A stretch of 64,000 nt of DNA, taken from Candidatus Binatia bacterium (lineage in GTDB: Bacteria > Desulfobacterota_B > Binatia > UBA9968 > JAJDTQ01). Location of the stretch: contig JAJDTQ010000096.1 in NCBI GenBank assembly GCA_022827045.1, positions 1-64,000 of the forward strand. The letters are read 5' to 3'. How positions within the stretch are numbered: the stretch's first letter is position 1; each line of letters begins with the position of its first letter. The notes under the pieces were generated by a model, which was given only the letters and a program-made list of their open reading frames with translations, searched no databases and was not told the DNA's origin. Shown piece by piece: positions 1 through 64,000 of the stretch. The position numbers and the translations under genes are program-made.

Positions 1-154
1 CGGCGCCGTAGGTGACCGAGACGAAAGCCGGCCGCAACGGCTTCAGGTTGGCAACGGTCTCGAAAAGCCTGTCGACGCCTTGTTCGTCCTTGGGCGGGAA
101 GAACTCGAAGGAGAACAGCGGCTGTTCCTGTCCGAAGCGCTCACGGATCTTCAT
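1..154 (-). CDS. metF: methylenetetrahydrofolate reductase, 5' part (cut by window edge)
   Basis: Only the first 51 codons are inside the window; the gene continues to the left of base 1. The visible protein carries the typical MetF N-terminus: the first beta strand of the TIM barrel with FSFEFFPPK at about residues 14-22, where the Glu is the proposed catalytic acid, and FVSVTYGA at about residues 44-51. MetF enzymes reduce 5,10-methylene-THF to 5-methyl-THF using FAD, feeding methionine synthesis. The ATG overlaps the TGA of the upstream molybdenum hydroxylase gene (ATGA), so the two are probably translationally coupled. Identity is from family knowledge of this N-terminus; the C-terminal half cannot be seen. 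Confidence 0.88.
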
Positions 155-2385
155 CCGCCAGCTTCTCCCTCGGCCTTCCTGATGGAGCGCCACACCCGCT
201 CCGGCGTAAGCGGCAGGTCGCAGATCTGGACGCCGGTGGCATGCGCCAGCGCGCCGGTGATGGCGGGCGCGACGGAGAAGATGCCGCCTTCGCCCATGCC
301 CCGGCTGCCGTAGGGGCCGAGGCCGTCGCCGTTTTCCACCAGCACCGTGTGGAACCCCCGCGGCATGTCGGAGAAAGAGGGGATCCGGTAGTCCACGAGG
401 TTGGAATTGACGAGCTGTCCGCCCTCGTAGATCATCTGCTCGAACAGGGCGTGCCCGAGGCCCATCATGGCCGCCCCTTCCTCCTGGCCCTCGCACTGGA
501 CGGGGTTGATGGCCTTGCCGACGTCGGCCACCGACAGGTAGTCGGCCACCGAGATGGCGCCGGTCTCCCGGTCGATCTCCAGCTCCACCGCGCCCATGCC
601 CACCTCCCACACCACCGGCAGCACGTCGTTGATGATCTCGGGTCCCACGGTGCCGGTGCCGACCAGCTCGCCGGCGGCGGCACCGAAGCGCTTCGCCAAC
701 GCCTCGGCGAACGTCATGCGGGCTTCGCCGCACACCAGCGCGCCGTCCGCCAGGCGGATCTGGCCGGGCCGGACGCCGTACACGCCGGCGCCGATCTTGA
801 GAAGCTGGCGCTTGACGTCGCGCGCCGCCTGTTGCACCGCCCGGCCCATAAGGACGGTAGAGCGGCTGGAACCGGTGGAGCGGTCGTAAGGGGTGATGGC
901 GGTGTCCGCGCCGGTCATGCGGATGCGCTCCAGCGGCAGCTGCAGTTCCTCGCCCACGAACTGGGAGAGCACGGTGCGGACCCCCTGGCCCATCTCGGTG
1001 CTGCCGGCCATGATGGTGGCGGCACCGTCCGCCTGAAGCCGTACCATGGCCACGGTGATGGGCTGGCCGCCGGCGTTGGTCATGCCGCATGCCAGTCCCA
1101 GCGGCGCTCCGGCCTTGCCCGAACGTTTCTTCCAGCGGCTGGCCCGGACCAGCTTCTTGAGCGTCACCGCCAGGTTGACGTCCAGCGGGCGCAGCCCGGG
1201 ACGCATCACCTCCCCGCGCTTGAGCAGGTTCCGGAGCCTCAGGTCGGCCGGGTCCATGCCGAGGCTCGCGGCGATGATATTCATCTGGCTCTCGCCGGCG
1301 AAGATCGACTGGGGGCCGCCGATGGAACGGAAGGAGCCGGCGCCGCCGCTATGGGTGTAGACGGCGTAGGCGTCGGTGTGGATGTGGGGGATGCGGTAGG
1401 GGCCGAGGACGCGGGTGGCCGCGCGCGTGGCCACCTGGGGGCCATTGTCCATGTAGGCGCCGGTATCGAGGTAGATCTCCGCTTCCCGCGCCATGATGAT
1501 GCCGTCCTGCCGGACGCCGGTCTTGAGCCGCACCTGCGCGCTGTGGCGCCGCACCGTCAGCATGGCTTCAGCCACCGACAGGCAGACCCGTACCGGACGG
1601 CCCACCTTGCGCGAGGCCGCCACCACCAGGGGCTCGATCTTGGCATAGGACTTGCCGCCGAAGCCGCCGCCCAGGTAGGGGACGTTGAGGCTCACCCGGC
1701 TGGCGGGCAGCCCGAAGATGCGCGCCAGTTCGGCCTGCACCAGGAACGGATGCTGCGCCGACGACCACAGCACGATGCGGTCCCCCTGGTGGTCGGCGAT
1801 GACGCCGTGGGGCTCCATCGAGTAGTGGTAGATCATGGGGAAGGTGAAGCGGTGCTCGAAGATGTGCTCCGACTGTGCGAAGCCTTCGGTCACGTCGCCG
1901 CGCCTCACCTTGTCATGGCCGCAGATGTTGCCGCCCTGGTCCTCGTGCACCAGCGGCGCGTCCGGCGCCAGCGCGGCGTCGAGTCCGATCGCGGAAGGGA
2001 GCTCCCTGTAGGCCACGTCGACGGCCGCCGCGGCCTGCTCCGCGGTCAGCGGATCTTCCGCCGCCACCACCGCCACAGGCTCGCCGGCGTAGCGGACTCT
2101 CTCCAACGCGATGAGCGGACGCCCGGCGTAGTGTGGGTCGAGGTCGGCCACGTCCCGGCCAGTGAGCACGCCGGCCACCCCCGGCAGCCGCTCGGCCGCG
2201 GCGGTGTCGATGTCCTCGATGAGCGCGTGCGGGTAGGGGCTGCGCAGAACGTGGCCGTAGAGCATGCCGGGGATATCGAGATCTCCGGTGTACTTGGCCT
2301 GCCCCGTGACCTTGTCGAAGCCGTCGACCCTGCGGGTGTTGGCGCCGACGTATTTCAGTTGACGATTCGCCATGCCGGCGCTCAT
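151..2385 (-). CDS. xanthine dehydrogenase/aldehyde oxidase family molybdopterin-binding (large) subunit
   Basis: A 744-residue protein with the two-part layout of molybdenum hydroxylase large subunits: an N-terminal hammerhead domain (about residues 15-125) and the molybdopterin-binding domain after it. Visible motifs are [11 protein letters not shown] near residue 237 and [13 protein letters not shown] near residue 700, whose Glu in the GEGG stretch matches the catalytic glutamate of the family. The stretch aligned with the substrate-loop Arg reads [12 protein letters not shown], unlike the AYRGAGR of many aldehyde oxidases, so the substrate cannot be assigned. Such subunits normally work with a 2Fe-2S and an FAD subunit; neither is adjacent. 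It starts 12 bases after an amidohydrolase gene and overlaps metF. A second ATG four codons in is an alternative start. Confidence 0.88.
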
Positions 2386-2397
2386 GCTCCGGCCGGC

Positions 2398-3426
2398 TTA
2401 GAAGCCGTACAAGGCCCGGGGGTTGTCGTCCAGGATCTTGGCCACCGACGCGGGGCTGACCTTGCCGTCGTCCCTGAGCTTCTGCAGCGCCTCGATCTCG
2501 CTGGAGGTGTCGTGGTGGCCGTAGTCCGTGCCGATGATGATATTGTCGTCGCCGGTATATTCCAGCACGTAGTCGAGGTCGTCGTCGGTCTGACAGGCCA
2601 CGAAGATGCGGTTGTCCTTGAGGAAGCTGCGCGACAGCTCGATGCCGCGCTTCTGCCGGAAACGCTTGGCGAGGTCGTGGAACACGTAGGGGACCCACTG
2701 CGCGCTGACCTCGATGAAACCGATGCGCAGCCTCGGAAACCGCTCGGGAACGCGGTCCCAGATGATCGAATGGAAAGATCCGACCACGGCGAGCTTGAAC
2801 TTGTTGAAGCCGGGCTCGTCGAAGAAGAGGTCGTGCTGGGTGAAACTTCCGGTGGCCGAGTGCACGCACAGCGGAATGTCGGCGTCGCTCAGGGCCTCGT
2901 AGAACGGCGTGAAGTAGGGGTCGCTCAGGCGCCGGTCGCCGATGAGGCCGGGGACGTAGACGCCGCAGGCGCCGTGTTGCAGCACGAAGTCCAGCTCTTT
3001 CAGGGCCTCGTCCATGGTGCGCAGTGGCAGGATCGCGGCCCACCGCAGCCGGTCCTGGCCGGCCTTCCAGATGTCGCACAGCCAGCGGTTGTAGCTCTTG
3101 AACAGCGCCATCTCCACCTCCGGCTTGTCGGTGACCGGGCGCAGGAAGATGGTGGGATAGAGCACCTGCATCAACACGCCCATCTCGTCCATGTGCCGCA
3201 GCCGCGAGGCGATGTCCGACATCTCGCGGGATTCCTCGGGAGTGTCATGGCCGACGTTGTCGGACTTCGCGTGAAGCCTGCCGTCCACGAGCCAGAACTC
3301 GCCGGTGTCACCAGCCTCGTTGCTGGCCGTCACGATCTGGGGACGGTACGCCTTTTCTGCGCCCTCCATGTACTCCCAGGTCCGGTTGGTCTCCAGCACG
3401 TGCGCGTCTGCGTCGATGACCGCCAT
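2398..3426 (-). CDS. amidohydrolase family protein (Amidohydro_2 / ACMSD-like)
   Basis: A 342-residue TIM-barrel metal-dependent hydrolase or decarboxylase of the amidohydrolase-2 group. It opens with the metal-binding DADAHV strand and later shows IGTDYGHHD near the C-terminus, the usual position of the last metal-binding Asp. Members include ACMSD, gamma-resorcylate decarboxylase and many uncharacterised enzymes; the substrate is not readable here. The ATG at 3426 is chosen because a GGAGG lies seven bases before it; an in-frame TTG six codons upstream would place that ribosome binding site inside the gene. It probably heads a minus-strand operon with the molybdenum hydroxylase and metF. 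A distant paralogue lies at 60900-62027. Confidence 0.85.
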   Translation of the reverse strand: MAVIDADAHVLETNRTWEYMEGAEKAYRPQIVTASNEAGDTGEFWLVDGRLHAKSDNVGHDTPEESREMSDIASRLRHMDEMGVLMQVLYPTIFLRPVTDKPEVEMALFKSYNRWLCDIWKAGQDRLRWAAILPLRTMDEALKELDFVLQHGACGVYVPGLIGDRRLSDPYFTPFYEALSDADIPLCVHSATGSFTQHDLFFDEPGFNKFKLAVVGSFHSIIWDRVPERFPRLRIGFIEVSAQWVPYVFHDLAKRFRQKRGIELSRSFLKDNRIFVACQTDDDLDYVLEYTGDDNIIIGTDYGHHDTSSEIEALQKLRDDGKVSPASVAKILDDNPRALYGF

Positions 3427-3481
3427 GATATGACCTCCAGTCAAACGTCGGTTCGAGAACTCGGTTCCACAATTTAGACGA

Positions 3482-4195
3482 CTAGACCAGCCTCATCAAC
3501 TCGTGAAGCCCGTCGATGCGGACGGCGCCCTCGTGGCGGGCGGCGCCGTCCCGGTCCAGCAGCACCGGCCGCACCCCGGCGTTGAGCGCCCCCTCGACGT
3601 CGGTTTCCGGGCTGTCGCCTACGTGGATGGCCTCGTCCGGGGCGATGCCGTGGCGCTCCAGCGCCAGGTGAAAAATTCCCGCCGAGGGCTTGGCGAACCC
3701 CGCGCTGCTGGAAATGAAGACCGAGTCGAAGTAGTCCGCGACGCCGAGGCCCTCGACGATCTTGAGCACCCGCGAATCGAAGTTCGAGATCATCACCAGG
3801 ATCAGGCCGCGCGCCCTCAGGGCCTCCAGGGTGGCGCGGGCGTCATCATAGAGCACCCAGGAGTCGGCACGGGCGAAGTAGGCGAAAAGCTCGTCAAAGT
3901 AGTCGTCGAAGCGCGCGAAGGGTCCCGTGGGCTCGAAGATGCGCCGCACGAGGTCACGCCACCAAGCCTTCTCCAACGCTTCCAGCCGCCGCCCCTCCGA
4001 ACCGGGAAAGGCCATCGGCGGCGCGGTGGCGAAGCAATGGCGGAAGCCGCGGGAGACCTCCTCGAAGGGGACGTGCTTGCCGTACCGCCGGGCCATCTCC
4101 GCGTAGGTGACCGCGACGGGGCGGACGGATTCGAAGAGGGTGCCGGCGGCGTCCAGGAAGACGGCCTTGGGCTTGGCGACCGGTCCGGAAGACAT
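3482..4195 (-). CDS. HAD superfamily hydrolase (REG-2/HDHD3-like, subfamily IA)
   Basis: A 237-residue haloacid dehalogenase-like phosphatase. Motif I is FLDAAGTLF (DxxGT, with Ala where many HAD phosphatases have Asp; this is normal in the REG-2/HDHD3 group). Motif II is the Ser of MISNFDSR, motif III the Lys of FAKPSAGIF, and motif IV VGDSPETDVEGA. An alpha-helical cap lies between motifs I and II (about residues 20-115). The substrate is unknown. It is divergently transcribed from the IMPase-like gene, with a 40-base shared upstream region. The ATG is chosen; a GTG one codon upstream is equally possible. It may be co-transcribed with the downstream amidohydrolase gene. Confidence 0.83.
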   Translation of the reverse strand: MSSGPVAKPKAVFLDAAGTLFESVRPVAVTYAEMARRYGKHVPFEEVSRGFRHCFATAPPMAFPGSEGRRLEALEKAWWRDLVRRIFEPTGPFARFDDYFDELFAYFARADSWVLYDDARATLEALRARGLILVMISNFDSRVLKIVEGLGVADYFDSVFISSSAGFAKPSAGIFHLALERHGIAPDEAIHVGDSPETDVEGALNAGVRPVLLDRDGAARHEGAVRIDGLHELMRLV

Positions 4196-4200
4196 CACTT

Positions 4201-4229
4201 TTCGCGTTTGTCGGAGTATTCGCTATACT
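4201..4229. promoter_or_regulatory. compact divergent promoter between the HAD and IMPase-like genes
   Basis: On the plus strand a TATACT -10 element (4224-4229) stands 17 bases from a weak TTCGCG -35, and the ATG of the next gene begins seven bases after the -10. On the minus strand AATACT (complement of 4215-4220) may be the opposing -10. The 15-base stretch 4215-4229 is an inverted repeat with 5-base arms AGTAT/ATACT. Strand assignment and use are inferred from base pattern only. Confidence 0.5.
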
Positions 4230-4236
4230 TAAGGGG

Positions 4237-5091
4237 ATGACTCGACTGCATTATGAACCCCCGGATCGGGCTTTGTCCAGCGGACGGAGCGCGCCGGTGG
4301 ACGGCACGGCCGCCTGGGGCGAGGAGCTTCGGGCGGCGGAACGGGCGGCCAGGGAAGCGGGCGACATCATCGCGGGCCTCTACCGCGGCGGCTACGGAGT
4401 CAGGGAGAAGTCCCGGGGCGATCCGGTTACCACCGCCGACCTCATGGCCAACCGAGCCATCCGCGAGGTCCTGGCGGCGCGGTTTCCGCAAGACGCCTGG
4501 CTCTCGGAGGAAGACGCGGACGACCCCCGGCGCTTGGAGCGAAGCCGGGTGTGGATCGTGGATCCGCTGGACGGTACCCGGGAATTCATCCGCGCGATAC
4601 CGGAGTTCTGCGTCTCCATCGGGCTCGCGGTGGACGGATCCCCGGTGCTCGGCGTCATCTATCACCCGCTTCGGGACGAGCTCTTCGCCGCGGTCAGGGG
4701 AGGGGGCGCCCGGCTGAACGCGGAACCTCTGCGGGTGAGCCGTCCGGACGGTGTCGACCGTCCGCGGCTTCTCATCAGCCGCTCCGAACCGCGCCGCCGC
4801 CTGGCGGAGTTGGAGAAAGAGTTCGAGCTCGAGCCCATGGGCAGCATCGCCTATCGTCTCGCCTGGGTGGCCCGGGGACGCGCCGACGCCACGTTGACGT
4901 TCCGCCGGGTCAAGGAATGGGACGTGTGCGCCGGCATCGTCATCGTCGAGGAAGCCGGCGGCCGCACCATGACCGGGGATGGTCGCCGGCCGGTGTTCAA
5001 CAGGCGGGTGCCCGTGCTCCAGCAACTCGTGGCCGGAAGCGAGACCTCCAACGCGAGGATCCAGCATCTGCTGACACGGCTGCCGGACTGA
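4237..5091 (+). CDS. inositol monophosphatase family protein (CysQ/HisN-like phosphatase)
   Basis: A 284-residue Mg-dependent, Li-sensitive-type phosphatase. The diagnostic motifs are GDPVTTADLMAN near residue 65, SEEDADD near residue 90 (metal-binding acidic pair), WIVDPLDGTREFI near residues 105-117, and KEWDVCAG near residue 225, whose Asp completes the metal site. Family members hydrolyse inositol phosphate, 3'-phosphoadenosine 5'-phosphate (CysQ) or histidinol phosphate; DPLDGTREFI followed by KEWD leans towards CysQ but does not prove it. It is the first gene of a run with a small Cys4 protein, two Rieske proteins and a HIT protein. The only purine-rich stretch before the ATG touches the start codon, which is too close for a normal ribosome binding site. 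Confidence 0.85.
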   Translation: MTRLHYEPPDRALSSGRSAPVDGTAAWGEELRAAERAAREAGDIIAGLYRGGYGVREKSRGDPVTTADLMANRAIREVLAARFPQDAWLSEEDADDPRRLERSRVWIVDPLDGTREFIRAIPEFCVSIGLAVDGSPVLGVIYHPLRDELFAAVRGGGARLNAEPLRVSRPDGVDRPRLLISRSEPRRRLAELEKEFELEPMGSIAYRLAWVARGRADATLTFRRVKEWDVCAGIVIVEEAGGRTMTGDGRRPVFNRRVPVLQQLVAGSETSNARIQHLLTRLPD

Positions 5092-5103
5092 CCGGAACGG
5101 TGC

Positions 5104-5433
5104 ATGGCCAACTGTATCTACTGTGGTGAGCGCGCCGGCATCCTGGCCCGGAGCTGCAAGGAATGCCGGCGGCTGGAGGAACAGGCCCGCGCCTACGGCG
5201 GGCAGGTGGGCTTCAGCGAACTGCTGGACCGGTTGGAGGAGACCGGAGTCCCGCCCGAGAAGATCATGCGCTTCCTCAAGGCCAATCCCGACGGTCGCGG
5301 CAGCGTGCGCGATCGCCTGACCGCGGACATGACCAACGAGCTGCTGCAGATCATGGGCATCAACGAGCGACAGACGCCCGACGACGTCGAGCGCATCCGC
5401 AAGAGCGGCGACAAGGCCCCTGAATCCGAATAG
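5104..5433 (+). CDS. small conserved-looking protein with N-terminal Cys4 zinc-binding pattern
   Basis: A 109-residue soluble protein I do not recognise. The first 21 residues hold two CxxC pairs (C4-x2-C7 and C18-x2-C21), a pattern fitting a structural zinc ribbon. The rest is charged and helical, with a stretch around residues 38-65 containing VPPEKIMRFLKANP and an acidic tail. There is no signal peptide or membrane segment. It starts 12 bases after the phosphatase gene and precedes the first Rieske gene by 57 bases, so it is probably co-transcribed with both. Codon use looks like that of its neighbours and no antisense ORF explains it better. Function unknown; a zinc-dependent protein or RNA adaptor is only a guess. 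Confidence 0.7.
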   Translation: MANCIYCGERAGILARSCKECRRLEEQARAYGGQVGFSELLDRLEETGVPPEKIMRFLKANPDGRGSVRDRLTADMTNELLQIMGINERQTPDDVERIRKSGDKAPESE

Positions 5434-5490
5434 GCGCAGGCTTGGGACCGGGCGTGTCTTGAACCCCGGGCCGGCATACCATCCCGAAAC

Positions 5491-5979
5491 ATGGAGTGGA
5501 CCCTTTACGCATCGGCCGTTTTCCTGGCGGTGTATCTGGTGGCGTTGATCGTACGCCGGCTGCGTTTCAGGCGCGACCGCGCGCGCATGACGCGGGAGGC
5601 GCGTGCCGGCGGAAAGGTCGTGGCCGGGGTCGAGGAGGTGCCGGCCGGAACCGTCAAGAAGTTCTGGCTCATCTGCGGCAAGTTCCGGGTCGACTGTTTC
5701 GTCATCAACCACCACGGACGGTTCCATGCGTACATCAACAGTTGCCGCCACATGGTCACGCCGCTGGACTTCGTCCGCTACCAGTTCTTCAGCGACGACG
5801 GCCGTCATCTGATGTGCGCCACCCACGGCGCGCTCTATGAGCCCGATACGGGTCTGTGTGTCGACGGCCCGTGCAAGGGACTTTCGCTGCACGCGCTGCC
5901 CGTGGTTGTGGAGCGGGGGGAGATCGTTGTAGGTTGTCCGATTGGGGATCTGTCGTTCCTGCGGGAGATGGCGGACTAG
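5491..5979 (+). CDS. membrane-anchored Rieske [2Fe-2S] protein
   Basis: A 162-residue protein with one N-terminal transmembrane helix (about residues 4-22) followed by an Arg-rich stop-transfer stretch and a Rieske domain. Cluster ligands are C85-x-H87 and C109-x2-H112, spaced CxH-x21-CxxH, with the second motif reading CATHGALYEP. The spacing is longer than the 15-17 residues of many Rieske ferredoxins. The N-terminal charges suggest that the domain faces the cytoplasm. The partner is unknown. It is followed by a paralogue without the membrane helix. Its TAG stop codon is made of the TA target site plus the first base of a MITE-like element, so the original C-terminus may have been different. 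No Shine-Dalgarno sequence precedes the ATG. Confidence 0.85.
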   Translation: MEWTLYASAVFLAVYLVALIVRRLRFRRDRARMTREARAGGKVVAGVEEVPAGTVKKFWLICGKFRVDCFVINHHGRFHAYINSCRHMVTPLDFVRYQFFSDDGRHLMCATHGALYEPDTGLCVDGPCKGLSLHALPVVVERGEIVVGCPIGDLSFLREMAD

Positions 5980-6139
5980 TGTCCTGTCCGGTTCATTCGC
6001 ATCATGAGAGGCGCAGGATTTTTCGTTGTCGGCAAGGCGCGATGACGAGCAGTGGCGGGCACCACGCGAGGAAGAGCAACGCAGCCGACGGCGAAAAAGA
6101 CAAGCAGATCATGGTGCGAATGAACCGGACAGGACACTA
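5977..6139. mobile_element. MITE-like element with long terminal inverted repeats, TA-flanked
   Basis: Bases 5979-6000 and 6116-6137 are perfect inverted repeats beginning GTGTCCTGTCCGG, each bordered by TA (5977-5978 and 6138-6139). The interior is also partly self-complementary: a T-run followed by CGTTGTCGGC on the left matches GCCGACGGCG followed by an A-run on the right with two mismatches, so the element could fold into one long hairpin. It is about 159 bases and codes for nothing convincing. TA duplication and short palindromic structure fit a non-autonomous relative of IS630/Tc1-mariner elements (family knowledge; no transposase is present here). It separates two Rieske genes. Confidence 0.75.
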
Positions 6140-6143
6140 GCAC

Positions 6144-6521
6144 ATGGCAAGAAGTCCGGTAGGCAAGCGGATCGGCCGCAGGGAGGACTTTGTCGACGGC
6201 AAGAGCCGAAAGTTCACCTTGCGTTGCCGCGGCGAGAGCCTGGAGGGCTTCGCCTTCGGCTTCAAGGGAGAGCTTCATGCCTACCTGAACCGCTGTCGTC
6301 ATATTCCTCTGCCCATGGATTGGCTGGACAACCAGTTCTTTTCGGTGGACGAGAAGTATCTGGTCTGTGCCAACCACGGGGCGCTCTACGAACCCACGAC
6401 GGGCGAGTGTGTTTGGGGCCCTTGCGCCGGCGCCTGGCTGCAGCGGGTGCCTCTGAAGGTAGAGGCCGGCACGGTGCGGGCGTTCTGTCCTGGAAGTGCC
6501 CCGCGGGAGGTGGACGAGTAG
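6144..6521 (+). CDS. small soluble Rieske [2Fe-2S] protein
   Basis: A 125-residue protein consisting almost entirely of a Rieske fold. Ligands are C51-x-H53 and C75-x2-H78 with the same x21 spacing as the upstream paralogue, and the second motif is CANHGALYEPTTGECVWGPC. No signal peptide or membrane helix. It would act as a cytoplasmic electron carrier or as part of a multi-component enzyme; the partner is not identifiable. The AGGA at the right end of the MITE-like element (6131-6134) lies nine bases before the ATG and is the only ribosome-binding-site candidate. The stop codon overlaps the GTG start of the HIT gene by one base, showing a tight operon link. Confidence 0.85.
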   Translation: MARSPVGKRIGRREDFVDGKSRKFTLRCRGESLEGFAFGFKGELHAYLNRCRHIPLPMDWLDNQFFSVDEKYLVCANHGALYEPTTGECVWGPCAGAWLQRVPLKVEAGTVRAFCPGSAPREVDE

Positions 6522-6865
6522 TGGCTGACTGTCTGTTCTGCGGCATCGCCGGGGGAGAGATCCCGGCGGACGTGGTCTACCGTGACGATTCGGTGCTGGC
6601 CTTCAGGGACATCGATCCCAAGGCGCCGGTCCATATCCTGATCATTCCCCGGAAGCACATCGCCGGCGTCATGGACCTGGAGGAGGAGGACGGCGCGATC
6701 ATGGGGCAGGCGATGACGGTGGCGCGGAGGGTCGCGGTCGAGAGCGGCGTGTCCGAGAGCGGGTTCCGCATCGTGGTGAACACCGGGCGGGACGCCGCCC
6801 AGAGCGTCCAGCATATTCATCTCCATCTGCTCGGGGGCAGGGCGCTGGCATGGCCGCCGGGGTGA
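6521..6865 (+). CDS. HIT family nucleotide-binding protein (Hint-like)
   Basis: A 114-residue histidine-triad protein. The active-site motif QHIHLHLLGGR gives H98, H100 and H102, and FRDIDPKAPVHILIIPRKH is the usual central strand pair. Length and motif match the Hint/PKCI branch, which hydrolyses purine nucleoside phosphoramidates. A CLFC pair near the N-terminus is typical of many bacterial members. The GTG start is chosen because it overlaps the preceding TAG by one base (TAGTG) and yields the canonical N-terminus. It ends the run starting at the IMPase-like gene and is followed by a terminator-like hairpin. Confidence 0.93.
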   Translation: MADCLFCGIAGGEIPADVVYRDDSVLAFRDIDPKAPVHILIIPRKHIAGVMDLEEEDGAIMGQAMTVARRVAVESGVSESGFRIVVNTGRDAAQSVQHIHLHLLGGRALAWPPG

Positions 6866-6921
6866 AGGAAGCGCCGCGCGGGTAAGAGGTATCCGGCGCG
6901 CACGGACAGTGATGCTTCGAA

Positions 6922-6956
6922 CACCGGCGGTCGTAACGGCGCCGGTGGTATTTTTT
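6922..6956 (+). terminator. intrinsic terminator/attenuator-like hairpin before efp
   Basis: An 8-bp GC stem (CACCGGCG, 6922-6929, with CGCCGGTG, 6940-6947) encloses a 10-base loop and is followed within three bases by six T residues (6951-6956). It ends the HIT transcript, but only 21 bases separate it from the efp ATG, so it may also control read-through into efp. Confidence 0.7.
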
Positions 6957-6977
6957 CAGGAAAGGACAAGCCGGGCA

Positions 6978-7538
6978 ATGATCAACGCGACACAGCTTCG
7001 GAACGGAATGATCATCATCTACGACAACGACCTCTACCGGGTCACCGCGGTCAAGCACCTCACCCCCGGAAAGGGGCACGGGTTCATGCAGACCAAGCTC
7101 AGGAACCTGAAGACCGGGGTCGGCACCGAGCACAAGTTCCGCTCCGAGGACAGGGTCGACCGGGCCACCCTGGAGAGCCGCGAGATGCAGTACCTCTACG
7201 CCGAGGACGACCGCCACACGTTCATGGACACCGAGAGCTACGAGCAGACGGAGCTCTCGTCGGACGAGGTAGGCGACATCCTGCCGTATCTCCTGCCCAC
7301 GCAGGTGGTGAACGTGGAGTTGTACGAGGGCAGTCCGGTGGGCGTGACCCTCGCTTCGGCCGTGGAGCTCGAGGTTGTGGAGACGGAGCCCTCCATGAAG
7401 GGCGCGACCGCCTCGGCTTCCTACAAGCCTGCCACACTGGAAACCGGCGTGACGGTCCAGGTGCCGCCGTTCATTCAGATCGGCGACCGGATTCGGGTGG
7501 ATCCGTCTGAAGGAAAATATATCGAGCGGGCGAAGTAG
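6978..7538 (+). CDS. efp: translation elongation factor P
   Basis: A 186-residue EF-P with the normal three beta-barrel domains: KOW-like domain I (residues 1-65), central OB domain (about 66-128) and C-terminal OB domain (about 129-186) with the ending VPPFIQIGDRIRVDPSEGKYIERAK pattern. The loop that reaches the peptidyl-transferase centre reads TPGKGHGF with K32 at the tip, the residue modified in Lys-type EF-Ps. EF-P rescues ribosomes stalled on polyproline. The ATG at 6978 is chosen because an AGGA lies about 10-15 bases before it and MINATQLRNGM is the canonical start. Its 3' end overlaps the convergent coaE gene by 68 bases. Confidence 0.96.
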   Translation: MINATQLRNGMIIIYDNDLYRVTAVKHLTPGKGHGFMQTKLRNLKTGVGTEHKFRSEDRVDRATLESREMQYLYAEDDRHTFMDTESYEQTELSSDEVGDILPYLLPTQVVNVELYEGSPVGVTLASAVELEVVETEPSMKGATASASYKPATLETGVTVQVPPFIQIGDRIRVDPSEGKYIERAK

Positions 7539-8133
7539 CCTCGACGTCTTCCCACACTCTCGCGACATTGTCTTTCAGGTCCGCGAGCGTGCCGTCGTTC
7601 TCGATGACGAAGTCGGCGAGGCGGCGCTTCTCCGCCAGGGACATCTGCGCGTTCAGATGCCTTTCGATGCCGGCGTCATCGAGTCCGTCCCGCTGGCGCA
7701 GGCGCCTCGCCTGGGTATCCCGCCCGCATGCCACCAGGATGACGGGCCGGAGCCAGTGATGGATCTTGGCCTCGAACAGAAGCGGCGCGTCGTAGATGAC
7801 GAATTCGGCGTCCCGGGAGCGCTCGGCGATGCGTTTCCTCGCCAGCGCGCGGATCCGGGGGTGGGTGATGGCTTCCAGCCTCTTGCGGCTGTCGGGGTCC
7901 TTGAAGACGATCCCCCGCAGGTAGGCGCGGTCGAGGGTGTCGTCCTCGCGGAGCGCCTCGCGGCCGAACAGCTCGACGATCTCGCGCCATGCCTCCTGGC
8001 CTGGCTCCACCACCTCCCGCGCAAGGCGGTCGGCGTCGACGATGGCGGCCCGATCGCTCAGGATGGCCGAAACCGTGCTTTTCCCGGTGGCGATGCCGCC
8101 GGTCAAACCGAGTACTCTAGTGTCGCGTCCCAT
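7471..8133 (-). CDS. coaE: dephospho-CoA kinase
   Basis: A 220-residue P-loop kinase catalysing the last step of coenzyme A synthesis, ATP-dependent 3'-phosphorylation of dephospho-CoA. The P-loop GLTGGIATGKST is at residues 9-20, followed by VDADRLAREVV (CoA-site DAD motif, about residue 33), HPRIR near residue 90, and a C-terminal lid with FVIENDGTLADLKDNV. Family length is about 200; the extra C-terminal tail corresponds to the part overlapping efp. The start ATG and first six codons lie inside a TA-flanked repeat remnant, so residues 1-6 may be recently acquired. It stands alone on the minus strand between plus-strand genes. Confidence 0.93.
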   Translation of the reverse strand: MGRDTRVLGLTGGIATGKSTVSAILSDRAAIVDADRLAREVVEPGQEAWREIVELFGREALREDDTLDRAYLRGIVFKDPDSRKRLEAITHPRIRALARKRIAERSRDAEFVIYDAPLLFEAKIHHWLRPVILVACGRDTQARRLRQRDGLDDAGIERHLNAQMSLAEKRRLADFVIENDGTLADLKDNVARVWEDVEATSPARYIFLQTDPPESGRRSE

Positions 8134-8213
8134 AGATGCCGAAACGGGTTTGCGCCGTCATGCCCTGTTCCTGTATCAAGTGCCGGTTGCGCCATCAACC
8201 GGACAGGAGACTA
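8118..8213. repeat. degenerate, shorter TA-flanked relative of the 5977-6139 element
   Basis: The left end (TA at 8118-8119 then GTGTCGCGTCC) and right end (GGACAGGAGAC then TA at 8212-8213) match the terminal repeats of the element at 5977-6139 with two and one mismatches over about 11-15 bases. The interior of about 70 bases is not clearly related. It overlaps the first codons of coaE and fills most of the gap to the aminotransferase gene. The call rests on terminal similarity only. Confidence 0.5.
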
Positions 8214-8226
8214 GTAGACAGGGCGG

Positions 8227-9348
8227 ATGAATCCCATGAAATTGCCGTTGCTGGACCTGAACGCTCAGTATGAGACCATCCGCGAGGAGATCCAGGAAGC
8301 GGTCCTGAGAGTCTGCTCGTCACAGCGGTTCATCCTGGGTCCCGAGGTCGAGGAATTGGAGGAGGAAGTCGCCGCCCACACCGGGGCGCGTTTCGCCATC
8401 GGGGTCTCGTCCGGGACCGACGCGTTGCTCGCATCGCTCATGGCGCTGGAGATCGGTCCGGGCGACGAGGTCATCACCTCGGCGTACTCGTTCTTCGCCA
8501 CCGCCGGGGTCATCGCGCGGCTGGGCGCGCGGCCGGTCTTCGTTGATATCGAGCCGCAGACCTTCAACATGGATGCGGCCGCGGTGGCGGAGCGTATGAG
8601 TCCCCGGACCCGGGCGATCATGCCCGTCCATCTCTTCGGGCGCTGTATGGATCTCGATCCGCTTTTGGATCTGGCCGGACGAAAAGGGATGGCCGTGATC
8701 GAGGATGCGGCGCAGTCGTTCGGAGCCGCGGATGCCCGGGGCAGGGCGGCGGGTACCGTGGGCACCGTGGGCTGTTTCTCCTTCTACCCCAGCAAGAATC
8801 TCGGAGCGTTCGGCGACGGCGGGATGGTGATCACCGACGACGAGGAACTGGCCGGGCGGATCCGAATGCTTCGTGTCCACGGCGAGGCGCCGAAGTACCA
8901 TCACAGGCTCGTGGGCGGGAACTTCAGGCTCGACAGCCTCCAGGCCGCGGTGCTGCGCGTCAAGCTCAAGCACGTCGGGAAGTGGTCGGAGGCGCGGCGC
9001 GAAAACGCCCGGCGGTACCGGGAGCTTCTCGCCGAGGCGGCGGCCGCCGAACGTGTTGTCCTGCCACAGGACTGTCCAGGCCATGTCTACAACCAGTTCG
9101 TCATCCGTTCGCCCGAACGGGACCGGCTGCGGTCGTTTCTGGCGGAACACGGAGTGGCGACGGAAATCTACTATCCCCTGCCGCTGCACCTCCAGGAGTG
9201 CTTCCAATCGCTGGACCACCGGCAGGGGGATTTTCCCCGGGCGGAGGAGGCGTCGCGAATCTCGCTGGCCCTGCCCATTTATCCCGAGTTGACATTGACG
9301 CAACAGGAATACGTTTGCGCGCAGATCCAGCGGTTCTGCCAGGGCTGA
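8227..9348 (+). CDS. DegT/DnrJ/EryC1/StrS family sugar aminotransferase
   Basis: A 373-residue fold-type I PLP enzyme. Visible features are the cofactor loop SSGTDALL near residue 60, EDAAQSFGA near residue 158 (PLP-stacking region) and the Schiff-base Lys in [15 protein letters not shown] near residues 183-197, followed by [14 protein letters not shown], a substrate-loop signature of sugar aminotransferases. These enzymes transaminate keto-sugar nucleotides; 3-keto (GnnB, WlbC, FdtB) and 4-keto (ArnB) types cannot be separated by eye, although [12 protein letters not shown] resembles the 3-keto group. A second ATG at 8236 has a better spaced GGCGG and may be the true start. No other sugar genes adjoin, but a candidate partner oxidoreductase sits at 50926-51858. 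Confidence 0.88.
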
Positions 9349-9390
9349 GCGGCACTGCGAAACCCGGAGGGGCATGAGGTGAGCCCTTTG

Positions 9391-9399
9391 TGCTATAGT
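9391..9399 (+). promoter_or_regulatory. extended -10 promoter element before the acyl-CoA synthetase
   Basis: TGCTATAGT is a near-consensus extended -10 element. Its last base is six bases before the ATG at 9406, and no Shine-Dalgarno sequence lies between them, so transcription may begin at or beside the start codon. No clear -35 element is visible. Confidence 0.5.
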
Positions 9400-9405
9400 G
9401 CCGGA

Positions 9406-11217
9406 ATGGCGTATCGGAGCCTTGCCGACCTTTTTCTCTCCCAGGCGGATGCGCATCGGGACCGTCTCCTTTATCGTTTCTGGCGTGACGGCGAGTGGCG
9501 CGACCAGAGCTGGGCGGAGGCGGCCGCCGAGGTGGAGGAGATCGCTCTGGGGCTTGTGTCGGCGGGAGTGGAGAAGGGCGACCGCGTGGCCCTGTACGCG
9601 GCCAACCGCCTCGAGTGGTGTCTGCTGGACTGGGCGAACATCTGTATCGGCGCCCTGACCGTCCCGCTCTACCCCTCCAGCACCCCGGCGCAGATCCACC
9701 ATATCGTCGAGCATTCCGAGGCAGTGGTCCTGGTGGTGGACTCGCACGCCTCGCTGGAAGGGCTGCGTGCATCGGCGCCGGCCATGACATCGGTCAAGAC
9801 CGTCGTCGTGATGGACGCAGCTTCGACCGGGGAGGCGCCGACCGCATCCGACGCGGACGCGGCCGTGCTTTCGCTGGAGCGGTTGAAGGCCATGGGGCGG
9901 GACCACGGGCACGAGCATCCGGGGAGGTTCCGTGAGCTGGCCGCCACGCTGGAGCCCGCCGACGACCTCACCATCATCTACACGTCGGGCACCACCGGCG
10001 AACCCAAGGGCGTCGTCACGACCCACGGCCACTACCTGTTCACCATCGCTTCTTCCCTCGCCGCCATACCCGTCAACGAGGATGACGTGGCGCTGCAGTT
10101 CCTCCCCCTGGCGCACTCCTTCGGCCGCCTGGAGCACTTCGTGGTAGTGGCGAAAGGTTATGTGTGCGCCTTTGCGCGTTCCATCGAGACTCTGTCGGCG
10201 GACCTGCAGGCGATCCGGCCGACGATGCTCTTCTCCGTGCCCAGGGTCTACGAGAACGCCCACAGGCGTATCCACAACCGGGTCGAGAGCGGCAGCGCCC
10301 TCAAGCAGGGGCTGTTCCGATGGGCGGTAGGCGTGGGCAAGCGCTACAACGACGCGGCCAGACGGGGCGATCCTATCAGCCCGTGGCTGCGGCTCCGCTA
10401 CCGGCTCGCCGACGCCCTGGTGCTTTCGAAGGTACGGCAGGGCATGGGAGGGCGGCTGCGCCTGGCCATCTCCGGGGGCGCGCCGCTGTCGGACCCTATC
10501 GCGGATTTCTTTCAGGGGCTGGGGGTGTGGATCGTCGAGGGTTACGGACTCACGGAGACATCCACGGTGACCCACGCGAACCGCATCGATCGATACCGCG
10601 TGGGCACGGTGGGCCTGCCCATGGACGGCGTCGAGTGCCGCATCGCCGATGACGGCGAGATCCTGATCCGGGGCGCCAACATCATGAAGGGCTACCTCAA
10701 GGATCCCGCCGCCACCGTGGAAGCCATCGATTCGGACGGCTGGTTCCACACGGGCGACGTAGGCCAGATCGAGGACGGCGGGTTTCTGCGCATCACCGAC
10801 CGCAAGAAGGACCTGATCGTGACCTCCGGCGGCAAGAACATCGCGCCCCAGATGATCGAGAATCACCTGCGGCAGGAGCCGCTCATCAGCCAGGCCATGG
10901 TGTGGGGCGACAGGACCAGCCATCTGGTGGCGTTGATCACGCTGGACGAGGAGGAAGCCCGACGTTGGGTGGAAAAGGAGGGTCCGGGGTGGGAGGGGCT
11001 TGAAGCGGCCGCGGCGGATTCCCGGCTCGTGGCGCACGTCCGACAACGGATTCGCGAACGCAACAAGGACTTGGCGGCGTTCGAAGCCGTGCGCGACTTT
11101 CGGATTCTGCCGGTGGATTTCTCCACGGCCACCGGGGAGTTGACGCCGAGTTTGAAGCTGAAGCGGCGGATCGTGATGGAGCGCTACGGGGACCTGCTCG
11201 ACGAGATGCTGAAATAG
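9406..11217 (+). CDS. long-chain acyl-CoA synthetase (AMP-forming)
   Basis: A 603-residue member of the adenylate-forming family. The P-loop-like motif IIYTSGTTGEPKGV lies near residues 189-202, then the FLPLAHSFGR stretch, the ANL A5 motif VEGYGLTETST, the GWFHTGDVG motif near residue 450, and the hinge/catalytic region ITDRKKDLIVTSGGKNIAPQ. The long insert before the Rossmann core and the C-terminal sequence match bacterial FadD15/long-chain fatty-acid CoA ligases that activate C12-C18 acids. Cytoplasmic or peripheral membrane. The ATG at 9406 is preferred over an upstream GTG because the latter would begin before the promoter-like element. No beta-oxidation genes are adjacent. Confidence 0.9.
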   Translation: MAYRSLADLFLSQADAHRDRLLYRFWRDGEWRDQSWAEAAAEVEEIALGLVSAGVEKGDRVALYAANRLEWCLLDWANICIGALTVPLYPSSTPAQIHHIVEHSEAVVLVVDSHASLEGLRASAPAMTSVKTVVVMDAASTGEAPTASDADAAVLSLERLKAMGRDHGHEHPGRFRELAATLEPADDLTIIYTSGTTGEPKGVVTTHGHYLFTIASSLAAIPVNEDDVALQFLPLAHSFGRLEHFVVVAKGYVCAFARSIETLSADLQAIRPTMLFSVPRVYENAHRRIHNRVESGSALKQGLFRWAVGVGKRYNDAARRGDPISPWLRLRYRLADALVLSKVRQGMGGRLRLAISGGAPLSDPIADFFQGLGVWIVEGYGLTETSTVTHANRIDRYRVGTVGLPMDGVECRIADDGEILIRGANIMKGYLKDPAATVEAIDSDGWFHTGDVGQIEDGGFLRITDRKKDLIVTSGGKNIAPQMIENHLRQEPLISQAMVWGDRTSHLVALITLDEEEARRWVEKEGPGWEGLEAAAADSRLVAHVRQRIRERNKDLAAFEAVRDFRILPVDFSTATGELTPSLKLKRRIVMERYGDLLDEMLK

Positions 11218-11249
11218 CGCTGAAGGGCGGCGATGGCGATCCGGCGGGC

Positions 11250-11325
11250 TGGAGGCGGCGGGCGGATTCGAACCGCCGCATGGAGGTTTTGCAGACCTCT
11301 CCCTTAACCACTTGGGTACGCCGCC
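11250..11325 (-). tRNA. tRNA-Cys (anticodon GCA)
   Basis: On the minus strand the sequence folds into a complete cloverleaf: 7-bp acceptor stem GGCGGCG/CGCCGCC, a D arm, a 5-bp anticodon stem with loop CTGCAAA, a 5-base variable loop, a T arm with TTCGAAT, discriminator U and an encoded CCA. GCA anticodon and U73 both identify cysteine. 76 bases including CCA. It is convergent with the acyl-CoA synthetase gene. Confidence 0.97.
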
Positions 11326-11506
11326 CGAAAGAAGAGTTTTTGTAACATACCCGATCCTTGTATTTCAAGCCGCGCTCGGACGTTGAAGAAACTCGAAAAA
11401 TCAACTATTTTGACCTTCAACAGGTTGTAGGAACGGTGTATGTGCGGGGTTGCGAGGCCCGCGGCACGCTTCCAGACGGCCGGATTCGACTCAGGAGCTC
11501 TCTTCC

Positions 11507-12886
11507 ATGGCTACGATGATAACCGAGGAGTGCATCAACTGCGGCGCTTGCGAGCCGGAATGTCCCAACGAAGCCATCACCCAACAGGACGACCTGTACG
11601 TCATCGACCCGATCCTGTGCACCGAATGCGTCGGTTTCCACGACTACGAGGCCTGTGCGGCAGTCTGTCCGGTCGATTGCTGCGTGACGGATCCCAACAA
11701 CGTCGAGCCGGAAAGTGTGCTGATCGAACGGGCGCGGGAATTGCATACGGACGTCGACTTCGGCGATGAGTTCGAGTCGCGGTTCCGTAGCGGCGACGGC
11801 GCCACGGAATCGGCGGCCGCCCCCGCGGCGGCGGTAGCGGATGCGGCCAACGGAGCTGCGGAAGCGTCGGCGGAGGTGGCGGAAGCGCCCGCCGTGGCCG
11901 CTCCGGCCCCTGCCGCGGCTGCACCGGCGCCCGCGCCGGTGGCGGCGGCCAGTCCCGAGCCTGTGGAAGAGCCGGTGGAGGAACCCGAGCCACTGGAGCC
12001 CAAGGTCTTTCCGGGCCAGCTGCCCATGGGTTTCGACGAGTTGGCGCAACGCATCCAGACCAGTGAATCCAGCCTGCTGCGAGTCGCGGTACTCTTTCTG
12101 CAGCCGCTCCTCGGCGCGCTTCCCGCGACGTCGCGGGACGATCTGGGAGAGTTCGTGGGCCGGCCCTACTTCGTGGACGGCGCGGCCATCTCCCTCAACA
12201 TGATCCTCAACATGATCCTCTACCCGGTGGTGTTCATCGTCGCGGGGGTCGCGGTCGAAGGGCTGGGCCTGGCGTTCGGCAAGGGCGTCAACATGTACAT
12301 TCTGGTGGGTTTCCTCGTCGCGTTGGCGGAGGTGCTGTATCGCCTGCGCCATAGCGTCTTCCGTGCCGTCCCGGTGGAGCAGGTCACGGTAGACGCGGCG
12401 CTCTACGGCGTTCCGCTGGCGCTCGTGCTGCGGCCGTTGTTGTCGCATCGGGGCAAGCTGCTGCGGCGCATTCCGGTTCCCGTCGAGGGATTCTACGACG
12501 CGCGCTTCGTCGAGAAGGTGGAGCGCGAACGCCGCTACGGCCATGCCTACACGGTGGAGGACCTGGGGAGCGCATATCATCTTCGGCTGGAGTTCCCCAC
12601 CCAGGTGCCGCGTCTTGGCATCACCATCGCGCCGAGACTGCCCGAGCGCATGCCGGACTATGACTACGACCTGATGCTGAAGGAAGGCCAGTTGATCGTC
12701 AGGGGCAAGCTGCTGGATTCCCGCATCCGGCAGATATCATCGAGCATCGGCGCGTTTCCGCCGGAATTCACCACGGTCATCCCCTTGCAGGACCGTGTCT
12801 ACGGCTTCGCACACCATCTGAGCAGCAAGGTCCTGGACGTCCTTCTGCTGAAAGAGAGCGCCGCGAGGCTGGGTTGGATCGCCTAG
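11507..12886 (+). CDS. dicluster ferredoxin fused to a membrane segment and a C-terminal domain of unknown function
   Basis: A 459-residue protein of unusual build. Residues 1-70 are a YfhL-type 2[4Fe-4S] ferredoxin: C9-x2-C12-x2-C15-x3-C19-P and C38-x2-C41-x8-C50-x3-C54-P. Residues 98-170 are a low-complexity linker of Ala, Pro and Glu. Around residues 235-295 there are two hydrophobic helices that look transmembrane. Residues 360-440 form a soluble domain with the pattern YDYDLMLKEGQLIVRGKL and later GAFPPEFTTVIPL, which resembles the strand layout of an alpha-crystallin/HSP20 domain; this resemblance is my inference. YfhL ferredoxins are normally about 80-90 residues, so the rest is an addition. 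An AGGAG nine bases before the ATG fixes the start; an upstream in-frame start lacks one. rimI follows. Confidence 0.8.
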   Translation: MATMITEECINCGACEPECPNEAITQQDDLYVIDPILCTECVGFHDYEACAAVCPVDCCVTDPNNVEPESVLIERARELHTDVDFGDEFESRFRSGDGATESAAAPAAAVADAANGAAEASAEVAEAPAVAAPAPAAAAPAPAPVAAASPEPVEEPVEEPEPLEPKVFPGQLPMGFDELAQRIQTSESSLLRVAVLFLQPLLGALPATSRDDLGEFVGRPYFVDGAAISLNMILNMILYPVVFIVAGVAVEGLGLAFGKGVNMYILVGFLVALAEVLYRLRHSVFRAVPVEQVTVDAALYGVPLALVLRPLLSHRGKLLRRIPVPVEGFYDARFVEKVERERRYGHAYTVEDLGSAYHLRLEFPTQVPRLGITIAPRLPERMPDYDYDLMLKEGQLIVRGKLLDSRIRQISSSIGAFPPEFTTVIPLQDRVYGFAHHLSSKVLDVLLLKESAARLGWIA

Positions 12887-12942
12887 TACCGCGGACGCTA
12901 CCGCGCGACAGGCCCCTGATAACGCTACCACGGGTACCACGA

Positions 12943-13431
12943 ATGTCCGTACAGGCCGGCGGAGGGCTCTACCTCCGGAGCATGACGGTCGCCGACATCG
13001 ACGAGGTGATGGCGATCGAGAAGGCGGCGTTCGCCAGTCCCTGGAGCCGGCAGTTCTTTCTCGAGGAGTTGCAGGCGACGCATGCCAGATCCGTCCTGTG
13101 CCAGCGGGACGGGAAGCCCATCGGCTACGTGATCTACTGGGAGCTGCCCGGCGAGTTGGACATCCATAACGTCGCGGTGCATCCGCGGTTCCGGCGGCAG
13201 GGAGTCGCGCGCGCCATGCTCGCCGACATCATCGAGGGCGCGACGAAACGGGGTTTCCGGCGCATGACGCTCGAAGTCCGCAAGTCCAACGATCCGGCGC
13301 AGACCCTGTATCGTTCGCTCGGTTTCGAGATCTGCGGCCTGCGCAGGGGCTACTACTCCGACAACGGAGAGGACGCCTGGGTCATGGAGCGCAAGCTCGC
13401 ACCGTCTCCCAACGAGCCCCTACAAAGTTAA
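12943..13431 (+). CDS. rimI: ribosomal protein S18-alanine N-acetyltransferase (GNAT family)
   Basis: A 162-residue GNAT acetyltransferase. The start region LRSMTVADIDEVMAIE, the motif FASPWSRQFF, the acetyl-CoA loop VHPRFRRQGVARAML (R/Q-x-x-G-x-G/A type) and the C-terminal LYRSLGFEICGLRRGYYSDNGEDAWVMER all match RimI, including the late Glu/Tyr segment that distinguishes it from other GNATs. RimI acetylates the N-terminus of ribosomal protein S18. In many genomes it lies near tsaB/tsaD; tsaD is 8 kb away here. The ATG at 12943 fits the family length; an upstream TTG overlapping the preceding stop codon is the alternative. The stop is followed by a 60-base AT-rich stretch. Confidence 0.88.
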   Translation: MSVQAGGGLYLRSMTVADIDEVMAIEKAAFASPWSRQFFLEELQATHARSVLCQRDGKPIGYVIYWELPGELDIHNVAVHPRFRRQGVARAMLADIIEGATKRGFRRMTLEVRKSNDPAQTLYRSLGFEICGLRRGYYSDNGEDAWVMERKLAPSPNEPLQS

Positions 13432-13498
13432 CTCTACTATATAATTAATTGATTGTAACTTACTGATATTACTATATTATAAATTATGTCGCCATCGT

Positions 13499-13527
13499 TT
13501 GACACCCTCTCGCCCGCGTTGTATATA
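13499..13527 (+). promoter_or_regulatory. strong sigma70-type promoter of carD
   Basis: Consensus TTGACA (13499-13504), 17-base spacer and TATATA (13522-13527). The 55 bases before it (13436-13490) are exceptionally AT-rich for this genome and could serve as an UP element. Transcription would start near 13534, leaving a leader of about 145 bases before carD. Confidence 0.75.
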
Positions 13528-13543
13528 GTGGAGAGCCACCGGT

Positions 13544-13662
13544 TATGAAAGAGACCGTCATTGAAACGCGCATCTCTAATCCTGGCCCTTTTCGCTGCAG
13601 TCACCTTCCTCCGGCTTAGCCGGGCGATATCCCGTTACCCCTCTTCCGTGCACGGTTTTTGA
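13544..13662 (+). other. carD leader with two overlapping short ORFs
   Basis: The leader holds an ATG-started 24-codon ORF (13544-13618) and, in another frame, a TTG-started 33-codon ORF (13561-13662) whose first 22 residues look like a signal peptide: two basic residues followed by a hydrophobic run. Neither has a good ribosome binding site. They may be an upstream control peptide, a gene remnant or chance; I cannot decide between these. Confidence 0.25.
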
Positions 13663-13679
13663 CGTTCAAGGAGGAAAGA

Positions 13680-14165
13680 ATGTTCAAGGTCGGAGAGAAG
13701 GTTGTCTATCCTGCACATGGAGTCGGTGAGATCGAAGCGGTAAGAAGTCAGGTCATTTCCGGGACCGAGAAGAAGTTCTACATGCTGCGTATCCTCGATA
13801 CGGACATGAAGATCATGGTGCCCGTGGACAACGCCATGGCCGTGGGGCTCAGGAAGATCATCGACAAGACAACCGTCACGCGGGTCTACCGCATTCTCCG
13901 GGAAAAGAAGAAGGCGCCCATCGACCAGCAGACATGGAACCGCCGGTACCGGGAATACACCGAAAAGATCAAGACCGGCTCGGTCATCGAGATTGCCGCC
14001 GTGCTCAGGGACCTGTTCCTGCTGAAGGGTGACAAGGAGCTTTCCTTTGGTGAACGAAAGGTGTTGGATACGGCCCGGAACCTGCTGGTCAAGGAGCTTT
14101 CCATCGCCCGGTCCCATACCGAGGAGAAGATCATGGAGGAGCTGAGCCACATCTTCACCCAGTAG
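13680..14165 (+). CDS. carD: CarD/CdnL-family RNA polymerase-binding transcription regulator
   Basis: A 161-residue CarD/CdnL protein. The N-terminal RNAP-interacting domain (residues 1-60, FKVGEKVVYPAHGVGEI) has the Tudor-like fold that binds the beta subunit lobe, and the C-terminal helical domain (about 65-160) contains the expected Trp (W84 region, QQTWNRRYREY) that contacts the promoter minor groove. These proteins stabilise open complexes, often at rRNA promoters. AAGGAGG at 13669-13675 sets the start at 13680. It has its own strong promoter and a strong terminator, so it is probably transcribed mainly as a single-gene unit at high level. Confidence 0.94.
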   Translation: MFKVGEKVVYPAHGVGEIEAVRSQVISGTEKKFYMLRILDTDMKIMVPVDNAMAVGLRKIIDKTTVTRVYRILREKKKAPIDQQTWNRRYREYTEKIKTGSVIEIAAVLRDLFLLKGDKELSFGERKVLDTARNLLVKELSIARSHTEEKIMEELSHIFTQ

Positions 14166-14189
14166 CGGGGACCTCGGATTTGTGGAGAA

Positions 14190-14227
14190 AGAGCTGAAGG
14201 GAATTCCTTCCTTCAGCTCTTTTTTTT
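14190..14227 (+). terminator. strong intrinsic terminator after carD
   Basis: A 10-bp perfect stem, GAGCTGAAGG (14191-14200) with CCTTCAGCTC (14210-14219), encloses a 9-base loop and runs directly into eight T residues (14220-14227). It lies only 14 bases before the ispD start codon, so any ispD transcript coming from carD must read through it. Confidence 0.92.
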
Positions 14228-14241
14228 CGCGGGAGGGTTTC

Positions 14242-14931
14242 GTGCGAGCCAACGCCATCATCCTGGCCGCCGGCCGCGGGACGAGAATGGGAGGGCGCGG
14301 ATCGAAGGTCCTCTTGCCGGTGGCCGGGCGGCCGTTGATCCTGCACACGCTCGATCGTTTCGGAAGCTCGCGTGAGGTGGGCCGGGCAGTCCTCGTGGTG
14401 CCGCCCGGAGACGTGCGGACATATGAAGCTCTCCTGAAGGGATCGCCGGTTGAAGGACTGGAGGTGGGCGTTCGGCCGGGAGGCGCCCGCCGGCAGGATT
14501 CCGTGCGCGCCGGGCTGGAAGCGCTGGACCCCGATTGCGAGTGCGTGATCGTCCATGATGGCGCGCGCCCTTTCGCCGCGGCCGACCTGATCGATCGCTG
14601 CGTGCGGGAGTCCCGGGGGGACCGTTCGGTGACCGTGGCGGTGCCGGCGCGCAACACCATCAAGACGGTGTCTGACGGACAAGTAATGGAGACGCTGCCC
14701 CGGAGCCGGCTGTGGGAGATACAGACCCCTCAAGCCTTTCCGGTGCGCACGCTGCGGGAAGCGTACGCGTCGGCGGAAAGGGAAGGCGTGGAGGCGACGG
14801 ACGACGCCATGCTCGTGGAGCGCCTGGGAGCGCCGGTATGGGTCGTGGACGGCAGCACCGTCAACCTCAAGGTGACCTATCCGGAGGATATCCTGTTCGC
14901 GGAAGCGCTGGTTGCCGGAGGGGTGGTTTGA
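14242..14931 (+). CDS. ispD: 2-C-methyl-D-erythritol 4-phosphate cytidylyltransferase
   Basis: A 229-residue nucleotidyltransferase of the MEP isoprenoid pathway, converting MEP and CTP to CDP-ME. Motifs are the nucleotide-binding ILAAGRGTRMGG at residues 7-18, a catalytic Lys in SKVLLPVAGRP, VHDGARPF near residue 110, and IQTPQAF near residue 165. GGAGG at 14232-14236 supports the GTG at 14242; a longer in-frame ORF starting at 14182 would translate through the carD terminator and is unlikely. ispF is not adjacent. A tRNA-Glu on the opposite strand follows closely. Confidence 0.93.
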   Translation: MRANAIILAAGRGTRMGGRGSKVLLPVAGRPLILHTLDRFGSSREVGRAVLVVPPGDVRTYEALLKGSPVEGLEVGVRPGGARRQDSVRAGLEALDPDCECVIVHDGARPFAAADLIDRCVRESRGDRSVTVAVPARNTIKTVSDGQVMETLPRSRLWEIQTPQAFPVRTLREAYASAEREGVEATDDAMLVERLGAPVWVVDGSTVNLKVTYPEDILFAEALVAGGVV

Positions 14932-14954
14932 GAGGACGGCACAGGCCGTGGGGC

Positions 14955-15032
14955 TGGCGTCCCCGACGGGATTTGAACCCGTGTTGCCGGCGTGAAAGGC
15001 CGGTGTCCTGGGCCAGGCTAGACGACGGGGAC
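14955..15032 (-). tRNA. tRNA-Glu (anticodon TTC)
   Basis: On the minus strand: acceptor stem GTCCCCG/CGGGGAC, D arm with a 2-base-longer loop than the E. coli tRNA, anticodon loop CTTTCAC (anticodon TTC, codons GAA/GAG), 4-base variable loop, T arm with TTCAAAT, discriminator G and encoded CCA. 78 bases including CCA. It is convergent with ispD and lies downstream of cysK. Confidence 0.97.
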
Positions 15033-15093
15033 CGCTCGAAACACGAACAGTAACGGTTAACAGAAAACCCTGGCCTTGAAAAGGCGCGGGGCT

Positions 15094-16014
<921 letters not shown>

Positions 16015-16045
16015 GGGTTGGAGGTGAGAGTTGCCTGCGCGGGGT

Positions 16046-16074
16046 ATGATAGAGTCCGTCCGGCGCAATGTCAA
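16046..16074 (-). promoter_or_regulatory. sigma70-type promoter of cysK
   Basis: Read on the minus strand: TTGACA (16069-16074), 17-base spacer, TATCAT (16046-16051). Five to six of six bases match in each box. The leader before the cysK ATG is about 25-30 bases. Confidence 0.75.
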
Positions 16075-16129
16075 TGGCAGCGGGCTCGTGCATTTCCGGG
16101 CCTTCGAGGCGATCGGCGTCATGCTTTCC

Positions 16130-16158
16130 TTGACACCCCGTTTAGGTGAATCAATAAT
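16130..16158 (+). promoter_or_regulatory. sigma70-type promoter of the DUF1844-htrA-PBP run
   Basis: TTGACA (16130-16135), 17-base spacer, AATAAT (16153-16158). AAGGAG at 16183-16188 then precedes the ATG at 16194. Divergent from the cysK promoter, with 55 bases between the two -35 boxes. Confidence 0.7.
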
Positions 16159-16193
16159 AATGTAACACGCAGGGCGGCCGCGAAGGAGAGCGC

Positions 16194-16634
16194 ATGAGCG
16201 AGGAAACCGGCGACGAGAAAGGGTTCAAGGTACACGACAAACGCCGCTTCACCGAAGAGGGCGAGGCGCGTGAGGAAACGGCCGCGGAGCAGCCGCGGGA
16301 GCCCGGGGAAGAACCCCCGTCGGAGCCTGGACCCGCGCCGGGCGCGGAGCCGGCTCCCGAGCCCGGCGACCGCCGGCAGGAGCTGCCGCCCATCAACTTC
16401 TCCACGTTCATCATCAGTCTGAGCACCCAGGCCCTCATGCATCTCGGAGAGATGAGCAATCCGCTTACGGGCCAGGTGGAAAAGGACGTGGAGGTGGCCA
16501 AGCAGACCATCGACATCATCGGCATGCTCGGCGAGAAGAGCAAGGGGAATCTGGACGAGACCGAGGAGCAACTCGTACGGGAAGTCCTGTACAACCTGAG
16601 GATGAAATACGTGGAGGCCGTTCGCACCACATGA
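16194..16634 (+). CDS. DUF1844 domain-containing protein
   Basis: A 146-residue protein in two parts. Residues 1-60 are a disordered, Glu/Pro-rich tail. Residues 65-143 match DUF1844: [21 protein letters not shown] followed by a long amphipathic helix pair ([20 protein letters not shown], then [21 protein letters not shown]). Function is unknown in the family. AAGGAG six bases before the ATG supports the start. The stop TGA overlaps the ATG of the HtrA gene by three bases (ATGA), so the two are translationally coupled and may act in the same envelope-quality-control process. Confidence 0.85.
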
Positions 16635-18052
16635 CACGGGTGTCGCGAAGACCTACACACATGCGTGCCTGGTTGCCGGCCTGCGTGGTCGCGCTGGTCG
16701 TGGGGATCTCCCACGCGGCCACGACTCCACGAATGAGCCTCCCGGATTTCGTCGGGCTCTCGAAACAGGTCCGGCCGCTGGTGGTGCACATTTCCTCGAC
16801 GGCTTCGACGCAGTCGCCTTCGACACAGAGTCCCTTCCGGGAGGACGACCCTTTCAGCGATTTCTGGCGGCGGTTCTTCGGTGAGCGCCTCCCGCGCAGC
16901 CCGTCACCGGGTCCGCGCCGGAGCGTGGGGTCCGGTTTCGTGGTGGACCCCAGCGGATACATCCTCACCAATGACCACGTCGTCGAGGAGGGGCAGGAGC
17001 TCACGGTCAAGCTGGCGGACGGCTCCGAGCATCGGGCCCGGGTCGCCGGGCGGGACCCCAAGACCGACATCGCGTTGATCAAGATCGACGTCGACCGGGA
17101 GCTGCCGGTGGTGCTGCTGGGCGACTCGGACGCCCTGGAGGTGGGCGAATGGGTTCTGGCCATCGGCAATCCCTTCGGCCTCGAGCACACGGTGACCTCG
17201 GGCATCGTCAGCGCCAAGGGGCGCCGCATCGGCGCCGGCCCCTACGACAACTTTATCCAGACCGATGCCTCCATCAATCCGGGCAACTCGGGCGGGCCGC
17301 TGATCAATCTGCGGGGCGAGGTGGTGGGCGTCAATACCGCCATCTTCAGCCGCGGCGGGGGCAATATCGGCATCGGCTTCGCGATCCCCATCAACCTGGT
17401 CAAGGGACTGCTCTCCCAACTCAAGGACGAGGGCAAGGTAACCCGGGGCTGGCTGGGCGTGGTCATACAGGATGTCAACGCCGAGATGGCCGAGGCCCTG
17501 GGCATGGATGAAGCCGGCGGCGCGTTGGTGGCGAACGTGGCCAAGGGCAGCCCGGCGGAGACGGCCGGCGTCGAGGTGGGGGACGTCATCGTCGCGTTCG
17601 ACGGCGCTCCCGTGGGAAAGTCCAGCGAGCTTTCGCTGGTCGTGGCCCGGACCGGGGTGGGGCGGGTGGTGGATGTCACGGTCGTACGGAACGGCCGGCG
17701 TGTCACCCTGAAGGCGGAGGTCGGCAGGCTCGGCGAGGACGAGGCGGTGGTGGTGGTCGAGGAGGGCAGTGAGCTGGGCCTCACTGTCCGGGACCTGGCG
17801 GGCGACTCCACCGGGCGCCGCGGAAACCGGGAACGAGAAGGCGTGGTGGTCACGGCCGTGGAGTCGGGCAGCCCGGCGGAACAGGCCGGCATCCGGGTCG
17901 GTGACGTGATACTCGAAATCGATCGCAAGCGCATCGGCGGCATCAAGGACTTCACACGGATCGTCGGCAAGCTGAAGAAGGGGAGCGGGATCCTTTTTCT
18001 GGTACGGCGGGAGGACACGACCATCTTCCTCGCACTGCGTCTTCCTCGTTGA
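16631..18052 (+). CDS. periplasmic serine endoprotease, DegP/HtrA family
   Basis: A 473-residue secreted protease with two PDZ domains. An N-terminal signal peptide ends near residue 30 (after ISHAA). The chymotrypsin-like domain holds the triad H116 (TNDHVV), D146 (KTDIAL) and S220 (NPGNSGGPL). PDZ1 covers about residues 270-360 and PDZ2 about 385-470, giving the DegP/DegQ architecture of periplasmic chaperone-proteases. Compared with E. coli DegP the LA loop (about residues 55-85, rich in Ser/Pro/Arg) is short and different. It is coupled to DUF1844 and followed 12 bases later by a class A PBP. Confidence 0.93.
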   Translation: MTRVSRRPTHMRAWLPACVVALVVGISHAATTPRMSLPDFVGLSKQVRPLVVHISSTASTQSPSTQSPFREDDPFSDFWRRFFGERLPRSPSPGPRRSVGSGFVVDPSGYILTNDHVVEEGQELTVKLADGSEHRARVAGRDPKTDIALIKIDVDRELPVVLLGDSDALEVGEWVLAIGNPFGLEHTVTSGIVSAKGRRIGAGPYDNFIQTDASINPGNSGGPLINLRGEVVGVNTAIFSRGGGNIGIGFAIPINLVKGLLSQLKDEGKVTRGWLGVVIQDVNAEMAEALGMDEAGGALVANVAKGSPAETAGVEVGDVIVAFDGAPVGKSSELSLVVARTGVGRVVDVTVVRNGRRVTLKAEVGRLGEDEAVVVVEEGSELGLTVRDLAGDSTGRRGNREREGVVVTAVESGSPAEQAGIRVGDVILEIDRKRIGGIKDFTRIVGKLKKGSGILFLVRREDTTIFLALRLPR

Positions 18053-18064
18053 AGAACCCCGGCC

Positions 18065-20365
18065 ATGAAACGCGGCTTGAAGAAGGCACTCATCCGGCTC
18101 GTCAAGGTTTCGGCGGCGCTGCTGTTGCTGCTGATCCTGGGGGGGCTGGGTCTGGGCGGGTGGTACGTGTGGCACCTGAGCGACGTGGTGGAGGCCAAGT
18201 TCGAGGGGCGCAAGTGGGAGTTTCCCTCGAAGATCTACGCGGACAGCAAGATCATGTATCCGGGAATGAGAGTACCGGTGGTCCAGCTCCGCGAGAAACT
18301 GCGGCGCCTGGGCTATCGCTCCTCGAGGCACCAGCCCCGCGCCAGGGGTGAATACCGTATCCACGGCAAGGCCACGGTGGTCGAGGTGTTCCTGCACGAC
18401 TTCCAGTATCCGTTGCGGGATTTCCACGGCTTTCCGGTACGCATCTCCCTGAAGTCCGGCGTTATCCATCGCATACAGCGGCTGGACAACGGGGATGTCC
18501 TGCCGTCCGTGGAGCTGGAACCCGAGGTGGTGACCGGATTTTACGATCGCGTGCGTGAACAACGCCGCGTCGTCCGCCTGGAGGAGGTGCCCGCCAGGGT
18601 GAGGAAGGCCGTGCTGGCGGTGGAGGACGAGCGCTTCTACTATCATCGCGGCGTGGACCCGGTGGCGGTGTTGCGCGCCTTCGTGGCCAACCTGCGGCGC
18701 GGCGGCGTCGTTCAGGGCGGCAGCACCCTGACCCAGCAGTTGATGAAGAACTTCTTCCTGGAGAGCGACCGCACGCTGGAGCGCAAGGTCAAGGAAGCGC
18801 TCATGGCGCTGGTGACGGAGTGGATGTACACCAAGGACCAGATCCTCGAGAACTATCTCAACGAGATCTATCTCGGGCAGAACGGCTCCCAGGGCATCTT
18901 CGGCATCTGGGAAGCCGCGCGGTTCTACTTCGTGAAGGAACCCGAGCAGCTCACCGTCGGCGAGACGGCCATGCTGGCGGGTCTCATCAGGGCGCCCAAT
19001 CGCTACTCCCCCTACCGGGACATCAAGGAGGCCACCCGGCGGCGCAACGTCATCCTGGCCAAGCTGGTGGGTGACGGCATCATCACACGCCATACCTACG
19101 AACGGGCCTTGCGGGAAGTCTTCGAGAAGCGGGAGCCCGTGCGGGTCACCAACGGCGCGCCCTATTTCACCGACTATGTGAAAAAGGAGCTGGCCGCCCA
19201 CTACAGCAACGACGTGTTGACGGCGGAGGGACTGCGCATTTTCACCAGCCTGGACCTGGAGCTGCAGCAGGCGGCGGACACGGCCTTGTCCAAGGGCCTC
19301 ACGAGGCTGGAGAAGGACTACCGTCACCTGCGCAAGATCGCCAAGACCGACGACCTCGAGGGCGCCCTGGTGGTGATCAAGCCGCAGACCGGCGAGATCA
19401 GGGCGATGGTCGGCGGGCGGGACTACGGCAAGTCCCAGTTCAACCGGGTGGCCCAGGCCAAGCGTCAGCCGGGCTCGGTGTTCAAACCGTTCGTCTATCT
19501 GGCCGCCCTGACCCACGGCTCGGCCCAGGGTCATGAGCCCTATCACAGCACGACGTTCGTGGAAGACGAACCGTTCACCTGGAGCTACGGCCGCCAGAGC
19601 TGGGCGCCGGAAAACTACAAGCACCGGTACTACGGCTGGGTGACCATGCGCGAGGCCATGGAGAAGTCCCTGAATGCCGCCACCGCGCGCATCGCGCAGG
19701 ACGTCGGCATCAAAAAAGTCCGCGAGATGGCCTATCGGATGGGGATCGAGAGCCGTCTGCCGCTGCTGCCGTCGCTTTCGCTGGGCGCCGTCGAGGTCAC
19801 GCCGCTGGAAATGGCCGGCGCCTTCTCGGCCCTGGCCAACAACGGCGTCCGTACCCATCTGCTGTCCATCAAGAACGTGGTGGACCGCAACGGCAACGTC
19901 CTGGAGAAGCGCAACATCCGGGTGAAACGCGTGATCTCGCCCCAGGTGGCCCACGACATGAACAACATGCTGCGCGGGGTCGTGGAACGGGGCACTGCCC
20001 GCAGCGTACGCCTGCAGGGGTTCACCCGCCCGGCTGCGGGCAAGACCGGCACCACCAACGACGCCAGGGACGCGTGGTTCGCGGGATATACACCCGACCT
20101 GCTGGCGTTGGTCTGGGTGGGCTTCGACCACCAGTCGGAGCTGGGGTTGCCGGGATCCCGGGCGGCTCTTCCGATTTGGACGGATTTCATGAAGAAGGCC
20201 ACCAGCAGGCTTCCGGTAACGGATTTCGTGACGCCCCCGGGGGTGTCCTCTTTCGAGGCGGAACCGCGCGCGGGCGGCGGCCCGCGGTGTCCGGACGGCG
20301 TTCCGCAAGGCAACCCCCGAACTGAAGGAACCGACTCGACAGCGTCGGTGGAGATATGCGGGTAG
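18065..20365 (+). CDS. class A penicillin-binding protein (bifunctional peptidoglycan synthase, PBP1B-like)
   Basis: A 766-residue type II membrane protein. A basic N-terminus and a transmembrane helix (about residues 17-38) precede a UvrB-like domain 2 region (DFHGFPVRISLKSG, about 105-140), the glycosyltransferase domain with catalytic Glu in AVEDERFYYHRG near residue 188 and GGSTLTQQLMKN near residue 218, and the transpeptidase domain with the SxxK nucleophile in PGSVFKP near residue 475, SxN in SLNAA, and KTGTT near residue 660. The UvrB-like region favours the PBP1B type. Active at the outer face of the inner membrane, polymerising lipid II and cross-linking peptides. The downstream TPR lipoprotein might be its activator. 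Confidence 0.93.
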   Translation: MKRGLKKALIRLVKVSAALLLLLILGGLGLGGWYVWHLSDVVEAKFEGRKWEFPSKIYADSKIMYPGMRVPVVQLREKLRRLGYRSSRHQPRARGEYRIHGKATVVEVFLHDFQYPLRDFHGFPVRISLKSGVIHRIQRLDNGDVLPSVELEPEVVTGFYDRVREQRRVVRLEEVPARVRKAVLAVEDERFYYHRGVDPVAVLRAFVANLRRGGVVQGGSTLTQQLMKNFFLESDRTLERKVKEALMALVTEWMYTKDQILENYLNEIYLGQNGSQGIFGIWEAARFYFVKEPEQLTVGETAMLAGLIRAPNRYSPYRDIKEATRRRNVILAKLVGDGIITRHTYERALREVFEKREPVRVTNGAPYFTDYVKKELAAHYSNDVLTAEGLRIFTSLDLELQQAADTALSKGLTRLEKDYRHLRKIAKTDDLEGALVVIKPQTGEIRAMVGGRDYGKSQFNRVAQAKRQPGSVFKPFVYLAALTHGSAQGHEPYHSTTFVEDEPFTWSYGRQSWAPENYKHRYYGWVTMREAMEKSLNAATARIAQDVGIKKVREMAYRMGIESRLPLLPSLSLGAVEVTPLEMAGAFSALANNGVRTHLLSIKNVVDRNGNVLEKRNIRVKRVISPQVAHDMNNMLRGVVERGTARSVRLQGFTRPAAGKTGTTNDARDAWFAGYTPDLLALVWVGFDHQSELGLPGSRAALPIWTDFMKKATSRLPVTDFVTPPGVSSFEAEPRAGGGPRCPDGVPQGNPRTEGTDSTASVEICG

Positions 20366-20397
20366 GGGACCGCTCGCGAACCTGCCCGCGCGGTACG

Positions 20398-20970
20398 ATG
20401 CGGTTGAAGGGTCTGTTGCGCGCTACCGCATGGCTGGCGGTTGCGTCCATGCTGTCAGCCTGCGGACAGCATGGACCGTCGGTGGCCGAGGTGGCGCGGG
20501 CCCTGCCCGAGACCCTGGAAGTGCCGCCGTCGCCCTTGGCTCCGGACCGTGGCCTCCGCACGCGGCCCGGTTCGTCCCCCCAGCGCATCGCGTCGGTGCG
20601 CATGACCGAGCGGGCCCGCCGGCTGCTCCGGTCCGGGAACTACGCGCGGGCGCTCACCGAGCTGGAGAAGAGCCTTTCCACCGACGGCAGCAATCCCTAT
20701 GCCCACTACTACATCGCGGTGGCTCATCACCGGTTGGGCAATTTCAGGGCCTCGCTGGATTTTCTGGAGGTGGCGGAGCCTATCCTGGGCCACAATCTTC
20801 CATGGCGGGTGCAGACCCTGGTGCTGCGGGGCGACAACCTTCGGGCGTTGGGGCGCTTCGGTCCCGCCGAGGCCGCCTATCGCAGGGCCCTCTCCATGGA
20901 CCCCACCAACCCCTCGGCCAATCGCGGCCTGTCGTGGGCCCGGCAACGTTCCAAGGCAAGATCATGGTAG
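20398..20970 (+). CDS. TPR-repeat outer-membrane-type lipoprotein
   Basis: A 190-residue predicted lipoprotein. A signal peptide ends in the lipobox LSAC (Cys about residue 22). After a Pro-rich stretch come two to three tetratricopeptide repeats (about residues 80-180), for example GNYARALTELEKSLSTDGSNPYAHYYIAVAHHRLGN read in part and GRFGPAEAAYRRAL. It directly follows the class A PBP; in Gammaproteobacteria the TPR lipoproteins LpoA/LpoB activate such PBPs, so a similar role is a fair guess but not shown. An ATG at 20356 overlapping the PBP stop codon is an alternative start that would lengthen the n-region by 14 residues. Confidence 0.75.
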   Translation: MRLKGLLRATAWLAVASMLSACGQHGPSVAEVARALPETLEVPPSPLAPDRGLRTRPGSSPQRIASVRMTERARRLLRSGNYARALTELEKSLSTDGSNPYAHYYIAVAHHRLGNFRASLDFLEVAEPILGHNLPWRVQTLVLRGDNLRALGRFGPAEAAYRRALSMDPTNPSANRGLSWARQRSKARSW

Positions 20971-21002
20971 GCCCGTATCCCTCTCTGAGTAATCAAATAC
21001 GC

Positions 21003-21045
21003 ACCCTCTCCCTCTGGGAGAGGGTGGCCGAAGGCCGGGTGAGGG
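21003..21045. repeat. REP-like palindromic repeat (CCCTCTCCC type)
   Basis: ACCCTCTCCC (21003-21012) pairs perfectly with GGGAGAGGGT (21016-21025), followed by a second small hairpin GGCC/GGCC (21026-21036) and GGGTGAGGG. This palindrome type is common in intergenic DNA of GC-rich bacteria. A related copy lies at 29959-30007. Confidence 0.8.
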
Positions 21046-21064
21046 CCCGCGATGGAGGTGATCA

Positions 21065-22060
21065 GTGATCGTGTTAGGCGTCGAGACGTCCTGTGACGAT
21101 ACCGCGGCCGCCGTCCTCGAAGACGGCAGGTCCGTACGCGCCAACCTGGTGTCATCCCAGGACGCCGTGCACGCGCCCTTCGGCGGCATCGTCCCGGAAA
21201 TGGCTTCGCGCCAGCACATTCAGGCCATCCAGCCCATGGTGGATCGCGCTCTGGAGAAGGCCGAAGTCGACGCCGGGGAACTGGACGGCCTTGCCGTCAC
21301 CCACGGGCCCGGGTTGACCGGCTCGCTTCTGGTGGGCCTGTCCTTCGTCAAGGGCTGGTCGTTTCGTACCGGCATCCCCTACGTGGGGGTCAACCACCTG
21401 GAAGCACACGTGTTGTCCATCTTCCTGGAGAAGGAGGTGAGTTTCCCCTACCTGGCGCTGGTGGCTTCCGGCGGGCATACGCTCCTCTACGTCGTCCGCG
21501 GGTTCGGCGCCTACGAGCACCTGGGGGGCACCCTCGACGACGCCGCTGGCGAAGCGTACGACAAGGTGGCCAAGATGATGGGGCTGGGGTTCCCCGGAGG
21601 AAGGGTCATCGACGACTTGGCCAAACAGGGAAATGCCCGCGCCGTGGCCTTCCCGCGTGCGCGTCTCCGCACCCCTTACGACTTCAGCTTCAGCGGTCTG
21701 AAGACATCCGTCTGGCACTACCTCACCCGCAAGCGCCCAGACCGCTGGCGCGACGAAATGGCGGACATCGCGGCGAGCTTTCAGGAAGCGGTGGTGGACA
21801 TGCTGATCGCCCCGACGCTCCGGGCGGTGGAGGAGTTCGGCATCAGGAATATCGTCCTGGGCGGGGGGGTCGCCGCCAATAGCCGTCTCCGGGCAAAGCT
21901 GGCGGAAAAGGCCGGCGAGGCGGGGGCGGAGCTGCACTGCCCGTCGCTGCGCTTCTGCACCGACAACGGCGCCATGGTGGCTTTGGTGGGAAGCCACCTG
22001 CTGGCGCAGGGCGACCGCAGCGGTCCCCGTCTCAACGCCGATCCCGCGCTGATCCTCTGA
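21065..22060 (+). CDS. tsaD: tRNA N6-adenosine threonylcarbamoyltransferase
   Basis: A 331-residue ASKHA-fold protein of the TsaBDE complex that transfers the threonylcarbamoyl group to A37 of ANN-decoding tRNAs. Motifs are GVETSCDDTAAAV at residues 5-17, the metal-binding region ASRQHIQAI near residue 55, the second metal His region NHLEAHVLS near residue 109, SGGHTLLY near residue 135, and the C-terminal nucleotide-binding GGGVAANSRLR near residue 265. Length is typical. The GTG start is preceded by GGAGG six bases upstream, which sets it firmly. It is separated from the next gene by a palindromic repeat. Confidence 0.95.
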   Translation: MIVLGVETSCDDTAAAVLEDGRSVRANLVSSQDAVHAPFGGIVPEMASRQHIQAIQPMVDRALEKAEVDAGELDGLAVTHGPGLTGSLLVGLSFVKGWSFRTGIPYVGVNHLEAHVLSIFLEKEVSFPYLALVASGGHTLLYVVRGFGAYEHLGGTLDDAAGEAYDKVAKMMGLGFPGGRVIDDLAKQGNARAVAFPRARLRTPYDFSFSGLKTSVWHYLTRKRPDRWRDEMADIAASFQEAVVDMLIAPTLRAVEEFGIRNIVLGGGVAANSRLRAKLAEKAGEAGAELHCPSLRFCTDNGAMVALVGSHLLAQGDRSGPRLNADPALIL

Positions 22061-22092
22061 GGAGTCACCGAACATTCGCCGCCATCGAAACC

Positions 22093-22186
22093 GGTCCTTC
22101 GACTCCGCTTCGCTTGCGCTCCGCTACGCTCAGGACAGGCGTAGCGAGTCCTGAGCTTGTCGAAGGGCGAGCGAAGTCGAAGGACC
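22093..22186. repeat. complex palindromic repeat between tsaD and rsmA
   Basis: Ends GGTCCTTCGACT and AGTCGAAGGACC are inverted copies, and the interior contains further complementary stretches, including CAGGAC/GTCCTG, and the shared word GAGCTTGTCGAAGGGC, which reappears in the repeat at 24500-24540. Together these would fold into a branched hairpin. It belongs to a dispersed family in this genome. Confidence 0.75.
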
Positions 22187-22204
22187 GCGAAATCGAAGGA
22201 CATC

Positions 22205-23095
22205 ATGGCCACCCTTCATCAAGAGGCGAGGACCGCCTGGCGCGAGCTGGGGTTCAAGCCCAGCCGGGCTCGCGGACAGAATTTTCTCGTCCATCGACGC
22301 ATCATCGATACCATCGTCCAGCTTCTCGACCTGGGTGAAAACGACCGGATCCTGGAGGTGGGACCGGGGCTGGGCTTCGTCACCCGCTGTCTGGTTGGCG
22401 AGGGCCGGGACGTCTGGACCATCGAGGTGGATCCGTTGCTGGTGCGGTGGCTGCGGGACGGCCCGCTGGGGTCCTGTCCGGGATTCCACCTGGTCCATGG
22501 GGATGTTCTGACGACGGACTTCGACCGGCTCCTGCCCGAGGACGGGGTCAAGGTCGTGGCCAATCTTCCCTACAGCGTGGCCGCGCCGGCGCTGTTGAGA
22601 CTCCTCGAGGCGGGCCGGCACTTCTCGGTGCTGGTGGTCATGCTGCAGAAGGAGGTGGCGCAAAGGCTCGCGGCGCAGCCCGGAACTTCCGCCTATGGCG
22701 GCCTGTCGGTCTGGTGCCGGCTGTACGGGAGAATCACCCGGAAGGTAGCGGTGTCGCCGGAGGCCTTCACGCCCAGGCCCAGGGTCGACTCCACGCTCTT
22801 GAGGATCGAGCTGCACCGGGAACCGACGGTAGCCGGCGACGAGGTACCCTTGCTGCGGGCGGTGGTGCGCGCGGGGTTTGCGCGCCGGCGCAAGATGCTG
22901 GGCAACGCGTTGGCGGGTCTTTTCGAAGCGCGTGCGGGCGCCGTTTTCGAGCAGGCCGGCATCGACCCCCGGCGCAGGGCCGAAACGTTGGACCTGGAGG
23001 AGTTCACCCGCTTGGCGCGCGCGTACCGGGAAGCGGCCGGCGGGAAGGGCGCTCCCGGCCCGGAAGGGAGTGGCGGCGGTGCCGGAGTTGCCTGA
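22205..23095 (+). CDS. rsmA: 16S rRNA (adenine1518/1519-N6) dimethyltransferase
   Basis: A 296-residue SAM-dependent methyltransferase (KsgA). The N-terminus has PSRARGQNFLV, the SAM motif is LEVGPGLGFVT near residues 49-59, motif IV reads NLPYSVA (most KsgAs have NLPYN) near residue 122, and the C-terminal helical domain contains FTPRPRVDSTLLRI. It dimethylates two adenines in helix 45 during 30S maturation. The ATG at 22205 is preceded by AAGGA just after the palindromic repeat. The 3' end overlaps the start of mutM by 17 bases. Confidence 0.92.
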   Translation: MATLHQEARTAWRELGFKPSRARGQNFLVHRRIIDTIVQLLDLGENDRILEVGPGLGFVTRCLVGEGRDVWTIEVDPLLVRWLRDGPLGSCPGFHLVHGDVLTTDFDRLLPEDGVKVVANLPYSVAAPALLRLLEAGRHFSVLVVMLQKEVAQRLAAQPGTSAYGGLSVWCRLYGRITRKVAVSPEAFTPRPRVDSTLLRIELHREPTVAGDEVPLLRAVVRAGFARRRKMLGNALAGLFEARAGAVFEQAGIDPRRRAETLDLEEFTRLARAYREAAGGKGAPGPEGSGGGAGVA

Positions 23096-23900
23096 GGTCG
23101 AGACCGTATGCCGCACGCTGCGCAAGAGGCTGCGCGGAGCGAGGATCCTCCAGGTGCGGGTCATCGAGGACCGCTTGCGGCAGCCGGTGTCGGCGGACTT
23201 CGCCGCTCGTGTGGAGGGAAGGACGGTGGAAGCCGTGTCCCGTCGCGGCAAGTACATCGTGACGGACCTGGAGGGCGGCTGGAGCTGGGTCTCGCACCTG
23301 GGGATGTCGGGCAAGCTGACCTTTCGCGAGCGCGACGCATCGGTGGAGAAGCACGACCACCTGGTGTTCACCCTCGATAACGGCGCCGAACTCCGCTATC
23401 ACGACCCGCGCCGGTTCGGCCTCTGCGTGGTCCTGCCCAGCCGGGAGCTGGACGCGTGGCCGCCATTCGCTAGGCTCGGGCCGGATCCCCTGGACCGCCG
23501 CTTCACCGGCGACTACCTGTATCCTTTGCTGCACCGCTCCCGCAGGAGCGTCCGGGACCTTCTGCTGGATCAGCAGGTCGTCTGCGGGCTCGGCAACATC
23601 TACATCAACGAGGTGCTCTTCAGGATCGGGATTCGTCCCACCCGCCGAAGCCACCGCCTGTCGCGGGCCGCCACCGCGGAGCTGGTGCGCGAAACCCGGG
23701 CGCTCCTGCGGGAGGCCATCCGTTGGCGCGGAAGCTCGGTGTCGGACTACCGCGACGGCAACGACCGCCGCGGCGGATTTCAGTGGCGGCTCCAGGTCTA
23801 CGACCGGAAAGGCGCGCCCTGCTACGGATGCGGCGCCGTCATCAAGCGGATCGGGCTCGGAAACCGGGGCGCCTTCTACTGCCCCCGGTGCCAGCGGTAG
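23079..23900 (+). CDS. mutM: formamidopyrimidine-DNA glycosylase
   Basis: A 273-residue Fpg/MutM DNA glycosylase/AP lyase removing 8-oxoguanine and FaPy. The mature N-terminus PELPEVETV supplies the catalytic Pro and Glu, followed by the conserved Lys in SRRGKYIV and SHLGMSGKL. The H2TH helix contains VCGLGNIYINEVLF, and the C-terminal zinc finger has the four Cys of CYGCG and CPRCQR. All key residues are present. The GTG start at 23079 is the only one that places Pro next to the initiator Met. It overlaps rsmA and converges with the gamma-carbonic-anhydrase-like gene, whose stop codon begins at the next base. Confidence 0.95.
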   Translation: MPELPEVETVCRTLRKRLRGARILQVRVIEDRLRQPVSADFAARVEGRTVEAVSRRGKYIVTDLEGGWSWVSHLGMSGKLTFRERDASVEKHDHLVFTLDNGAELRYHDPRRFGLCVVLPSRELDAWPPFARLGPDPLDRRFTGDYLYPLLHRSRRSVRDLLLDQQVVCGLGNIYINEVLFRIGIRPTRRSHRLSRAATAELVRETRALLREAIRWRGSSVSDYRDGNDRRGGFQWRLQVYDRKGAPCYGCGAVIKRIGLGNRGAFYCPRCQR

Positions 23901-24428
23901 TCAGCCGATAATCTTGTAGTCACCGCCCAGGTAGCTCCGGCACAGCTCCGCGTAGGTGGCGGAGCCCATCTTGATCCAGTTGAGGGCTTCGCCGCTGATC
24001 TCCTTCTTCACCTTGGCGGGACTGCCCGCGGCCAGGCAGCGCGGGGGGATGCGGGTATGCGGCACCACCACGCTGCCGGCGGCGATGAGGGCTTCCTCGC
24101 CGATCTCGGTGTCCTCCAGCAGCGTCGAGTTCATGCCGATGATGGCGGACCGCCGGACGGTGGCCCCCTCCATGATGGCGGCGTGTCCCACGGTCACGTC
24201 CTCTTCGATAATCACCGCTCCCTCGCCCGAGTGCATGACGCAGTTGTCCTGGACGCTGGTCCTGGCACCGATCATGATGGGGTTCTGGTTCTCGTCGGAG
24301 CGCAGCACGGCACCGAACCAGATGCTGGCACCGGCCTCAACGGTGACGTCGCCGATGAGCACGGCGGTGGGGGCGATGAAAGCCTCCGGCGAAACCTTGG
24401 GGCTGTGCCCCTTGTACTGGATGAGCAT
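23901..24428 (-). CDS. gamma-carbonic anhydrase-like left-handed beta-helix protein
   Basis: A 175-residue hexapeptide-repeat protein of the gamma-CA/YrdA/PaaY group. Left-handed beta-helix turns run from about residue 13 to 135, then a C-terminal helix packs back. Two of the three metal-binding His are visible, H66 (CVMHSGEG) and H82 (VGHAAIMEG). The position expected to hold the third His, five residues after H82, is E87. The enzyme may bind metal differently, act on another substrate, or be inactive. A YrdA-like role or thioesterase-type role is possible. The gene lies downstream of lhgO on the minus strand, separated by a palindromic repeat. Confidence 0.85.
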   Translation of the reverse strand: MLIQYKGHSPKVSPEAFIAPTAVLIGDVTVEAGASIWFGAVLRSDENQNPIMIGARTSVQDNCVMHSGEGAVIIEEDVTVGHAAIMEGATVRRSAIIGMNSTLLEDTEIGEEALIAAGSVVVPHTRIPPRCLAAGSPAKVKKEISGEALNWIKMGSATYAELCRSYLGGDYKIIG

Positions 24429-24499
24429 GAGTTACTCCTTGCGTGGGAGGCGCTTCAATTCAGGGAAACTTCTCCGGAACAGTTTCTTCCGTTCGTCTT

Positions 24500-24540
24500 G
24501 AGCCCTTCGACAAGCCTGTCCTGAGCTTGTCGAAGGGCTC
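24500..24540. repeat. perfect 16-bp palindromic repeat
   Basis: GAGCCCTTCGACAAGC (24500-24515) and GCTTGTCGAAGGGCTC (24525-24540) are perfect inverted copies around a 9-base loop. The same word family occurs at 22093-22186. Flanking bases up to about 24570 carry more repeat-like sequence. It sits between two minus-strand genes. Confidence 0.85.
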
Positions 24541-24590
24541 AGAACAGGCGTACCGGAGCGAAGTGGAAGGACGCCATCTTCTGCGGGATT

Positions 24591-25823
24591 TCAGGATCCC
24601 AAGTGTCGCGCCGCGGCGCGGCAGATGGTGTCCGCGATCCCCAGCGACGAAGTGGCGCCCGGGGACGGCGCGTTGAGCACGTGGACGGCGCCCTCCGACT
24701 CGGCGATGACGAAGTCGTCCACCAGCTTGCCGCTGGCCGAAACCGCCTGGGCGCGTACGCCGGCGCCGCTGTACACCAGGTCGCCGGACTGGATCTCCGG
24801 AACGAGACGCTGGAGCTCGCGGGTGAAGGCGCGCTTGTCGAACGAGCGCCGCAACTCCGGCAGCGAGGTCTTCCAGTGCCTTCGCGCCATGGCCCAGAAG
24901 CCGCCGTAGGAGAATACCTCGTACAGGTCGCGCACGTTCACGTCGCTCTGCCGGTATCCTTGCCGCGCGAACGCCAGCACGGCGTTGGGTCCCACCTCCA
25001 CGCGGCCGTGGACCGTGGGAGTGAAATGAACTCCCAGAAAGGGGAACTGGGGGTCGGGCACGGGGTAGACGAGCCCCTTGACGAGTCCCTGCTTGCCGGG
25101 CTGGAGGCGGTGGTATTCCCCCCGGAACGGGACGATCCGCACCGGCTCGTCGATGCCGCCGCCGACGCTGTCGGCAAAGCCCGGCGTCATGGCGGCCACC
25201 CGGTCGACGAACAGGCCGGCGCAGTTGATGAGCGTGCGCGTCTCCACCGCGTCCCGCGAGGTCTCGATGACGAATCCGCGCCCCGACCGCGTCATGCCGG
25301 TCACCTCGCACGACGTGCGGATGGCGCCGCCGGCCTCCGCGAACAGGCGGGCGTAGGCCCGCGCCACGTCGCCGAAGTCGATGATGCCGGTGAAAGGGGC
25401 GTGCAATGCCTTCAGGCCGGTGCAGTGTGGCTCGATTTCCCGCAACTCCTCGGGGCCGATCATGCGCACGCCGTCCACGCCGTTGGCCTGGGCGCGCCGG
25501 TTCAACTCGTCCAGGCGCGGCAGTTCTTCCGGTCGCGTGGCGACGATGACCTTGCCGCAGAGGTCGTAGTGGATGCCGTGCTCGTCGCAGAACTCCTGCA
25601 GCGCCTTCTTGCCGGCGACGCAGGTCTGCGCCTTCACGGATCCCGGCCGGTAGTAGATTCCCGAGTGGAGGACGCCGCTGTTGTGGCCGGTCTGGTGCAT
25701 GCCCAGTTCCGGCTCCTTCTCCAGCACGGCGCAGCGCAACCCGGGGTGGTCCCGGGTCATGCGCATGGCGGTCGCCAGCCCCACGATGCCGCCGCCGATG
25801 ATGGTGAGGTCGAAGGTTTCCAT
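24591..25823 (-). CDS. lhgO: L-2-hydroxyglutarate oxidase/dehydrogenase (FAD-dependent)
   Basis: A 410-residue DAO-family flavoprotein. The dinucleotide-binding motif IIGGGIVGLATA is at residues 8-19, and the family-specific stretch GHNSGVLHSGIYYRPGS lies near residues 46-62, as in E. coli LhgO/YgaF. The C-terminal FAD contact SSLGIAD is near residue 395. The enzyme oxidises L-2-hydroxyglutarate to 2-oxoglutarate, passing electrons to quinone in E. coli. It is peripheral to the inner membrane. It starts 155 bases from the divergent uvrB gene. Confidence 0.9.
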   Translation of the reverse strand: METFDLTIIGGGIVGLATAMRMTRDHPGLRCAVLEKEPELGMHQTGHNSGVLHSGIYYRPGSVKAQTCVAGKKALQEFCDEHGIHYDLCGKVIVATRPEELPRLDELNRRAQANGVDGVRMIGPEELREIEPHCTGLKALHAPFTGIIDFGDVARAYARLFAEAGGAIRTSCEVTGMTRSGRGFVIETSRDAVETRTLINCAGLFVDRVAAMTPGFADSVGGGIDEPVRIVPFRGEYHRLQPGKQGLVKGLVYPVPDPQFPFLGVHFTPTVHGRVEVGPNAVLAFARQGYRQSDVNVRDLYEVFSYGGFWAMARRHWKTSLPELRRSFDKRAFTRELQRLVPEIQSGDLVYSGAGVRAQAVSASGKLVDDFVIAESEGAVHVLNAPSPGATSSLGIADTICRAAARHLGS

Positions 25824-25942
25824 GGGATGAGAAGGGTCGTCCCCATGCAGCTCATGAGGGCCGTCCGCGAGAGCAGACCTTAACAGCTTCCCTCCGCGCG
25901 TGTCCAGGGAACCCGCGTTCGGGCCGGTGTGTCGCGGCGATT

Positions 25943-25970
25943 TTGCACACCGCCCGTCCGCGATGATATT
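25943..25970 (+). promoter_or_regulatory. promoter immediately before uvrB
   Basis: TTGCAC (25943-25948), 16-base spacer, GATATT (25965-25970), then only eight bases to the ATG. No Shine-Dalgarno sequence is present, so the transcript may be leaderless. No LexA box is evident nearby. Confidence 0.55.
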
Positions 25971-25978
25971 TCTTTGAC

Positions 25979-28012
25979 ATGCTCAAGGAACGGAAGGCGG
26001 GGCAGTTCCGCCTGGTGGCGGACTTCCAGCCCCAGGGCGACCAGCCCCGGGCCATCGAACAGTTGGTGGAGGGACTGGAGGGAGGGCGCCGCCACCAGGT
26101 GCTGCTGGGGGTGACGGGTTCCGGCAAGACCTTCACCATGGCCAACGTCATCAGCCGCATCAACCGGCCCACGCTGGTGATCGCCCCCAACAAGACGCTG
26201 GCGGCACAGCTCTACAACGAGTTCCGGCTGCTGCTGCCGGACAACGCCGTGCGCTACTTCATCAGCTACTACGACTACTACCAGCCCGAGGCCTACGTCC
26301 CCTCTACCGACACCTACATCGCCAAGGACGCCTCCATCAACGACGAGATCGACAAGCTGCGCCACGCCGCCACCATGGCGTTGCTGGAGCGCCGCGACGC
26401 GGTCATCGTCGCCAGCGTCTCGTGTATCTACGGTCTGGGCTCACCGGAAGCCTACTTCGACCTGATGGTGTACCTGGAAGAGGGCATGCGTATCGACCGC
26501 GACCGCATGCTGCGCAAGCTGGTGGACATCCAGTACGAGCGCGTGGACTACGACTTCCATCGCGGCACCTTCCGGGTGCGCGGCGACACCGTGGAAGTGT
26601 TCCCGGCCTACGAGGACAAGTCGGCGCTGCGCATCGAGTTCTTCGACGACGTGGTGGAGTCGCTGCTGGAGGTGGACCCGGTGCGCGGCAAGGTGCGCCG
26701 GCGCGTGGACAAGGCCACGGTGTATCCGGCCAGCCACTACGTCACCACCGCCGAACGCATGAAGGCGGCGGTGATTGCGATCCGGGAGGAGCTCCGGGAA
26801 CGGTTGGCCGAACTCAAGCGCGAGAACAAGCTGCTGGAGGCGCAGCGGCTGCGCCAGCGCACCCTCTACGACCTGGAGCTGCTGGAGGAGATGGGCTACT
26901 GCCCGGGACTGGAGAACTACTCCCGCCACCTCACCGGGCGGCGCCCTGGAGAACCCCCGCCCACGCTGCTCAACTACTTCCCGGACGACTTCGTACTGTT
27001 CGTGGACGAGAGCCACGTCACCGTGCCGCAGATCGGCGGCATGTACCGCGGCGATCGCTCGCGCAAGGAAACCCTGGTGGAGTTCGGCTTCCGGTTGCCT
27101 TCGGCGCTGGACAACCGCCCGCTGAACTTCGAGGAATTCGAGGAAGCTACCAACCAGACGATTTATGTTTCGGCGACACCGGCCGATTATGAACTCATGA
27201 GGAGCGGGCACGTCCGGGTGGAGCAGTTGATCCGTCCCACCGGCCTCACGGATCCCGAGATCGTGGTGAGGCCCGCGGCCACCCAGGTGGACCACCTGCT
27301 GGAGGAGATCCGCAAGCGCACGGCGGTGAACGCACGAGTGCTGGTAACCACCCTGACCAAGCGCATGGCCGAGGACCTCACCGACTACTACCAGGACCTC
27401 AACGTGAAGGTCCGTTACCTGCACTCGGACATCGACGCCATCGAGCGGGTGGAGATCATCCGGGACCTGCGCAAGGGGGTGTTCGACGTGCTGGTGGGCA
27501 TCAACCTGCTCCGGGAGGGGCTGGACCTCCCGGAGGTTTCGCTGGTTGCCATCCTCGACGCGGACAAGGAGGGGTTCCTGCGCTCGGAGCGGTCGTTGAT
27601 CCAGACCATCGGACGCGCCGCGCGCAACGTGGACGGCACCGTGATCCTGTACGCCGACGTCATGACCGACTCCATGAAGCTGGCCATCGGCGAGACAGAG
27701 CGCCGCCGCGGGGTCCAGAAGGCCTTCAACGAGGAACACGGCATCGTGCCCCGAAGCGTGGTCAAGCAGATCGACGAGCCGCTGATCCAGGCCTACGACG
27801 CCGACTACGTGGACGTGCCGCTGGTGGCCGACGACGGGCCGGCGCCGAGCGAGATCCCGCGCATGGTGGCGAAGCTCAGGAAGGAAATGAAGCAGGCCTC
27901 GGACCGTCTGGAGTTCGAGAAGGCCGCGGAGATCCGGGACCGCATCCGCGGCCTCCAGGAGAAGGAGCTGTCCGGGCCGTACCTCGCCCGCGCCGCCGCC
28001 GGGCGGTCCTGA
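25979..28012 (+). CDS. uvrB: excinuclease ABC subunit B
   Basis: A 677-residue DNA damage verification helicase of nucleotide excision repair. Walker A VTGSGKT is near residues 45-51, the DNA-clamping beta-hairpin is in [18 protein letters not shown] near residue 97, the DESH box is DESHVTVPQ near residue 342, and helicase motifs V/VI read [13 protein letters not shown] and QTIGRAARN. The C-terminal UVR domain (about 630-665) would bind UvrC. Every expected element is present. It is followed 18 bases later by uvrC, an operon arrangement that is not universal but logical. Confidence 0.98.
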
Positions 28013-28030
28013 CACCGGGATTTACAAGCC

Positions 28031-29878
28031 ATGAACGTCGAGGAGCTGAAGGACAAGCTGGACACGCTTCCCGCCGGGCCCGGCGTCTACCTGATGCGGG
28101 ACGGCGGCGGCAAGGTGGTCTACGTGGGCAAGGCCAAGGAGCTGCGCGCGCGGGTGCGCTCCTACTTGCGGGGCGGCGACGGACGCCCGCACGTCGCGTT
28201 CCTCATGCGCCAGGTGGTGGACATCGAGACCCTGGTGACCAGCAACGAGAAGGAAGCGTTGATCCTCGAGAACAACCTCATCAAGCAGTACAAGCCGCGC
28301 TACAACATCCGCCTCAAGGACGACAAGAGCTACCTGAGCATCAAGGTCACCGCCGGCGACTGGCCGCGCATCCTCGCCACCCGCAGCATCGTCAAGGACG
28401 GCAGCCGCTACTTCGGCCCCTACGCCTCCGCCGTCGCCGTGCGCGAGACCCTTGAGGTCATCGAGAAGCACTTCCTGCTGCGCAGCTGCACCGACTACAA
28501 CTTCCGCAACCGTGACCGCCCGTGCCTGCAGTACCAGATCAAGCGCTGCCCGGCGCCCTGCGTCCACCCGGTGGATCCGGAGGAGTACGCCGGCAACCTG
28601 CGACAGGCGGTACTGTTCATCGAGGGCAAGAGCGCCGACCTGCTGCGGCAACTGCGCGCGCGCATGCGGGAGCGCGCCGACGCGCTGGAGTTCGAGCAGG
28701 CGGCCAAGCTGCGGGACCGCATCCGGGCGGTGGAGAAGACCCTGGAGAAGCAGCGCATGGTGTCCCACTGGGGCGCCGACCAGGACATCTTCGGACTGTA
28801 CCGCGAGGGCGGTTTCATCGAGGTCCAGGTCATCTTCGTGCGCCAGGGCAAGCTCACCGGCAACCAGGCCTATTCCCTGGAGGACCACCACTTCGACGAC
28901 GAAGAGATCGTCGCAGCCCTGTTGACCCAGTTCTACCAGGGCAACCGCTTCGTTCCCGAGGAGATCCTGGTGCCGGTGGATCTGGAGGACCGGGACCTGC
29001 ACGAGGAGTACCTGGAGGAGCGCAAGGGACGGCGGGTAACGGTGCACCAGCCCCAGCGGGGCGAGAAGCGCAAGCTTCTGGAGATGGCCATGAACAACGC
29101 CCGCCAGGGCTTCAGCGAGCGTCACGACCAGGAGCGGGAGCGGGAGAAGATGCTGCTCGAACTGCAGTCCAGGCTCCGGCTGCGGCGGTATCCGCAGCGC
29201 ATCGAGTGCTACGACATCTCCATGATCCAGGGCACCCATGCCGTGGGTTCACGGGTGTCGTTCTTCGACGGCGAGCCCGACAAGCAGAACTACCGGCGCT
29301 ACCGTGTGCGCACCGTCGCACCCGAAACCCGCGGCGACGATTTCGCCATGATGTACGAGGTCGTCAAGCGGCGCTTCCAGCGCGGCCTGCGGGAAACGGA
29401 CCTGCCGGACCTGGTGGTGGTGGACGGCGGCAAGGGGCAGTTGCAGGTGGCGCTGACGGCGCTGGCGGACCTTCGGGTCACGGGCGTGGAGGTGGTGGCC
29501 ATGGCCAAGATGCGGGTCACCGCGTCGCCGCGCCTGGCCGAGATCGAGCGTTCGGAGGAACGGATCTTCCTGCCTTACCGCAGCAATCCGGTGGTGCTTC
29601 GACGCAATTCCAACGCCCTGTTCCTGCTGCAGCGTATTCGCGACGAGGCGCACCGGTTCGCCATCACCTACCACCGCAGTATCCGCAAGCGCGAGACCCT
29701 GCGCTCGGACCTCGACGGCATTCCCGGCGTGGGGCCGACGCGCCGCAAGGCATTGCTGCGGCGCTTCGGCAGCATGAAGCGGCTGCGGGGCGCCTCCCTG
29801 GACGAGCTTCTGGAGGTTCCGTCCATCAGCCGGCCGGTGGCCCGGCGCATCGTCGAGTCCTTCCAGGCCGCGGACTAG
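28031..29878 (+). CDS. uvrC: excinuclease ABC subunit C
   Basis: A 615-residue dual-incision nuclease. The GIY-YIG domain (residues 14-95: PGVYLMRD, VVYVGKAKELRARVRSY) makes the 3' cut. A Cys-rich region follows (CTDYN, CLQYQIKRCPAPC), then the UVR domain (about 205-240) that binds UvrB, the RNase H-like domain with catalytic Asp in CYDISMIQGTHAVGS and VVVDGGKGQL for the 5' cut, and C-terminal helix-hairpin-helix repeats (GVGPTRRKALLRRFGS). Length and domain order are normal. It is co-transcribed with uvrB. Confidence 0.98.
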   Translation: MNVEELKDKLDTLPAGPGVYLMRDGGGKVVYVGKAKELRARVRSYLRGGDGRPHVAFLMRQVVDIETLVTSNEKEALILENNLIKQYKPRYNIRLKDDKSYLSIKVTAGDWPRILATRSIVKDGSRYFGPYASAVAVRETLEVIEKHFLLRSCTDYNFRNRDRPCLQYQIKRCPAPCVHPVDPEEYAGNLRQAVLFIEGKSADLLRQLRARMRERADALEFEQAAKLRDRIRAVEKTLEKQRMVSHWGADQDIFGLYREGGFIEVQVIFVRQGKLTGNQAYSLEDHHFDDEEIVAALLTQFYQGNRFVPEEILVPVDLEDRDLHEEYLEERKGRRVTVHQPQRGEKRKLLEMAMNNARQGFSERHDQEREREKMLLELQSRLRLRRYPQRIECYDISMIQGTHAVGSRVSFFDGEPDKQNYRRYRVRTVAPETRGDDFAMMYEVVKRRFQRGLRETDLPDLVVVDGGKGQLQVALTALADLRVTGVEVVAMAKMRVTASPRLAEIERSEERIFLPYRSNPVVLRRNSNALFLLQRIRDEAHRFAITYHRSIRKRETLRSDLDGIPGVGPTRRKALLRRFGSMKRLRGASLDELLEVPSISRPVARRIVESFQAAD

Positions 29879-29958
29879 CCGGCGTCGTGTTCCCGCACCA
29901 TGTAGACCCTGTGCGATGTCCGGCCTTGTCTCCACCACGTACCCGACCCTTCCGACCC

Positions 29959-30007
29959 CTCTCCCTTTGGGAGAGTCGGCATGAGGGTGCTCGTCCGGCA
30001 CCCTCAT
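29959..30007. repeat. REP-like double hairpin covering the comEC start codon
   Basis: First stem CTCTCCC (29959-29965)/GGGAGAG (29969-29975); second stem ATGAGGGTGC (29981-29990)/GCACCCTCAT (29998-30007). The latter's right arm includes the first two bases of the comEC ATG (30006-30008). Related to the repeat at 21003-21045. Confidence 0.75.
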
Positions 30008-31565
30008 GATCCCTCTCGTCGTCCCGCTTGCAGCCCTCCTCATCGGTCAAGCAGCGGCCGCTGCGTCCGGTCTTGGCAGCGTGTGGCCGTTCACGATGTT
30101 CTTGGCCGCGGTTTCCCTGGCCCTTTGCTTCGTGCGTCGCCGCTGGGGACTGCTCGGCCTCGCCTGCGCGCTGGCGTTCCAGTGGGGCTTCTCCGCCCAC
30201 TACCGTCTGTTGCATCCGCGCTCTTCGCCGGGCGACGTCCGCCATCTCGCACGCACGGAAGCCGTCATCGAGGGAAGGCTGTATCGCGAGCCCGAGGGGC
30301 AGGGCACCCGGAGCCGCTGGTACCTGTCGGCGGAACGGGTGTGGACGCCGCAAGGCTCCCGAAAAACCTCCGGCAGCATCCTGGTAACGGTCCGCAACGC
30401 CTACCGTCACTGGCATTACGGGGACGTGGTGCGGGTCCCCCTGCGCCTGCGTCCGCCCAGGAACCGCGGCGAGCGCTTCGACTACCGGGCCTTCCTGGCC
30501 CGGCGGGGAATCTACCGGATCGCCTACCTCCACAACGACTGGGAGGCGGTGCGGGTGAGCCGTGGCGGGGGCATCCGGGGTTGGGTCGAGACGGTGCGGC
30601 GGCGCATAGGGCGGTTCGTGGAGCGCCGCTTCGAGCCGGAGAGCGGTGCGCTCGTCAAGGCCCTGATGCTGGGAGACCGGGGCGGGCTCTCCAGGGAAAC
30701 GCGGGAGCGGTTCGCCGCCGTCGGCATGTCACATGTCCTGTCGATATCGGGCCTGCACGTGGGCATGCTCGGCCTGGCGGCGTTCGTCTTCTTCCGGACA
30801 GTCGCGTCACGCAGCACCCGCCTGCTGCTGTCGCTGCCGGTGTATAAGCTGGCTGCCTTCGGGTCCCTGGTGCCGGTGGTCCTCTATACCGTGGTGGCCG
30901 GGGCGAGGATCCCCACGGTGCGGGCCGCCATCATGATCGGACTGTACCAATTGGCCGTGTTGAGCGGGCGGCAGTTGAACATCTTCGGCACCCTGGCATG
31001 GGCCGCCGCCATCGTCGCGTTGTGCTGGCCCGGCGCGGTCATGGAGGTATCGTTCCAGCTATCCTTCCTGGCGGTGCTGGCCATCGTCGCCGCTCTCCGG
31101 CTCTTCCAGCACACTCCCTCCATGCGCTCCGCGGATGCGCCGGCGGGCGGGTGGCTGCAGCGCCTGCGGCCGTCCATCCTGCTGGCGATCCTGGTGCCGT
31201 TCTTCGCTGCCGTCGGCACCGGGCCGCTGGTAGCCCACCACTTCGGCTACCTTTCCCTGGCGGGCTTCATCGCCAACCCTTTGCTGGTGCCGCTGGTGGG
31301 ATTCCTGATCGTGCCTTCGGCTCTTCTCATGGGTTTCCTGTGCCCGCTGTTTCCCGCCGCATCAACGCTGCTGGCCAGGGTGCTGGAACCCTTCGTGGCG
31401 CTCTTCCTGAGGGCCGTCGAGCTGCTCGCCGGGGTTCCCATGGCCGCCTTGTCCGTGCCGAGCCCGGACTGGCTTATGGTGGGACTCATTTACCTCGTGA
31501 TCCTGGCGGCGGCCGCGTGCGCCTACGGGCTCCTGCGGAGAGCCTCCCGAAAGGGGCTTTGTTGA
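30006..31565 (+). CDS. comEC: ComEC/Rec2-family competence membrane protein without the metallo-beta-lactamase domain
   Basis: A 519-residue polytopic protein. Two N-terminal hydrophobic segments flank a DUF4131/OB-like periplasmic domain (about residues 70-185). The competence domain follows with the hallmark AVGMSHVLSISGLHVGML near residue 240 and about eight further membrane helices, ending in a short basic tail. Full ComEC proteins of about 750 residues carry a C-terminal metallo-beta-lactamase-like domain thought to degrade the non-transported DNA strand; that domain is missing and no separate copy follows. The protein could still form a DNA channel for uptake. The ATG has no ribosome binding site and sits in a hairpin arm, so the start is uncertain. 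Confidence 0.85.
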   Translation: MIPLVVPLAALLIGQAAAAASGLGSVWPFTMFLAAVSLALCFVRRRWGLLGLACALAFQWGFSAHYRLLHPRSSPGDVRHLARTEAVIEGRLYREPEGQGTRSRWYLSAERVWTPQGSRKTSGSILVTVRNAYRHWHYGDVVRVPLRLRPPRNRGERFDYRAFLARRGIYRIAYLHNDWEAVRVSRGGGIRGWVETVRRRIGRFVERRFEPESGALVKALMLGDRGGLSRETRERFAAVGMSHVLSISGLHVGMLGLAAFVFFRTVASRSTRLLLSLPVYKLAAFGSLVPVVLYTVVAGARIPTVRAAIMIGLYQLAVLSGRQLNIFGTLAWAAAIVALCWPGAVMEVSFQLSFLAVLAIVAALRLFQHTPSMRSADAPAGGWLQRLRPSILLAILVPFFAAVGTGPLVAHHFGYLSLAGFIANPLLVPLVGFLIVPSALLMGFLCPLFPAASTLLARVLEPFVALFLRAVELLAGVPMAALSVPSPDWLMVGLIYLVILAAAACAYGLLRRASRKGLC

Positions 31566-31589
31566 CTTTCCCGCCTGCCTCTGTTAGCT
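31562..31589 (+). promoter_or_regulatory. putative promoter of hisS-aspS
   Basis: TTGACT (31562-31567), overlapping the comEC stop codon, then a 16-base spacer and TTAGCT (31584-31589). The -10 is imperfect but the same TTAGC word occurs before bamA at 45537. The transcript would have a leader of roughly 105 bases before the hisS ATG. Confidence 0.45.
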
Positions 31590-31701
31590 CCTATCGGTGA
31601 CGGCACGTCGTTTCCGGCGCGTGCAGATCCTCCTGTCATCGGTCACCGATCCCCCTTATGACAACCATGATTCCGCCGCGGGCGCCCGTTCGGGGGTGCT
31701 T

Positions 31702-32979
31702 ATGAAATTGACCCGCATCAAGGGATTCTCCGACGTTCCGCCGGGTGAAGTGGAGCTCTGGCAAAGGATCGAACAGACTGCCGTACAGGTATTTGCCGCT
31801 TATAACTTCAAGGAGATTCGAGTCCCGGTCCTGGAGAAGTCCGAGCTCTTCTCGCGTTCGCTGGGGGAGAGCACCGACGTCATCGAGAAGGAGATGTACA
31901 CCTTTGCCGACCGCGACGCGAACGCCACCCTGTTGAGCCTGAGGCCGGAAGGCACGGCGGGGGTGGTGCGGGCCTACGTCGAGGGAAAGCTCCACCAGGT
32001 GGAGCCGGTGAGGAAGCTCTACTACCACGGGCCCATGTTCCGGCGGGAGCGGCCCCAGAAGGGCAGGCTGCGCCAGTTCCACCAGATCGGCGCCGAAGTG
32101 TTCGGCCGCACGGATCCCTTCGTCGACGCCGAGCTTTTACTCATGCTGCGCGACCTGTGGGAGGAGCTGGCGGTGGCGGGGACGGTGCTGGAGGTGAACT
32201 CCATCGGCTGCGTCGAGTGCCGCCCCGGGTACCGCGCGGCGCTGGTGGGTTTTCTGGAAGGACGCCGGGGCGAGCTGTGCGCCGACTGCGACCGGCGCCT
32301 GGAGACCAACCCGTTGCGGGTGCTGGACTGCAAGCGTGTGTCCTGCGCCGGCGTCGTCACCGCCGCGCCGTCGATTCTGTCCCATCTCTGCGCGGAGTGC
32401 CGGCGGCATTTCGATTCGGTGCTTGATCTGTTGAAGGACATCCGTCCGGAGCCGGTCGTCAACCCCCGCCTGGTGCGCGGGCTCGACTACTATTGCCGGA
32501 CCACGTTCGAGTGGAAGGCCGGAACGGGCCTCGGGAGCCAGAACACCGTGGCCGCGGGCGGGCGCTATGACGGCCTGGTGCAGTCCCTCGGGGGACCTCC
32601 GGTGGCCGGAGTCGGGTTCGCCCTGGGGGTCGAGCGCCTGGCGCTGCTGCTGTCGGAAGGCGGCGCGGGCGAACCGGGGGCGGCGCTGCTGTACCTGGCG
32701 TGGATGGGAGAGGAGGCGCAGCGGTGGACGTTCGCGTTGGCTCAGCGCCTGCGCCGGCGAGGCGTCCGGGTGGATCTGGACGGGGAGGCCAGGAGCCTCA
32801 AGAGCCAGATGAGGCGGGCCGACAAACTGGGCGCGCGCGGGGTGCTCATCGTGGGCCCTGACGAGATGACGAAGGGCAGGGCGGTCCTGCGTCACATGGC
32901 GACAAGGGAGCAGGTCGAGGTGGAGTTCGCGAACGTCGACGACAGTCTGGTGGAGCCGTTCGGCTCCGCCTCGGCATGA
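31702..32979 (+). CDS. hisS: histidine--tRNA ligase
   Basis: A 425-residue class IIa aminoacyl-tRNA synthetase. Motif 1 region [18 protein letters not shown], motif 2 with [20 protein letters not shown], the HisA signature [13 protein letters not shown], and motif 3 [20 protein letters not shown] are all visible. A Cys-rich insertion ([33 protein letters not shown]) between the motifs is found in a large group of bacterial HisRSs and may bind zinc. The C-terminal anticodon-binding domain covers about residues 330-420. The ATG at 31702 has GGGGG five bases upstream. Next to aspS, as in many bacteria. Confidence 0.96.
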
Positions 32980-33060
32980 GTCTTTCGGGCGAACGGGAGC
33001 CCTCCGGGCAACAGGTGACCTTTCGGGTGAACAAGTGAACCTTCCAGGTGAACAGGTGAA
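32980..33060 (+). repeat. degenerate tandem repeat of about 20 bases between hisS and aspS
   Basis: Four imperfect copies follow each other: 32981-32999, 33000-33018, 33019-33039 and 33040-33060. The last two share 16 of 21 bases with consensus CCTTYCRGGTGAACARGTGA. Each later copy contains GTGAAC words, which create several in-frame GTG codons before the aspS start. Confidence 0.65.
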
Positions 33061-33079
33061 CAAGCGGAATGTGGATTTG

Positions 33080-34852
33080 ATGGGCGACTGGCAGCGGAGT
33101 TGCCGCTGCGGGGAGCCGGGCGAGAACGACGTGGGCCGGGTGCTGACCCTGATGGGTTGGACCCAGTCCCTGCGTGACCATGGCGGCCTCCTCTTCATCG
33201 ACCTCCGGGACCGCGCCGGCGTGGTGCAGGTGGTGGTGAATCCCGAGGTGACGCCGGAGGCCCACGAGAAGGCCAAACGGGTGCGCTCGGAGGACGTGCT
33301 GGCGGTGCGCGGCACCCTGGTGCGCCGCTCCGAGGAAACCGTGAACCCGAATCTCGCCACCGGGGCGGTAGAGCTCATGGCGCAGGAGCTGCGCGTGCTC
33401 AATCCCTCACGGGTGCCGCCGTTCCCGGTGGACGACGACGTGGAGCCCACCGAGACCAGCCGTTTCCGCTACCGCTATCTCGACTTCAGGCGGCCGCGCA
33501 GCCTGCGTCCGCTCGAGGTCCGGCACCGCATGCTGACCACCATCCGCGCTCATCTGAACGAGCTGTCCTTCATGGAGGTGGAGACCCCGGTCCTCACCAA
33601 GAGCACCCCGGAGGGCGCCCGCGACTACCTGGTGCCCAGCCGCATGCATCCGGGCAAGTTCTACGCCCTGCCGCAGTCGCCCCAGCTCTTCAAGCAGATC
33701 CTCATGGTCGGCGGCGTGGACCGGTACTTCCAGATCGTGCGCTGCTTTCGCGACGAGGACCTGCGCATGGACCGGCAGCCCGAGTTCACCCAGCTCGACA
33801 TCGAGATGTCGTTCGTCCAGCCCGACGACATCTTCGCCATGGTCGAGGGCATGATGGCGCGGGTCTTCCGGGAGGTCAAAGGGGTCGATGTGGAGACGCC
33901 GTTTCCCCGCCTGAGTTGGGAAGAAGCCATGGGACGCTACGGCACCGACAAGCCCGACCTGCGCTTCGGCCTGGAGCTGGTGGAGCTGTCGGATCGGTTC
34001 CGCGACTCCAGGGTGGCCATCTTCACCCGCGCCCTGAAGGCCGGCGGCATCGTCAAGGGCCTGTGCGTGCCGGGGGCCGGAAACCTGTCGCGCAAGGAGC
34101 TGGATGACCTCACCGAACTGGTGGGGCGCTACGGCGCCAAGGGGCTGGCCTGGATCAAGGTCACCGAGAACGAGTGGCAGTCGCCGTTGACGAAGTTCCT
34201 GAGCGAGGGCGAGAAGGAGGCCCTCGCGACGCTCACCGGAGCGCGGCCCGGCGACATCATCTTCATGCTCGCCGACGACTTCGACATCGTCAACGAGGGC
34301 CTCGCCAACCTGCGGCTGGAGATGGGCCGCAGGCTCGGGTTGGTCCAGGAGGGCCTCCAGGCCTTCTGCTGGGTCCTCGACTTCCCGCTGATGGAGTGGA
34401 AGGCGGCGGAAGCACGCTACACCGCCGTGCACCATCCGTTCACGGCGCCGCGGGAGGAAGACCTGCCGCTGCTCGAATCGGATCCCGGCCGGGTGAAGTC
34501 CCGCGCCTACGACCTGGTGCTCAACGGCATGGAGCTGGGCGGAGGCAGCATCCGGATCCATTCGCCGGAGCTGCAGCGCCAGGTGCTGTCGCTGCTCGAC
34601 GTGAACCCCGACACGGTTGAGGAGCAGTTCGGCTTCCTCCTGGAGGCGCTGGACCTCGGCGCCCCTCCCCACGGCGGCATCGCCTTCGGTGTCGACCGCA
34701 TGGCCATGCTCTTGAGCGATTCGCCGGCGATCCGCGACGTCATCGCCTTCCCCAAGAGCCAGCGGGCGGTGTGCATGCTCACCGAGGCGCCCACGCCGGT
34801 GGATGCGCGGCAGCTCTCGGAGCTGCAGATCAGGACCGTGGGCGGGGATTGA
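33080..34852 (+). CDS. aspS: aspartate--tRNA ligase (possibly Asp/Asn non-discriminating)
   Basis: A 590-residue bacterial-type AspRS: N-terminal OB-fold anticodon domain (residues 1-115), class II catalytic core with [53 protein letters not shown] and motif 2 [18 protein letters not shown], the bacterial GAD insertion (about 290-415), and motif 3 [13 protein letters not shown]. The anticodon-domain stretch [13 protein letters not shown] carries the His that in non-discriminating AspRSs permits charging of tRNA-Asn; if so, a GatCAB amidotransferase should exist elsewhere. The second specificity position is not the Gly of the Pseudomonas enzyme, so this is uncertain. The start is ambiguous; ATG 33080 gives normal length. 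Confidence 0.95.
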
Positions 34853-34900
34853 CCGGAAATACGGGCAGGCTTCGTCGCAGGCTGTCTTGCCATCGCGGAT

Positions 34901-34930
34901 GTCGGGGCGACCGGCCTGTCGCCTCTACCC
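34901..34930. repeat. REP-like repeat (GGGGCGACC type) between aspS and def
   Basis: GTCGGGGCGACCGGCC followed by TGTCGCCTCTACCC forms a hairpin (GGGCGAC/GTCGCC core). The same type occurs at 37641-37726 and 53052-53074. It separates two convergent genes. Confidence 0.65.
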
Positions 34931-34952
34931 ACAGAATGCAGGATGGTCGGCG

Positions 34953-35486
34953 TTATCGATTTGCCCCATAACGTGCCAGCTCGGTCAGGTAGGTGAGCGT
35001 CGAGAGGTCGGGCATGCGGTCCAGGTAGACGTGGCCGCGCAGGTGGTCCACCTCGTGCTGAATGACACGCGCGTGGAAGCCCTCTGCAACGAAATCCAGT
35101 TCCTTCCCGTCGCGGTCCAGGGCGGTCACCCGCAGCCGCTTGTAACGGGGCACCAGGCCGCGGATCTCGGGGATGCTCAGGCAGCCCTCCCAGTCGTCCT
35201 CGGTTTCGTCTCCCAGGGGCGTGATGGTGGGGTTGACGAGGACGGAAAGCGGCACGGCGGCCTTCCCGGGATAGCGGGGATTCTCCGCCACCTCCAGGAC
35301 GGCTACCTGCAGCGGCTCGTGGACCTGCACGGCGGCGAGTCCCACGCCGTCGTACTCGCGCATGGTAACCACCATGTCGTCGACGAGCCGCTGGAAATCG
35401 GGCTGCGTGATGTCGGCAACCGGAACTTCCCGAGCGGGCGTCCGCAGCACCGGATTGCCGAGCCGCGCTACCTTGAGGATCGCCAT
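34953..35486 (-). CDS. def: peptide deformylase
   Basis: A 177-residue Fe/Zn metalloenzyme that removes the N-formyl group from nascent proteins. The three motifs are GVGLAAVQV near residue 48 (GxGLAAxQ), EGCLSIP near residue 97 with the metal-binding Cys, and QHEVDHLRG near residue 140 with two His ligands and the catalytic Glu. Length is typical. The ATG at 35486 gives the canonical start; a longer TTG-started form is unlikely. No Shine-Dalgarno sequence precedes the ATG. It is divergent from the suf operon and convergent with aspS. Confidence 0.94.
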   Translation of the reverse strand: MAILKVARLGNPVLRTPAREVPVADITQPDFQRLVDDMVVTMREYDGVGLAAVQVHEPLQVAVLEVAENPRYPGKAAVPLSVLVNPTITPLGDETEDDWEGCLSIPEIRGLVPRYKRLRVTALDRDGKELDFVAEGFHARVIQHEVDHLRGHVYLDRMPDLSTLTYLTELARYGANR

Positions 35487-35543
35487 CAGGGCTTGGTAGC
35501 ACGGCGATTCCGGCTTGTTCAAGACGGAAAAAGTGTCGGCGGT

Positions 35544-35573
35544 TTGACAATGTGGATGTATTAGGTCTATATT
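35544..35573 (+). promoter_or_regulatory. promoter of the iscR-like/suf operon
   Basis: TTGACA (35544-35549), 18-base spacer, TATATT (35568-35573). The leader to the first gene is about 60 bases. The spacer is AT-rich (GTATTAGGTCTAT), which is where IscR/Rrf2 operators often lie, so autoregulation by the first gene product is likely, but no clean operator can be shown. Confidence 0.65.
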
Positions 35574-35638
35574 TCATGTGCGGGGTGATCGAGATTACTG
35601 CCGCGCTCTGGTGCGTATAGCCCACTGGGAGATCCGGC

Positions 35639-36127
35639 ATGCAAGAACCTGCTGTGAATTCCGTCAAGACCACGGCCGACCGAAGCTCGCTGATGAATAT
35701 CGGCAGGAAGGTCGACTATGCCGTGCGGGCGCTTTCGTATCTGGCCGCCCAGCCGGAGCGATGGGTGGTGGGTAGCAAGGAGATCGCGGCGCGGCAGGAC
35801 ATTCCGACACATTACATGTCGAAGATCATGAAGGACCTTGCGGCGGCGGGGCTGGTCCACTCCCACGTGGGCCGCAAGGGCGGCTTCAGTCTGGCGCGAC
35901 CTCCGGAGTCCATCAGCGTCAAGGAAGCGTACGAAGCCGTCGAGAAGCCGCTGAGCCTGATGGATTGCCTGGATCATCACCGCTGTCCCTATGATACGGT
36001 GTGCACGCAGATTTCCGTGTGGGAGCGGGCGCAGATGCTGTTGGCGGAATACCTGGAGGGGGTCTCCATAGGGAGCCTTGCCGACCGGGAGGGTCTCAAG
36101 GGCCGCTTGAACGGCCTGCACAGCTGA
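35639..36127 (+). CDS. Rrf2/IscR-family Fe-S-responsive transcription regulator
   Basis: A 162-residue winged-helix regulator. The Rrf2 domain spans about residues 18-150, with the DNA-recognition region [29 protein letters not shown] read in pieces. The three cluster cysteines are C110, C116 and C122 with the exact C-x5-C-x5-C spacing of IscR, so a [2Fe-2S] cluster is expected. The His that follows three residues after the third Cys in E. coli IscR is replaced by Ile (125), so the fourth ligand differs. GGGAG seven bases before the ATG supports this start. As first gene of the suf operon it probably represses or activates the operon according to Fe-S status. Confidence 0.9.
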
Positions 36128-36147
36128 ACTCCGTGCGCCGGAGACGG

Positions 36148-37640
<1,493 letters not shown>

Positions 37641-37644
<4 letters not shown>

Positions 37645-37726
37645 GGGCGACCCGCGGTTCGCCCATCAGGATGAACGGGATGTCTGTGGTAGGGGCGACC
37701 GGCGGTCGTCCACAAGGATAGACGGG
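37641..37726 (+). repeat. tandem pair of REP-like units carrying duplicated ribosome binding site and ATG
   Basis: Two copies of a 47-48 base unit begin with GTAGGGGCGACC (37641 and 37689), continue with a GCGGTCG/T-CC hairpin arm, and each end in AGGAT(G/A)-(A)GACGGGATG-like sequence. The second unit delivers the ATG of sufC at 37727; the first has an equivalent ATG at 37680 that opens only a 13-codon frame ending in TAG. Confidence 0.7.
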
Positions 37727-38515
37727 ATGCTTGAAGTTCGAAACCTGCATGCGCGCGTCGAGGGCAAGGCAATCCTCCGCGGCATCGACCTGACGGTGGC
37801 GGCGGGCGAGGTCCACGCCATCATGGGACCCAACGGCTCGGGCAAGAGCACCCTGGCCCAGGTGCTGGCCGGGCGCGACACCTACGAGGTGACCGCCGGC
37901 GAAGTCCGCTACAAGGGACAGGACCTGCTCGACATGGCCCCGGAGCTGCGGGCGGTGGAGGGGATCTTCCTGGGGTTCCAGTATCCGGTGGAGATTCCCG
38001 GCCTCAACAGCCTGTATTTCCTGAGGGCCGCGGTCAACGCCGGGCGCACCCACCGCGGCGAGGAGGAGCTGGACGCGGTGGACTTCATGGCCCTGGCCAA
38101 GGAGCGGATGCAGGCGGTGGAGATGGGCGAGGACCTGCTGCGGCGCCCGGTGAACGCCGGCTTCTCGGGCGGCGAGAAGAAACGCGCCGAGATCTTCCAG
38201 ATGACCATGCTGGAGCCCACGCTGGCGATTCTGGACGAAACCGACTCCGGCCTGGACATCGACGCCCTCAAGGTCGTGGCCCACGGCATCAACCTCTTCC
38301 GCGGCCCGGAGCGGGCCATCATCCTGGTGACCCACTATCAGCGGCTGCTCAACCACGTGGTGCCGGACGTGGTCCACGTCATCCACAACGGTCGCCTGGT
38401 GAAGTCCGGCGGCAAGGAACTCGCCCAGGAGTTGGAGAATACCGGCTATTCCTGGGCGGAGGGGGCGGCCGGCGAGGAGCCGGAGGTCTCGACGGACCGG
38501 AGCCAGGGAGCATGA
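37727..38515 (+). CDS. sufC: Fe-S cluster assembly ATPase SufC
   Basis: A 262-residue ABC ATPase of the SufBC2D complex, soluble although ABC-like. Walker A is GPNGSGKST at about residues 35-43, the Q-loop is LGFQYPVEIPG, the signature FSGGEKKRAEI, and Walker B AILDETDSGLD near residues 170-180, where SufC has Asp-Ser-Gly-Leu-Asp rather than the PTSALD of transporters. The H-loop His is in VTHYQRLL. AAGGA nine bases before the ATG sets the start. The stop codon overlaps sufD (ATGA). The C-terminal tail after residue 240 is acidic and longer than usual. Confidence 0.96.
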   Translation: MLEVRNLHARVEGKAILRGIDLTVAAGEVHAIMGPNGSGKSTLAQVLAGRDTYEVTAGEVRYKGQDLLDMAPELRAVEGIFLGFQYPVEIPGLNSLYFLRAAVNAGRTHRGEEELDAVDFMALAKERMQAVEMGEDLLRRPVNAGFSGGEKKRAEIFQMTMLEPTLAILDETDSGLDIDALKVVAHGINLFRGPERAIILVTHYQRLLNHVVPDVVHVIHNGRLVKSGGKELAQELENTGYSWAEGAAGEEPEVSTDRSQGA

Positions 38516-39822
38516 CCCGGACGGCAACGGAGCAGCAGGGCTATCTCGAGGATTTCGAGAAGCTCACGGCGCGCGTATCCGGCAACGGCGGCGGCTGGGC
38601 CGGAGATCTGCGGCGACGCGCCATGGAGCGTTTCTGCTCCCTGGGCTTTCCGTCCACCCGGCACGAGGAGTGGAAGTACACGAGCCTGGAAGCACTGCGG
38701 AAGGCCCGCCTGCGCACGCCGGATGTTTCGGACGGGTCTGCGGCCCGGGGCCGCGACCCCTTCGATTCGGAAGGGTGGGAACGCCACGCGCTGACGTTCC
38801 CGTGGGACGGCGCCGGCGCCGTCCCGGACAGTGACGGCGATGACGTCTTCATCGGGCGGCTGGCCACGGCCATAGAGGGCCGGCTTCCCTGGGTAGAAGC
38901 GCATCTCGGGCGCCACGCCGACTACGACGGCCACGCGCTCCGGGCGCTCAACACCGCCTTCCTCGAAGACGGCGCCGCCGTCCGGCTGGGTCCGGGTCGG
39001 GTACTGGAGCGGCCCGTCCACCTGGCTTTCGCCGCGGTTCCGGAGCAGGCGTCCGGACGCATCGTCCACCCCCGGACCCTCGTGGTGGTGGGCGCCGGCA
39101 GCCGGCTCACCCTGGTGGAGACCTACTCGGGGGCGGGGGACGAGGTCTATTGCACCAACGCCGTCACGGAGATCGTCCTGGAGGACGACGCCGAGCTGGA
39201 CCACTACCGCCTGCTGCGGGAAGGCGGCGGGGCGTTCCATTTGGGCACCGTCCAGGTGCGTCAGGCACGCAACAGCCGCTACCGGTCGCTTTCCGTCGCC
39301 TCGGGCGGGAGCATGACGAGAGTGGAGATCAACGCGTTGCTCGACGGCGAGGGAGCCGACTGCCTGCTCCGGGGCCTCTATGTGGCGGGCGGCACGCAGC
39401 ACGTGGACAACCGCACCGCCATCGAGCACGTCAGGCCCCACGGCACCAGCCGCGAGCTGTACAAGGGGGTGCTGAGCGGGCGTTCGCGGGCGGTGTTCAA
39501 CGGCAAGATCGTCGTGCGCAAGGAAGCGCAGAAGACCGACGCGCAACAGTCCAACAAGAATCTGATGCTTTCCCGCGACGCGGAGATCGACAGCAAGCCG
39601 CAGTTGGAGATCCTGGCCGACGACGTCCGTTGCTCCCACGGCACCACCATCGGACAACTGGAAGAGGACGAGCTCTTCTACCTGCGCTCGCGGGGACTGA
39701 ACGAGACGCTGGCCAGGCAGTTGCTGGTCCACGGTTTCGCCGGCGAGGTCCTCGACGGCATCGCCATCGAGCCGTTACGGGACGGTGTCGAGAACGGAGT
39801 CCTCACCGAGTTGGGGATCTGA
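38512..39822 (+). CDS. sufD: Fe-S cluster assembly protein SufD
   Basis: A 436-residue SufB/SufD-family protein. The N-terminal helical region contains GFPSTRHEEWKYTSLEALR, a SufD hallmark, and the C-terminal beta-helix has DNRTAIEHVRPHGTSRELYKGVL read in part, GRSRAVFNGKIVV, QSNKNLMLSRDAEIDSKPQLEI in part, and CSHGTTIGQLEEDELFYLRSRG in part. The CSHG motif supplies the His used with SufB as a cluster ligand. It starts inside the sufC stop codon (ATGA overlap), so it is coupled to sufC. Downstream comes a hairpin and then sufS. Confidence 0.96.
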   Translation: MTRTATEQQGYLEDFEKLTARVSGNGGGWAGDLRRRAMERFCSLGFPSTRHEEWKYTSLEALRKARLRTPDVSDGSAARGRDPFDSEGWERHALTFPWDGAGAVPDSDGDDVFIGRLATAIEGRLPWVEAHLGRHADYDGHALRALNTAFLEDGAAVRLGPGRVLERPVHLAFAAVPEQASGRIVHPRTLVVVGAGSRLTLVETYSGAGDEVYCTNAVTEIVLEDDAELDHYRLLREGGGAFHLGTVQVRQARNSRYRSLSVASGGSMTRVEINALLDGEGADCLLRGLYVAGGTQHVDNRTAIEHVRPHGTSRELYKGVLSGRSRAVFNGKIVVRKEAQKTDAQQSNKNLMLSRDAEIDSKPQLEILADDVRCSHGTTIGQLEEDELFYLRSRGLNETLARQLLVHGFAGEVLDGIAIEPLRDGVENGVLTELGI

Positions 39823-39836
39823 CGGAACGTACCGGG

Positions 39837-39861
39837 CTACGAAGGGGAATGCCCTTCGTAG
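39837..39861. repeat. stem-loop between sufD and sufS
   Basis: CTACGAAGGG (39837-39846) and CCCTTCGTAG (39852-39861) form a perfect 10-bp stem with a 5-base loop, followed by a G-run instead of T. It is more a REP-like element or mRNA-stabilising hairpin than a terminator. Confidence 0.7.
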
Positions 39862-39894
39862 GGGGGCAAACCCGCCCGCGCCCGGCTAGGCGGA

Positions 39895-41166
39895 ATGAAC
39901 GTGAAACAGTTCAAGACAGCAGGGCAGAACAGACCGGAGGGCTCCTACGACGTGGCGCGGGTGCGGGAGGATTTCCCGGTCCTCGGCCGGACCGTTCACG
40001 GCAAGCCGCTGGTCTACCTCGACAACGCGGCCACGGCCCAGAAGCCGCACGCGGTGATCCGGCGCGTCGCTGAATACTACGAGACCGAGAACTCCAACAT
40101 CCATCGTGGCGTCCACTGGTTGAGCGAAGCCGCGACGCGGGCCTACGAAGGCGCGCGGACGGCGGTCAGGACGTTCCTCAACGCAGCGGACGAACGGGAG
40201 ATCGTCTTCGTCCGGGGCACCACCGAGGCCATCAACCTCGTCGCCCGGTGCTACGGCGGCGCCCGTCTCCAGGCCGGCGACGAGGTGGTCATCTCGGCCA
40301 TGGAGCACCACTCCAACATCGTCCCTTGGCAACTCATCTGCCAGGAGAAGGGAGCGGTCCTGCGGGTGATCCCGGTGGACGACCACGGCGACATCGTGAT
40401 GGATGAGTACCACCGGCTGCTGGGCCCCAGGACCCGGATGGTGGCCCTGCCGCACGTCTCCAACGCCCTGGGCACCGTGAACCCCATCAAGCAAATGATC
40501 GCGGACGCCCACCGCGCCGGCGCTCCGGTGCTGGTGGACGGCGCCCAGGGGATACCCCACACCCGGGTGGACGTGCAGGACCTCGACTGTGACTTCTACG
40601 CCTTCTCGGGCCACAAGCTTTACGGTCCCACGGGTGTCGGCGTGCTCTATGGAAAGGCCGCCCTGCTGGAGGAGATGCCGCCCTACCAGGGTGGCGGAGA
40701 CATGATTCTTTCGGTCAGCTTCGAAGAGACCGAATACAACGTGCTGCCCTACAAGTTCGAGGCCGGGACCCCCAATATCGCCGGCGTCATCGGCCTGGGG
40801 GCGGCGGTGGAGTACGTCATCGCTCTCGGCATCGATGCCGTGGCGAGCCACGAAGACCGGGTGGTGGCGTATGCCGTGGAGCGCCTCGGGCAGGTTCCCG
40901 GCGTGCGCCTGGTGGGGACGCCCGGGCGCCGGGCCTCTTTGGTGTCGTTCGTTCTCGGCGACGTCCACGCTCATGACCTCGGCACCATCCTCGACCAGGA
41001 AGGGATCGCGGTGAGGGCCGGACACCACTGCGCCATGCCGGTCATGGAGCGGTTCGGAGTGCCGGCCACGGTGCGCGCGTCGTTCGCGTGCTACAACACC
41101 GAGGCCGAGGTCGATGTGCTGGCCGACGGTCTGGAAACGGCATGGAGGCTGTTCAACGGTGTCTGA
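39895..41166 (+). CDS. sufS: cysteine desulfurase SufS (class II)
   Basis: A 423-residue PLP enzyme that takes sulfur from cysteine for cluster assembly. The start region VREDFPVLGRTVHGKPLVYLDNAATAQKP is typical (read in part). The Schiff-base Lys is K241 in FSGHKLYGPTGVG and the persulfide Cys is C379 in RAGHHCAMPVM, both in the short-loop class II setting. Cytoplasmic, paired with SufU here. The ATG follows a G-rich stretch after the hairpin at 39837. The stop codon overlaps the sufU start. Confidence 0.96.
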   Translation: MNVKQFKTAGQNRPEGSYDVARVREDFPVLGRTVHGKPLVYLDNAATAQKPHAVIRRVAEYYETENSNIHRGVHWLSEAATRAYEGARTAVRTFLNAADEREIVFVRGTTEAINLVARCYGGARLQAGDEVVISAMEHHSNIVPWQLICQEKGAVLRVIPVDDHGDIVMDEYHRLLGPRTRMVALPHVSNALGTVNPIKQMIADAHRAGAPVLVDGAQGIPHTRVDVQDLDCDFYAFSGHKLYGPTGVGVLYGKAALLEEMPPYQGGGDMILSVSFEETEYNVLPYKFEAGTPNIAGVIGLGAAVEYVIALGIDAVASHEDRVVAYAVERLGQVPGVRLVGTPGRRASLVSFVLGDVHAHDLGTILDQEGIAVRAGHHCAMPVMERFGVPATVRASFACYNTEAEVDVLADGLETAWRLFNGV

Positions 41167-41611
41167 CCTGAAGGAGCTCTACCAGGAGCTGATCCTGGAT
41201 CACAACCGCCGGCCGCGCAACTTCGGCCCGCTGGCGGAAGCCAATCGAAGCGCCAGGGGGATCAATCCCCTTTGCGGCGACAAGGTCACGGTCCGTCTGC
41301 AGGTGGAAGAAGGCCAGGTGAAGGACATCCGGTTCGAGGGCACGGGCTGCGCCATCTGCATCGCCTCCGCGTCGGTGATGACCGAACGCCTGAAGCGGCA
41401 GACTTGCGAGGACGCCGTGAGTCTCTTCGAGCGCTTCCACCGGATGGTGGCGCCCGCGGACGGCATGGAGTCCGATTCCCCCGGCATGGGCAAGCTGGCC
41501 GCATTCGCGGGCGTCCGGGACTATCCCGCGCGCGTCAAGTGCGCTACGCTGGCGTGGCACGCGTTGCGCGCCGCCCTCGACGGCGAGGAAAAGGCGGTCA
41601 GTACCGAATAA
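41159..41611 (+). CDS. sufU: SufU-type sulfur-transfer/scaffold protein
   Basis: A 150-residue SufU/IscU-fold protein. The three conserved Cys are in NPLCGD near residue 40, GTGCAICIASAS near residue 63 and RVKCATLAWHAL near residue 128, with the Asp after the first Cys as a further zinc ligand. The SufU-specific insertion between the second and third Cys is present (residues about 80-115). SufU-like proteins accept persulfide sulfur from SufS by zinc-ligand exchange. The GTG start at 41159 overlaps the sufS stop codon by eight bases. Its presence, rather than SufE, gives the operon a Gram-positive-like composition. Confidence 0.94.
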   Translation: MSDLKELYQELILDHNRRPRNFGPLAEANRSARGINPLCGDKVTVRLQVEEGQVKDIRFEGTGCAICIASASVMTERLKRQTCEDAVSLFERFHRMVAPADGMESDSPGMGKLAAFAGVRDYPARVKCATLAWHALRAALDGEEKAVSTE

Positions 41612-41629
41612 CGGCGCGGGAGACGGCTC

Positions 41630-41953
41630 GTGGATACCATAGAGGAGCAGAAAGACATCGAGCAGCGGGTCATCGAGGCCCTGCAGACCATCTACGACCC
41701 CGAAGTTCCGGTGAACATCTACGAAATGGGGTTGATCTACGGTGTGGAGCTGGATCCTCTCGGCAACGCGTCCGTCTCCATGACCCTTACCGCGCCGAAC
41801 TGCCCGGCCGCCCAGTCCCTTCCCATGGAAGGGGAGGAGAAGGTCAAGGCGGTGGAGGGCGGCAACGACGTGCACCACGAAATCGTCTGGGAGCCGCCCT
41901 GGGATCCCAGCCTCATGTCGGACGCGGCCAAGCTGCAGCTTGGCATGCTGTGA
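41630..41953 (+). CDS. sufT: SufT/MIP18-family Fe-S maturation factor (DUF59)
   Basis: A 107-residue DUF59 protein. The core motif TIYDPEVPVNIYEMGLIYGVELD (read in part), the TLTAPNCPAAQSLP loop with the reactive Cys near residue 64, and VWEPPWDPSLMSDAAKLQLGM at the C-terminus match SufT/PaaD-like carriers that help load clusters on target proteins. It has no N-terminal extension. It is the last suf gene, with a GTG start 18 bases after sufU. lysS follows without a gap and may be co-transcribed. Confidence 0.9.
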   Translation: MDTIEEQKDIEQRVIEALQTIYDPEVPVNIYEMGLIYGVELDPLGNASVSMTLTAPNCPAAQSLPMEGEEKVKAVEGGNDVHHEIVWEPPWDPSLMSDAAKLQLGML

Positions 41954-41978
41954 CACGAACCCTCATCACCCTCATCAT

Positions 41979-43454
41979 ATGGACGAAGTCAACGAACAGG
42001 TGGCGGCGCGCCGCGACAAGGTGGCGCAACTCAAGGCAGGGGGTCTGGCCGCTTATCGCAACGACTTCCGTCCCAATCATACGGCCCGGGAAATCCGTGA
42101 CCGCCACGGGGATCTCGCGCCACCGGAACTGGAAGCGTTGTCGGAGGAGTTCGCGCTGGGCGGCCGGATACGGGCGCTGAGGCCGCACGGCAAGGCGGCG
42201 TTCTTCGAGGTCGAGGACGGGACGGGAAGGCTGCAGGTCTACGCCCGCAGGGACGGCCTGGGGGACGAGGCCTACGAACGGGTCCGGTCCCTCGACGTGG
42301 GCGATATCGTGGGGGTGTACGGACGCCTCTTCCGGACCCGCACCAACGAGCTCACCATCCAGGCCAGAGAGGTAACCCTCCTGACCAAGTGCATACGGCC
42401 CCTGCCGGAGAAGTGGCACGGCCTGAAGGACGTGGAGACGCGCTACCGGCAGCGTTACGTGGACCTGATGGTCAATCCCGAGGTCCGCGAGGTATTCCGC
42501 AACCGCTCGCGGGTCATCGGGCTCGTGCGCGGCTTCCTGGAGCAACGGGGATTCCTCGAGGTCGAGACGCCGATGATGCAGTCCATGGCCGGCGGCGCCG
42601 CGGCCAAGCCTTTCGTGACCCATCACAACGCCCTGGACCTCGACCTCTATCTGCGGGTGGCGCCGGAGCTGTTTCTCAAGCGGCTGCTGGTGGGCGGCTT
42701 CGACCGCGTGTTCGAGCTGAACCGGAACTTCCGCAACGAGGGCATTTCCACGCGCCACAACCCCGAGTTCACCATGCTCGAGTTCTATCAAGCCTACGCC
42801 GACTACGAGGACATGATGGAGCTTACCGAGGAGCTCTTCGTGACGCTGGCGGAGGAGATTCACGGGAGCCTCCGCATCCCCTGCGGCGAGCACGAAGTCA
42901 GCCTGGAGAGGCCGTGGCAGCGACTTCCCCTGACCCAGGGCGTGGCCCGGCACGCCGGCATGGAGGAGTCGGAGCTGGCAACCCCGGAAGGCCTGCGGAA
43001 GGTTGCCGGCAAGTTCGGGCTCGATCTCGACCCCAAGCTGGGCCACGGCAAGCTGCTGGTGGAGATCTTCGAGCACCTGGTGGAGCCGCGGCTGATCCAG
43101 CCCACCTTCGTCACCGGCTATCCCCTGGAAGTTTCGCCCCTGGCGCGCCGGAACGACTCGAATCCCGCCCTGGTCGATCGTTTCGAGCTTTTCATCGGCG
43201 GCAGGGAGTTGGCCAACGCCTTTTCCGAGCTGAACGATCCTGACGATCAGCGGCGACGGTTCGAGGAACAGGCCGCGGCCCGGCGGGCCGGGGATGACAC
43301 CGCCTGCGAGGTGGACGAGGACTACGTGCGCGCGCTCGAGTATGCCATGCCTCCGGCCGCCGGAGAGGGCATCGGCATTGATCGGCTGATCATGCTGTTG
43401 ACCGACTCGCCTTCGATCCGTGACGTGATCCTCTTCCCGCTTTTGCGCACCTGA
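41979..43454 (+). CDS. lysS: lysine--tRNA ligase (class II)
   Basis: A 491-residue class IIb LysRS. The N-terminal OB-fold anticodon domain covers about residues 1-145. The catalytic core has GFLEVETPMMQSMAGGAAAKPF (read in part), motif 2 FRNEGISTRHNPEFTMLEFYQAY in part, and motif 3 GEGIGIDRLIMLLTDSPSIRDVILFP in part. Length matches the family. No Shine-Dalgarno sequence precedes the ATG at 41979; an in-frame TTG at 41940, inside sufT, is the alternative. Translation may depend on coupling to sufT. Confidence 0.96.
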   Translation: MDEVNEQVAARRDKVAQLKAGGLAAYRNDFRPNHTAREIRDRHGDLAPPELEALSEEFALGGRIRALRPHGKAAFFEVEDGTGRLQVYARRDGLGDEAYERVRSLDVGDIVGVYGRLFRTRTNELTIQAREVTLLTKCIRPLPEKWHGLKDVETRYRQRYVDLMVNPEVREVFRNRSRVIGLVRGFLEQRGFLEVETPMMQSMAGGAAAKPFVTHHNALDLDLYLRVAPELFLKRLLVGGFDRVFELNRNFRNEGISTRHNPEFTMLEFYQAYADYEDMMELTEELFVTLAEEIHGSLRIPCGEHEVSLERPWQRLPLTQGVARHAGMEESELATPEGLRKVAGKFGLDLDPKLGHGKLLVEIFEHLVEPRLIQPTFVTGYPLEVSPLARRNDSNPALVDRFELFIGGRELANAFSELNDPDDQRRRFEEQAAARRAGDDTACEVDEDYVRALEYAMPPAAGEGIGIDRLIMLLTDSPSIRDVILFPLLRT

Positions 43455-43456
43455 CG

Positions 43457-44701
43457 ATGCGGTACGAGTTGTTCGTAGGGCTGCGCTATCTCCGGGCCCG
43501 ACGCAGCGAGCGGTTCATCTCCCTGCTCACGCTTATCTCCATCCTCGGGGTGATGATCGCGGTGGTCACCCTGAACGTCGCCATCGCGGTGATGACCGGG
43601 TTCGAGGAGGTGTTCCGGGACCGTCTCCTGGGCCTGCACTCCCACATCGAGCTGGTCAGGCCGGCGTCCTATGTGAGGGGCTACGACGAGCTGGCGGCAC
43701 GACTGGAGAAACGCGATGACGTGAAGACCGCCTCGCCGGCCCTCGCCGGACAGATCATCCTGACGGCGGGCAGCCGCGTCACCGGGGTGCTGGTGCGCGG
43801 CATCGACCCGGGCCGGTCCCACGTGGATCTCCAGTCCTACCTGCAGCAAGGCCGCCTGAGCGCCCTCGAGGAGCGAACGCCGGTAGTCGTGGACGGGCGC
43901 CCGCTGCAGCTCCCCGGAATCATCATCGGCGATCGGCTGGCGACCAAGCTGCGGGTGAAACCAGGCGACGCGCTGCAGGCGGTTTCGCCCATCGGGAGCC
44001 CCACCGCGGTGGGCATCGTCCCGCGGATCAGGCGGTTCGCGGTGGTCGGCATCTTCGATTCGGGCATGCGCGAGTACGACAGCGGCCTGGTCTTCCTGGG
44101 CCTTGCGGATGCGCAGCAGTTCTTCGGGGTCGGCAAGGTCGCTACCAGCATCGAGATCACCGTCGACGAGGTAGGGGACGCTCGGGACATCGCCGAGGAG
44201 ATTCAGCACGCGGTGGGCGAGAGGTACCTGGTGGAGGACTGGACGCGTCTGTGGCCCAACCTCTTCGCCGCCCTGCGGCTGGAGAAGACCGTGTATTTCC
44301 TGGTGCTGCTGCTGATGGTGATGATCGCGGCGTTCAACATCGTCTCGACGCTGATCATGGTGGTGATGGAAAAGCGCAAGGACATCGCGGTGCTGCGCTC
44401 CATGGGCGCCTCCCGCGGCGGCATACGGCTGATCTTTCTCTTGAAGGGGTGGGTCATCGGCGCCGTCGGCACGCTGTGCGGGGTGGTCATCGGCTACGTG
44501 CTGGCGCTGGCGCTTCAACGCTATCAGTTCATCGAGCTGCCGGAGGGCGTCTTTCCGGTCTCAACCGTGCCGGTGAGCATCTCCCCCTTGTACTTCGGGC
44601 TGGTGGCCCTGGCCTCCCTGGCGATCTGCTGTCTCGCCAGCATCTACCCCGCGCGGCAGGCGGCCAGGCTGCACCCGGTGGACGTCATTCGATACGAGTA
44701 G
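43457..44701 (+). CDS. lolC: lipoprotein-releasing system transmembrane protein LolC/LolE
   Basis: A 414-residue inner-membrane permease of the LolCDE type. An N-terminal helix (about residues 22-48, ISLLTLISILGVMIAVVTLNVAIAV in part) is followed by a periplasmic MacB-like domain (about 50-265) and three C-terminal helices with the FtsX-like segment, including KDIAVLRSMGASRGGI, the coupling region to LolD. The starting word YELFVGLRYLRARR is typical of LolC/E. Only one permease gene is present, so it probably works as a homodimer, as in many organisms with a single LolF-like protein. lolD follows seven bases later. Confidence 0.93.
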   Translation: MRYELFVGLRYLRARRSERFISLLTLISILGVMIAVVTLNVAIAVMTGFEEVFRDRLLGLHSHIELVRPASYVRGYDELAARLEKRDDVKTASPALAGQIILTAGSRVTGVLVRGIDPGRSHVDLQSYLQQGRLSALEERTPVVVDGRPLQLPGIIIGDRLATKLRVKPGDALQAVSPIGSPTAVGIVPRIRRFAVVGIFDSGMREYDSGLVFLGLADAQQFFGVGKVATSIEITVDEVGDARDIAEEIQHAVGERYLVEDWTRLWPNLFAALRLEKTVYFLVLLLMVMIAAFNIVSTLIMVVMEKRKDIAVLRSMGASRGGIRLIFLLKGWVIGAVGTLCGVVIGYVLALALQRYQFIELPEGVFPVSTVPVSISPLYFGLVALASLAICCLASIYPARQAARLHPVDVIRYE

Positions 44702-44707
44702 CGGAAC

Positions 44708-45391
44708 GTGGCGGCGTTGATCGAAGTACGGGGATTGGCGAAGTCCTTTAGCGGAGGCGGCAAGCAGGTAGAGGTGCTGGCGGACCTCGACTTGTCATTG
44801 AGCCAGGGCGAACGGCTCGCCATCGTCGGCGAGTCCGGCGTCGGCAAGAGCACGCTGCTCTACATCATCGGCACCCTCGAGCGCCCCGACCGCGGTGCGC
44901 TGCACTACGAGGGACGCGACGTGACCGCCTGGAGCGATGACGAGGTCTCGGGCTTGCGCAACCGGACCATCGGCTTCGTTTTCCAGTTCCACCACCTGCT
45001 GCCCGACTTCAGCGCCCTCGAGAACGTCATGATGCCGGCCCTCATCGCGCGCTGGGACCGTCCCAAGGCGCGCGCGTCCGCGCTCGAGTTGTTGGAGACC
45101 GTCGGTCTCGGACATCGGCTGACGCACCGCCCGGGCGAGCTCTCCGGCGGCGAGCAGCAACGGGTGGCGATCGCGCGCTCGCTGATTCTGGGGCCGCGGG
45201 TCATGCTTGCCGACGAACCCACGGGCAATCTCGATCCCGATACCGCGGGCGAGATCGAGGACCTGCTGTGCGGACTCAACGAGAAACGCGGATTGGGCCT
45301 GATCGTCACGACCCATAACCGCCAGTTGGCCGCCCGGATGAACCGGCAGCTCGAGCTTCGCGGCGGCCGGCTGTATCCCTTTGCACCGTAA
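44708..45391 (+). CDS. lolD: lipoprotein-releasing system ATP-binding protein LolD
   Basis: A 227-residue ABC ATPase. Walker A is GESGVGKST near residues 39-47, the Q-loop FVFQFHHLLPDFSALENVMMP in part, the signature LSGGEQQRVAIARSL, Walker B MLADEPTGNLD, and the H-loop VTTHNRQLA. All match LolD. It powers release of outer-membrane lipoproteins from the inner membrane with the lolC product. The GTG start is used because the upstream base context lacks another. Followed by a repeat-rich gap and bamA. Confidence 0.94.
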   Translation: MAALIEVRGLAKSFSGGGKQVEVLADLDLSLSQGERLAIVGESGVGKSTLLYIIGTLERPDRGALHYEGRDVTAWSDDEVSGLRNRTIGFVFQFHHLLPDFSALENVMMPALIARWDRPKARASALELLETVGLGHRLTHRPGELSGGEQQRVAIARSLILGPRVMLADEPTGNLDPDTAGEIEDLLCGLNEKRGLGLIVTTHNRQLAARMNRQLELRGGRLYPFAP

Positions 45392-45396
45392 CCCAG

Positions 45397-45500
45397 GAAG
45401 CTTTCCGAAGCGACCTGGGGAGCCTTCCGAGGCGACCTGGGAAGCCTTCCGAGGCGGCGCCTCCGTCTCGAATACATACCTTCCGAATACATACCTTCCG
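45397..45500 (+). repeat. two short tandem repeat blocks before bamA
   Basis: Three copies of a 22-23 base unit with consensus GRAGCCTTCCGAGGCGACCTGG in parts (45397-45418, 45419-45440, 45441-45457, the last incomplete), then two perfect copies of AATACATACCTTCCG (45471-45485, 45486-45500). They lie between lolD and the bamA promoter and may be a slippage-prone control region. Confidence 0.8.
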
Positions 45501-45514
45501 GAGGCGGTTGATGC

Positions 45515-45542
45515 TTTACAACGGCGCGGGAACTTGTTAGCA
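45515..45542 (+). promoter_or_regulatory. putative promoter of the bamA-lpx operon
   Basis: TTTACA (45515-45520), 16-base spacer, TTAGCA (45537-45542), about 27 bases before the bamA start. The -10 is imperfect and the call is weaker than for carD or cysK. Confidence 0.4.
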
Positions 45543-45569
45543 GAACACAGGTAAATTCAAGCCGTTTTC

Positions 45570-47951
45570 GTGTACGGGCTCGTGTGGATCACCACCACTA
45601 AAACTGCCGCGGCATTCATCGCCGTCGTGTTCTGGCTGGCGGCGTGGAACGGTTTCGCCGTTGCCGCTTCCCTCGTCAACGAGGTTCGTGTCCAGGGCAA
45701 CCTCAGGGTCGAAGAGGACGCTATCCGGCTGAGCATCCAGGCGCAGCAAGGGCAGTCCTTCGACCAGGATGTGGTGGACCGCGACGTCAAAGCCATCTAC
45801 CGCATGGGCTTTTTCGACGACGTGAGCGCGGATTTCTCCGCCGACGGAATCCTGACCTATACGGTCAAGGAACGGCCTTACGTCAAGCAGGTGGACATAG
45901 TGGGCAACGACAGGGTCTCGACGGAAGATATCGAGGCCGCCCTCGGTATCCGGCCGCGCACGGCCCTGGACGCGAGCCGCCTCCAGGAAGGCCTGCAGCG
46001 GGTGCTGAGGGTCTACAGCGAGGCGGGACACGTCAACACGCGCGTCGACTACGTGCTGACGCCGGAGGAGAACAACCAGACCGTCGTCACCCTGACGATC
46101 ATCGAAGGCAAGACGCTACGGATCAAGAAGATCACTTTCGAGGGCAACCGGGAGTTTTCCGACGACGAGCTCAAGGACGTCATGAACACGAAGGAGGAGT
46201 GGGTCCTCCCGTTCACCACCCGGGGCATCCTGGACCCCGACGTCCTCACCAACGACACCGCGCTGCTGTCCTCCCTCTACTACGATCACGGATTCGTGGA
46301 TCACAAGATCGACGAGCCCATCATCCTGACGCGGGGCGAGGGACTGGAGGTCGTCATCCGGGTACAGGAGGGCGAACGCTACCGGGTCGGCGCCGTGAAG
46401 CTCGGGGGAGATCTGGACGGCGATCCCGCAAGACTGCTGGGAAACGTCAGCCTGACCTCGGGGCAGATCTTCCGCAGGAGCCGACTCCTCAACGACGTAA
46501 CCGCGCTACAACAACGGTACGCCGACCGCGGCTACGCGTTCGCCGAAGTTTCTCCGGTGACCAGGTTCGATTCCCAGGGCCGCCTGGTGAACGTGACCTA
46601 CACCATCAAGCGCGGGCCACCGGTCTTTTTCGACGAGGTGAAGATCGCGGGGAACGTCAAGACGAGAGACAAGGTGATTCGCCGCGAGCTGGAGGTGGCG
46701 GAGAAGGCGCGGTTCTCCTCGGCCAGGATACGGGAGAGCCGGAACGCCCTGTTGCGGACGGGTTTCTTCAAGGACGTCACCGTGTCTACCGAAAAGTCTG
46801 ACGAGAAGGACAAGGTGGACCTGCTGGTCAAGGTCGAGGAGGCGCCTACCGGCACGTTCAGCATCGGCGCCGGCTACAGCACCGCCAGCGCTTTCTCCTT
46901 CCAGACGTCGCTCGAGGAGCGCAACCTGTTCGGAACCGGCAGGCGGGTATCTGCCAACCTGACCCTCAGCAGGGTGGATCAGGACATCGTGCTCAGCCTG
47001 GTGGAGCCGCGCGTCCTGGACAGCCGCGCGGACCTCGGTTTCGACTTCTTCCATACCACCGCGGAATATGCTTCCTGGACCAACCGGCGCAGCGGTTTCG
47101 CCACCCGCGTCAGCGCACCGGTTCGCTATATCCGGCTGCCCTACTTCGGACGGCGCGCGGATATCCTCGACGCCGACTCGCTCGACACGGAGCCGGGCTT
47201 TTCCATCCTGGACCATCTCCACGCGGGCATCGGCTACGAGCTGGTCCGTTCCAAGATCACGGACGTGGACGACGATGCTCCGTCGAGCATCGAGCCCGGT
47301 ACCTCCCTTACCAGCGCCGTCAGGCCGAGGCTCTCGTACGACACGCGCAATCACTTCTTTGTCCCCACCGCGGGCACTCGCTCGGTTATGTCCGTCAAGC
47401 TCGCGGGACTGGGAGGCGACAACCGTTTCATGCGGAGCGACGCCTCGTTGACCTGGTACTATCCCATCTTCAAGAACTTCGAATGGGGCGAGAGTTTCGC
47501 CGTTATGCTGGGCGGTCGAATCGGGTACGCGGCCTCCTGGACCGACCGCGAACTGCCGCTCTTCGAGCGCTACTTCGCCGGTGGAATCAACTCCGTACGT
47601 GGTTTCGAGTACCGCACCCTGGGCCCGCGGGAATGCCCGAACGATGATCCGGACTGTGATGATCCCGAGAATATCGGGGGCAACAAGCAGTTGATCCTGA
47701 AGACGGAGTTGCACTTCCCGATCCTCGACCAGTGGGGGTTCAGGGGCTCGTTGTTCTTCGACCAGGGGCAGGCCTTCGGGCCGTCCGCGAACATCAGCAT
47801 CGAGGACCTCAAGCGCTCGCTGGGTTTGGCGATGCAGTGGCAATCGCCCATTGGCCCGGTAAGGTTGAGCTGGGCATACCCGCTGAACGCCGATCCGTCC
47901 GATCACAAGGAAGTCCTGGGCTTCGCGTTCGGAGCGGTGGGGGGGCTTTGA
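45570..47951 (+). CDS. bamA: outer membrane protein assembly factor BamA
   Basis: A 793-residue Omp85 protein. A signal peptide ends near residue 33 (after FAVA). Five POTRA domains span about residues 35-420, and the 16-stranded beta-barrel fills the rest. The loop 6 motif VRGFEYRTLGPRE lies near residue 677 and is followed by an insertion with a Cys pair and many Asp/Asn (CPNDDPDCDDPEN). The final residues are GAVGGL, so the C-terminal aromatic residue common in outer-membrane barrels is missing. It folds and inserts barrel proteins. The GTG start has only a distant purine stretch. It begins the lipid A operon, followed by skp and lpxD. Confidence 0.95.
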   Translation: MYGLVWITTTKTAAAFIAVVFWLAAWNGFAVAASLVNEVRVQGNLRVEEDAIRLSIQAQQGQSFDQDVVDRDVKAIYRMGFFDDVSADFSADGILTYTVKERPYVKQVDIVGNDRVSTEDIEAALGIRPRTALDASRLQEGLQRVLRVYSEAGHVNTRVDYVLTPEENNQTVVTLTIIEGKTLRIKKITFEGNREFSDDELKDVMNTKEEWVLPFTTRGILDPDVLTNDTALLSSLYYDHGFVDHKIDEPIILTRGEGLEVVIRVQEGERYRVGAVKLGGDLDGDPARLLGNVSLTSGQIFRRSRLLNDVTALQQRYADRGYAFAEVSPVTRFDSQGRLVNVTYTIKRGPPVFFDEVKIAGNVKTRDKVIRRELEVAEKARFSSARIRESRNALLRTGFFKDVTVSTEKSDEKDKVDLLVKVEEAPTGTFSIGAGYSTASAFSFQTSLEERNLFGTGRRVSANLTLSRVDQDIVLSLVEPRVLDSRADLGFDFFHTTAEYASWTNRRSGFATRVSAPVRYIRLPYFGRRADILDADSLDTEPGFSILDHLHAGIGYELVRSKITDVDDDAPSSIEPGTSLTSAVRPRLSYDTRNHFFVPTAGTRSVMSVKLAGLGGDNRFMRSDASLTWYYPIFKNFEWGESFAVMLGGRIGYAASWTDRELPLFERYFAGGINSVRGFEYRTLGPRECPNDDPDCDDPENIGGNKQLILKTELHFPILDQWGFRGSLFFDQGQAFGPSANISIEDLKRSLGLAMQWQSPIGPVRLSWAYPLNADPSDHKEVLGFAFGAVGGL

Positions 47952-47982
47952 CAACGCCGGCACGGGAGGTAGTCTGGTAGTC

Positions 47983-48516
47983 ATGGCGATTCGAATCTTC
48001 CTGGTTGTACTGTTGTCGGCGGCGCTGATCGGTCCGGCGTGGGGTCAGGAGTTGAAGGTCGGCTTCGTGAACCTGCAGAAGGCCATGAGCCAGTCGAAGC
48101 GGGGAAAGGCCGCCCGCGAGACCTTTCGGGCCGACCTCAAGGGTGAGCAGGTTGCACTGGAAAAGGAAAAGGCGGCCATCGAGAAGCAACGAAGGGACCT
48201 GGAGAAGCAGGCCGTGCTGATGAAGCCCAGCGAAAGGGCCAAGGCTCAGCGTCGATTGCAGCTCCGCGCGCGAGACTGGGAACGCAGTATGCGGGACGTG
48301 CGGGAAGAGCTGGCCCTGAGAGAGCGCGAGTTGACCGACGAAATCCTGAAGGACCTGCAAAAGATCATCGGAGAATTGGGCAAGACGGGCAAGTTCACCA
48401 TGATCCTCGAACGAAGCCAGTTGCTCTACACCGACAAGGGGACCGACGTCACCGACGAGGTGATCAAGCTCTACAACGAGCGTTACCAGAACAAGCCCGT
48501 CGACAAGAACAGGTGA
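47983..48516 (+). CDS. skp: OmpH/Skp-family periplasmic chaperone
   Basis: A 177-residue periplasmic protein. The signal peptide ends in PAWGQ near residue 21. The mature protein begins LKVGFVNLQKAM, the Skp/OmpH strand, then has a long alpha-helical coiled-coil hairpin (about residues 45-130) rich in Lys/Glu/Arg, and a short C-terminal helix/strand (FTMILERSQLLYTDKGTDVTDEVI in part) typical of the family. The trimer would hold unfolded outer-membrane proteins. Standard position between bamA and lpxD. GGGAGG lies 13 bases before the ATG. The stop overlaps the GTG of lpxD. Confidence 0.93.
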   Translation: MAIRIFLVVLLSAALIGPAWGQELKVGFVNLQKAMSQSKRGKAARETFRADLKGEQVALEKEKAAIEKQRRDLEKQAVLMKPSERAKAQRRLQLRARDWERSMRDVREELALRERELTDEILKDLQKIIGELGKTGKFTMILERSQLLYTDKGTDVTDEVIKLYNERYQNKPVDKNR

Positions 48517-49550
48517 CGAGCCCAGGCAAATCGCTCGCGGACCTCGCCGAGTTGGTCGGCGGACGGGTGATCGGCGACCCTGACGTGACCATCGAGAGGG
48601 TGGCGTCCATCGAGGACGCGGGTCCGGGAGACATCACCTTTGTCGGCCATCCGCGGTACCGGCGGTTCCTCGCTTCCTGCAGGGCCAGCGCGGTGATCGT
48701 GGCCGACGAGCCGTCAGGCGCCGCCGCCCTGACCCTGCTGCGGGTCGACGATCCCTACCGCGCGTTCGCCCGGATCCACGGACTGTTCAATCCTCCGCCG
48801 GCGCACGACGCCGCCATCAGCCCCTTGGCCGCCATCGATTCGACGGCCGCCATCGGCACGGAAGTCGCCGTCTATCCGCATTGCTACGTGGGCAGGAACG
48901 CCAGGGTCGGGGCGGGGACGGTGCTCATGTCCGGGGTGACCATCGGCGCTGGAGCGCAGGTAGGCGAGGACTGCGTGCTCCATCCCAACGTGACGGTGGA
49001 GGACCGCTGCCGCATCGGCGACGGGGTCGTTCTCCACGCGGGGGTCGTGATCGGGAGCGACGGGTTCGGCTACGCCGGGCACGGCCCGGCGCGGCTCAAA
49101 GTGCCCCAGGCGGGCATCGTGGAGATCGCCGACGGCGTGGAGATCGGCGCCAACACCACCGTGGATCGAGCCACCATCGGCAGCACCCGGATCGGGGCCG
49201 GGACGAAGATCGATAATCTCGTGCAGATCGGGCACAATGTGGTGGTTGGCCAGCGTTGTCTGATCGTAGCCCAGACCGGCATTGCGGGCAGTGCGGTCCT
49301 GGGCGACGACGTGGTAGTCGCCGGACAGGCCGGCATCAGCGATCACGTGGAGGTCGGTGACAGGTCGATCATCGGACCCAAGAGCAACGTCCTGCAGTCG
49401 GTTCCCCCGGGGTCCGTGCTGTCCGGTCTCGTGGAGGCCGCCCCTCACAAGCAATGGCTCCGGGCCATGCGGCTCCTGCCGAAGCTGCCCGCGCTGTGGC
49501 GGCGGGTTGCCGAGATCGAGCGCAGCATCCGGGGGGCGCGGCAGGACTAG
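48513..49550 (+). CDS. lpxD: UDP-3-O-(3-hydroxyacyl)glucosamine N-acyltransferase
   Basis: A 345-residue left-handed beta-helix acyltransferase. The N-terminal uridine-binding domain (residues 1-100) has IEDAGPGDITFVGHPRY. The helix runs through many hexapeptide repeats (about 110-300), with GSDGFGYAGHG and the catalytic His in QIGHNVVVG near residue 235. The C-terminal helix (about 310-345) closes the fold. It adds the second 3-hydroxyacyl chain in lipid A synthesis. The GTG start overlaps the skp stop (GTGA). Followed by fabZ; lpxA, which usually comes next, is missing. Confidence 0.95.
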   Translation: MTSPGKSLADLAELVGGRVIGDPDVTIERVASIEDAGPGDITFVGHPRYRRFLASCRASAVIVADEPSGAAALTLLRVDDPYRAFARIHGLFNPPPAHDAAISPLAAIDSTAAIGTEVAVYPHCYVGRNARVGAGTVLMSGVTIGAGAQVGEDCVLHPNVTVEDRCRIGDGVVLHAGVVIGSDGFGYAGHGPARLKVPQAGIVEIADGVEIGANTTVDRATIGSTRIGAGTKIDNLVQIGHNVVVGQRCLIVAQTGIAGSAVLGDDVVVAGQAGISDHVEVGDRSIIGPKSNVLQSVPPGSVLSGLVEAAPHKQWLRAMRLLPKLPALWRRVAEIERSIRGARQD

Positions 49551-49607
49551 CGCGGGGTCTCCCGGACGGCGGGTCCGGGGCGCTATGCCAGGGAGTATCG
49601 CGAAGAC

Positions 49608-50036
49608 ATGATGGACGTAACCGAGATACGCAAGCTGATCCCTCATCGATACCCGTTCCTCCTGCTGGATCGAATCGTCGAGCTCGAGCCCAACCGACGC
49701 ATCGTGGGGATCAAGAACGTCACCATCAACGAAAGCTTCTTTCAGGGTCATTTCCCCGACAAGCCGATCATGCCGGGCGTGCTGATCTGCGAGGCCATGG
49801 CGCAGGTGGGCGCGGTCTTGGCAAGGTGCAGCAATCAGGACTCGGACAAGGTCTTCGTCCTGACAGGCCTCGACGGGGCGCGCTTCAAGCAGCCGGTGGA
49901 ACCCGGCGACCAGCTCAGGATCGAGCTGGAGATTACCCGGCGTCGCAAGCACTACTGGCGCCTTGCCGCCCACGTGACGGTGGACGGCAAGCAGGTGGCC
50001 GAGGCGCAACTGTCCGCGATGGAGATGGCGGTCTGA
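49608..50036 (+). CDS. fabZ: 3-hydroxyacyl-[acyl-carrier-protein] dehydratase FabZ
   Basis: A 142-residue hotdog-fold dehydratase. The N-terminal IPHRYPFLLLDRI, the catalytic His in GHFPDKPIMPG (near residue 48) and catalytic Glu in GVLICEAMAQ (near residue 62) are all present. It dehydrates 3-hydroxyacyl-ACP and competes with the lipid A acyltransferases for substrate, which explains its place after lpxD. Two adjacent ATGs (49608 and 49611) are possible starts. The gap to lpxI is only 50 bases and contains nothing but a 14-codon ORF. Confidence 0.96.
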   Translation: MMDVTEIRKLIPHRYPFLLLDRIVELEPNRRIVGIKNVTINESFFQGHFPDKPIMPGVLICEAMAQVGAVLARCSNQDSDKVFVLTGLDGARFKQPVEPGDQLRIELEITRRRKHYWRLAAHVTVDGKQVAEAQLSAMEMAV

Positions 50037-50086
50037 AGGCGAATGGTCCGCTTCGTGGAAGGGCCGCGCCGCGGAGTCTGCCGCTG

Positions 50087-50929
50087 ATGGAAAACGTCGG
50101 GGAAATCGCCGTGGACAAGGTGGGTTTGATCGCCGGCAGCGGCCGGTTTCCCGTGATATTCGCCCAGAACGCCCGGGACATCGGGGTCCGGGTGATCGCG
50201 GTGGCGCACCGTGGCGAGACCGCCGAGGAGATCGAGCAGTTCGCGGAGGACGTTACCTGGATTCGGGTGGGGCAGCTCGGCAAGATCATCCGCACTTTCC
50301 AAAAGGCCGAGGTCCGCAACGCCGTGATGGCCGGTGGTATCCGCAAGGCGCGCATGTTTTCGAACTTCCGGCCCGATCCCAGGGGCCTGGCGCTGCTGGC
50401 CCGCGTGAGGAGCCGCGACGACGACCAGTTGCTGAGGGGCGTGGCGGCGGAGCTCGAGCGGGAGGGGATCCGCGTCCTGGAATCGACGCTTTTCCTGGAA
50501 CGGATCATTCCGGCCGAGCCGGGCGTGCTCACCCGCACCCACCCCAGTCCGGAACAATGGCAGGACGTGCGCACGGGCATCCCCCTGGCCAAGACCCTGG
50601 GCCGGATAGGAATCGGCCAGACGCTGGTGCTGAAGGATGGCGTCATCCTCGCGGTGGAGGCCATCGAGGGTACGGACGCCGCCATACGGCGCGGAGGAGG
50701 GATCGCCGACGGCCCGGTGGTGGTGGTGAAGATGAGCAAGCCGCAGCAGGATCTACGCTTCGACGTGCCCGCCATCGGTCCCGGCACCATCGAGGTGTTG
50801 AAGGAGGTCGGAGGGGGGGTGCTGGCCGTCGAGCGACGCCGGTCGATCCTCCTGGACAGGGAAACTCTGCTCGCGACCGCGGACGATGCCGGAATCGCGG
50901 TGGTCGCGGTGGAGCCGGAACCCGAATGA
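50087..50929 (+). CDS. lpxI: UDP-2,3-diacylglucosamine pyrophosphatase LpxI
   Basis: A 280-residue LpxI (DUF1009) protein, the alternative to LpxH that makes lipid X. The N-terminal domain begins GLIAGSGRFPVIFAQNAR and contains GQLGKIIRTFQKAEV and MAGGIRKARMF. The C-terminal domain has the expected GQTLVLKDGVILAVEAIEGTDAAIRRG (in part), followed by VVVVKMSKPQQDLRFDVPAIGPGTIE in part, containing the catalytic Asp region of the family. A GTG at 50111 gives the canonical short N-terminus and has GGGGA at good spacing, so either start is possible. The stop codon overlaps the next gene (ATGA). Confidence 0.94.
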   Translation: MENVGEIAVDKVGLIAGSGRFPVIFAQNARDIGVRVIAVAHRGETAEEIEQFAEDVTWIRVGQLGKIIRTFQKAEVRNAVMAGGIRKARMFSNFRPDPRGLALLARVRSRDDDQLLRGVAAELEREGIRVLESTLFLERIIPAEPGVLTRTHPSPEQWQDVRTGIPLAKTLGRIGIGQTLVLKDGVILAVEAIEGTDAAIRRGGGIADGPVVVVKMSKPQQDLRFDVPAIGPGTIEVLKEVGGGVLAVERRRSILLDRETLLATADDAGIAVVAVEPEPE

Positions 50930-51858
50930 ACGAACCGAAGCCCATAGAGGTGGGCGTGGTCGGAGTCGGCTACGCGGGCAGCCTCCACACGGCCAAGTAC
51001 GCCGATCTGCCCGGGGCCAGACTCGTGGCCGTGGCCGACATCGATGAACGGCGTGCTCGCGAAACCGGCGAGCTCTACCAGGTGCCCGGCGTCACGGACT
51101 ATCGTGATCTTCTGGACAAGGTCCGTTGCGTCAGCGTCGCCGTTCCCACGGGCCAGCACTACCGCGTGGCCCGGGAGTTCCTGGAGGCGGGGATCGACGT
51201 GCTGGTGGAGAAGCCCATAACCTCCACGGTTGCCGATGGGCGGAAGTTGGTGGATCTGGCGCGGAAGAAAGGCTGTATTCTCCAGGTGGGGCACCTGGAA
51301 CGGTTCAATCCGGTGGTGCGCGAGTTGAGCCGGTTCATCGAGGCGCCGAAGTTCGTCGAATGCCACCGCCTGGCGCCCTTCGTGACAAGGGGAACCGACG
51401 TGGACGTGGTGCTGGACCTGATGATCCACGACATCGACATCATCGCCAGCCTGGTGCACGCGCCGGTGGCCGCCATCGACGCCAACGGCGTCGCCGTGAT
51501 CACCGACAAGCCGGACATCGCCAACGCGCGCATTCGATTCGGCGACGGCTGCGTGGCCAACGTGACCGCGAGCCGGGTATCGATGAAACGCGAACGGAAG
51601 ATCCGCTTCTTTCAGTCGGATACGTACATCTCCCTGGATTACGACGCCAAGACGGCCGAGGTGTACCGCATGGAGGACCGCAGCCAGGGCTGGGCGGGAA
51701 TCCGGGGACAGATGATCGCCACGGAGAACGGCGATGCCCTTCGGGATCAGATAGAATCCTTCCTGGAGTCGGTGGCTACCCGCAAGGATCCGGTGGTGAG
51801 TGGTGAGGACGGGCTGCACGCGCTCCAGATTGCATCGGCGATCAGCGAGCGGCTGTAA
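50926..51858 (+). CDS. Gfo/Idh/MocA-family oxidoreductase in the lipid A operon (GnnA candidate)
   Basis: A 310-residue NAD-dependent oxidoreductase. The Rossmann motif GVVGVGYAGSLHTAKYADLP (in part) is at residues 9-28, the family Lys is in EKPITSTVADG near residue 95, and the C-terminal alpha/beta domain holds DLMIHDIDII with the substrate-contacting His near residue 168. It is coupled to lpxI and lpxB by ATGA and TAATG overlaps, so it is a core member of the lipid A operon. In Acidithiobacillus, GnnA of this family lies between lpx genes and oxidises UDP-GlcNAc at C3 so that GnnB can aminate it. That role here is an inference from position. Confidence 0.88.
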   Translation: MNEPKPIEVGVVGVGYAGSLHTAKYADLPGARLVAVADIDERRARETGELYQVPGVTDYRDLLDKVRCVSVAVPTGQHYRVAREFLEAGIDVLVEKPITSTVADGRKLVDLARKKGCILQVGHLERFNPVVRELSRFIEAPKFVECHRLAPFVTRGTDVDVVLDLMIHDIDIIASLVHAPVAAIDANGVAVITDKPDIANARIRFGDGCVANVTASRVSMKRERKIRFFQSDTYISLDYDAKTAEVYRMEDRSQGWAGIRGQMIATENGDALRDQIESFLESVATRKDPVVSGEDGLHALQIASAISERL

Positions 51859-53042
51859 TGGCTCGTGATTCGCGCGCGGATCGGCGGCCGTCGGAAGTGA
51901 TGCTGGTGGCCGGAGAAGCCTCGGGAGATGCCCGGGGAGCGGAACTGGTGCGCAACCTGCGGCAGCGGGACCCCTCGGTGCAGTTCTTCGGCATGGGCGG
52001 CGCCGACCTCCGGCAAGCCGGCATGCGGGTCATCTACGACGTCGCGAGAGTCGCGAGCGTGGGCTTCTCGGAGCTGTTCGGGAATCTCCGCCATATCTGG
52101 CAGGCTTACCGGGCGCTGCGGCGGCAACTGGTCGAAGGTCGGCCGTCGTTGCTGATCCTGATCGATTTTCCGGAGTTCAACATGCGTCTGGCGCGCATCG
52201 CGCGGCGCCACGGCATTTCCGTCCTCTACTACATCAGCCCGCAAATCTGGGCATGGCGCCGCTACCGGGTCAGGCAGATCGCCGCGAGCGTGGATGCCAT
52301 GGCCGTCGTCTTCCCCTTCGAGGCGGACCTCTACAAGGCCGTGGGCGTGGGTGCGGTCTCCTTTGTCGGACACCCGCTGGTGGACGTCGTGAAGCCCGAC
52401 CAGGACCGGCGGACGAGTCTTCAGGCAGCCGGTCTGGATGACGGGAAGCTCACGGTGGCGATGATGCCCGGGAGCCGCAGGAAAGAGGTCGCGTCGCTCC
52501 TCGGCCCCATGCTCGAGGCGGCCCGGGTGCTCACTCGGGAACAGGACGTGCAGTTTCTCCTGATCCGCGCCAGCACCATCGAGAGAAGCGAGCTGGAACG
52601 GGAGGTGGCCGGCTCGCCTGTCGAGGTTCGCGTCGTGGAGGGTGACACGTACAACATGCTGGCGGCGGCGGATTTCGTATGGGTGGCCTCGGGCACTGCC
52701 ACGCTGGAGGCGGGGCTCTTGGGGAAACCCATGGTGATCACCTATCGCCTGTCGCCCTTGAGTTATTGGCTGGGGCGTTTGCTGATTCGCGTGGATCACA
52801 TCGGCATGGTCAACATCATCGCCGGCGAGAGGATCGTGCCGGAGCTGATTCAAAAGGACGTCACCGCCGACAGGATTCTGGCCGAGACCAGGCGGATGCT
52901 CCAACCGGAAGTCAACCGCGCCGTGGTCCGGAAGTTGGAGGCGGTGCGAGAGCGGCTGGGTCCTCCCGGGGCGCCCGGACGCGTGGCGGACATGGCCATG
53001 TCGTTGCTGGCCCGGAGCGGGGCTGGGAGTCTGTCCGAGTAG
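51858..53042 (+). CDS. lpxB: lipid-A-disaccharide synthase
   Basis: A 394-residue GT-B glycosyltransferase (family 19). Visible motifs are VAGEASGDARGAELVRNLR near residue 18, FGMGGADLRQAGM near residue 47, LILIDFPEFNMRLA, YYISPQIWAWR near residue 126, and the C-terminal nucleotide-sugar site VASGTATLEAGLLGKPMVITYR (in part) near residue 278. It joins lipid X to UDP-2,3-diacylglucosamine at the inner membrane. The ATG overlaps the preceding stop by one base. All hallmark residues are present. A 43-base repeat-containing gap separates it from msbA. Confidence 0.96.
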   Translation: MARDSRADRRPSEVMLVAGEASGDARGAELVRNLRQRDPSVQFFGMGGADLRQAGMRVIYDVARVASVGFSELFGNLRHIWQAYRALRRQLVEGRPSLLILIDFPEFNMRLARIARRHGISVLYYISPQIWAWRRYRVRQIAASVDAMAVVFPFEADLYKAVGVGAVSFVGHPLVDVVKPDQDRRTSLQAAGLDDGKLTVAMMPGSRRKEVASLLGPMLEAARVLTREQDVQFLLIRASTIERSELEREVAGSPVEVRVVEGDTYNMLAAADFVWVASGTATLEAGLLGKPMVITYRLSPLSYWLGRLLIRVDHIGMVNIIAGERIVPELIQKDVTADRILAETRRMLQPEVNRAVVRKLEAVRERLGPPGAPGRVADMAMSLLARSGAGSLSE

Positions 53043-53051
53043 TCGAATTTC

Positions 53052-53074
53052 AGGGGGCGACCCCGGGTCGCTCC
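53052..53074. repeat. REP-like repeat between lpxB and msbA
   Basis: AGGGGGCGACCCCGGGTCGC then TCC, a hairpin with GGCGACC/GGGTCGC arms, of the same type as at 34901-34930 and 37641-37726. Confidence 0.55.
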
Positions 53075-53085
53075 AGGGCATCGAG

Positions 53086-54819
53086 ATGAAGGTCTACCTG
53101 CGATTGCTCCGGTATCTGCGGCCCTACGCCTGGCCGCACTTCTGCGGCGCCGTCGTCTGCATGCTGCTGTTCAGCGCTACCACGGCCATGTTGCCGTTCG
53201 TGGTCCGGGACATGATGGACGAAGTGTTCGTGAAACAGGACCGTTCGATGCTGGTCACCATCTGCCTGGCGGCGGCGTTGTTGTTCGCTTGTCGCGGCGT
53301 CTGCAACTTCGGCCAGCTCTACCTGATGGAATATATCGGCCAGCGGATCATCCGCGACCTGCGCTCATCCTTGTGCGAGAAACTGCAGTGGCTCTCGCTG
53401 GCATTCATTCATCGACATCCCACCGGCACGCTGCTTTCCAGGGTCACCAGCGACGTCACGCTGGTGCGGGTCGCCCTTACCACCTCGGTCGCCTCGTTGG
53501 CCCGCAACAGCACGTCGGTGGCGGCGCTCACGGCGGTGGCCTTCTACATGGACTGGCTGCTGGCGTGCGTCGCTTTCGTGGCCTTCCCCGGCACGGTCCT
53601 TCCCGTCAGGCGCCTCACCGGACGCGTCCGACGGGCGACCCGGAGGAGCCAGGCGAGCACCGGCACGCTCACCACGATCCTCCAGGAAAGCCTTCAGGGC
53701 AGCTCCATCGTCAAGGCCTTCGGCATGGAACGCTACGAGCTGGACCGCTTCAACCAGGAGAATCGGGAGATTCTGCGTCATTCCATGAAGGCGGGCCGCG
53801 CCAAGGCCATCATGCCCTCGGCGATGGAGTGGCTGGCGGGTGTCGGCATCGTGGGAGTACTGTGGTACGGCGGCAACGCGGTCATCAACGGCGGACGGAC
53901 GCCAGGGGAGTTCTTCGCCTTTCTCACCGCCCTGCTCATGGCCTATGAACCGTTCAAGCACCTCACGAGGGCATTGCCGGAAATCTACCAGGGCATTGCC
54001 GGCGGAGAACGGATCTTCGAGGTGCTGGACGAACCGCTGGACATCGCCGACGCCCCGGATGCGGTCCCCGCTGCGAAATTTTCCGACCGGATCGCGTTCC
54101 GGGACGTCGGGTTCAGCTACCGGGAGGCTCCGGTGCTGGAGGGAATCAACCTGGAGATCCGCCGCGGCGAGACGGTGGCGCTGGTGGGCATGAGCGGCGC
54201 CGGCAAGACGACTCTCTCGGCCCTGCTCCCACGTTTCTACGACGTCACCTCCGGCGCGATCACCGTGGACGGCATGGACATCCGCAAGCTCACTCTGGAA
54301 TCCCTGCGCGACCAGATCGGCATCGTCACGCAGCATACCTTTCTCTTCAACGACTCCGTGAAGAACAACATCTCCTACGGCGATCCGGCCAGGGACATGG
54401 ACGACATCGTCATGGCGGCCAGGGCCGCCAATGCCCATGACTTCATCACGGAGCTGCCGGATGGGTACGACACGATCATCGGCGAGTTGGGACTGAAGCT
54501 CTCCGGCGGGCAGCGGCAACGCATCGCCATCGCCCGGGCCGTCCTCAAGAACGCGCCGATCCTGATCCTTGACGAAGCCACTTCCGCCCTGGATTCGGAG
54601 TCGGAACGGCTGGTGCAGGACGCTCTCGACAGCCTCATGAAGACCCGCACGAGCCTGGTCATAGCGCATCGGCTGTCGACCATCAGCAACGCCACCCGTA
54701 TCATCGTCCTGTCCAGGGGAAACATCGTGGAAGAGGGGACGCACCAGAATCTCCTGGCGCGGCAAAAAGAGTACAGTCGTCTCTACAACCTCCAGGCGGC
54801 CGGTGTCCCGTCCGATTGA
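53086..54819 (+). CDS. msbA: lipid A export ATP-binding/permease protein MsbA
   Basis: A 577-residue half-transporter of the MsbA type. Six membrane helices (about residues 15-300) with TGTLLSRVTSDV in the first intracellular loop and GSSIVKAFGMERYELDRFN as second coupling region precede the nucleotide-binding domain: Walker A GMSGAGKTT near residue 370, Q-loop GIVTQHTFLFND, signature LSGGQRQRIAIARA, Walker B ILILDEATSALD and AHRLSTI. It flips core lipid A across the inner membrane. The context (lpxB upstream, waaA-lpxK downstream) supports MsbA over a drug exporter. No lpxL-type acyltransferase gene lies between it and waaA. Confidence 0.94.
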   Translation: MKVYLRLLRYLRPYAWPHFCGAVVCMLLFSATTAMLPFVVRDMMDEVFVKQDRSMLVTICLAAALLFACRGVCNFGQLYLMEYIGQRIIRDLRSSLCEKLQWLSLAFIHRHPTGTLLSRVTSDVTLVRVALTTSVASLARNSTSVAALTAVAFYMDWLLACVAFVAFPGTVLPVRRLTGRVRRATRRSQASTGTLTTILQESLQGSSIVKAFGMERYELDRFNQENREILRHSMKAGRAKAIMPSAMEWLAGVGIVGVLWYGGNAVINGGRTPGEFFAFLTALLMAYEPFKHLTRALPEIYQGIAGGERIFEVLDEPLDIADAPDAVPAAKFSDRIAFRDVGFSYREAPVLEGINLEIRRGETVALVGMSGAGKTTLSALLPRFYDVTSGAITVDGMDIRKLTLESLRDQIGIVTQHTFLFNDSVKNNISYGDPARDMDDIVMAARAANAHDFITELPDGYDTIIGELGLKLSGGQRQRIAIARAVLKNAPILILDEATSALDSESERLVQDALDSLMKTRTSLVIAHRLSTISNATRIIVLSRGNIVEEGTHQNLLARQKEYSRLYNLQAAGVPSD

Positions 54820-54843
54820 GGGGACACCCCGCGACGTGAGCCG

Positions 54844-56121
54844 GTGTTCAGCCTGTACAACACGCTCCTTCACGCGGCGCTCCTGCTGGCAGTGCTGCTC
54901 TGGCCTCTGGGTGTCGTCCTTCGGCGAGGCGTCTACAAGGGACTGCGGGAGCGTTTCGCTGCCTATCCGGCGGAGCTCGAGGCGGCCCTCGCCGGTGCCC
55001 GCCCCATCTGGATCCATGCGGCCTCCGTCGGCGAGGTACGGTCCGCGGCGCCGCTGATACGGCGAATGCGGCTGAAATGGCCGGACCGCAAGCTGCTGGT
55101 GTCGACGGTCACCGCTACAGGGCGTCAGACGGTCCGGGATGTCCTTCCCGACGTCGACGCAGTGACGTACCTGCCGCTGGATCTGCCGTGGCTCGTTTCC
55201 CGGAGTCTACGGCGCCTGCGTCCCGAGATGGTTATTCTGCTGGAGACGGAAATCTGGCCGAACTTCATCCGGGCGGCTCATCGCCTGCGCATTCCGACGC
55301 TGGTCCTGAGCGGCCGACTCTCGCCCCGCGGCGCGCGGATGTACGAGCGTTTCCGGGCGCTCTTCAGACCGGTGCTTGACCGGGTCTCGGGCTTCGGCAT
55401 GCAGGACGACGAGAACGCCGGCCGCGTGCTGCGCCTGGGCGTGGACCCGCTCAAGGTGGCGGTTACCGGCTCCCTGAAGTCCGCCGAGGTGGAAGCGGGT
55501 TCGCTCCCGGAGCTTCCGGACCCCGGCAGCAACCGTGGCCCCGTGGTCGTGGCCGGGAGCACCCATCGCGGCGAGGAGGAGATCCTGCTGGAAGCCCTCC
55601 CCGCGTGGCTGCGCATGTACCCGGATCTGCTCATGATTCTCGCCCCCAGGCACCCCGAGCGCTTCGCGGAAGTCGAGCGCCTGCTGCGGCAACACGAGCT
55701 GCGATACCGGAAGCGTAGTGAGACGAGCGGTGAACAAGTCGCTGACTACACGGTGATGTTGCTGGATACCCTGGGAGAGCTGCCGCGGTACTACGGTTGC
55801 GCCGACGTTGCCTTCGTGGGAGGCAGTCTGGTACCGGCAGGTGGACACAACCTCATGGAACCCGCGCGCTGGGGCAAGCCCGTGCTCTTCGGACCGCACC
55901 GCTCCAACATCGCGGCGACCGCTCGGGAGTTGCTGCAGCAGGGCGGCGGCATCGAGGTCCGCGGACGCGACGACCTGGTCCGAGAGGTCGCCGGTCTCCT
56001 CTCCGACAGCGCCCGGGCATCGGCCATGGGGCGCCGCGCCCGGTCCGTGGCGGATGCCGGCACGGAAGTGCTGTCACGCAGCATGACGCTGGTTTGCCGG
56101 CAACTTCGCCACGGGTCGTGA
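54844..56121 (+). CDS. waaA: 3-deoxy-D-manno-octulosonic acid (Kdo) transferase
   Basis: A 425-residue GT-B transferase (GT30). An N-terminal membrane helix (about residues 5-25) is followed by WIHAASVGEVRSAAPLIRRM near residues 58-77, the conserved Glu being the catalytic base, LLVSTVTATGRQT, LETEIWPNFIRAA and SGRLSPRG, and the C-terminal CMP-Kdo site with GEEEILLEA, AFVGGSLVPAGGHNLMEPA (in part) and FGPHRSNIA. All match WaaA/KdtA. It adds Kdo to lipid IVA. The GTG start is 24 bases after msbA. Whether it is mono- or bifunctional cannot be read from sequence alone. Confidence 0.95.
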   Translation: MFSLYNTLLHAALLLAVLLWPLGVVLRRGVYKGLRERFAAYPAELEAALAGARPIWIHAASVGEVRSAAPLIRRMRLKWPDRKLLVSTVTATGRQTVRDVLPDVDAVTYLPLDLPWLVSRSLRRLRPEMVILLETEIWPNFIRAAHRLRIPTLVLSGRLSPRGARMYERFRALFRPVLDRVSGFGMQDDENAGRVLRLGVDPLKVAVTGSLKSAEVEAGSLPELPDPGSNRGPVVVAGSTHRGEEEILLEALPAWLRMYPDLLMILAPRHPERFAEVERLLRQHELRYRKRSETSGEQVADYTVMLLDTLGELPRYYGCADVAFVGGSLVPAGGHNLMEPARWGKPVLFGPHRSNIAATARELLQQGGGIEVRGRDDLVREVAGLLSDSARASAMGRRARSVADAGTEVLSRSMTLVCRQLRHGS

Positions 56122-56125
56122 GGTT

Positions 56126-57241
56126 ATGGGACGCGACACTGGAATAGGCACGGCTCTGGTACTTGGGGCATGGAACCGCCGCGGCGTTGCCGGGCGGGTC
56201 CTGTGGGGCCTGTTGCTGCCATGGAGTGTCGTTTACCGCGCGGTCGTCGGCATCCGGAACTGGCTCTACGGCAGCGGCTTGTTGACCCCCCGGAGGCTTG
56301 GGCTTCCGGTGGTGAGTGTAGGAAACATCACGGTCGGGGGCACCGGCAAGACGCCCACCGGGCTCTGGCTGGCGCAAAGCCTGCGGCGGCGCGGGCTCAA
56401 TGCCGCGATCCTGACCCGTGGCTACGGCGGCCGCCGCACGGATACCCGGCCGGCGACCATCAACCCGGAAATCGCCCGCTCCTGGCTCAATGAACCGCAG
56501 GGAGACCTGCTGGATTACGGGGACGAGCCCGTCATGTTGAGCGCCATCTACGGGCAGACGGTGGTCGTGGGCGCCGATCGTTTCCGGGCGGCCATGGAGT
56601 TGACCCGGGAGCCGGGCGACACGGATCTGTTCCTGCTGGACGACGGCTTTCAGCACCGCAAGCTGGCGCGGGACCTCGACCTGGTCCTGCTGGGCGCCGA
56701 TTGCAGCGGTTCGATGCTGCCCGCCGGTCCCTTCCGCGAGCCGATTCGGGCTCTGCGACGGGCGGACATCCTCGTGGTGACGGGCGCCCACCAACGCTGG
56801 CGGACGATGCTGCAGGGAAGGTTCGACGAGTCGCGTATCTTCTTTGCCTCCCTCAGCCCGCGGGGGCTCCTTGGCCGCACGGAGGACGGCCTGAAGGAGC
56901 TGTCCCTGGGTGAGCTGGCCGGAAGCAGGGTTCTGGCGGTTTGTGCCGTGGCCATGCCGGAGCGTTTCTACGACGCGATACGGGAGTGCGAGGCAACCAT
57001 CGTCGAGACCCTGGAGTTCCCGGACCATCACTCCTACAGCGAAGGGGATTGGCGCGAGATCAACCGGAACCGGAATCAGGTCGACATGATCGTCACGACC
57101 GAGAAGGACTACGTGAAGCTGGCACGGTTTCCCTTCTCGGCCGGGAAGCTCATGGCCCTGAGGGTGGAGATGGCCGTCGATAGAGCCGAGGAGTTGCTGG
57201 ACCGGGTCACGGACGCGGTGAAGAGAGCGGCCTCGCCGTGA
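56126..57241 (+). CDS. lpxK: tetraacyldisaccharide 4'-kinase
   Basis: A 371-residue membrane-bound P-loop kinase. The N-terminal hydrophobic region (about 20-50) includes the helix LLLPWSVVYRAVVGIRN. The P-loop is VGNITVGGTGKTP near residues 66-78, then ILTRGYGGR, DEPVMLSAIY and the Walker B-like LFLLDDGFQHRKLARDLDLV (in part). The C-terminal region has FPDHHSYSEGDWREI. It phosphorylates the 4' position of lipid A. The start lies four bases after waaA; the next gene begins after 25 bases. Confidence 0.95.
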   Translation: MGRDTGIGTALVLGAWNRRGVAGRVLWGLLLPWSVVYRAVVGIRNWLYGSGLLTPRRLGLPVVSVGNITVGGTGKTPTGLWLAQSLRRRGLNAAILTRGYGGRRTDTRPATINPEIARSWLNEPQGDLLDYGDEPVMLSAIYGQTVVVGADRFRAAMELTREPGDTDLFLLDDGFQHRKLARDLDLVLLGADCSGSMLPAGPFREPIRALRRADILVVTGAHQRWRTMLQGRFDESRIFFASLSPRGLLGRTEDGLKELSLGELAGSRVLAVCAVAMPERFYDAIRECEATIVETLEFPDHHSYSEGDWREINRNRNQVDMIVTTEKDYVKLARFPFSAGKLMALRVEMAVDRAEELLDRVTDAVKRAASP

Positions 57242-57266
57242 ACCGGCGGCGGTTGGAGCAGCCGCG

Positions 57267-58046
57267 GTGGCCGGCAGGATGACTTCAAGCAGACCAGTGG
57301 GGACGGTTCCGTCGGGGTACGAGAAGGTGTGCCCCGCGCCCGGACTGACCATGCTCGTGGCCCCGGGACTGGACGGCGGCGCGCTGGCTTCCCGGATACT
57401 CAACCCCGGCCCCGGCACCCGGGCGCCCGGACAGGCGCGCTACTTCGGTCGTGCCGAGTTGCGCGCGGTGGAGCTGGCGGACGGCGGTCGCGCGTTGGTC
57501 CGTTCCTGCCGGCACGGCGGCCTGTTGCGCCATCTGACGCGCGACTGGTTCGTCAGCCGGCCGCTCCGGCCCTTCGCCGAGCTGGCCGTTACGGCCTTGG
57601 CCCGCGAGCGCGGGCTCCCGGCGCCGGAGGTCCTGGCCGCGCTGGTGACGCACGGCGTCGGCCCCTGGTACCGGGGCTGGCTGGTGACCCGCGAGATCAA
57701 GGGAGCCCGCCACCTCTGGGCGGCGTTGCTGGAGGGAATCGGCGGCGACGGCAAACAGGCGTTGCTGCGGCAGGTCGGGCATTCGTTGCGCCTCATGCAC
57801 ACATCGGGTATCGACCACGCCGACCTCAATCTGCGCAATATCCTGGTCCTCGACGGCGCTCTCGGTCCGAAGGTCTTCATCATCGATTTCGACAAGGCGC
57901 GTCTCTTTGAGGGAGAGGTCCCGGCGGCGCGGGCGCGGCGGAACCTTCAACGGCTGCGGCGCTCGGTCGACAAGCTGGACCGTGAGCGTGTGAGAGTCCG
58001 GCCGCGGGATTGGGATGTGCTCGTCGACGCCTACGAGACCCGTTGA
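57267..58046 (+). CDS. lipopolysaccharide kinase family protein (Kdo kinase KdkA-like)
   Basis: A 259-residue member of the atypical-kinase (InaA/WaaP/KdkA) group. The catalytic loop reads HADLNLRNILV near residue 180 (HxDxxxxN), and the metal-binding loop FIIDFDKARLF near residue 203 (DFD in place of DFG). The glycine-rich region precedes RALVRSCRHGGLLRHLTRDWF near residue 75, a word shared with KdkA and WaaP. It would phosphorylate Kdo, or a core heptose, in LPS. It ends the outer-membrane operon directly after lpxK and waaA, which supports Kdo as acceptor. GTG 57267 has GGAG about nine bases upstream; an ATG at 57279 is the alternative. Confidence 0.85.
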   Translation: MAGRMTSSRPVGTVPSGYEKVCPAPGLTMLVAPGLDGGALASRILNPGPGTRAPGQARYFGRAELRAVELADGGRALVRSCRHGGLLRHLTRDWFVSRPLRPFAELAVTALARERGLPAPEVLAALVTHGVGPWYRGWLVTREIKGARHLWAALLEGIGGDGKQALLRQVGHSLRLMHTSGIDHADLNLRNILVLDGALGPKVFIIDFDKARLFEGEVPAARARRNLQRLRRSVDKLDRERVRVRPRDWDVLVDAYETR

Positions 58047-58085
58047 CGAATCACTGGGAAGACACCGCGAGGGTGGGCCGGAGGT

Positions 58086-58114
58086 TTGCATTGCGCAATG
58101 CATGAAGATAAGAT
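58086..58114 (+). promoter_or_regulatory. promoter with overlapping 16-base palindrome before the first RRM gene
   Basis: TTGCAT (58086-58091), 17-base spacer, TAAGAT (58109-58114). The perfect palindrome TGCATTGCGCAATGCA (58087-58102) covers the -35 box and spacer and looks like an operator. Downstream, GCCGACG (58134-58140) and CGTCGGC (58149-58155) form a 7-bp hairpin in the leader. Confidence 0.45.
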
Positions 58115-58175
58115 TTGCGCGATTCGCGGCTTTGCCGACGATAATAACCGTCGGCATCTTGAAACGGAGTCTTTC

Positions 58176-58439
58176 ATGGGTGACAGACTATATGTGAGCG
58201 GACTGCCATACGCCGTCACCGAAGCCCAATTGCACGACCTCTTTTCCGAGCACGGCACTGTGGCGTCGGCGAGGATCGTCACGGACCGTTTCACCGGACG
58301 GTCCCGCGGCTTCGGGTTCGTGGAGATGGGCTCCGAGGCCGAGGCGCAGACCGCCATGGAGGCCTTGAACGGTACGGAGTTGCAGGGACGCGTGCTGAAA
58401 GTTAACGAGGCGCACGAACGGCGAACCCGCGAGTCCTGA
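58176..58439 (+). CDS. small RNA-recognition-motif (RRM) RNA-binding protein
   Basis: An 87-residue single RRM. RNP2 is LYVSGLPYAV at residues 5-14 and RNP1 is RSRGFGFVEM near residues 41-50, both with the aromatic residues needed to stack on RNA. The rest follows the beta-alpha-beta-beta-alpha-beta plan, with a short charged tail (NEAHERRTRES). Bacterial RRM proteins of this kind (Rbp type) are often cold-induced. CGGAG seven bases before the ATG supports the start. A leader with a palindrome and hairpin precedes it and a strong terminator follows. A paralogue lies at 63467-63769. Confidence 0.93.
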   Translation: MGDRLYVSGLPYAVTEAQLHDLFSEHGTVASARIVTDRFTGRSRGFGFVEMGSEAEAQTAMEALNGTELQGRVLKVNEAHERRTRES

Positions 58440-58468
58440 GAGCGCGATTCAAGGGAGAGGTTGAACTT

Positions 58469-58503
58469 CGGAGGGGCGGCGGACACGTCGCCCCTCCGTT
58501 TTT
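58469..58503 (+). terminator. strong intrinsic terminator after the first RRM gene
   Basis: A perfect 10-bp stem, CGGAGGGGCG (58469-58478) with CGCCCCTCCG (58489-58498), around a 10-base loop, then five T residues (58499-58503). Only 11 bases remain before the next ATG at 58515. Confidence 0.92.
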
Positions 58504-58514
58504 GGGAGCAAACC

Positions 58515-59885
58515 ATGGAAGCGCAAGCGACGACCATCACCGGCTGTACGATTCTGCCCATGACCGGCTCCGGGGACGTCATCGAGTCCGGCTACGTCAA
58601 CGTGAGGAACGGAGCCATCGCCGCGGTGGAAGCGGGCGAGCCCCCGCCGGGCGAAGGGGAGACTCTCATCGATGGTCGCGGGAAAGTGCTGATGCCGGGA
58701 CTGGTCAACGCCCACACCCACCTGTACCAGGTCCTGCTGAGGGCGGTCTGGGAGGACATGCCGTTTCTGGCCTGGCTGAAGCGTATCTACGGCGTGGCCG
58801 AGGTGCTGAACCCGGAACATGCGCTCGCCGGGACTCTGCTGGGTTGCCTGGAGAATCTCAAGGGCGGAGTCACCACCGTCTGCGAGCACAACTTCCTCAA
58901 CCCCGGACCGGAGTGCGCCGTGGCCACCGTGCAGGCTATCTCCCGATCGGGGCTGCGTAGCGTTTTCGCTCGCACCATCATGGACACCGGGGAGATCGTG
59001 CCGGACTGCACCAAGGAGACTCCGGAGACGGCCTTCAGGAGGATCGAGGAGTTGATGGCGCGTCAACGCCGCGGAGACTCCTCGCCCGAAAGCGACCGGC
59101 TTACTTTCCGGACCGGCCCCAATACGCCTCCCATCAACGCTTCACCCGACCTCATGCGGGAGATTCGGCGGTTCGCCGACCACCACTCCATCGGCATAAG
59201 TGCGCATGTGGCGGAGTCGGCGTCGGTGGTGGAGGTCACGCGCCGGGACCACGGCCGCGAGGGCGTCGTCGCCCATCTCGAGGATTTCGGCATCCAGGGA
59301 GAAGACGCCATCTTCGCCCACGGCGTCCACCTTTCACCCGAGGAGATCTCCCATCTGGCGGAGACCGGGACGTGCGTATCCCACAACCCGGTGAGCAACA
59401 TGATGCTGGGCGACGGAATCGCCCCGGTGGTGGAGATGCTGGCGGCGGGGGTGAGGGTCGGCCTGGGGACGGACGGAGCGGCAAGCAACCACAGCCAGGA
59501 TCTTTTCGAAACCATCAAGGCCGCGTCGTTGCTCCAGAAGGTCAAGCATCAGGACGCCGGCGTCATCGACCCCTACAGCGTGCTGCGCATGGCCACCGCC
59601 GACGGCGCCCATGTGCTGGGACTGGGATCCGTCTGCGGCACGGTGGAGCCGGGCAAGCGTGCGGACCTGATCCTGGTGGATATCCAGAAGCCCCACTTCC
59701 AACCGGTCAATGACATCTTCAGCCAACTCGCGCACTGCGCCAAGTCCACGGACGTGGACACGGTGCTGGTTGACGGGATGGTGCTCATGCGCGATCGCCG
59801 ATGCAACTCGCTGGACGAGGACGAGATCCTGCGCGGCGCCCGCGCCGCGCGGGAGGACCTCATGGCCCGCGTGTCCGCCGCGTAG
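58515..59885 (+). CDS. SsnA/ATZ-TRZ-type amidohydrolase (nucleoside or adenosine-derivative deaminase-like)
   Basis: A 456-residue TIM-barrel metal hydrolase of the Amidohydro_1 group. Ligands and catalytic residues: HxH in NAHTHLYQ near residue 71, His in ISAHVAES near residue 232, His in FAHGVHL near residue 270, Asp in GLGTDGAASNHSQDL near residue 318. A small beta-sandwich is formed by both ends (residues 1-60 and 390-456). The pattern matches the family holding SAH/MTA deaminase, guanine deaminase and 8-oxoguanine deaminase, and the SNHSQD word leans to MTA/SAH deaminases; the substrate remains open. GGGAG seven bases before the ATG supports the start. Confidence 0.87.
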   Translation: MEAQATTITGCTILPMTGSGDVIESGYVNVRNGAIAAVEAGEPPPGEGETLIDGRGKVLMPGLVNAHTHLYQVLLRAVWEDMPFLAWLKRIYGVAEVLNPEHALAGTLLGCLENLKGGVTTVCEHNFLNPGPECAVATVQAISRSGLRSVFARTIMDTGEIVPDCTKETPETAFRRIEELMARQRRGDSSPESDRLTFRTGPNTPPINASPDLMREIRRFADHHSIGISAHVAESASVVEVTRRDHGREGVVAHLEDFGIQGEDAIFAHGVHLSPEEISHLAETGTCVSHNPVSNMMLGDGIAPVVEMLAAGVRVGLGTDGAASNHSQDLFETIKAASLLQKVKHQDAGVIDPYSVLRMATADGAHVLGLGSVCGTVEPGKRADLILVDIQKPHFQPVNDIFSQLAHCAKSTDVDTVLVDGMVLMRDRRCNSLDEDEILRGARAAREDLMARVSAA

Positions 59886-59915
59886 CGCGGCCTCGATTGA
59901 CTTCGTGCACGGAAG

Positions 59916-59934
59916 GCGGCGCCGGTTGCGCCGC
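59916..59934. repeat. stem-loop between the deaminase and infA
   Basis: GCGGCGC (59916-59922) pairs with GCGCCGC (59928-59934) around CGGTT. There is no T-run. It could end transcripts from either convergent gene only with help from Rho. Confidence 0.55.
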
Positions 59935-59957
59935 TGGTGCGGAGGGGCGGGATCGAA
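59935..59957 (-). pseudogene. tRNA-Leu-like 3' end fragment (T loop, acceptor arm and CCA)
   Basis: On the minus strand, directly after the infA stop codon, come a T-loop-like TTCGAT, CCC, and the 3' acceptor sequence CCTCCGC-A-CCA, the usual end of a tRNA-Leu whose 5' strand would be GCGGAGG. No 5' half is present in the next 50 bases or in infA. It is most simply a remnant, for example of an integration attachment site, but a 23-base match can be chance. Confidence 0.4.
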
Positions 59958-60179
59958 CTAGTTCCGATGCCGGTAGGTGATGCGTCCGCGGCTCAGATCG
60001 TAGGGGGACAACTCGAGGGTGACCCGGTCTCCCGGCAGGATCTTGATGTAGAATTTGCGCATCTTGCCCGCGGTATACGCGAGCACGTTGTGCTTGTTGT
60101 CCAACTCGACTTTGAACATGGCGTTGGGAAGGCTCTCCATCACCGTGCCCGTAACCTCAATATTGTCCTGCTTGCTCAT
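59958..60179 (-). CDS. infA: translation initiation factor IF-1
   Basis: A 73-residue S1/OB-fold protein. The start [26 protein letters not shown] (in part), [39 protein letters not shown] (in part) matches IF-1 along its whole length. IF-1 occupies the ribosomal A site during initiation. AAGGAG nine bases before the ATG sets the start. It stands outside the ribosomal-protein cluster, as in many genomes, and is followed by the tRNA-Leu-like fragment. It is divergent from the DUF423 gene. Confidence 0.97.
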
Positions 60180-60425
60180 ATCGCTTGCTCCTTACACGGC
60201 CCCCCTTTCCCGGAAGCGTGCAAACGCTCCGTTTACTGACGCCATAGAGTACCTCACACGCCGTGAATTGTCCATCCCCGCCGCCGTCCGGACGGGCACC
60301 AGGAGGGCGGATCAGGCCCGCGTCATCGAGCCGGGATCATTGCAATCGCTCCTTCCGTGTGAAAGACTACGCCAGACCTTCGAACCCACTGTGTGGTGCG
60401 CGACCTCGTTCGCGACGGGACGTTC
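60180..60425. other. intergenic region between infA and the DUF423 gene
   Basis: 246 bases between divergent genes. It must hold the infA promoter on the minus strand and the DUF423 promoter on the plus strand, but I see no box pair that stands out. No repeat, RNA gene or ORF is convincing. Confidence 0.3.
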
Positions 60426-60800
60426 ATGAGCGCCGACCGTTTATTCCTCCTGCTGGGATCTCTGTCCGGCTTCACCGGGGTGGTGCTGGGGGCGTTCGCC
60501 GCCCATGGCCTGCGCGACAGGTTGTCGGACGAAATGCTCAACGTCTTCGAGGTGGGAGTCCGATATCAGATCTATCACGCTCTGGCGCTGCTCATGGTGG
60601 CGTTGGCGTTTTCCCGGTGGCCGCGGGGCGAGTTCTCGGTGGCCGGGTGGTTCTTCGTGTTCGGCACGGTGGTCTTTTCCGGCAGCCTCTACGCATTGAG
60701 CCTTTCGGGCGTCCGGTGGTTGGGCGCCATCACCCCCATCGGAGGCCTCGCGTTTCTGCTGGGCTGGCTCAGCATCGCCTGGGGCGCCTGGAGGGGATAG
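60426..60800 (+). CDS. DUF423 family membrane protein (YgdD-like)
   Basis: A 124-residue protein with four predicted membrane helices: about residues 6-27 (LLLGSLSGFTGVVLGAFAAHGL in part), 45-65, 73-92 and 98-120. The words GAFAAHGLRD and YQIYHALALL, and GSLYALSLSG with ITPIGGLAFLLGW near the end, are DUF423 hallmarks. Function is unknown. The ATG at 60426 gives the standard length. It lies between infA and an amidohydrolase gene and is probably transcribed alone. Confidence 0.9.
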   Translation: MSADRLFLLLGSLSGFTGVVLGAFAAHGLRDRLSDEMLNVFEVGVRYQIYHALALLMVALAFSRWPRGEFSVAGWFFVFGTVVFSGSLYALSLSGVRWLGAITPIGGLAFLLGWLSIAWGAWRG

Positions 60801-60899
60801 CGCGACGCGGGACGCGAGAGCGGTTTTCGGACGTGTCCCCGGCGGACGTTAGCTGGAATAGCGAGGGCAGGACAGCGTCAGAATCGACAGGAGGGGGAG

Positions 60900-62027
60900 A
60901 TGGCCAAGAATGGATTCAGGATACTCGACAGCGACATGCACATCATGGAACCCCCGGACCTGTGGGAAACGTACCTCGAGCCCGAGTTCAAGTCCCTTGC
61001 GCCGCGCGGAGTAACCAGCGAGAACGTTCGCGACCTGCGCATGCGCCATCCGGACGGACGCTTGTGGGGACTGCCCGACGTGCATGCCGGCAACGTGACC
61101 CAAGGCCACAACTTCGAGAAGAACCAGGGCATCTACGGCGACCACGCCGAACGGGGCTGGGTGGCCGAGGTCCAGTTGGAAGCCATGGACATCGAGGGGA
61201 TCGATGTCGCCGTCCTGTACCCCACGCGTGGACTCCAGGCGCTCAGCGAGCCGGATATGGATCCGCGCTTTGCCGCAGCGCTGGCGCGGGCGTACAACAA
61301 CTGGCTCTACGACTTCTGCCGCGCCGATCCCGTAAGGTTGCTGGGCGCTGGCATGCTTTCCCCCCTCGACGTGGACGAAGCCGTGGCCGAGGCCAGGAGG
61401 TGCGCCCGGGAACTCGGCTTCCGGGGGATCTTCATGCGCTCGAACCCGATCAACGGCCGCAACTTCCACGACAAATACTACGAGCCCCTGTGGAGCGAGC
61501 TCGAAGACCTTGGAATGCCTCTGGGCCTGCACGAGTCCTCGTCGTCGGGCGTGCGCCAGGTGGGAGATCAGTTCGAGCCCAACTTCATGCTGCGGCGGGT
61601 GTTCGCCCAGCCCGTGGAGCAGATGCTGGCCCTGGGCAGCATCTGCGCGGGCGGTGTGCTGGCCCGCCACCCGGACCTGAGGGTGGCGTTTCTCGAGGCC
61701 AACTGCGGCTGGCTGCCGTGGCTGCTCTGGCGCATGGACGAGGGATACGAAAGGGAGGCCGACGTGTGGTCTCCGGATCTCGCCATGCCGCCGAGCGAGT
61801 ATTTCAAGAAACAGTGCTTCGTCTCGGTGGAGCCGGACGAGGCCCCGGTGAAGTACGTCATCGACTACATGGGGAACGATCGCATCGTGTTCTCCACCGA
61901 CTATCCCCACGGCGACTCGAAGTTCCCCAACGCGGTGGAGAGCTTTCTGGAGCTTTCCACCATCAGCGAGGAAGACAAGCACAAGATCCTCTGGGACAAC
62001 TGCGCCGCCTACTACGCGCTGGACTAG
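60900..62027 (+). CDS. amidohydrolase family protein (Amidohydro_2)
   Basis: A 375-residue TIM-barrel enzyme of the ACMSD/resorcylate decarboxylase group. The metal-binding start is ILDSDMHIMEPPDLWE (DxH), the central barrel has GIFMRSNPINGRNFHD and LGLHESSSSG with a candidate metal His near residue 208, and the last metal Asp is in IVFSTDYPHGDSKFP near residue 340. Proteins with MHIMEPPDLWE are common in Actinobacteria and Deltaproteobacteria-like metagenomes and are mostly uncharacterised. GGAGG precedes the ATG. An MFS transporter follows, possibly importing or exporting its substrate. It is a distant paralogue of the gene at 2398-3426. Confidence 0.87.
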   Translation: MAKNGFRILDSDMHIMEPPDLWETYLEPEFKSLAPRGVTSENVRDLRMRHPDGRLWGLPDVHAGNVTQGHNFEKNQGIYGDHAERGWVAEVQLEAMDIEGIDVAVLYPTRGLQALSEPDMDPRFAAALARAYNNWLYDFCRADPVRLLGAGMLSPLDVDEAVAEARRCARELGFRGIFMRSNPINGRNFHDKYYEPLWSELEDLGMPLGLHESSSSGVRQVGDQFEPNFMLRRVFAQPVEQMLALGSICAGGVLARHPDLRVAFLEANCGWLPWLLWRMDEGYEREADVWSPDLAMPPSEYFKKQCFVSVEPDEAPVKYVIDYMGNDRIVFSTDYPHGDSKFPNAVESFLELSTISEEDKHKILWDNCAAYYALD

Positions 62028-62075
62028 CGTCGTAGCGAACTACCGTGCGAAGAATCTACGACGCACGACGGCGGG

Positions 62076-63230
62076 ATGGTTGACGGGCGGCCGGTCCGCG
62101 GGACGCTCTTCGCGGGAGCGCTCCTGTGGAACATGTGCAACGGCATGCTGTTCGTGCTCACGCCGCTCTTCGGCGTGACCCTGGGCCTGTCCGTGCTCGA
62201 CATCGGATCGCTGATCGGGCTTCCCTATCTCTTCACCATCGTCATGCGTTTCGTCGGCGGCGCCTTCGCGGACCGCTACGGCGAGCACCGCATGCTGCAG
62301 GCCTGCTACTCGCTCAATGTCCTGGCGGCCGTAGCCCTGTGGACGGCAAGCGGCTTTTTCTCGCTGATGTTGTCCAGCGCGTTGGCGAACCTGTCCCGCA
62401 GCATCTTCTGGGTCCCGGCCCAGTCCATGGCCAGTCAGCTTTCCAGCCGCAATCCCGGCAAGATGCTGGGCCAGTTGTCCGCAGCCAACTACACCGGCTC
62501 GTTGCTGGGGCTGTCCCTTGGCGGGATACTGGCCGGTTGGTTGGGCTACGCCGCCACCTTCGTCCTGGTGGCCGCGGCCTGCGTCGTCGGCATGCTGCTG
62601 GGGTTCGTCCTCCCGCCGATCCGCTCCAAGCCCGCGGGCCGGACGGTCTGGCAGGTTACCGTGGGAATGAGCCGGCGTCTGGTCGAGCGCCGCACATGGC
62701 TGCTGCTCTCCACCTCCTGCGCGGCCGCGGTGCCGTTCGGCATCACCCAGTCCATCTATCCGGTCTACATGAGCGGTCTCGGCTTTCCCGAAGGCTGGAT
62801 CAGCGTGTTGATCGCGGTCCGTTCCGTCGGCCCGGTGGTGATAGGTCTGGCCCTTGGATCCGAGATCACCATCGAGAGGGAGAAGGCGTTCTACGCCATC
62901 AGCATGGGAGGGCTGGGCTTGTGCATCCTCGCCAGCGCGTGGACCGGAGGATGGCTGCTGTTGGGTCTTTGGATCACCGGTCTGGGCCTTGCCGGCGCAG
63001 TGGCCGACTTGCTCAACCAGGTACAGGCGGTCGACCTGAGCCGGGCCAGCGACCGGTCCGCAGTCATGGCCGCTACCGGACTCGGCTGGAACATGGCGCC
63101 GATGGTCCTGCCGCTGGCTCTCGGCTGGGCCGCCAATGCATGGGGGTTCGGGCTCATGTTCCTCGCCGCCGGGTGTTTTTTCCTGATCGTGGCCGTGGGC
63201 ACGCCCGTGGTCTATCGGGTTTTACGTTAG
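62076..63230 (+). CDS. major facilitator superfamily (MFS) transporter
   Basis: A 384-residue protein with about 12 membrane helices. The loop 2-3 motif appears as GGAFADRYGEHRML near residue 65 (the usual GxLaDrxGrr), and the helices alternate with short loops, with a longer central cytoplasmic loop around residues 185-205. The substrate cannot be inferred. It begins 49 bases after the amidohydrolase gene and may be in the same unit. The ATG at 62076 has only a weak purine stretch (GGCGGG) before it. Confidence 0.88.
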   Translation: MVDGRPVRGTLFAGALLWNMCNGMLFVLTPLFGVTLGLSVLDIGSLIGLPYLFTIVMRFVGGAFADRYGEHRMLQACYSLNVLAAVALWTASGFFSLMLSSALANLSRSIFWVPAQSMASQLSSRNPGKMLGQLSAANYTGSLLGLSLGGILAGWLGYAATFVLVAAACVVGMLLGFVLPPIRSKPAGRTVWQVTVGMSRRLVERRTWLLLSTSCAAAVPFGITQSIYPVYMSGLGFPEGWISVLIAVRSVGPVVIGLALGSEITIEREKAFYAISMGGLGLCILASAWTGGWLLLGLWITGLGLAGAVADLLNQVQAVDLSRASDRSAVMAATGLGWNMAPMVLPLALGWAANAWGFGLMFLAAGCFFLIVAVGTPVVYRVLR

Positions 63231-63297
63231 TGAAGACTACTCGGACGGATTGGATATGGACTGTTGACGATTCGAGAACAATCCACAAAAAATCGGG

Positions 63298-63326
63298 TTG
63301 ACAGGGGCATGCGAGGCCAATATAAG
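63298..63326 (+). promoter_or_regulatory. strong sigma70-type promoter of the second RRM gene
   Basis: TTGACA (63298-63303), 17-base spacer, TATAAG (63321-63326). The expected start near 63333 leaves a leader of about 135 bases, long like those of cold-shock RNA-binding protein genes. Confidence 0.75.
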
Positions 63327-63466
63327 AGAGGCGGACGAGTGCGATGTCCTGAACCTGCCTTGTCAGAGACAGCGTAAGAACCCAGCCGACCGGAGTGTCG
63401 TGATCATCCCACGTTTGCTCTGCTCGTGTGCCTGTCTCGAGGCTGCAACCGAGGATGGAGGAGAGC

Positions 63467-63769
63467 ATGAACGAGAAGCTGTACGTGGGCGGTCTGCCGT
63501 ATTCGACAACCGAGGATCAGCTCCAGGAAGTGTTCGCGGCGCATGGAACCGTCGTTTCCGCTCGTGTCATCACGGACAAGTTCACCGGCCGCTCCCGGGG
63601 CTTCGGCTTCGTGGAGATGGCGTCCGGAGAAGAGGCACAAGCGGCCATCGATGCCTTGCACGATTCGGAGTTGGGAGGACGCAAGCTGACCGTGAGCGAG
63701 GCGCGCCCCCAGGAGCGGCGGGGCGGATTCGGGGGCGGTGGCGGCGGCGGCGGCAGGAATCGCTGGTAG
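63467..63769 (+). CDS. RRM RNA-binding protein with glycine-rich tail
   Basis: A 100-residue protein: an RRM (RNP2 LYVGGLPYST at residues 5-14, RNP1 RSRGFGFVEM near 41-50) and a C-terminal Arg/Gly-rich tail ending GGGGGRNRW. It resembles cyanobacterial Rbp and plant glycine-rich RNA-binding proteins and is likely an RNA chaperone, perhaps cold-induced. GGAGGAG about six bases before the ATG sets the start. It is more than 60 percent alike by eye to the RRM at 58176-58439 over the domain, which lacks the Gly tail. A long leader and a strong promoter precede it. It converges with rpiA, 13 bases apart. Confidence 0.95.
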   Translation: MNEKLYVGGLPYSTTEDQLQEVFAAHGTVVSARVITDKFTGRSRGFGFVEMASGEEAQAAIDALHDSELGGRKLTVSEARPQERRGGFGGGGGGGGRNRW

Positions 63770-63782
63770 CCGGGTTCCTCGA

Positions 63783-64000
63783 CTATAGGCGGCCGGGCTC
63801 GGCCCTTTCTTCCACCCTCCCGTCGGACTTGCCGATAATGATCCGGCTGGCGAGTCCGGCGAAGATGCCGCACTCCACGACGCCGCAGGTGGCGACGATC
63901 CGCCGTTCCAGCGCGGGCGGGTCCTCGATGGCGCCGAAGGAGCAGTCGAGGATATAGTTTCCGTTGTCGGTCAGGAAGGGGCCGTTGTCCGACGAGCGGA
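63783..64000 (-). CDS. rpiA: ribose-5-phosphate isomerase A, C-terminal part (cut by window edge)
   Basis: The last 71 codons and stop are present; the gene runs beyond base 64000. The visible part reads GPFLTDNGNYILDCSFGAIE (20 residues) near its start, then a helix with ERRIVATCGVVECGIFAGLASRIIIG in part, which is the RpiA C-terminal signature (TDNGN, GVVE-GLF-like). The enzyme interconverts ribose 5-phosphate and ribulose 5-phosphate. The tail of about 17 residues after IIIGK is charged and variable. The catalytic residues lie outside the window. Confidence 0.85.
   Translation of the reverse strand, partial: RSSDNGPFLTDNGNYILDCSFGAIEDPPALERRIVATCGVVECGIFAGLASRIIIGKSDGRVEERAEPGRL

What the first reader, a model, noticed from the sequence alone, without database searches (positions are those of the whole stretch)
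11507..12886. A dicluster ferredoxin fused through an Ala/Pro linker to a membrane segment and an HSP20-like domain
The first 70 residues are an intact YfhL-type 2[4Fe-4S] ferredoxin with all eight Cys. The remaining 390 residues hold a long low-complexity linker, two probable membrane helices and a C-terminal beta-rich domain with an alpha-crystallin-like strand pattern. I know of no characterised protein with this order. It could tether an electron carrier to the membrane or couple redox state to protein folding. It is the best candidate in the window for an undescribed system.
Basis: partly seen in the sequence, partly recalled or inferred. Interest (0 to 1): 0.72.

Follow-up and report, generated by a model that had tools for sequence, protein, structure and literature searches.

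The report
Membrane-tethered ferredoxin with chaperone-like domain
One protein carries a strong-reductant iron-sulfur electron carrier on a flexible arm, a predicted membrane hairpin and a small-heat-shock-like domain; it is widespread in one class of uncultured bacteria and probably delivers electrons at the inner membrane, but its partner is unknown.

Summary
Window 11507-12886 (+) is one intact 459-aa gene: YfhL/Alvin-type 2[4Fe-4S] ferredoxin, Ala/Pro linker, predicted two-helix membrane hairpin, alpha-crystallin-like domain (ACD). The ACD rests on a confident model whose 50 listed PDB matches are all small heat-shock or CS domains, and on a profile match to HSP20 (95%; best of 200 shuffles 5.2%). 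It is no frameshift or assembly fusion: a TM+ACD profile matches 107 of 148 genomes of the class (Binatia, by record titles), 94 over both parts, and none outside it among 297 genomes drawn from the phylum. Ferredoxin and ACD are under strong purifying selection. The ACD lacks sHSP hallmarks (IxI, GVL glycine, beta-6). Natural variants exist: ferredoxin+ACD without hairpin (2 read), ACD alone at the same locus (9 read). Best reading (0.5): a membrane-tethered very-low-potential ferredoxin that works like RnfB or cytochrome cy, with the ACD as docking module. Donor and acceptor are unknown. Leads: a second fusion (ferredoxin + zinc ribbon) in the same genomes, and a KAS III pair next to the gene in 27 of 33 genomes that have it.

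The parts
11493..11497 (+). AGGAG, likely ribosome-binding site, nine bases before the ATG
   Evidence: sequence
11507..12886 (+). whole fusion gene, 459 aa plus stop
   Evidence: same order of domains in relatives
11507..11746 (+). residues 1-80: YfhL/Alvin-type 2[4Fe-4S] ferredoxin; Cys 9, 12, 15, 19, 38, 41, 50, 54 (taken as the ligands by recalled homology to A. vinosum ferredoxin) plus 58, 59
   Evidence: NF033683 98.3 bits, cut-off 86; solved ferredoxins; Cys conservation
11789..12001 (+). residues 95-165: Ala/Pro-rich linker (45-139 aa in 63 rows, median 62)
   Evidence: low model confidence over most of it
12176..12259 (+). residues 224-251: predicted membrane helix 1
   Evidence: models; hydropathy and charge pattern
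12287..12343 (+). residues 261-279: predicted membrane helix 2
   Evidence: models; hydropathy and charge pattern
12476..12871 (+). residues 324-455: alpha-crystallin-like domain (HSP20/CS fold)
   Evidence: model and fold search; profile comparison with HSP20
12500..12541 (+). residues 332-345: helix with the conserved motif ExKxERxRRYG
12943..13431 (+). next gene: RimI-like N-acetyltransferase; a RimI homologue lies nearby in 38 of 52 loci
13659..14165 (+). CarD-like regulator, nearby in 36 of 52 loci
14182..14931 (+). IspD, nearby in 29 of 52 loci

Best explanation
It is a membrane-tethered electron carrier of the very-low-potential (Alvin/YfhL) ferredoxin type. SHOWN: an intact dicluster ferredoxin sequence, a long Ala/Pro arm, a conserved hydrophobic two-helix stretch and an HSP20-fold domain in one reading frame, widespread in the class Binatia, with selection on both ends. 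INFERRED: the two helices form a membrane hairpin with both protein ends in the cytoplasm (few charges between the helices, Lys/Arg on the flanks); the arm lets the ferredoxin domain swing between a soluble donor and an acceptor at the inner membrane, as cytochrome cy or the ferredoxin-like domain of RnfB do; the ACD, which lacks the features by which small heat-shock proteins assemble, is a docking module that holds a partner next to the carrier, as CS domains do in other proteins. Donor and acceptor are not identified.
For: Ferredoxin family above cut-off with the Alvin signature: eight residues between C41 and C50 and a C-terminal extension (signature from PMC2984482, sections 3 and 5). dN/dS against five same-genus relatives: ferredoxin 0.03-0.09, ACD 0.03-0.09, linker 0.11-0.29, membrane part 0.12-0.21, so both ends work. 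Linker length varies (45-139 aa, median 62 in 63 rows) while it stays rich in Ala and Pro, as for a flexible arm; in cyt cy the 69-residue linker is needed for fast transfer to the reaction centre and about 45 residues suffice for respiration (PMC7876108, passages); RnfB's ferredoxin-like domain is flexibly tethered to a membrane helix (PMC12174285, passages). Mean Lys+Arg per row: 3.0 in residues 200-224, 0.5 in the loop 252-261, 3.5 in 279-300. ACD: all 50 listed Foldseek hits are sHSP or CS, profile match 95%, but no IxI (0 of 70), Lys at the GVL glycine in all 70 rows, helix 405-414 instead of strand beta-6. A second fusion in the same genomes joins the same type of ferredoxin to another C-terminal module, and in one chromosome (OX638375.1) the two ferredoxin parts are 98% identical in DNA between unlike flanks, which fits one interchangeable carrier with two addresses.
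Against: No donor or acceptor is named by gene context; the frequent neighbours (RimI, CarD, IspD, CysK, DegP) are not known ferredoxin users. Nine positional orthologues keep the ACD but have neither ferredoxin nor hairpin, so the ACD does something without the carrier. Two keep ferredoxin and ACD without a hairpin, so membrane anchoring is dispensable there. 41 of 148 class genomes gave no match at all, 25 of them among the 95 good ones, so it is not indispensable in the class. Membrane insertion and topology are predictions, and helix 2 is weakly hydrophobic in some rows. The ferredoxin part was modelled poorly (mean pLDDT about 40-62 over residues 1-70), so contacts between ferredoxin and ACD could not be judged; net charges do not suggest docking between them. 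Gene conversion is sporadic: by codon identity the own zinc-ribbon partner ranks first in only 6 of 19 genomes.
Confidence: 0.5

Rival explanations
1. A redox-controlled membrane chaperone: the ACD is an active holdase at the inner membrane and the ferredoxin clusters sense redox or iron state and switch it.
For: Sequence and fold kinship of the ACD with HSP20; the ACD is the part kept in the reduced forms; DegP (and, by eye, an HtpX-like protease in 7 of 52 loci) lies in the wider neighbourhood.
Against: No IxI motif (0 of 70), Lys for Gly in the GVL motif, no beta-6 strand; PF00011 is hit by none of 25 members at E<=1; some lineages keep the ACD without the ferredoxin; Alvin ferredoxins are strong reductants rather than known sensors (inference). 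Separate ordinary HSP20 genes are present in 18 of 20 relatives.
Confidence: 0.2
2. A lipid- or acyl-chain-related redox protein that works with a pair of KAS III proteins (the first without its catalytic Cys in most), supplying electrons or a membrane scaffold for a product made by them.
For: The first member (KASa) was found in 33 of 148 class genomes at E<=1e-50; in 27 of these it lies on the same contig as the fusion with 13-180 bases between the matches. In at least five loci the two reading frames overlap by 8 bases, stop codon not counted. In 12 pairs looked at, the first member has Ser for the catalytic Cys in 7, Cys in 3, not shown in 2, and none shows the PHxAN motif; the second shows QCSGF in 10 and PHQAN in 11 (one second member is cut by the contig end).
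Against: None of the 33 genomes is of the window's family or its sister families f2 and f3 (the E limit makes 33 a lower bound: L161/L162 of f5 have a more distant KASa). Six of the 33 have KASa and no fusion match; in five the gene upstream is another one, in the sixth the contig ends. No redox step is known for KAS III.
Confidence: 0.15
3. The carrier serves as electron partner of a class 1 dihydroorotate dehydrogenase (PyrD1) that lacks its usual PyrK subunit.
For: PyrD1 lies in the same gene cluster in several lineages; 12 of the 19 genomes with PyrD1 over the cut-off, of 58 searched, have no PF10418 match.
Against: Dihydroorotate is too weak a reductant for an Alvin ferredoxin (recalled potentials); the nearest genome has PyrD2; PyrD1 genomes such as G036, G042, G412 and G413 are not among the 107 with a fusion match.
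Confidence: 0.04
4. Two unrelated genes fused by a sequencing or assembly error.
For: None found.
Against: Same fusion in independent assemblies of many species, including chromosome-size contigs (OY282432.1, OX638375.1, OX638322.1); dN/dS well under 1 on all parts.
Confidence: 0.01

Closest known systems
YfhL / Alvin-type very-low-potential 2[4Fe-4S] ferredoxin (A. vinosum Fd, P. aeruginosa Fdx1, E. coli YfhL)
   Same: N-terminal 77 residues: family model above cut-off, all ligand Cys, the insert between two ligands and the C-terminal extension
   Different: The solved ones are stand-alone proteins of about 80 aa; the published inventory was limited to proteins of at most 100 aa (PMC2984482, section 5), so fusions like this would have been left out
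RnfB of the Rnf complex
   Same: Works like: ferredoxin-like Fe-S domain tethered flexibly to a membrane helix on the cytoplasmic side (PMC12174285, passages)
   Different: RnfB has one N-terminal helix and no ACD and belongs to an Rnf complex; here two helices C-terminal to the ferredoxin, and none of the ten neighbours scanned is an rnf gene
Membrane-anchored cytochrome cy
   Same: Works like: electron carrier on a linker of 69 residues attached to a membrane anchor (PMC7876108, passages)
   Different: Haem protein on the outer side of the membrane, no ACD, no homology
Small heat-shock proteins (HSP20, alpha-crystallin)
   Same: Fold and remote sequence kinship of residues 324-455
   Different: No IxI tail, no GVL glycine, no beta-6 strand, not found by PF00011; part of a larger fusion
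Ncb5or (CYB5R4): cytochrome b5 - CS domain - b5 reductase
   Different: Different redox cofactors, animal protein, no membrane hairpin in the domain list given there

Membership tests
YfhL / Alvin-type ferredoxin | Family model NF033683 above its cut-off | tested here: met
   98.3 bits, cut-off 86
YfhL / Alvin-type ferredoxin | Eight ligand Cys | tested here: met
   All present; Cys in 62-64 of 70 rows at these positions, the rest gaps bar one Phe at C19
[quoted passage not shown]
   Eight residues between C41 and C50; helix 69-79 in the model at moderate confidence; definition from PMC2984482 sections 3 and 5
YfhL / Alvin-type ferredoxin | Very negative potentials (below -450 mV, one at -650 mV or less) | not testable with these tools
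   Needs redox titration
Small heat-shock protein (HSP20) | Alpha-crystallin fold | tested here: met
Small heat-shock protein (HSP20) | Pfam PF00011 | tested here: not met
   0 of 25 members at E<=1
Small heat-shock protein (HSP20) | A-x-x-x-n-G-V-L motif (recalled) | tested here: not met
   The Gly aligns with Lys441, invariant in 70 rows; Arg in one hairpin-less form, L162
Small heat-shock protein (HSP20) | C-terminal I-x-I motif (recalled) | tested here: not met
   0 of 70 rows after residue 449; some rows end at the tblastn match, and the up to 11 residues left off in the loci checked show none either
Small heat-shock protein (HSP20) | Beta-6 strand for strand-swapped dimers (recalled) | tested here: not met
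   Helix 405-414 stands between strands 395-402 and 420-426 in the model; a model, not a structure
CS domain | CS-type fold without beta-6 | tested here: inconclusive
   CS domains are among the matches but rank below sHSPs; no sequence test made
RnfB | RnfB family model and Rnf operon | tested here: not met
   TIGR01944 15.9 bits, cut-off 68.7; no rnf gene among the ten neighbours scanned

The most novel reading that the evidence does not exclude
One carrier, two addresses: Binatia built a class-specific electron-delivery system in which the same very-low-potential ferredoxin module is attached to two different address modules, a membrane hairpin plus a repurposed alpha-crystallin docking domain and a zinc ribbon plus coiled coil, and is now and then kept interchangeable by gene conversion; the membrane copy feeds a membrane or lipid pathway linked in several families to a KAS III pair.
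Probability: 0.25. Interest if true: 0.72.

Novelty: new variant of a known kind. Interest (0 to 1): 0.52.

Why it matters
Why so many bacteria keep a ferredoxin with such extreme potentials is an open question: it is essential in P. [quoted passage not shown] A lineage that has welded it to a membrane segment and a docking-like domain gives a handle: whatever binds the ACD or sits next to the hairpin is a candidate partner. It also shows an alpha-crystallin fold used without the sHSP assembly features, with natural deletion variants that separate carrier, anchor and ACD.

Tried and rejected
Assembly or frameshift fusion: rejected. Known C-terminal family: no Pfam or NCBIfam family at E<=1 for residues 179-459 of the window's protein; the 25-row alignment gave only scattered Pfam hits, best E 0.033, the most frequent (DUF6713) in 5 of 25 at best E 0.064, and no PDB sequence at E<=5. 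The BFVD search of the full model gave nothing at E<=0.001; its named top rows are mostly viral sHSPs.

Ferredoxin-ACD docking by charge: the ferredoxin is acidic (median net charge -13 in 63 rows) but the ACD is near neutral (median -1), so simple electrostatic docking is not suggested. Concerted evolution of the two ferredoxin parts as a rule: not supported; one clear conversion (L003/L057), one likely partial one (L014/L076), one weak sign (L017/L063, grouped by the tree), and the own zinc-ribbon partner ranks first in 6 of 19 genomes. Of the 19 loci that I labelled zinc-ribbon in those two calls, a later check finds the ribbon in 16; L072 and L073 are cut by a contig end and L075 stops at 152 aa without it. 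PyrD1/PyrK idea: followed and held unlikely. Papers, as search listings only: 'membrane-anchored ferredoxin', 'ferredoxin domain'+'alpha-crystallin domain' and Hsp20+ferredoxin+'domain fusion' gave 0 papers; Binatota+ferredoxin gave 3 and Binatia+ferredoxin 2, none opened; 'tethered ferredoxin' gave 2, both on RNF/NQR by title or abstract, one read as passages. The Binatota genome paper PMC8262859 has no occurrence of ferredoxin, heat shock or Hsp20 in its main text (find); its supplements were not seen. The library holds open-licence papers only, so 'not in print' is not shown.

Full report
WHAT WAS CHECKED. The ORF 11507-12886 on the + strand reads without interruption from ATG to stop, 459 aa, behind an AGGAG at 11493-11497. 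A TTG 57 bases upstream extends the frame, but most full-length relatives start at MATMIT, so the ATG is the likely start. Residues 1-77 match the YfhL ferredoxin model NF033683 at 98.3 bits, cut-off 86, and solved ferredoxins such as 1blu and 2fgo at E about 1e-23. The C-terminal 281 residues match no Pfam or NCBIfam family at E<=1.

IS THE FUSION REAL? A search with residues 175-459 gave 896 proteins at E<=1 among 7997 scored; 106 of the 120 listed carry PF00037 as well; of the other 14, 13 are shorter than 420 aa. A scan of one genome per GTDB species gave 215 pattern matches, 159 of which encode a relative; 79 distinct loci were returned. Of these, 52 hold the ACD part (L001-L050, L059, L060) and 27 the ferredoxin part only (the second fusion, or genes cut by contig ends). 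Many record titles say Candidatus Binatia, Binatota or Deltaproteobacteria. Odd titles (Klebsiella, Syntrophobacter, Alphaproteobacteria, Desulfurellaceae) look like labels: the coordinates of L040, L019, L037 and L029 fit genomes that the tool places in the class (G052, G018, G420, G058). The window's own assembly is not held; the nearest genome shares 29% of its 31-letter words and by coordinates is the source of L001. A survey with a TM+ACD alignment matched 10 of 297 genomes drawn from the phylum, all ten in the same class, and 107 of 148 genomes of the class, 70 of 95 among the good ones. Of the 107, 94 match over TM and ACD, 82 of them in an open frame of at least 440 aa; in the other 12 the frame is shorter and I did not check why (contig ends are likely); 13 match in the ACD half only or in two pieces. 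The 58 of 58 counts ferredoxin-only matches too and is not a count of fusions. Against five relatives of the genus, dN/dS was 0.03-0.09 for the ferredoxin, 0.11-0.29 for the linker, 0.12-0.21 for the membrane part and 0.03-0.09 for the ACD; some dS values are above 1 and rough. So both ends are under strong constraint in one polypeptide.

ANATOMY. In the 70-row alignment the ten Cys are kept. The linker runs from 45 to 139 residues, median 62, 32% Ala and 22% Pro over 63 rows. The model of residues 168-459 has mean pLDDT 85.7: short helices, a long helix 224-251, a second one 261-279, another at about 301-314, then helix 332-343 and a beta sandwich. Lys+Arg average 3.0 in residues 200-224, 0.5 in the loop 252-261 and 3.5 in 279-300, which by the positive-inside rule would put both ends in the cytoplasm. 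Helix 2 is weakly hydrophobic in some rows (lowest mean 0.13), and the window's hydropathy peak alone is not beyond chance (112 of 1000 shuffles). The full-length model leaves ferredoxin and linker at low confidence, so no statement is made on contacts between the domains.

NATURAL DELETIONS. Thirteen genomes matched only in the ACD half or in two pieces; all thirteen regions were fetched. One is a full fusion with a deletion (L160), one is cut by a contig end (L151), two are ferredoxin+linker+ACD without hairpin (L161, L162), and nine are ACD without ferredoxin and without hairpin (L150, L152-L159). In ten of these eleven the highest 19-residue hydropathy before the ACD is 0.02-1.34; in L162 it is 1.67 within 110 residues that include the Ala-rich linker. 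All nine ACD-only forms lie in family f11 and sit before RimI and CarD, so they are positional orthologues. On an ACD tree of 47 rows the nine need two changes and lie together with four full fusions of the same family, so the full fusion is most likely ancestral, with loss and perhaps regain. That the ACD persists alone weakens any reading in which it is a mere appendix.

NEIGHBOURS. Around the fusion in 52 loci a RimI homologue is found in 38, CarD in 36, IspD in 29, CysK (reverse strand) in 29 and DUF1844 in 26 (many contigs are short, so these are lower bounds); the window shows the same order. In 12 of the 52 a pair of KAS III genes follows. In these 12 the first member has Ser for the catalytic Cys in 7, Cys in 3 and was not shown in 2; none shows the PHxAN motif; the second shows QCSGF in 10 and PHQAN in 11. 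The first member was found in 33 of 148 class genomes at E<=1e-50, and in 27 of these it lies 13-180 bases from the fusion match on the same contig; in five of the other six another gene stands upstream and in the sixth the contig ends. None of the 33 is of the window's family. This is the best functional lead, but it cannot explain the protein in the window's lineage.

A SECOND FUSION. Of the 27 ferredoxin-only loci, 21 show after an Ala/Pro linker a CxxC...CPxC zinc-ribbon-like domain, and the 11 read in full continue into a charged coiled coil; none of the three tested matches a Pfam family in that part above its cut-off. Five of the other six are cut by contig ends; two of these (L053, L054) are by their neighbours the first fusion. 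In chromosome OX638375.1 the ferredoxin parts of the two fusions are 98% identical over 240 bases, with 10-33% identity upstream and 40-67% downstream, a gene-conversion tract. L014/L076 shows a shorter one and L017/L063 a weak sign; I see none in the other 16 of 19 pairs.

HOW IT MOST LIKELY WORKS, AND HOW SURE. The simplest reading is a tethered electron carrier: Alvin ferredoxins have very negative potentials (PMC2984482, sections 3 and 5 read), the arm is about as long as that of cytochrome cy (PMC7876108, passages), and RnfB is a precedent for a ferredoxin-like domain flexibly tethered to a membrane helix (PMC12174285, passages). The ACD is then the docking part, as CS domains commonly are (PMC9706631, passages on Ncb5or). 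Shown: the parts, their conservation, their separability. Inferred: insertion, topology, swinging, docking. Unknown: donor, acceptor. I put 0.5 on this, 0.2 on a redox-controlled membrane chaperone, 0.15 on a lipid role with the KAS pair.

NOVELTY. The modules are known; the order, the membrane hairpin and the class-wide spread are not described in the papers I could search (an open-licence library only, mostly seen as listings). I rate it a new variant of a known kind.

Noticed in passing
L051, L052, L056-L058, L061-L071, L074, L076-L079: Second fusion in the same genomes: YfhL ferredoxin + Ala/Pro linker + CxxC..CPxC zinc-ribbon-like domain (21 of 27 ferredoxin-only loci), with a charged coiled coil and a tail like YDAPGKP in the 11 read. 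In L051, L055, L057, L064 and L065 a ferredoxin gene of this kind lies behind a homologue of the window's molybdopterin-binding subunit at 151-2385 (L055 is cut before the ribbon).
   Followed up: partly
L003:10001-10270 and L057:10001-10270 (same chromosome, OX638375.1): Gene-conversion tract: the ferredoxin parts of the two fusion genes are 98% identical in DNA between unlike flanks.
   Followed up: yes
L031, L032, L037-L041, L044-L046, L049, L060 behind the fusion gene: KAS III pair, the first with Ser for the catalytic Cys in 7 of 12, the second intact where readable; resembles PqsB/PqsC in layout (recalled). Reading frames overlap the fusion gene by 8 bases in at least five loci.
   Followed up: partly
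L150, L152-L159: Orthologues reduced to the ACD alone at the same locus in one family (Binataceae by names of close hits); a search found 323 short ACD proteins at E<=1, some of which will be gene ends on short contigs.
   Followed up: yes
class survey, 58 genomes: Dihydroorotate dehydrogenase type is exclusive: PyrD1 over cut-off in 19, PyrD2 over cut-off in 34, both in none; 12 of the 19 PyrD1 genomes have no PyrK-type Fe-S domain match. PyrD1 often sits in this gene cluster.
   Followed up: partly
L040, L019, L037, L029: Public MAG titles Klebsiella pneumoniae, Syntrophobacter, Alphaproteobacteria and Desulfurellaceae on contigs that carry the Binatia fusion gene and fit genomes placed in the class.
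   Followed up: partly
window 11250-11325 (-) and 14955-15032 (-): tRNA-Cys just upstream of the fusion gene and tRNA-Glu between IspD and CysK, both on the reverse strand.
   Followed up: no
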